Positions 1 through 25,306 of a DNA stretch of 25,306 nucleotides are shown in pieces (position 1 is the stretch's first letter; the number at the start of each line of letters is the position of its first letter). The position numbers and the translations under genes were made by a program. The notes beneath the pieces were generated by a model. The model saw only the letters and a program-made list of their open reading frames with translations. It did no database searches and was not told the origin of the DNA. Source of the stretch: Saccoglossus kowalevskii (Eukaryota > Hemichordata > Enteropneusta > Harrimaniidae); NCBI RefSeq assembly GCF_000003605.2, contig NW_003129862.1:146998-172303 (forward strand), read 5' to 3'.

Positions 1-162
1 CGACCAATCTTGGACTTTAATTCAATGTGTTGGTCAGGGTTCTGACCCTGTGTATTTTTCGGTGTGTACCGTTTAATTTCACTACCCTGGCTACGTGTTA
101 AAATGGGTATGAATTCACTCTGGATAAGTACGTACATAACCGACCAATCTTGGACTTTAATT
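1..162 (+). repeat. Direct repeat pair, ~140 bp period
   Basis: The 22-base segment beginning CGACCAATCTTGGAC at position 1 recurs at 141-162. A small perfect hairpin (CAGGGT / ACCCTG) lies between the two. This looks like the end of a tandem array that continues outside the window to the left. Confidence 0.6.
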
Positions 163-223
163 TGAATGCAGGTAAGGTACACCTACAGACATAACTGTGG
201 ACATTCAGTTCTTGGACTTTATT

Positions 224-1545
224 AGTCCCCGTTCGGACACAGTCCGAAAACGGGGACTTATGTTTTGCCCTGTTTGCGTCCGTCCGTCCGTCCGTGCGTC
301 CGTGTGTCCGTGCGTCCGTGATCACCTGTATCTCGAACATGCATGGACCGATTAAGTTCAAACTTCACTCATACATCACACATTATATGGGACATATGCA
401 CATGCATTTTTTTCATGATCTGATTAACGATAGCCGAATAGCGGCCATTTTAAGGCCGAAAATGCATCAAAATCGCACATTTTCACCATTCCGGACCCGG
501 ATCTCAGTTATGCATGGATGGATTTTCATTCAAATTTGGTACATACATTAAACATAATAGGACCTTGATGCACGTCATTTTTTTTTTTCGGATCAAGTTC
601 GAAATAGCCGACTGGCGGCCATTTTGTTGTAAAGAATTCAGTTCTGGATCCGTATCCGAGACATGTCTGGATTGATCAAGTTCAAACTTCACACACACAA
701 GGTACATCATGTCACAAATATGTATGTGCATTTGTTTCATGATCTCATTAACGATAGCCAAATGGCGGCCGCTTTAAGGCCGAAAATGCATTGAAATCGC
801 ACATTTTCACCATTCCGGACCCGGATCTCAGTTATGCATGGATGGATTTCATTCAAATTTGGTACATACATTAAACATAATAGGACCTTGATGCACGTCA
901 TTTTTTTTTTCGGATCAAGTTCGAAATAGCCGACTGGCGGCCATTTTGTTTTAAAGAATTCAGTTCTGGATCCGTATCCGAGACATGTCTGGATTGATCG
1001 AGTTCAAACTTCACACACACAAGGTACATCATGTCAAAAATATGTATGTGCATTTGTTTCATGATCTCATTAACGATAGCCAAATGGCGGCCGCTTTAAG
1101 GCCGAAAATGCATTGAAATCGCACATTTTCACCATTCCGGACCCGGATCTCAGTTATGCATGGACGGATTTCATTCAAATTTGGTACATACATTAAACAT
1201 AATAGGACCTTGATGCACGTCTTTTTTTTTTCGGATCAAGTTCGAAATGGCCGACTGGCGGCCATTTTGTTAAAGAATTCAGTTCTAGATCCGTATCCAA
1301 GACATGTCTGGATTGATCAAGTTCAAACTTCACACACACATGGTACATCATGTCACAAATAGATATGTGCATTTGTTTCATGATCTGCTTAACAATAGCG
1401 GAATGATGGCCATTTTAAGGCCGAAAATGCATCAAAATCACATATTTTCACAATTCCAGAACCGGATCTCAGTCATGCATGGATGGATTTTGTTCAGATT
1501 TAGCACAATGTGTTGTACATATGCAGGTGCATTTCGGTCATGATC
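224..1545 (+). repeat. Hairpin-headed interspersed repeat with ~320 bp tandem units (family A)
   Basis: It begins with a 35-base inverted repeat at 224-258 (AGTCCCCG...CGGGGACT), then a CGTCCGT-rich run (275-320), then tandem units. The landmark TTTCACCATTCCGGACC occurs near 481, 805 and 1127 with a diverged copy near 1446, giving periods of 324, 322 and 319. Each unit carries GCCGACTGGCGGCCATTTT and a poly-T run after GCACGTC. All open frames here come from the array. It is probably a non-autonomous mobile element, and no transposase is visible. Confidence 0.85.
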
Positions 1546-1560
1546 TGCTTTGAATGTATA

Positions 1561-2644
1561 TGTCACTCAAATATGAACGGAACGGGGACGTGTCATTGAC
1601 AATGACTTGTTTTAACCTAGTGTTTCTGTCATGCATAGTAAAATGTGAAAGAAAACAAAGGTGGTTGTCTGCGCTGGGATTGACTTTATCTAAGGCTGTT
1701 TCTATTATTAATAACTTTTTAACAAAACAACTACACTCTCACTATATGAACGACATACATTTGTAATGTGTACGTTTGTAGACTGGTACATGTTTGCTTC
1801 AAATGGAAAGGGAATGACATTGAAAGCGTTATAAAAACATTTCATAGTTTACTATGCAAACAGATTGTTTATGGTTGAGAACACAGGTAACAAAGTGTAA
1901 AACCCATTCCACTATGAGCAGCAAGACGTATCATATACACACTATTTACTGTGTGGTCACTGTGACTGACACACTAGCAGACCTAACATGTTCGTTCCAA
2001 ATACTAGCATTGCCATGTCCCAAATACAGCATTGCCTGGTCCCCAAATACTAGCATTGCCATGTCTCAAATACAGCATTGCCTGGTCCCAAATACTAGCA
2101 ATGCCATGTCCCAAATACTAGCAATACCATGTTTAAAAGAAATTATACATCAACTTACCAGAAGTATATTCCTCATTGAACAGAAATTAATTGTATTGTT
2201 ACCAGGGACAATTCTTGCTCTGACTATTGTATTAGCAGTGAATTTAGGTCAGGGGAGATAGGCATGGATGGAGGTGTAATCGCTGTCTACGACTTCAGTT
2301 GGGACACAAAAAATAGCAGTAATAATTCATTGGGCTTCTTTAAGCTTGGAGGCACAATTCCATTCATGGTATTTGGTTCAATGAATTCTGTCTTTTTAGT
2401 TATGAAAATTTACAGTGCATACATGTACTGTACCTTACTGGGTTTTATATATTTTTGTTCCCATTGCATAACTAATACCAGTATGTGTAGATCAAGTGAC
2501 TGTCATTGTAGCATGTATAGAAGTTTTTCATTACTATTACACATGCACATGTCATACTTGTATCGTAAATGGAGGAAGCAAATCCTTTATTTCTTAAAAA
2601 TGATGATAGCTTCAGTTCTTTTTTCTGTATCATTTTTTTTTTTT
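1561..2644. other. Non-coding stretch
   Basis: Apart from the small minisatellite at 1997-2131, nothing here is recognisable. The open frames at 1854-2261 and 2264-2653 have no domain, no splice support and a composition like the surrounding DNA, so they are not called. Confidence 0.5.
1997..2131 (+). repeat. Minisatellite, alternating ~21 bp units
   Basis: About six units of CCAAATACTAGCATTGCCATGTC alternate with a shorter variant, CAAATACAGCATTGCCTGGTC. The super-unit is therefore about 43 bp. The final units have lost the variant form. Confidence 0.85.
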
Positions 2645-3186
2645 GAGGAGTGATTTTACACCTTTTGTACAACTCTTACAGTGTTTGCACAAATATTGAT
2701 TGTATAGAGTTATTATTTTTTTGAGGAGTGATTTTTCACCTTTTGTACAACTCTTACAGTGTTTGCACAAATATTGATTGTATAGAGTTATTATTTTTTT
2801 GAGGAGTGATTTTACACCTTTTGTACAACTCTTACAGTGTTTGCACAAATATTGATTGTATAGAGTTATTTTTTTTTGAGGAGTGATTTTCACCTTTTGT
2901 TCAACTCTTACAGTGTTTGCACAAATATTGATTGTATAGAGTTGTTATTTTTTTGAGGAGTGATTTTACACCTTTTGTACAACTCTTACAGTGTTTGCAC
3001 AAATATTGATTGTATAGAGTTATTTTTTTTGAGGAGTGATTTTACACCTTTTGTACAACTCTTACAGTGTTTGCACAAATATTGATTGTATAGAGTTATT
3101 ATTTTTTTGAGGAGTGATTTTACACCTTTTGTACAACTCTTACAGTGTTTGCACAAATATTGATTGTATAGAGTTGTTATTTTTTT
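2645..3186 (+). repeat. Tandem array, seven copies of 76-78 bp
   Basis: Units start with GAGGAGTGATTTTACACC at 2645, 2723, 2801, 2878, 2955, 3031 and 3109. They differ by only a few bases, plus the length of a poly-T tract at the unit end. Because 78 is divisible by three, spurious frames arise on the - strand (a repeating CKHCKSCTKG peptide). They break where the unit is 77 or 76 bp. The high similarity suggests recent expansion. Confidence 0.95.
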
Positions 3187-3488
3187 CTGAAAAAATGAAA
3201 ACATTATCAGTAGTGATTGAATTGAAGGAAAAAAACTGTGGCATCAAATGTGTAAATACAGTATTGCATGAAAAATATTGAAGTTTAATGATGCCCTCCT
3301 TTTCAAAGTGCCAGATTGAGGGTGCTATTCACACAGGTTGCTGAGTTGTCTAGCCCAACTGTGCATATCTGTATCATTTATTTGAACTATTACAAGTGCC
3401 TACTCTGACCAGAACTCAGAAATACTATACATGTCTTATGCTATTTGATTGTTATGTAAATAGATGAAGTTCTGTAAAGGGGTTAATT

Positions 3489-3663
3489 ATTCACTGGGTT
3501 TTAATTTTGCCTATTCTGCTGACTGGAAAATGTGCTAAATTAAAACCTAGTGAATATGTAAAATTTAGCATAGAACACATTATCTAAATGATAAAACCGT
3601 GAATTTAAAACCCACTGAATATGCCTGAAATGGTAAATCAGGGAAATTTAAACCCAGTGAAAA
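3489..3663 (+). repeat. Four-copy motif cluster, one inverted
   Basis: The motif AAATTAAAACCCAGTGAAT occurs as its reverse complement at 3489-3508 and in forward orientation, slightly varied, at 3537-3555, 3602-3620 and 3644-3663. The first two copies form an imperfect hairpin of about 19 bp per arm with a short loop. Confidence 0.75.
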
Positions 3664-3957
3664 TTAGTCATTTTACAGTAATCATGTGCTATCCAGGAAT
3701 GTTATATCAGAAAATACCAGCACACACAGTATAGTGTTTTAAGTCTTGTCTCAAAAAAGCCTGTTGTATACTTATTCCTGTCATGATGAAAAATCTATAG
3801 CCAAGAGATATTGATGAAGATTACTGTATTTGCTCTATTAGAAATTCAAGAACTGATTTTATTGGTGAGAGCTTGCTGCCTACTGTGCCATTGCTCACAC
3901 ATGTTTGTATTCTGTGGAGATATTGTTGCCCTAAAACAGATTATGTCCATAATTATT

Positions 3958-4110
3958 TTTAGCTCTGCTGTTGACTTTGTCGAGCGGAGCTTATCATATG
4001 AGTGATTGTCCGTCGTCATAGCCGTCCGTGTCAATGTTTTACTTTCTCGACTTCTTCTTGAAAACTACAAGCCAAAATGCTGTTTTTTTAAACACGAGTT
4101 GCTCGATATA
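3958..4110 (+). repeat. Dispersed repeat fragment (family C)
   Basis: It opens with TTTTTAGCTC and contains GTGATTGTC and TTCTTGAAAACT. The same landmarks in the same order occur at 15058-15190, which suggests two diverged copies of one interspersed element. Confidence 0.45.
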
Positions 4111-4959
4111 CATAACTGTAAAATAATATTTTATGTTTAAAACCTTTAAAGGGATTGGTATCGAAAACTTTATGGATTGAAATTTGTGTTCAGTTTCTAG
4201 GTTTATTGTTTAAACAAATTTGTGCACAGTACAGAGCTCAGTTTTAACAGATTTCACCTCATAAGACATTCCTAGAATTTATTTGTAGATATCTGTAAAT
4301 GAGTTCATCCATTGTACAAGGACCACTCACTGTACATGACATGCTATCAATCAGGTGGTGTATTCTATATTGGTGTTCATTCACTTAGAATGAATTGAGT
4401 AAAAGAGCCAATGGCTTCGTTTACACATTGTTGGTATCCATTCCAAAGTCTCCTTTCAGAGAAACAAATAATATTTGATAAAGTTTAGGAGCAATGTTTG
4501 GAATTCGGTGTGTAGATATGCTAATGATATATTTATAACACAAGGGTTTGCCCTGTGAGAAACTGTTCAGTCAAGGTAGACAGACTAAGTGTACATAAGG
4601 GCTTACTGCTTTTAATGGTACATGCCCTAGAGCGATGCTAACCCCACTCACTTCCTGTGGCACACCTTAACCTTTAAAATGGTATAATTTTTCTTGCCAT
4701 AATATTGGTTCCATGTTTTGCACATTGTTATTTATTTAGGGTGGGAGGGAAGTGAAATCATTTTAAACCAAATGTCTCTATGAAATTGTAAATTTTTGGA
4801 AAACAATTAGGTAAGATTTTGTTGTTATTTTGAAGTGCAACAACTGTGACCTTGTCATTCAAAGGGTTTTACTTGAGGTCATGTGTATTGATGCAGGTAA
4901 AAGTCTTGAGAGTTCGCAAACATAGTTTTCATTCAAACCCCTACCCCCCATTGACAGTC

Positions 4960-5480
4960 TGTAAATGGAATGGCCCATCGTGTGGATTTGGACAGAACCA
5001 GAACGGTGTGAAATTATGAGGTGAAGATGCCCAACTGAGTTTGGTATAATCTACAATGGATAGTAGCGGAGTGATCACTGAATGATTCCAGTAGTTGTGA
5101 GATTCAAATGCTCAGCTGTTTTGCTATAGTAACCGCAATTGTCAGTGATTTGCACATGACGACTGCCATTATGAGTGCCTTTGATTGAGCATCTGTCCAG
5201 GCGCCATGTCTACGTTATGTATAGCTGTCGGTAAGTTATTAATCGCGTAATATACATCCCCGTACTCTGATGGCGAGGTAAAATTTGTTGTTCTATTCCA
5301 TCATGGACAATGTGTTTCCTCCCCATTGTAAGTTTGTATAAATGGTTTTACTTTTACTCCAAGATTACCATGTGAATAAGCTGTCGTCCTTTCTGTGTTG
5401 TTGTTGCATTGTTCAACCGAACTGGCCCGTGTGTTAAGCGTATGTGCTACCTGATGGTTACGTCAGTTACCTTTCATCAT
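4960..5480 (+). promoter_or_regulatory. Possible promoter and non-coding first exon region
   Basis: CpG dinucleotides are visibly more frequent here than in the surrounding DNA, and there is a good donor, GCTGTCG|GTAAGTT, at 5230/5231. An ATG at 5206 precedes it. If joined to the acceptor at 6771, that ATG would open only a very short upstream frame ending in TGA. This could be the start of the latrophilin-like transcript. No TATA box or initiator stands out. Confidence 0.2.
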
Positions 5481-6771
5481 CCCTAAGTGTAATGTTTCAT
5501 TAGTTTCTGTTTCATTGCTCCCTACAAGGTCTTTCCTAACTAAAACTAAAAAGGGATGTCATTGACATTTGTTTTGTTGTGATTGTAATGTTAGACTTGC
5601 ACATACAAAACGTGTGTAGTGTTATTTTTTAGTATCTGTTTTGTTTGTTTTTTGTCCTAAGTCTTAGGGCCAACATTATGAGTGATTGCACTTAATTTAA
5701 TGTCAACCCACAATGGGTCACTTTGTGAAAGTCACCAAAACTCACTGCCATAAGGACCACACTGAAATGCCTAAAAACTTTCCCTCCGTTATTACTTGAT
5801 TATCTTTTCAATCTTCTCTAACTAGACACTTCCAGAATTTGGTAATTTGAATCATTTGAAGCATATTGTCAAAATAAACATAGTTTTAGTACCATGCAAT
5901 GTACCACAGTAAATCGTCACTGCTTTAGAATTATATATAAAGTTAATCGAAAAGTCACTTCATTATTGGAGGAAACAATTTCATGTGTTTGTTTGTTCTT
6001 GTGTCCCTCAAGGATAACAACCATTCTACCCAGGGGTGTTTGTTTTTGTAATAAAAGCTTTTTTATTTATCACCATTTTTTTGAAACTTATAATTGTAAA
6101 CTTGTGTTGGTGAGATGCCTAAATCAAGCATTTCTGTTGTTGTGTTTTGTATTGAAACATTGTGCGTACCTAGAATATTATGGTATCCTATGGGGTGTCT
6201 CTTTTTATCTCCATCGGTATCCTGACTAATTAATTTGATTTAATTAATTTGGTTTGACATTTATCCCCTCATCAAAAATACATTTCAAGTTTTAAATAAT
6301 TTTACAGAACATTTAGGAGATCCAAAAAAATCACCTCCGTGGATGTCATTGACCTTGCCTACCTTGACAGTTTATCAACTTCTGTTAATATATTATTATT
6401 GCTATAGATGTCAATAAGTTGATTTGTGATGTGTTGATTTTAAAGCAATAAATATCCCACCTGCTTCCTAGCAGCCAGATAAAACTTAAGAAGTTCAGAA
6501 ATGTTTGAATTATTGCATTATTTTGTCTACAATGAAGGCTGTATTTTTTTTTTTAAATTCCAAAAACACTTTGCATATATGCAGTCTGATTTGCTCCAGG
6601 TTTGTATTGTCAAGTTCATGTACAAGCGAGACCTTAACTACTGTGGTGTACATTACATCTGAATTAACATAGGCCTTCATATGATGTATTGTGTTGAAAG
6701 TCCCTGCTGCTGTATCTTTGTCCACTATGACCTTGAATAACTATAAGACCTCTACTCATTGTATGTTGTAG
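5481..6771. other. Non-coding stretch upstream of the latrophilin-like gene
   Basis: This is AT-rich DNA without recognisable exons or repeats. The 111-codon open frame at 5894-6229 has no signal, domain or splice support and is judged random. Confidence 0.5.
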
Positions 6772-6846
6772 GTATTCACTGATGTGGAAGACTCAAGACT
6801 GAATTAAAGCTGTTTTTCTTCTTTTTTATCAACTAACGAGAACACT
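6772..6846 (+). other. Candidate 5' UTR part of latrophilin-like exon 1
   Basis: A plausible acceptor (CATTGTATGTTGTAG) ends at 6771. The 75 bases between it and the signal-peptide ATG contain no other ATG in frame with it. If real, an upstream non-coding exon should exist, and a strong donor at 5230/5231 is one possible partner. This rests only on splice-site appearance. Confidence 0.3.
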
Positions 6847-6907
6847 ATGAAGACTATTAGCCTTGGTTATGCAATAATTGTTTGTTTATGTGTACTTCAT
6901 GTAGCAG
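6847..6907 (+). CDS. Latrophilin-like exon 1: signal peptide
   Basis: This exon reads 20 codons plus one base: Met, Lys, then a hydrophobic stretch ([14 protein letters not shown]), which is a typical cleavable signal peptide. The donor is G|GTATGA. It leaves phase 1 and joins exon 2 (starting TT) as a Val codon. The start was chosen because it directly precedes the hydrophobic core and the downstream phase agrees. It is too short to stand out as an open frame on its own. Confidence 0.72.
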
Positions 6908-9900
6908 GTATGACAACTAATTATTTTTTTGTAATTATACCTTGGTTATGTTATTTGAGTCTTAACAAGAAAGTAGTGTTGTCTCCTGACTGGTACAAAA
7001 ATCCTCCATTTTTACTGCATCTGTAGTTTATGTAGTTTATTGTGAACCAAAAAAACAATTCATGATTCCATGAGTCAGAGAAATTATGTAGCAACAAAAA
7101 ATGTATTGTTGCAGTGACAATTTGAGACATCAACATAATTCAGAGACAACATAATTCAGGTGATCTGTCTGGACAATTCCACATCTGCACTGAAAACTAG
7201 TAAACAGTTAAATTTTGTTGATGAGCAAGATTTGAACTATTGAGTGCAAATGTGAGGGTTTAAATGTCACCAAAGCAACTCTAGTGATAAATGATTGAAA
7301 TGATTTTTTGTGATTCCTGCAATTTATCAAAAATCAACCATTGCAAAGCAAATAAATGGCAATCACACTTGATGCTGCAAAGTAATAGGAACAGCGCCCC
7401 CTAGTGGCTAGTCTTTCAAATATTTTTCTTTTGTTTTGGCTCTTGTTTACCTGTTGGGGTTTGGTTGGGAGGGGGGAATTTGAGATGTGGTCACAACTGA
7501 ATTTTGGATTTTGCAACATGAAACAGTGTGGATGACTGTTGAACTATTCAAGGATCAGCCAAGCCATGTCAAATACAAACCTCTGCAGATCTTAACCACT
7601 GTATGTCTCATGAGAGCAAGACAAATCATGGATTTTTTTAGCAGTGAAAATTTCTCTAGTGTGCTGGGACATGGAGTGTCAGTGACTTTTATGAAATTTT
7701 GTTTTGGAACAAGGTCTGCCCTAAACCATGAAATAGAGTTGTATAGAAATCATATAGTACAATATGATATTTCAAATTTTCAGTTTCTGAGTCTGCAGAG
7801 AACAGCTATGAAGAACCTGAAATTTATTACACTGTAGTATGTCAGAATCGTAACATGCAAATAGCGTGTTTTAATGGTAAAGTTATAGAAATTACCATGG
7901 CTAATTATGGTCGCAGTGATCAAAACACATGTCCTAAGCGTGGTGAAATGGATGACGTGAACTGCCGCGCTCTGTACTCTATGGACATAGTCTCTGAAAG
8001 GTAAGCACGTTACAGTTAGATACACTCAATTGTTGTAAGGAATATCTTTTGGTGAGATTAGCAATGTTGTCAGAAAAAATCAGGAATCAACTATTTCACT
8101 ACATAAAACCTCTTAATTTTTCCATATTTTTTCAAAAATATTAATCAAGCATTAAGAAAATGTTGCAGTGACAATATTTGAGGGGAAAATGACTAGCACA
8201 AAAAGGTATAATAAAATCTTAAATTCATTGTTCTCTTGTGTAAAACTTGTTTCAGACATTTTCCAAAAACTTTTTCTTCACAAAAAGTTATTCCATATTT
8301 TGCATGAGCAGAATATTGATATGTTGATAAACATTTTATTTATGCATCCAGTCGACTAATATTTAATACAATCAGCACTTACAGTAAACATGCATCTCCA
8401 TCATGTACAAAAAATGTACATGTTTGTATGATAAATCAGGCATCACATGTCATAGATCATAGGTCATAGGTCACAATTAACAGAATTATTTGTGTGATAC
8501 CAGAATTCTCATCAATATTCTAGAGTAGAGATTCTGCAATTTCTCATCCCAGTCTTCTGTCTTACCTTAGGGTAAATATTTCTAAACTAGCATTAGTAAT
8601 TTTGGACTTGACAAACATACATGTTTGAAAGAATTTCATAAACAAACTGACAACAGTATTGTATCTCAGTGGTAAAAATGTTTTTATGCAATTTTGGTGT
8701 TCGTTTTATGAATCTTTAGTTCACTAATTTTAGTGAACATTTTTGTTATTTTCGGTAAACAATGCTATTTTTGATTGCTAGCCCAATTGGTTTGTTATTT
8801 TATGCGTAGACACCTTGAGTGTCACTGGCAGATTTGTTCATTTTGTAATAAGTTTAATTTTCTAAACTTAGTAAATTTAGTAATTTTAAAATACCTAATA
8901 GAATGTAGCTATATCAGCTAATAGGCTGCTTGTTAGTGATATTTCGTAATTGTGACAAAATGCTATAAAATATTCTACGATTTTCATCCCATCATCATTT
9001 AACTCTTGCACATTTCATCTGACCATTGCATGTTGCGATGACCCCCTAACTCTGCATGTTCACATGATATTGGTAGATGTAATGGACGAGATAAATGTAC
9101 AGTGCCTGTAAATAATGGAATATTTGGTGGCGATCCTTGCCGAGGAACTCGTAAATATCTTGAAGTTCAGTACGAGTGCTTAGAATGTAAGTCTGTTTTA
9201 TAATCAGTATTCAGTTGTGCATTGTGTCTGCATGAGTATAACATGTCTGTGATGGAGCATGGTCGAAAATAGATGAGTTTCCAGTTCCTTGGTTGCAAAT
9301 CTGTCATGTGCTCAAAGAGAGAGAGGGGGCCGGGGTGTCAAATCACTTGGACTCACTTCCAGTCCAAAAAAATATGTAGTATTAAGCAGATATTTTACTA
9401 TACCGGCTTCAGTTTTGTTTTGAACATACTAATTTTGTATTTTAATCATCTAAGTTACCTTTGAAAGTTTACAAACTTGTTATTAAATTTAGAAAACACA
9501 ACAAAGTTAGATAAAATGTAATTTATATCGTTTTGGTATCTGTACATACTTTTGTAAGATATTTCTGGGACAACATACAATCATGTCTATCCAACTTGTG
9601 AAAACCTGAGACAAGCTGGCTCTGGGAGGAGGACTGCTTATAAAATCAAATCCCCTTTCTCTCATAAGTGCACTCAATAATGTAAGCATGCATGGAACAC
9701 TCCCTGAACTGTAAACTCATCTATTGTGCATTGCATTGTTTCTGTTGAAGCATGGTCAACAATTGTGCTAAAACAAAAATACTGAAGTCTGCATGAGTAT
9801 GCCATTCAGAGATTCCAACTAATAAAAACAAATGTAGACACAAGCACAGTTATTGGCTTTGCTCTTTTATATTATTTTTTTCTATTTTCTCTTTTATTCT

Positions 9901-12900
9901 CTCTATCTTGCGACTTCTGTTTTCTGTTGGTGTTGGTGGTGGTTTTTAGATGCTCTGGTTTGCTTCAATGTAGTATAAACGCATCATCAGAAATATTCAG
10001 TGATCCGTGTACAACTGTCAAGAAATACTTGGAAGTCAGATTCCAATGTGTTCGACCATGTAAGTGCTTATTACCCCGGTGAACAATAACACACAGCTAA
10101 CACTTACTTGTAGAATGTGTGATTATTGTCTCATTACAAGCTATCAGTTTTATCCACATTGAATTATAGTAATTTTTGATTTCATTGGTTGTGATTCAGA
10201 TGGCATTGAATTCAAGCAATGTATCATAAACTTATGAAGTGTGAGAGTTTGGGTGCATTATGGGAACTAATTTGACAAAATGTAGAAATTCAAATGAAAT
10301 AGAAAATTTAAAAATTCAAATAGCCATGACCGAATATATATTTTATGCAAAGAAAAAGAAATCCTATACAAGATCCAACAAATTCGAAACAAGGGCAGAA
10401 CACAGGAATTCAAAGTAAAAACATAATTTTGAGTAAAAATGATAGCTGTGGTGAAGTATGTGTGCAGATAATATCTATGAATGGTTTTGTGATTGATTAA
10501 TTTACTGTCTCTGATTGTGCTACATCTTTATCTAATTCTATTTGTTGATGAATTTGATATAATCATGTATTTATAATTCTTTATTTTGTTTTACTTTTTT
10601 AATCACAACCACAACTGATGTTCATGGTAAGCATTCTAGGATTTCTGTGCAAAAAGAAAATGACAAATTTTGAATTAATGAATTGCAATAGAAATCTGAA
10701 TGTCCTGCTCAAGACGGTGATTTTGAAGTATTGGTGTGAGGGAGCATGAATCCAGTTCATTTTTAGATTATTCTTTGTTGCTATTGACGAAATCCTTCTT
10801 AAAGCTGAAAAGATTAGTTTTCCAATCACGCCTGAATTGCCATGTCTACTTCCTTTATATTACTTGTGTCACATGGCATCATTAATTACAATACTTGTAC
10901 CTGTGATAGGCTGATACTATCACATAATCTGTACTCTTGTAAAGAAAAGTGACAATATGATTTTAACTTCAATCACTCCACAACCACACAGGTTTTAAGA
11001 TTGCTATCAATACGTTGGTACCAAGTGAGTCCCTTCTTGAGGGTCAAAACATTTAAATTTCTGGGGAGGCACATAGAAATTTATTTGGGAAAACTTTGTA
11101 ATAATAATAATAATAATAATATTTTATTAGCCTTTGAAACAGTGTAAAAAGAGGCATACAAGTCAGAAACAAGAAAAAAAAAAATGTAAAAGCATTCATA
11201 CATGTAAATCATTCAGTTTCTTGTTTCTGAATTTCCATAGGTGGATGAGAAAGTTTAGGATTCTTTTTGACGTATTATTTCCCAAATTCTTATTGATTGC
11301 TCATAAAGCATCACTAAATTTGAAATTAATTCTTCTCGAAAAAAATATATCAATAGTTGATTCTCCACCACTTTTCACTGTCAAGTGGTTAGTTGAATTT
11401 GCAAGGGAAGACGTGCAATCTAGGGGAAAAAAAATTACTTCGCTCTTTGACCAGTTACCCAACATTCACATGCTTTTTTTTAAAAATAATCATATATGGA
11501 CAACCAGCATCCCGTACTTTACCATTTATATCTACCGGTAAATATTAAACCCACTAAACGAGACAAAATTCTACAACTGTTTCAGCACAAATACCTGTTT
11601 CTACGACAATCAACCAAACAGTGATGCAGACCACAACGACTGTGGAGCCTACAAAACAGAAACCAGTCACTACTCCAACACAACCTCATAGAATATCACT
11701 GCCCACATTGCCTCCACCGCTGATAATTGAAACAACACAACAACCTGAAGGTATGTATGGTTTTATATAGATCTATTAATTCATATGCAAGTTTCTGTTT
11801 CTACACAAGCTTCTTTGCAACCATGCATTGTCAGGTTGATCTCATTTTTGGTGTTCAATTCTAGTTGCAACTTGCTGATCATGTGAGTACAGAAATCACT
11901 TAATCCAAAATCCAGGGATGATCTTGTACTTTTCATTAATTTGTTATAATAATTACTAGCAGTGTTGATTTGAAAATCCAAAATAAACTGATCATGAAAA
12001 ATGCTAACTTAATTTTGAACATTGTATTATCTCTTGGAAGATGCTTAGCGGTGTTTGGTATGACTTTGTATTCAATTGTTTAAATTAAATTGTATGCTTG
12101 TGATCAAATAATTTATTGTGTAGGCTGCTCATAGAATCTATAAATTTATCATTATTTTTATATTTCATGCTAAAACACTGCCCACAAATTGAACTGTTGA
12201 TCACCATTTCTAGTGAGATTCAGAAATAAATAGATTGGGTTCTGTCTATTTGCATGTATGCATGCATTACAGCCATTAATCTGCCATGCATGCTTTGTCC
12301 AATTCAGTTCAGATCTGGTACAAAAACAAGTCAAATTTTGGTGTTTGTCTTGTTTCTTTCATCATTCTCTTTCATCGCAATGTTATTAGTCCACGTTCGA
12401 ACAAAGTCCGAAAAGGTGGACTATTAATTTGGGTTTGTTACGCCCGTCCGTATGTACGTCCGGAGCTATATCTTGGACACTCATTGACGGATTTCATTCA
12501 AACTTTACATGAAGACAATACATAATGTCTTACATATGCGCGTCCAATTACTTTATTATCGGAGCAAAATGGCCGACTGGCGGCCATTTTGGATGTAAAA
12601 TTTGCTATTTCTGATACCTAAACATGTCTGCAGCAGTTTCTCGGAGATGACTGGGCTGATTTGAATCAAAGTTGGTATGATGATCATACATATTGGGTTG
12701 TAGGTGCACGTCATTTTTTTTCCCGTGATTCGAACAAATGTGGCCGACTGACGGCCATCTTGTTTTTCATGGTACCCATGCTACTTTATCTTGAATGCAA
12801 TGAACGTTTCTGTTTAAATTTTGTACAAAGATAGTATACCAAGAGATACATCTGCACCAACATGATTTTTGTGATTCGATTCAATATGGCTTACCGACGC

Positions 12901-13539
12901 CNNNNNNNNNNNNNNNNNNNNNNNNNNNNNNNNNNNNNNNNNNNNNNNNNNAAAATTTCCTGTAAAAGCGTTAACCGTCCAGAGCTGTTTCTCAGAGATG
13001 ACTAGGCTGATTTGAATCAAAATTGGTATAGTGATCATACATATTGGGTTATAGGCGCACGTCATATTTTTTTCGTGATTGAAAAAATTATTTCCGACTG
13101 GTGGCTATTTTGTTTTTCATGAATGCAATGAACATTTCTGTTTAAATGTTGTACAAAGACAGATAGATACAACAACATGAACATTATTTTTGTAATTTGA
13201 TTCAATATGACTGCCCAATGTCCAATTCTCGTATAAAAGCACTAAATCATAATTTTTTAATGGTTTCAATCTAATCTCAATGACTTCATCAGCATCAAAT
13301 TGATATGTCAGATCACAAAATTTTGGAGGGGGACTGTGTCATTAACAATGACTTGTTTATTGTTGTGTTATCCATAGAAACAACAGATAGTAAATTTAAA
13401 ACCACCAAAGTGGAAGTCAAAGTTACAACTGATAGAAGACGATTATACTGCCCTGCAGTTAAAGTGAGAGATATAGATTGGCCGGAAACATTAACTGGTT
13501 CTGGAAATGTTATTAAACAGTGTCCCTCTGGTACAACGG
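6847..13539 (+). CDS. Latrophilin/CIRL-like adhesion GPCR, N-terminal part (spliced)
   Basis: The coding exons are 6847-6907, 7784-8000, 9077-9186 (or 9950-10059), 11586-11750 and 13378-13539. Joined, they give 238 codons plus one base, with every splice phase matching. Domains in order: signal peptide (about residues 1-20); SUEL/RBL lectin domain with the full 8-cysteine pattern, YGR motif (62-64), DPC and KYLEV motifs (about 38-127); Thr/Pro-rich linker (about 130-205); and the first half of a HormR domain (C209, W219, C233-P, G-T-T-G). Invertebrate latrophilins have exactly this order, with no olfactomedin domain between lectin and HormR. In that family the ectodomain sits at the cell surface and binds adhesion partners such as teneurins; the sugar ligand here is unknown. 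The GAIN, GPS and seven-helix exons are not seen before the next gene, so the 3' end is missing. A secreted or other SUEL plus HormR protein is the alternative. Confidence 0.78.
6908..7783 (+). other. Latrophilin-like intron 1
   Basis: GT...AG intron of 876 bp. The open frame starting at 7487 runs through the acceptor into exon 2 in a different frame and is a shadow. It contains the CTCF-like motif at 7393-7407. Confidence 0.7.
7393..7407 (-). promoter_or_regulatory. Exact match to canonical CTCF core motif
   Basis: The - strand reads CCACTAGGGGGCGCT, the classic core of the bilaterian CTCF site, inside a GC-rich island within AT-rich intron DNA. Partial matches (AGCGCCCTC) lie at 16444-16453 on + and 24784-24792 on -. 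Binding is inferred from the motif alone. Confidence 0.45.
7784..8000 (+). CDS. Latrophilin-like exon 2: first half of SUEL/RBL lectin domain
   Basis: The acceptor is TTTTCAG and the donor AAG|GTAAGC, with phase 1 in and phase 2 out. An acidic segment ([12 protein letters not shown]) is followed by the lectin start, with cysteines at residues 40, 49, 70 and 81. The family motif [11 protein letters not shown] is present, and its Tyr-Gly-Arg loop contacts sugar in rhamnose-binding lectins. The exon ends at IVSER, exactly where the next half-domain begins with CNG. Confidence 0.9.
8461..8473 (+). promoter_or_regulatory. DR1-type nuclear receptor half-site pair
   Basis: AGGTCA-T-AGGTCA is a perfect direct repeat with one-base spacing, the form bound by RXR/HNF4/COUP-type receptors. 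It sits in a short tandem run (CATAGATCATAGGTCATAGG), so slippage could have made it without function. Confidence 0.3.
8720..8940 (+). repeat. Dispersed repeat fragment (family D)
   Basis: It contains ATTTTAGTGAA-ATTTTTGT, CTAGCCCAATTG and AGCTATATCAGC in order, shared with 23457-23770 and in part with 15240-15330. Copies are diverged, AT-rich and non-coding. Confidence 0.55.
9077..9186 (+). CDS. Latrophilin-like exon 3a: second half of lectin domain (version a)
   Basis: This 110-nt exon has a weak acceptor (TATTGGTAG) and a strong donor (T|GTAAGT), with phase 2 in and phase 1 out. The 36 codons run CNGRDKC, then [19 protein letters not shown], then YEC, which completes the four C-terminal cysteines of the SUEL fold. 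The canonical DPC and KYL motifs are intact, as is the Asn before FG that is usually present at the sugar site. It is probably the default version of the domain half. Confidence 0.9.
9187..9949 (+). other. Interval between lectin exons 3a and 3b
   Basis: 763 bp of non-coding DNA. A first half of a lectin domain (YGR motif, four cysteines) was searched for here and not found. The 14-mer GTCTGCATGAGTAT occurs at 9226-9239 and again at 9787-9800. Confidence 0.65.
9950..10059 (+). CDS. Latrophilin-like exon 3b: alternative second half of lectin domain
   Basis: This exon is also exactly 110 nt, with acceptor GGTTTTTAG, donor T|GTAAGT, phase 2 in and phase 1 out, identical to exon 3a. The 36 codons begin CSGLLQC and contain [20 protein letters not shown]. 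All four cysteines, DPC and KYLEV are kept, while the surface and loop residues differ (GT becomes TV, NNG becomes SSE). It cannot follow exon 3a in frame, because that junction hits a TAA within about ten codons. It can replace 3a between exons 2 and 5. No separate first-half exon was found for it. The alternatives are a decaying duplicate or a remnant of a second lectin domain. Confidence 0.78.
10060..11585 (+). other. Latrophilin-like intron before the linker exon
   Basis: A candidate LINE tail lies at about 11098-11170. A possible 33-nt microexon lies at 10992-11024. The long open frame at 11134-11541 lies in and beyond the LINE tail and has no coding features. Confidence 0.6.
11098..11170 (-). 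mobile_element. Candidate 3' tail of a LINE-type retrotransposon
   Basis: On the - strand, AGGCTAATAAAATATTATTATT leads into an (ATT)n tract at 11098-11120. This is the usual 3' end of several non-LTR elements. No protein remnant was recognised in the DNA before it. Confidence 0.4.
11586..11750 (+). CDS. Latrophilin-like exon 4: Thr/Pro-rich linker
   Basis: The acceptor is CTGTTTCAG and the donor AAG|GTATGT, phase 1 to phase 1. The 54 codons are rich in Thr, Pro and Gln ([20 protein letters not shown], then TLPPP, ending ETTQQPE). This is a mucin-like, probably O-glycosylated stalk of the kind that separates the lectin and HormR domains in latrophilins. There are no cysteines. It is compatible with either version of exon 3. 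Confidence 0.82.
11751..12387 (+). other. Latrophilin-like intron 4, 5' part
   Basis: Unique-looking AT-rich intron DNA before the family B repeat begins. No exons or motifs were recognised. Confidence 0.6.
12388..13250 (+). repeat. Hairpin-headed repeat with ~350 bp tandem units (family B), interrupted by gap
   Basis: It opens with a 35-base inverted repeat at 12388-12422 (AGTCCACG...GGTGGACT), built like the one at 224-258, and a CGTCCGT-type run follows. Two tandem units are visible: TCGGAGATGACTGGGCTGAT near 12641 and TCAGAGATGACTAGGCTGAT near 12992. It shares GCCGACTGGCGGCCATTTT and the poly-T landmark with family A, so the two are relatives. It lies within an intron. Confidence 0.8.
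12902..12951. other. Assembly gap (50 N)
   Basis: Exactly 50 unknown bases lie between two copies of the ~350 bp repeat unit. The round number suggests a placeholder, so the true distance and number of repeat units are unknown. Confidence 0.98.
13378..13539 (+). CDS. Latrophilin-like exon 5: end of linker and first half of HormR domain
   Basis: The acceptor is TATCCATAG and the donor ACGG|GTAAGT, phase 1 to phase 1. It continues the Thr-rich linker ([10 protein letters not shown]) and then reads [20 protein letters not shown] and KQCPSGTTG. This matches the HormR pattern of Cys, Trp-Pro, Thr, Gly, then Cys-Pro-x-Gly-Thr. The second half of HormR (further Cys and Trp residues) should follow in phase 1 but is not found downstream. 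This exon lies on the far side of the assembly gap from the other exons. Confidence 0.8.
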
Positions 13540-13671
13540 GTAAGTGTGTGTATTAACTTAATGCATATAAAGGTCAGGTAACCATTTGACTGCTTTTATA
13601 ATTTTTATTACCTTGCCCGTACCATCAAAGATGGAAGGGAAAGGTATATTAAGGGAAAAATTTTGTCTGGC

Positions 13672-13713
13672 GTTGTCGTCGTCGTCATCGTCGTCGTTGT
13701 TGTTGTCGTTGTT
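13672..13713 (+). repeat. GTC/GTT trinucleotide microsatellite
   Basis: About 14 imperfect triplets (GTCGTCGTCATCGTCGTC, then GTTGTTGTTGTC). They generate spurious poly-Ser and poly-Val frames on + and poly-Asp on -. Confidence 0.95.
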
Positions 13714-15057
13714 AATAATTGTTATTGTGTGCATAATAACTTTACTAATTCTATTCCAAACTTCATCAAACTTGGTCACCTTATTCATCAGTATAATGTC
13801 TTCCCTGAGTTTGAACAACAGATGTCCTGTATGAAAATATCATGCAAAAATTGAGAAAATCTGATAAAATATTTTGACTGTTTCTACTTGACTGATCACT
13901 GGTGATACACATCAAGGTCACTGATCTCAGATGGAAATATGCATTGTTTTATGTGTTCAATGAAGCAAATGATTTATCCTTGTAATAATATCCCTGGTAA
14001 TGTATCTCAGAATCCCATACTGGGTTTCAAAACCAACTCATGGAGAGATTGCACAGTCTGATACACATTTGCAAACCTACCAATAAAATCTTTACAGAAA
14101 ACAAGATGTCAGAAAATCAATATAAGCGCTGCTATGAACTGGGTGCCAAACTTTGATCAAGATCTGAAGCTAATAGAAAATCTGTTTAGTCAAAAGTTAT
14201 AAATCAAAAACAATACATAAAAAATACATTAAAAGCAAAACATTTCATCCACATTTTAAAAAGAAAATTATTCTAAAAGATATGTATTCTGTATTTGACA
14301 AACAGTTCATTCGACAAATGAAAACTCACAGGAATATGTTTCAGCTATTAGAACAGAATGATAGAGTTTTTATAATACTAGTTTAAAAACGCACTTCAGA
14401 GATTGCAGTGTTTGAAGATGTAGTTTCTCAGGAGGCAACAGTACTGTTGACTTCTCCCTCCACTGGACACCAACTATTTAAGTTGATTTGCATACAAAGC
14501 AGAGCTTGCAACATGATAGCTATTCATAAAGGGTGTTTTTTTTTACTTTTCATATAATACAGTAGTCACACAATGAGGCAGTTCATATTTGTCTCAGTGA
14601 ATCATTCATTTTTGACAGACACCTGTACAAAATACTTGAACTAAAGCCAGCTAAATTTTTCTGTTATCTTGCATGTTTTATGAATCTATTCACATCTAAA
14701 TGCAGCACTTTTTTTTTGCAATGAGACATTTGTTTTTATTCTAAATATCTCAATTACTTTCAATAAAGCTGGAAATTATGTTCCATATTTTAAGGACATT
14801 CGGTAGACTGATTCCCCACTGTTGGTTCAACCCCAAAACTTGTTTGTATTCAAAATTAATTATGACAATGCATATTTATATTGAAACAAACTATGATAAA
14901 GGGAATTATATTATATAACAAAGGGCAAGGTCACCAGAGTTCAACTATGTTTTTGGTGTATGTAGAAAAAGTGAAAGAAAATGTAAAAATAAAGAAAGGC
15001 TGAGAATAGAGCAATGAGAAAAAACAAAATAAAATCACATAATTTTTTCAAGAAATG

Positions 15058-15365
15058 TTTTTTAGCTCCACTGTCATTGAAAATGCCAGGCTGAGTTGTT
15101 GGTATAGGTGATTGTCGTCCCGTGTCTGGCATAAACTTTTTAAACAGCTTTTTCTTGAAAACTGTTTACTCTATTGCTTTTATACTTGGTATATATGTTT
15201 CTTGGGATTTGATCATTTCATGACATCTTTTTCAATTCTTTTTTAATGAATATTTTTGTAATTTTTGGTCAAAAATGTTATTTTGATTTCTACTTTGATT
15301 TGTTTGTTACTTACAATGTGTATGTGCTTTGGGTGGACCTCTATTAGTTCATTTCATGACATAAG
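15058..15365 (+). repeat. Dispersed repeat (families C and D joined)
   Basis: It starts TTTTTAGCTC and passes through GTGATTGTC, TTCTTGAAAACT and AATGAATATTTTTGTAATTTTTGG. This copy links the fragments seen separately at 3958, 8720 and 23457, suggesting a single longer parent element. Confidence 0.45.
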
Positions 15366-16232
15366 AGCAACGCTCTTAAACTACTAATTCACAGACGTAT
15401 TCTATAACTGAAGTTGATGAATCCTTATTTCTGATAATATCTAAACGCAGGAGTAGAAACACTTAGGATGGAATGTAAACAAAACCAACATTATTTGATT
15501 GTTCACTATGTTTATGGAACTACATGTGTTCATTTATTATTATAAGACTGCTCTACGGATGTCTATCCACCGTCAGGTCATTTGTTTTTTGATTGTAGTG
15601 TATTAACTAGCACTGATACTGTATTGGTCTTACATACACAATTAAATATATATTGAATACTGTACAGTAGTAATATCAGTTGTGTACAAATGTATGTGCT
15701 TAAGTGTTTCTATGGTTGAAATACTAACGTAATATTTTAGTGATCTAATATACAACAAATGTCATTTTAGGTGTTTATGTTTACTCTGATTGTTCAGTTT
15801 TCAGACTTGGTAAAGTAACTCTCTGTAAGATATTTGTTAACATTTTATTGTGATGTAATTTATATGCCAGTTTTGTTCGTCACATAATTTACAAATGAAC
15901 CGATTACATTGTGTATTCAAGGAATAATTACCAGATTTTGACCTGTTTCCCACATACATGTATACACACAAGTGCTATCCCTAGAACTAGCATACAACGA
16001 TAATACATATAGAGCTGTCACAGCAAAAAAAAATCATTTTTCAGGCAAAATATTGAATCAGTATTTTTACAAGTTTACATGTACATTTCTTCTGCACTAA
16101 AATTGTTTGGATAATTATTGACAATTGATGATTTATTCAATCCCTACCATGAATAGTTGTCAGAAATAGTGAATAATTTTGTTAGTAGATATATTATAAT
16201 AGATGTATGGTTTAACTTTTATTTCTTGCTAG

Positions 16233-16396
16233 ATGGTGGCAGTTACCTTATTTCTGGGTTGGTATTAAAGCCTACGATATTGTTGCTGGAAAGCAGTGTC
16301 TTAAAAAAAGTTATTTCCTTTCAAAAGCCAAGGCATTGGAGATATTCCCTATGCTCAAGAAAGATGCACTTGTAGGAGCACTTGTTTATTATGATG
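16233..16396 (+). CDS. GPD2: GPD2 exon a
   Basis: The acceptor is TTCTTGCTAG and the donor G|GTGAGT, phase 2 in and phase 1 out. It reads WWQLPYFWVGIKAYDIVAG, then SYFLSKAKALEIFPMLKKDA, ending ALVYYD. In complete homologues this block follows a segment ending in about PVYK. That preceding exon was searched for back to position 1 and not found, so this is an internal exon standing as the first visible one. Confidence 0.97.
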
Positions 16397-19300
16397 GTGA
16401 GTATTATACTGCCCTCTGAAGGTGGAAAATAGCTTTGCTAGACAGCGCCCTCTTTTGCTACGAATTGAAAATTATGCCAAATTCAAACTTTATAATGTGT
16501 TTAATGTGAAGTGTTAGATGATAAAACTGTGACCTTGGTAGCAGTTATCATCTGTTGCATAGATAAATGATATACTTCTATTTAGAATGTAAGGCCAAGC
16601 CTCAAGATGACTTGCTCAGTGGAATTCGTCGCTTGTAGAATTGTTTGGGATTGTATCAAATTGGTCATTGTGGATTCCTTGCAAGATATTCAAACACAAG
16701 ATTTATTCATGATTCTACTCAGCTTAAAATAATTTACAAGCACCAAACTGAATCTGAAAACAAAATGATTTTTCTAAAGCTTTGAGGCAATTGGCTACTA
16801 GTATAACAATGTAGTAATGGCTTTCATGGCTGAAACTATTTCATCTTCAGTGAAGGGCCAGAATCCTTCTATTTTTGCATTAGAGTTGTCACCAACTTTA
16901 AGTAGCATATATATTCACCATCTATGTATGTGTACAGGTCATAGTGTTTTAGCATTGTGACTTGGTAAAGTAACTCCCTGGACAGAACACCAAATAGATA
17001 TCAATAATTACAACATATGAGATCCATTATATTAGTGATTGCATGGATGTCTTATTAAACAGGTATGAACTGCATTATTGCCAGCTACTTATTTATGTAA
17101 TACTGTGCTAAAATGGTCTTTGTGATACCAAATTAGTAAATGCAAGTTAATGCGCATTACATGTAAGTAGCTGGAAATTCATTTTTCCAGCTGTCTAGGT
17201 GCTGTTTATATGTGCATATCCTGGTGCCTAGGTGCTGTTTACATGTGCATGACCAACTGCCTAGTTGCTGTTTACATGTGCATATCCTGCTGTCTAGATG
17301 CTGTTTACATGTGCATAGCCTGCTGCCTAGGTACTGGTTGCATGTGCATGACCTGCTGCCTAGGTGCTGTTTACATGTGCATGACATGCTGCCTAGGTGC
17401 TATTTACATGTGCATATCCTGCAGCCTAGGTGCTGTTTACATGTGCATAGCCTGCTGCCTAGGTGCTGTTTACATGTGCATAGCCTGCTGCCTAGGTACT
17501 GGTTACATGTGCATGACCTGCTGCCTAGGTGCTGTTTACATGTGCATGACCTGCTGCCTAGGTTTACATGTGCATGACATGCTGCCTAGGTGCTATTTAC
17601 ATGTGCATATCCTGCAGCCTAGGTGCTGTTTACATGTGCATAGCCTGCTGCCTAGGTGCTGTTTACATGTGCATAGCCTGCTGCCTAGGTACTGTTTACA
17701 TGTGCATGACCAATTGCCTAGGTGCTGTTTACATATGTATAGCGTGCTGTCTAGGTGTTATTTACATGTGCATCACCTGCTGCCTAGGTGCTGTTTACAT
17801 GTGCATATCCTGCTGCCTAAGTGTTATTTACATGTGCTTATCCTGCTGCCTAGGTACCGTTTACATTTGCATGACCTGCTGCCTAGATGATGTTTACATG
17901 TGCATATCCTGCTGCCTAGGTGTTGTTTTACATGTGCATGACCAACTGCCTAGGTGCTGTTTACATATGTATAGCGTGCTGTCTCGGTGTTATTTACATG
18001 TGCATCACCTGCTGCCTAGGTGCTGTTTACATGTGCATATCCTGCTGCCTAGGTGTTATTTACATGTGCATATCCTGCTGCCTAGGTGTTGTTTACATGT
18101 GCATGACCCACTGCCTAGGTGCTGTTTACATATGTATAGCGTGCTGTCTAGGTATTATTTACATGTGCATCACCTGCTGCCTAGGTGCTGTTTACATGTA
18201 CATATCCTGCTGCCTAGGTGTTATTTACATGTGCATATCCTGCTGTCTAGGTGCTGTTTACATGTTTATAGCCTACTGCCTAGGTGTTATTTACATGTGC
18301 ATAACCAGCTGCATATGTACTGTTTACATGTGCATATCCTGCTGCCTAGGTGCTGTTTACATGTGTATAGCCTACTGCCTAGGTGCTGTTTATATGTGCA
18401 TCCTAACTTTTTACCTAATGTATATTCAATTGGATATATTGTGAAGATCATTTTGGTTCAGTATTACTTTTATCAAATATTTGTATAAAGTTGGTGAAAC
18501 ACACAATTTGTAAATGTCAGTGACCTGACTATCATCTATACACATACTCACAATTTGTTTATTTGTAGGTACGCACAATGATGCCCGTATGAATATTACG
18601 ATAGGTTTGACCGCAGCAAGACTCGGTGCTACCATTGCCAACCATACTGAGGTATTGGAGCTGACAAAGACAACAACAGATAATGGAAGAAAAGTTATTA
18701 GTGGTGCTAAACTCAAAGATTGTCTGTCAGGTAAAATACAAATGTATATATATTATATTAGTGCTAGCTACGGGAAGGTAAACATGTTTTAATTTATCTA
18801 TCTCTGTAGGTGCTTGTGTGGGTTAATAATAATAATAATAATTTCATTTACCGGTATTACACCATAATGAAAGTACACCATAATGAAAGTTAACAAATCA
18901 TTTTAGGCTATTATGTAATAAATTTGAAAAAAAAAACAGTACCAGTAACAAAATAGAAGTTAAAAAATTAAGATAAATACAGTGTGGTGATATACAATTA
19001 TGTATGATAAGTACATGTCTATGTGTCATGTTTCTTAAAACAAAGTTTTAAGTATTTAGTCACATGCTTGATTAATTTATGTTCTTTTGTATTAATAATA
19101 GTTTTGAATTTGTTTATATTGTTTTCTGATTGAAAAGTGGGGAGTACATTTGTGAACTCTGTATAAAGTATTTCTCTTTCAGTATTATAAAAATCACACC
19201 CTGTTACAAAATGTATTTCATCTTCAATTTCTGATGAAGTGCATTTTTTACAGATTCAATGAATTGTTGTTGACTGCGTTGACTGTTTCCTGTCTTCAGC

Positions 19301-22300
19301 ATTTGTGAGTCCACTTCTGTAACTCTAGATCAGTATGAACAAATATAATTTCTGCAGGATTCTTGTACTGACTTGACCCTCAGTGTTCAACGCTGCTCTT
19401 CTTAATCCAGATATTGTCATCTGCCATTTCCACATGTCCTCATGACGTCCTCAATGCTAGCAATCCAAAGTTGGTTCTCTCAGTTTATTGAGCCATTTGA
19501 TCCTTCAAGTTAACACCATAAATCCTTCTCACCATCCTCATGTCATTTCTTTCAAGCCTTAACATATCTTCATTCTTAATGCCTACACATTTCATGACCA
19601 TAACTGAATTAATTTTCTGTGAGAACCTTCTTGTTTGTATCAATGTAGCAAATTTATTAAAACAATCTTAGGTGGTTTTCTTTTTCCTGTGTTTTGTTTG
19701 TGTATTTATGTGCATGTTTGTCTTGGTGTTTCTGTGTTGTGTTTTTCTTTTTCTTTAGTTTCTTATTCATATTGAATATAGTTGTTGTAACCTTTTTCAT
19801 TCCCTCGAGGGGATGTGTGAGTGTTAATGAATAACTAAAAAAAGGACACTAGGGAATGCAAAGGCTCAGTGCACTACAATATGGTGTAGTCAATATGGTG
19901 GACAACATAAATATAAATTATGTCTGTGCATTTGACTACTTTATCTCTAAAACTTTCTCAATGACTACAGTGGCATGTAGTAGGGAAGTATATAAAGTCA
20001 ATTCTTACTGTGGACATACAAATACTTCTTTCTAATAAATGGGATGTTCTAATTTGGTCTTGTCCATAATAAAATGGAAGAGAAAGTCTATACCGTTAAT
20101 AGTTCTGTCCATTTTGTCAGTGGTATCATCATCGTTCATTAACTCAAAAAGCTTTTTTTTCAAACTTAGGCATTTTATGTATCAGTATGATATCTTGCCA
20201 ATGTACTGGTTTAGTGTAGCTCACTTCATGGGATACGATGGTAATAAACGTATGCACACATTCACAAGTTATGGAGTTTGTTTTTCCTGACATTTCTTTA
20301 TATCTTGACTACTACATTATCTCAATAATGTTCAGATCACAAACAGAAATGGATCCCCCCATAGCATTGTGCTCTCAAACAACAGCTTTTTTGTGTTGTT
20401 TACAACAAAGAGATCTTGGTGTACTTTATTTACACTATCTAGTACCATCCCCATCATTATACTAACGTTTGTAAGACCAAACCTATTAGAGAATACCAGG
20501 ACAGGCATAAGATATATTTTCTTTGATATAACTCAAGTTTATTTGAATTCCAATGTTAGACAAACATACAAGGTTATGGTTGAGTACGGACACACTATAT
20601 CCAAGGAAATGTTTATTATTGTGAACTTATTTTTTTATACATAATTTTTTCAAAAACGGGTTACATTTGTGACTTGCTACATGGGCCAGGATGTTTACAT
20701 GCGTATTATTAAAAGATCACACACACACAAAAAAGAATTACATAGGGTAAATAAGGATATTTTCATGGAATAACTAAAATTTACAATATTGCTCTAATTC
20801 TCACATTCATGGATCTGCATTCATGTTCTTCAGGTCAAACCTTTGAAGTAAAAGCAAAAGCTGTAATCAATGCCACAGGTCCATTCACGGATAAAATACG
20901 TCAAATGGCGAATAATGAAATACAACCGATATGTCAACCAAGTGCTGGTGTCCATATTGTATTACCAGGCTATTACAGGTAAGCTTATCACTACTACTAC
21001 ATGTATAAAGGGTACTGTGACAGGCACATGATGAAATACAGTCGATACGTTAGCCATGTGCTAGTGTCCATTTTGTGTTACCATGGTAATACAGGTAAGC
21101 CTATCATCATTGGTGTAGTGATTGTCAGTGTAGCAAGCAAATGATTCGATAAATGGATTGTTTCCATAACAACAACTGTTATGGTTCAATCTAGTGTCTT
21201 TCATAATTTTATATGTACATGATTCTTACAGTCCAGAGACAATGGGTCTGTTGGATCCCGCCACCAGTGACGGTAGAATTATTTTCTTTTTGCCATGGTT
21301 GAATAAGACATTAGCAGGGACTACGGATACACCGTGTGAGTTGTCACACTCTCCAGCACCATCAGAAAAAGACATACAGTTTATATTGGATGAAATCAAA
21401 AACTATCTCAGTCCAGATGTACAAGGTAAATCTTCTGAAGTATTTTCGCTGTTTTTTCTGTGGTGTTTGTCTTGTTTCATCACTTTAGTTTACTCTGTTC
21501 ATTTCAATATTTAATATCTTATCAAATACTGAATGACTATGTCTTGTTTTTTGATTGATGCAAAAGTCTTTTTTTCTCTGAAATTAATGAGATAATTACT
21601 GTTGCAACAAAAACCATGTTGATTTATGATGTGATTAATAGTTTATTCATTACTTTCTAGTGAGACGAGGTGATGTGTTAGCAGCGTGGAGTGGTATTAG
21701 ACCATTAGTGACGGATCCCTCTGCCAAGAATACACAGTCACTTTCTAGGAATCACGTTATTGAAGTCAGTCCAGAAAGACTCATCACAATAGCAGGTATA
21801 GAATGCTGACAATCACTGTCAGTGGTTTGAATCTGCCTCACAATTATCAGCAAGAATAATTTGAAATCAGCAGTAGAAGTTACCCTAAAGACTGCTAAGA
21901 CAACTATGTGTCCTGTTTAAGCCTGTTAAATAGTGATTCATTCTTTCATTTTGTCTACTGATCTGTGTAAGGTATTTAGAACGTCATGTTGGAAGTAAAT
22001 TAAACACTATTTGCAAGTACGGTAACTTACTTGTTTTGGAAGTGTTAAAAACATTATTATTACTCATTTGTGATTATAATAACATACAAAAAATTGATTT
22101 GTTAGTTTGTTATGAAATGCAAGTAAAATTCAACTTTGTTTCATCACAAGTGAATAGTGGAAAACTGCATGTTTTTTTTTTAAAAACAACAGGAAATTAA
22201 AAATTTTTGAATGATAAACTGAACATTGAAAACAACTCATTGTCGAAACTGAGTTTACTCATTCACGCTGGTCACAATAAAATACTGTATTTGGCATCAA

Positions 22301-24037
22301 CAACAACGAAAAACCTAAATTGTATGCTAATTTAGGTGTCACAAAAAATTTATAAGTTCCAAAAGTGAAAATTTTACGGTGAAATTAGGCACATTCAACG
22401 AGATCGTGGTGACCATTTGGATCTGAGGTCTATTCCATGTTGTGAAGATTTGTAAGTGTATATCTTGATAGATTTAGTGCTTGTAGTTTGCATGTTCATA
22501 TTTTGAATGAGGCCATTGGCTTATAGCATCAGTCACTTTATACCTCATGAATTGTGGGTAATGTACTATACAATAGATGTAGATGTATAACAATTATAGT
22601 TTCTTGAGAGTACTGCAGAGAATGCTCTTAGGCAGCACATTGACCTCATCATCAGACAATACTATAACCATGCTGCTGTTTAGCATATTTTGTGTATAAC
22701 CAAATAATTATGAATAGACCATTTTCCGCTCACTGCGAAAATCACGCGTTATGAGTGAAATCGAACGTAAAAACAGGATTAACAAAGGTCATAGCGTCAT
22801 AGTGGCGTCAAACATCGCGTGGGATTTGACAAACGCGAAAGTATTTTAGATAACATTTCCATGCTTAATAATGTGCTGTCCACATTTGATGATAGGCAAT
22901 TTTGATTAAGTGAGGGTATTGAAACGCAATATTCCTCTGTTGAATATCGGCCGGTCGATGTGAGCTACGAAATAAAGAATTTCGAGTTCAAAATCAAAAT
23001 GTTTCGATTTTTGAGGCAGGCGTTCGACGTGCGTCTTTCATGCGACTCGTGAGATCTCGCAGTTGAACGGAAAATCACCTAATTATTCATTCAATCCTCT
23101 CCGTATAAGGCGATGGCAAGAGATCTCCATTTGGCTCTAGAGAGGGAGCTCAAAGACAAAAGAATGACCCTTGACATGACACAGCCCCTAGAGCAGCCGC
23201 AGACAAGGCCAGATAATTATATTCCATGTTATTATCTCAACCAGGTGGTAAATGGACAACGTATAGATCCATGGCATCAGATACGATAGATGCTGCAGTC
23301 AGGACGTGCAATTTAAATCAAGCCTGCGCATCTCAAACTGATGGTATGTTATTAGATGGCGCAGCTGGCTGGACACCGACCATGTTCATCAGATTAGTCC
23401 AAGACTATGGGTTAGATACTGAGGTAAGATTTCTAAAATCTACTTTCATTAGTACAACTTTAATTTTCTAATTTTAGTGAATATTTTTGTAATTTTTTGT
23501 AAAAAGTGCTATTTTCAACAAATAGCCAGATTGCTTGTCAATGAATATTTTATATGTGGCCTCTAGTCATATTTGTTCATTTTGTGACGATACATTCAAT
23601 TCTTTAATATTTTTGTAAAAAAATGCTTTTCTCGAATTTCTAGCCCAATTGATTGACACCTTGGTTGAATAGATTTTGTGACAAAAAGTTCAGTTTTCTA
23701 GTTTTAGTGAATATTTTTGGTAAAAGCAGAGCTATATCAGCCAACAGACAGCTCGTTCTTTCAGTCTGTTATTTTGCAAAATTTTGCCCTCACAAAAAAA
23801 AGTGGAAAAAATTAAATAGTTTGTTGTGTTTGTAAATGCAGTTAAATATAAATTGAAAGATTCTTCATATTTTTTGGCTTAATGTTTTTTAAATTTTTTC
23901 TATAGGTTGCGAAACATTTAGCAAGTACATATGGACATCATGCGTTTGAAGTCGCCAAGTTAGCGGAGTTGACTGGTAAACGGTGGCCCCTTGTTGGCGT
24001 CAAACTGGTTGACCAGTTCCCATATCTTGAGGCAGAG
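16233..24037 (+). CDS. GPD2: Mitochondrial FAD-dependent glycerol-3-phosphate dehydrogenase, central part (spliced)
   Basis: The exons are 16233-16396, 18569-18730, 20834-20978, 21232-21425, 21661-21795, 23245-23423 and 23906-24037. Together they give about 370 codons with fully compatible phases and no stops. The enzyme oxidises sn-glycerol 3-phosphate to dihydroxyacetone phosphate and passes electrons through FAD to ubiquinone. It acts on the outer face of the mitochondrial inner membrane, in the glycerol-phosphate shuttle. Family landmarks in order: WWQLPYFWVGIKAYD, ALVYYDG, HNDARMN, INATGPFTD, PSAGVHIVLPGYY, LLDPATSDGR, GTTDTP, RRGDVLAAWSGIRPLVTDP, SRNH, TIAGGKWTTYRSMA, RLVQDYGL and TGKRWPLVGV. 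The N-terminal FAD-binding exons (about 165 residues) are absent upstream, and the C-terminal part with EF-hands lies beyond the window. Confidence 0.97.
16397..18568 (+). other. GPD2 intron a-b
   Basis: GT...AG intron of 2172 bp, more than half of it the 33-bp minisatellite. The 18-mer GACTTGGTAAAGTAACTC at 16959 also occurs at 15804. Confidence 0.9.
17191..18402 (+). repeat. 33-bp minisatellite, about 37 copies, with higher-order units
   Basis: The consensus is CTGCCTAGGTGCTGTTTACA plus TGTGCATATCCTG. Variants recur in blocks. ACATATGTATAGCGTGCTGT appears at 17731, 17963 and 18128, i.e. 232 (7 units +1) and 165 (5 units) apart. A second block repeats after 193 bp (17401 and 17594), which is six units minus a 5-base deletion. 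Since 33 is divisible by three, open frames of 226 and 306 codons result; they have no coding support. Confidence 0.97.
18569..18730 (+). CDS. GPD2: GPD2 exon b
   Basis: The acceptor is ATTTGTAG and the donor CAG|GTAAAA, phase 1 to phase 1. It reads GTHNDARMNITIGLTAARLG, then ANHTEVLEL, ending ISGAKLKDCLSG. HNDARMN is near-invariant in GlpD/GPD2 proteins. The 2.2 kb intron before it carries the 33-bp minisatellite. Confidence 0.97.
18823..19252 (-). mobile_element. 5'-truncated LINE 3' end (zinc-finger-type RT C-terminus)
   Basis: Reading the - strand from 19252 to 19019 gives an uninterrupted 77-codon frame ending in TAG. It has a CKKC...H-F...C zinc-knuckle pattern (SSEIEDEIHF, then GCDFYN), followed by a KFKTII...LIKHVTKYL helix. 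This is the C-terminal tail common in Jockey/Nimb/CR1-type LINE proteins. A ~180 bp 3' UTR and an (ATT)n tail (18842-18823) follow. The frame is still open, suggesting a fairly young insertion in the GPD2 intron, antisense to the gene. Confidence 0.75.
19345..19602 (-). mobile_element. Degenerate LINE reverse-transcriptase C-terminal fragment
   Basis: The - strand reads MLRLERNDMRMVRRIYGVNL, then stops, then GHVEMADDNIWIKKS. This resembles the end of endonuclease-reverse transcriptases of the RTE-like type (LERND.RM.R...GV, then GHV.RMDD..WIKK). It has in-frame stops. It differs in type from the adjacent LINE end at 18823-19252, so two insertions lie side by side. Confidence 0.6.
20834..20978 (+). 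CDS. GPD2: GPD2 exon c
   Basis: The acceptor is GTTCTTCAG and the donor ACAG|GTAAGC, phase 1 in and phase 2 out. It reads QTFEVKAKAVINATGPFTD, then ICQPSAGVHIVLPGYYR. The VINATGPFTD and PSAGVHIV blocks are diagnostic of the family. Its last ~65 bases and its donor are repeated in damaged form about 116 bp downstream. Confidence 0.97.
21015..21130 (+). pseudogene. Damaged tandem copy of GPD2 exon c 3' end and donor
   Basis: From 21030 the sequence matches 20914 onward at roughly 80 percent, through the last ~65 bases of exon c, its donor (ACAG|GTAAGC) and the first intron bases, offset by 116 bp. In the exon's frame it carries two stops (TAG and TAA). It has no obvious acceptor of its own. 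This is a partial tandem duplication that has decayed but kept its splice donor. Confidence 0.85.
21232..21425 (+). CDS. GPD2: GPD2 exon d
   Basis: The acceptor is GATTCTTACAG and the donor CAAG|GTAAAT, phase 2 in and phase 1 out. It reads SPETMGLLDPATSDGRIIFF, LPWLNKTLAGTTDTPCE and then DIQFILDEIKNYLSPDVQ. The GTTDTP segment belongs to the conserved substrate-binding core. It is bounded by short introns of 253 and 235 bp. Confidence 0.97.
21661..21795 (+). CDS. GPD2: GPD2 exon e
   Basis: The acceptor is TACTTTCTAG and the donor GCAG|GTATAG, phase 1 to phase 1. It reads VRRGDVLAAWSGIRPLVTDP, then NTQSLSRNHVIEVSPERLIT, ending IAG. The RRGDVLAAWSGIRPL block and the SRNH motif are characteristic of FAD-dependent glycerol-3-phosphate dehydrogenases. 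Confidence 0.97.
21796..23244 (+). other. GPD2 intron e-f
   Basis: GT...AG intron of 1449 bp containing the MITE-like element at 22705-23086. The rest is AT-rich without recognised features. Confidence 0.9.
22705..23086 (+). mobile_element. CpG-rich MITE-like element
   Basis: The imperfect terminal inverted repeats are ATTTTCCGCTCACTGCGA at 22721-22738 and, inverted, TCGCAGTTGAACGGAAAAT at 23057-23075. The possible target-site duplication TAATTAT flanks it at 22705-22711 and 23080-23086. The interior has many CpGs, unlike the surrounding intron, suggesting a recent insertion. It has no coding capacity, so it must have been moved by an enzyme encoded elsewhere. Confidence 0.55.
23245..23423 (+). 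CDS. GPD2: GPD2 exon f
   Basis: The acceptor is CTCAACCAG and the donor GAG|GTAAGA, phase 1 in and phase 0 out. It reads GGKWTTYRSMASDTIDAAVR and ends FIRLVQDYGLDTE. GGKWTTYR is the C-terminal FAD-contacting motif of the family. The stretch around TCNLNQACASQTDG is family-variable linker and contains two cysteines. Confidence 0.97.
23457..23770 (+). repeat. Dispersed repeat copy (family D) with internal duplication
   Basis: The landmark TTTTAGTGAATATTTTTG occurs twice (near 23474 and 23703), and AGCTATATCAGCCAACAG lies near the end, as in the copy at 8720-8940. Non-coding, inside the GPD2 f-g intron. Confidence 0.55.
23906..24037 (+). CDS. GPD2: GPD2 exon g
   Basis: The acceptor is TTCTATAG and the donor GAG|GTAAGA, phase 0 to phase 0. 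It reads VAKHLASTYGHHAFEVAKLA, then TGKRWPLVGVKLVDQFPYLE, ending AE. Homologues continue with a block like VKYxxxEYACTAVD. That block is not seen in the remaining 1.27 kb, so the next exon lies outside the window. Confidence 0.96.
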
Positions 24038-25150
24038 GTAAGAAAATGGCAAAAAATAAGATATTTGCCCATGATTTACCAAAGATTACAGCATAATAGT
24101 GATAACTTGTACATCTTCAATATCTGCTGATTATCAGAGAAATATCTAGGTGGGATATTGTTCATTGAGAGTGAATTATATATTGAATAAACCAAAATGT
24201 TGAGATATTACTGGTATAACCAATCTGGAATAACTTACCAAAATGTTGTTTCAAAATGGAGATATTGTTAAGATGAACAAATCTTTGACAAAATCTACTG
24301 ACGCCGCAGGAAGAAGCTTATGTCTCTATTTAGTTGCTTAATTTGCATACATATTATTATTATTATACATCTGACACCAAAAACAATACTTTATAGAATT
24401 TACCTGTCCATAAAACACCTTACAGCTGTGTGCGAAAGTGTTACGAATGTATTTGAATGACTTGCTAACAGATTTATATAATAATAAACTTATCATAAGA
24501 ATACCGCAAAGTGTGGACTCCAGGAGTTTTTCGAGAGAAAAAATGCAAGAGAGAGCACTGCAATTCAGCAGAGCCAACAAGTGGGGGAGATAGGGTTCTC
24601 CCTACCAGGGTGTGGAGTTTTTGATAATTCTAAGTTAAAATGGAGCATTCTATGGCTTCCTTAGGGCCAAAATTACTATCAGACAGGTCAAAGTTAAAGA
24701 CTGTGGCCCACATGTGATCTCTGGTCAATCAGAATTTTATGGTTGCCAGAGGATCAGGGTAAGGGGGCGCATGGCCATGGCATGAGGGCGCTGCACCCCT
24801 GTTCCCTTGTTTAAAAAAATCCCTGGACTCAGGCAGTGCAGTAAAGCATCATTTGATATGATCACAATATTGCCTTAATGGATACTTTGCAGTATTCTCA
24901 TAATCTCACAGTTCCTACCACCAAACTGAGAACTTATGAAAAATTGAAAGACTCTTATAATTTTGAAAAAATACTTGGATGTGTTGAATTTGAAACAAAG
25001 AATTTCAATGACAAAATTTTGAATAGAAATAGAATAGAAAAAGGGAGGCATACACAACAACAAATACCTACTGAAAACAGAATTTGCAAAAAATTTACAC
25101 AGATGAACTGCATTTTGTTATGCACTTTTGCTCACAAAATAAAGTAATAC
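24038..25150 (+). other. Start of GPD2 intron after exon g
   Basis: It begins with a good donor (GTAAGA). No further GPD2 exon and no other gene was recognised. Open frames in this stretch have no domain support. Confidence 0.7.
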
Positions 25151-25306
25151 ACTGACAAATCATACAAGACATTACGCTGACAAATCATACAAGACATTAC
25201 GCCAACAAATCATACATGACATTACGCTGACAAATCATACAAGACATTACGCCAACAAATCATACAAGACATTACGCTGACAAATCATACAAGACATTAC
25301 GCTGTA
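25151..25306 (+). repeat. 25-bp tandem array running off the window
   Basis: Six near-identical units of GCTGACAAATCATACAAGAC plus ATTAC, with GCTGAC and GCCAAC variants intermixed. The array continues to the window edge and probably beyond. Confidence 0.95.

Follow-up and report, generated by a model that had tools for sequence, protein, structure and literature searches.

Two similar exons lie side by side in a lectin-encoding gene of the hemichordate Saccoglossus kowalevskii, and they raise the question of whether they are alternative versions of the same half-domain, used one at a time. We analyzed a window of 25,306 nucleotides (the whole stretch of DNA under study, positions 146,998 to 172,303 of contig NW_003129862.1, forward strand), for which we computed exon structure, phases, homology, coding constraint and frame logic. 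The exons of the gene model, in which the second half of a rhamnose-binding lectin (RBL) domain occurs twice, are as follows.

6847..6907, + strand: first coding exon from its presumed start, signal-peptide-like as judged by eye; read from the sequence in frame with exon 2
7784..8000, + strand: exon 2, encoding the invariant first half of the RBL domain (Pfam SUEL_Lectin positions 2-50; alignment with mouse Lphn1)
9077..9186, + strand: exon 3a, RBL second half in version a, including CNGRDKC (Pfam, HMM and alignment)
9950..10059, + strand: exon 3b, RBL second half in version b, including CSGLLQC and carrying an NAS sequon (Pfam, HMM and alignment)
11586..11750, + strand: Thr/Pro-rich linker exon, in frame after 3a or 3b
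13378..13539, + strand: HRM-like exon that would encode the first half of a hormone-receptor-motif domain and is read in frame behind the linker; the motif was recognized by eye, and Pfam gives no match

Two phase-matched second halves of one lectin domain

On recount, exons 3a and 3b had the properties claimed in the original prediction. Each is 110 nt long, bounded by GT-AG, entered in phase 2 and left in phase 1, and each encodes 36 codons with four cysteines, DPC and KYLEV. The claimed joining was also reproduced: exon 2 and the linker give an open frame with either exon between them, whereas 3a joined to 3b runs into a stop at nucleotide 415 of the gene model. Skipping both exons gives a stop at nucleotide 382. 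The equal length is not a residue-for-residue match, because 3b has one codon fewer than 3a before DPC and one extra after the last cysteine. Both splice sites of 3b are intact, and by matrix score the donors of 3a and 3b ranked 13th and 12th among 1,666 GT sites.

RBL domains are defined by eight cysteines, a YGR motif and a DPC...KYL motif (PMC3269628). Exon 2 carries four of the eight cysteines, the YGR motif and a Gln at the position of Glu42, and both spliced forms contain the complete set of cysteines and motifs, with the G-T of the DPC motif lost in 3b. Against Pfam SUEL_Lectin (curated cutoff, 31.4 bits), exon 2 joined to 3a scored 90.3 bits and exon 2 joined to 3b scored 78.5 bits. 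The whole-genome search with this profile listed 37 matches, 3 of them on the contig of the gene: exon 2 (32.6 bits), 3a (45.3 bits) and 3b (33.2 bits). Exons 3a and 3b each complete the SUEL/RBL domain begun by exon 2.

The boundaries of the exon are shared with other genes. Exon 8 of mouse Adgrl2 is 110 nt long with the same phases, as is the corresponding exon of the C3044 paralogue; that of the C1055 paralogue has the same boundary and phases and a length of 116 nt. Both paralogues have 7TM matches on the same strand, and in what could be read of them each shows a single exon 3. Since the mouse and C3044 exons agree with 3a and 3b in length and phase, the 110-nt length was probably inherited, and, judged from these boundaries, exon 3 is an old, conserved latrophilin unit. 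Latrophilins (ADGRL) are marked by an RBL domain whose 110-nt exon is entered in phase 2 and left in phase 1, and we refer to the gene as latrophilin-type, or latrophilin-like, and as encoding a putative receptor. No GAIN or 7TM domain was found in the window, the flanks read N, and none of the 76 7TM matches in the whole genome lies on the contig of the gene. Exons 1 and 2 of GPD2 sit on another contig, and the scaffold is therefore probably misjoined downstream of the lectin exons. A search for the 7TM half by likeness to C1055 singled out no contig: among 46 matches in all, partial matches of similar strength fell, apart from C1055 itself, on several contigs, covering one part or another (C3044, 63%; C1048, 57%; C4305, 55%; C410, 54%; C3325, 53%). 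Rfam gave no match in the window at gathering score.

Probable mutually exclusive use and its alternatives

Homologous neighboring exons with compatible phases, whose frame is broken if they are joined or both skipped, are candidates for a mutually exclusive cluster. We find it probable that 3a and 3b are such a two-exon cluster in a latrophilin-type gene. This was the reading originally proposed, and it appears to be the best explanation of exons that are homologous, phase-matched, constrained and equipped with good splice sites. Exon 2 would supply the first RBL half, and 3a or 3b the second (the helix end, strand 4, loop 2 and strand 5). Exactly one of them would be used per transcript in vivo, since both or neither shifts the frame to an early stop; the products with both exons or with none would be expected to undergo nonsense-mediated decay. 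Whichever exon is chosen would bring four cysteines for disulfides within and between the halves. Each has all four that are required, so both forms should fold. As for how exclusion might be achieved, the 763-nt intron between 3a and 3b rules out steric hindrance, and the donor type rules out U2/U12 incompatibility. Long-range pairing among the three introns reached best scores of 26, 28 and 30, no better than the 24 to 39 obtained when each pair was resampled six times (first-order). No mechanism of exclusion thus emerged, and this, like the single exon 3 of the two paralogues, speaks against the cluster.

Similar neighboring exons are not always exclusive. In the human survey reported in PMC5740500, 1,399 of 6,541 mutually exclusive candidates were verified, and many similar neighbors were not exclusive; its criterion is that junction reads of either exon span across its partner. 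In the gene studied here, one alternative treats 3b as the remnant (relic) of an old duplication, unspliced or spliced as noise and now decaying, with 3a as the sole working exon. A decaying exon would also have a long branch, and that of 3b is long (1.72) in a tree of exon halves. This tree was built from 18 halves over 33 columns; of its 15 inner branches, 12 were open and 2 were starred. It groups 3a with C1055 (89/91) and gives 3b no definite place. Exon 3b is also less similar than 3a to nearly all comparison exons (13 to 17 versus 16 to 22 of 33 residues), it has lost Gly117, and C1055 and C3044, as far as they could be read, have a single exon 3 each. Against a relic stands the retention of the open frame, the four cysteines, DPC, Lys120 and KYLEV at a nucleotide identity of 48.5% over the aligned codons (36 of 110 nucleotides without gaps), together with the intact splice sites and high-ranking donor. 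Free drift to the observed distance between 3a and 3b retained all four cysteines with a P of 3e-4 and reached their 14 identities in 33 aligned residues with a P of 5e-5 (20,000 runs). Nine of the 14 shared residues are written in different codons (pS, 0.93; dN, 0.58; synonymous sites saturated). An HMM built from 10 rows, with 3a and 3b left out, scored 3b at 45.3 bits (E, 3.7e-13); among the remaining open segments of the window, the highest score was 4.9 bits. Exon 3b looks genuinely coding and, with 14 of 33 residues matching, is by this comparison no recent copy of 3a. We regard the relic as unlikely.

Exon 3b could also be alternative without being strictly exclusive, if the frame is restored by an unseen exon, if 3b is part of another lectin domain or if it sits in a variant transcript with a different end. 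RBL domains often occur in tandem (PMC3269628), and the original prediction had named an extra exon placing 3b in a second lectin domain as grounds for abandoning exclusivity. Exon 2 is the sole first half that the SUEL_Lectin search listed on the contig, and the window contains no other segment resembling an RBL half above 5.3 bits, and hence no third copy of exon 3 at that score. Nonexclusive use is given a small probability. Still less probable, and in our estimate very improbable, is an assembly artifact that placed 3a and 3b from different alleles or loci next to each other. The probable misjoin elsewhere in the scaffold speaks for it, but exon 2, 3a, 3b and the linker all lie within a single N-free piece (1-12901), no further near-identical copy of the gene came up, and 3a and 3b are not alleles, because their nucleotide identity is so low.

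Ligand recognition

Mutually exclusive use of 3a and 3b would rebuild loop 2, which contributes to the sugar pocket of the lectin: Gly117-Thr118-Arg119 (mouse Lphn1 numbering) in 3a becomes Thr-Val-Lys in 3b. It would also add a predicted N-glycosylation site, the NAS sequon at position 105, which is absent from 3a. Tyr63 and Lys120 are kept in both forms; Gly117 is kept in 3a and replaced by Thr in 3b. The original prediction of a switch in sugar or adhesion specificity is weakened, because Gln42 and the teneurin contacts that we found published both belong to exon 2, the half common to the two forms; the swap would still alter loop 2 of the sugar pocket. The pocket requires Glu42 and Tyr63, and the E42Q change in mouse latrophilin-1 raised the Kd for rhamnose from 1.78 to 141 mM, about 80-fold, as reported in PMC2430599. 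Glu42, the mark of a sugar-binding RBL domain, is Gln here, and both pocket positions 42 and 63 fall in the constant half.

The teneurin contact residues given in the relevant parts of PMC7195488 and PMC6978801 map to the half encoded by exon 2. By residue identity only, one of the four Lphn1 contacts P51, D54, D67 and D72 (mutated together with L39 in PMC6978801) is kept, D67, the residues here being F, K, D and P. A conserved teneurin interaction of invertebrate latrophilins has been argued against in PMC6422961. On the other side, PMC7195488 describes a teneurin glycan that inserts into the sugar pocket of the lectin, which would favor some adhesion role of exon 3. The swap would most likely retune how the loop-2 face recognizes a partner, either a protein or a glycoprotein, and not simple sugar specificity. 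More tentatively, and as a possibility to which we give less than even weight, the pair may be older than the split between this gene and C1055. One latrophilin-type protein would then have two faces, an open loop 2 (3a) and a rebuilt loop masked by glycan (3b), with splicing switching which partner is chosen by an adhesion GPCR, or by its secreted ectodomain.

Relation to known half-domain swaps

Exchange of half a recognition domain is a known kind of splicing event. The IIIb and IIIc exons of FGFR each supply the second half of a single extracellular Ig domain, and in Dscam, too, half of a recognition (Ig) domain outside the cell comes from alternative exons. The Dscam half-exons form arrays of many, whereas the gene studied here has two. 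FGFR likewise has two alternative exons, whose isoforms differ in ligand repertoire (PMC3192734), but there an Ig domain in a receptor kinase is affected, and both the splicing and the ligand switch are proven; in the present gene the domain is an RBL domain, and alternative splicing and any change of ligand are predicted.

Alternative splicing at the RBL domain is also found in vertebrate latrophilins, in which splice site A (SSA) inserts 4 to 5 residues behind the lectin domain and reduces the affinity for teneurin (PMC6629964). In mouse Adgrl2, the SSA mini-exon is exon 9, the one immediately after the 110-nt exon 8. The latrophilin splicing that we found described at this site is limited to the presence or absence of a short linker peptide after the domain, whereas 3a and 3b would exchange the second RBL half itself. 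Drosophila Cirl and Caenorhabditis elegans LAT-1 have several isoforms, some without 7TM (PMC13197933), and section VI of that source describes no alternative lectin halves among them. A search for an exon swap of an RBL half-domain gave no case among the matches listed in open-licence PMC papers, and within that scope the original claim of no earlier report holds; the RBL instance would be new to the literature searched.

Mouse Adgrl2 and S. kowalevskii genes have a 110-nt exon with identical boundaries in common, and the swap would therefore use an old, ready-made unit. If the proposal is correct, S. kowalevskii would exchange half of a latrophilin-type lectin, the domain that binds teneurins in mammals, and the two natural versions of this lectin would offer a handle for finding its partner, as one that binds one form and not the other.

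Reading frame and lectin homology of the paired exons

Spliced in silico with 3a or with 3b, the six-exon model keeps its reading frame; the two exons are candidate alternatives for the second half of one rhamnose-binding lectin (RBL) domain.

Exons of the model (window positions)
6847-6907, plus strand: start-codon exon, joins exon 2 in frame
7784-8000, plus strand: exon 2, first half of the RBL domain; the next exon completes the AGA codon at its 3' end
9077-9186, plus strand: exon 3a, 110 nt, 36 codons
9950-10059, plus strand: exon 3b, 110 nt, 36 codons
11586-11750, plus strand: Thr/Pro-rich linker exon, in frame after 3a or 3b
13378-13539, plus strand: HRM-like exon (HRM recognised by eye)

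In both 3a and 3b, the first base finishes the AGA codon that exon 2 leaves incomplete, and the last is position 1 of a codon. Our reading of the window bore out the original prediction that both exons have 110 nt, 36 codons and the same phases, and that each joins exon 2 and the linker in frame while 3a to 3b gives a stop. With both exons included, this stop falls at nt 415, ahead of a final modelled junction at 663; with both skipped, a stop appears at nt 382 and the junction is at 443. The usual rule for nonsense-mediated decay (NMD) sets the stop 50 to 55 nt from the junction, which the skip-both product, at about 60 nt, only just exceeds.

Against Pfam SUEL_Lectin (cutoff, 31.4 bits), exon 2 scored 90.3 bits when joined to 3a and 78.5 bits when joined to 3b. 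A search of the genome (572 Mb, 4,830 contigs) returned 37 matches to this family, three of them on C2164, the contig whose positions 146998-172303 form the window: exon 2 (32.6 bits), 3a (45.3 bits) and 3b (33.2 bits; profile positions 44 to 80). An HMM built from 10 rows with 3a and 3b left out, gave 65.8 bits for 3a, 45.3 bits for 3b and 4.9 bits for the next best segment of the window. The likeness of 3a and 3b to the lectin half is not due to chance.

Two latrophilin-type paralogues lie at C1055:209304-209936 and C3044:1092848-1092957, each contig carrying 7TM matches on the same strand as the lectin exon. The counterpart exon measures 116 nt in C1055 and 110 nt in C3044, with phases unchanged in both. 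In mouse Adgrl2, exon 8 has 110 nt as well and is entered in phase 2 and left in phase 1 (PMC13108381, Table 3), and exon 7 ends within the same Arg codon in the sequence given there. Since the Adgrl2 and C3044 exons are also 110 nt, 3a and 3b have probably inherited their common length. It conceals a one-codon gap before DPC, balanced by one codon at the end.

Coding constraint and age of the pair

Of 33 aligned residues, 14 are identical between 3a and 3b, and the codons differ at 9 of the 14 (pS 0.93, saturated; dN 0.58). We simulated drift from 3a in 20,000 runs with the observed 51 differences in 99 nucleotides. On average 6.4 residues remained identical, and 20% of runs kept an open frame. 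At least 14 identities arose at P 5e-5 and retention of all four cysteines at P 3e-4, values that serve only as a guide because the simulation starts from 3a and 3b was chosen for looking intact.

Exon 3a matches exon 3 of the C1055 paralogue at 23 of 34 residues, far more closely than it matches 3b (14 of 33). In six columns, one of them an inserted Gly before DPC, 3a and C1055 share a state that differs from the one most frequent among ten other RBL halves, although that most frequent state is weak in some (2, 3 and 3 of 10 at three columns). Within these six, 3b never sides with 3a and C1055 and in three it keeps the most frequent state; a single column (Ile) groups 3a with 3b. On these column states, the pair looks older than the split between 3a and C1055, or else 3b evolved fast. 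The 3b branch in the exon-half tree is long (1.72) and its placement not fixed, and most comparison exons are closer to 3a than to 3b. No 3b-like exon was found at C1055 by the SUEL_Lectin family search or by direct reading of the 666 nt downstream (208638-209303), beyond which the sequence is N and may hold one.

Contig integrity and proposed exon choice

A genome-wide search for 7TM gave no match on C2164, where the window flanks read N. GPD2, the mitochondrial glycerol-3-phosphate dehydrogenase, has plus-strand exons from about 16,233 (to 24040) matching approximately residues 127-505 of the query. Its start lies on C2113:34237-35273, minus strand (residues 2-91 by search, exon 1 by eye). 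With GPD2 divided between these contigs, C2164 probably contains a misjoin, either somewhere from the HRM-like exon to 16,233 or in a 50-N gap (12902-12951), unless something else has split or rearranged GPD2. The gap, a likely wrong-join site, separates the linker from the HRM-like exon; exons 2, 3a, 3b and the linker all lie on the N-free piece 1-12901. The gap sits in a repeat that resembles, by eye, those at about 240-1600. On C4360:2289-11818, minus strand, tandem RBL matches (seven complete, one partial) recur at about 1.3-kb spacing.

Tandem arrays in the window
403-1501: unit 322 bp, 3.4 copies
2638-3186: unit 78 bp, 7.1 copies
17190-18401: unit 33 bp, 36.8 copies
25148-25304: unit 25 bp, 6.3 copies

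Scored with a donor matrix, the donors of 3a (9.34) and 3b (9.46) ranked 13th and 12th among 1,666 GT sites. Neither acceptor stands out (pyrimidines make up 11 of 21 positions before each exon), and CTAAC lies 31 nt upstream of 3a. Steric exclusion was rejected, as the 763-nt intron between 3a and 3b is too long; so was U2/U12 incompatibility, as the donors are U2-like. Intron-intron pairing did not exceed that of resampled sequence. With these mechanisms gone, what remains is regulated choice combined with NMD: a regulator would select 3a or 3b, and NMD would remove mis-spliced products.

Predicted consequences of the proposed swap

Mouse latrophilin-1 binds rhamnose through Glu42 and Tyr63 of the first half and through the backbone N of Gly117 and Lys120 in loop 2 of the second; E42Q raises the Kd from 1.78 to 141 mM, and K120R abolishes binding (PMC2430599). 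Aligned to this protein, exon 2 has Gln at position 42, 3a has Gly117 and Lys120, and 3b has Thr117 and Lys120. Given Gln42 in the shared exon, together with the loop-2 residues, weak binding of rhamnose or galactose is predicted for both forms. The C1055 paralogue carries Asp in place of Glu42 and Glu in place of Gly117, where C3044 has Ala (from the exon alignment).

The teneurin contacts named for Lphn1 (L39, P51, D54, D67, D72; PMC6978801) and LPHN3 (R44, D49, D67; PMC7195488) all fall, by our numbering, within the half encoded by exon 2; of P51, D54, D67 and D72, only D67 is conserved there. The proposed switch of sugar or adhesion specificity is therefore weakened: Gln42 and these contacts lie in the shared half, but loop 2, from exon 3, helps form the sugar pocket. 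A teneurin glycan is reported to insert into that pocket (PMC7195488), which tells against too simple a view. PMC6422961 argues that invertebrate latrophilins probably work without teneurins. It also describes RBL plus HRM, with no olfactomedin, as the typical architecture among hemichordates, echinoderms, molluscs and other groups, and the window gene fits this layout.

Both exons provide, by alignment, cysteines for the Cys96-102, Cys50-128 and Cys83-115 pairings of PMC2430599. At position 105, 3b but not 3a carries an N-X-S sequon (NAS), which borders loop 2 (residues 106-120; PMC2430599), and one sequon in 33 residues may be chance. On our reading, the swap would change the face presented by loop 2, possibly adding a glycan, toward recognition of a protein or glycoprotein partner.

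Among the listed matches of the open-licence PMC literature, the claim that no such case had been reported holds: none describes latrophilin or RBL-domain exons that are mutually exclusive. In a 2026 adhesion-GPCR review, the section on alternative splicing covers 7TM-less forms, EGF-repeat variants and others and no alternative lectin halves (PMC13197933). The exon anatomy is well supported by the sequence, and the domain is unusual for such a swap. The principle itself is already known, both in FGFR IIIb/IIIc and in Dscam. Relative to the literature matched here, its occurrence in an RBL domain would be the new aspect.
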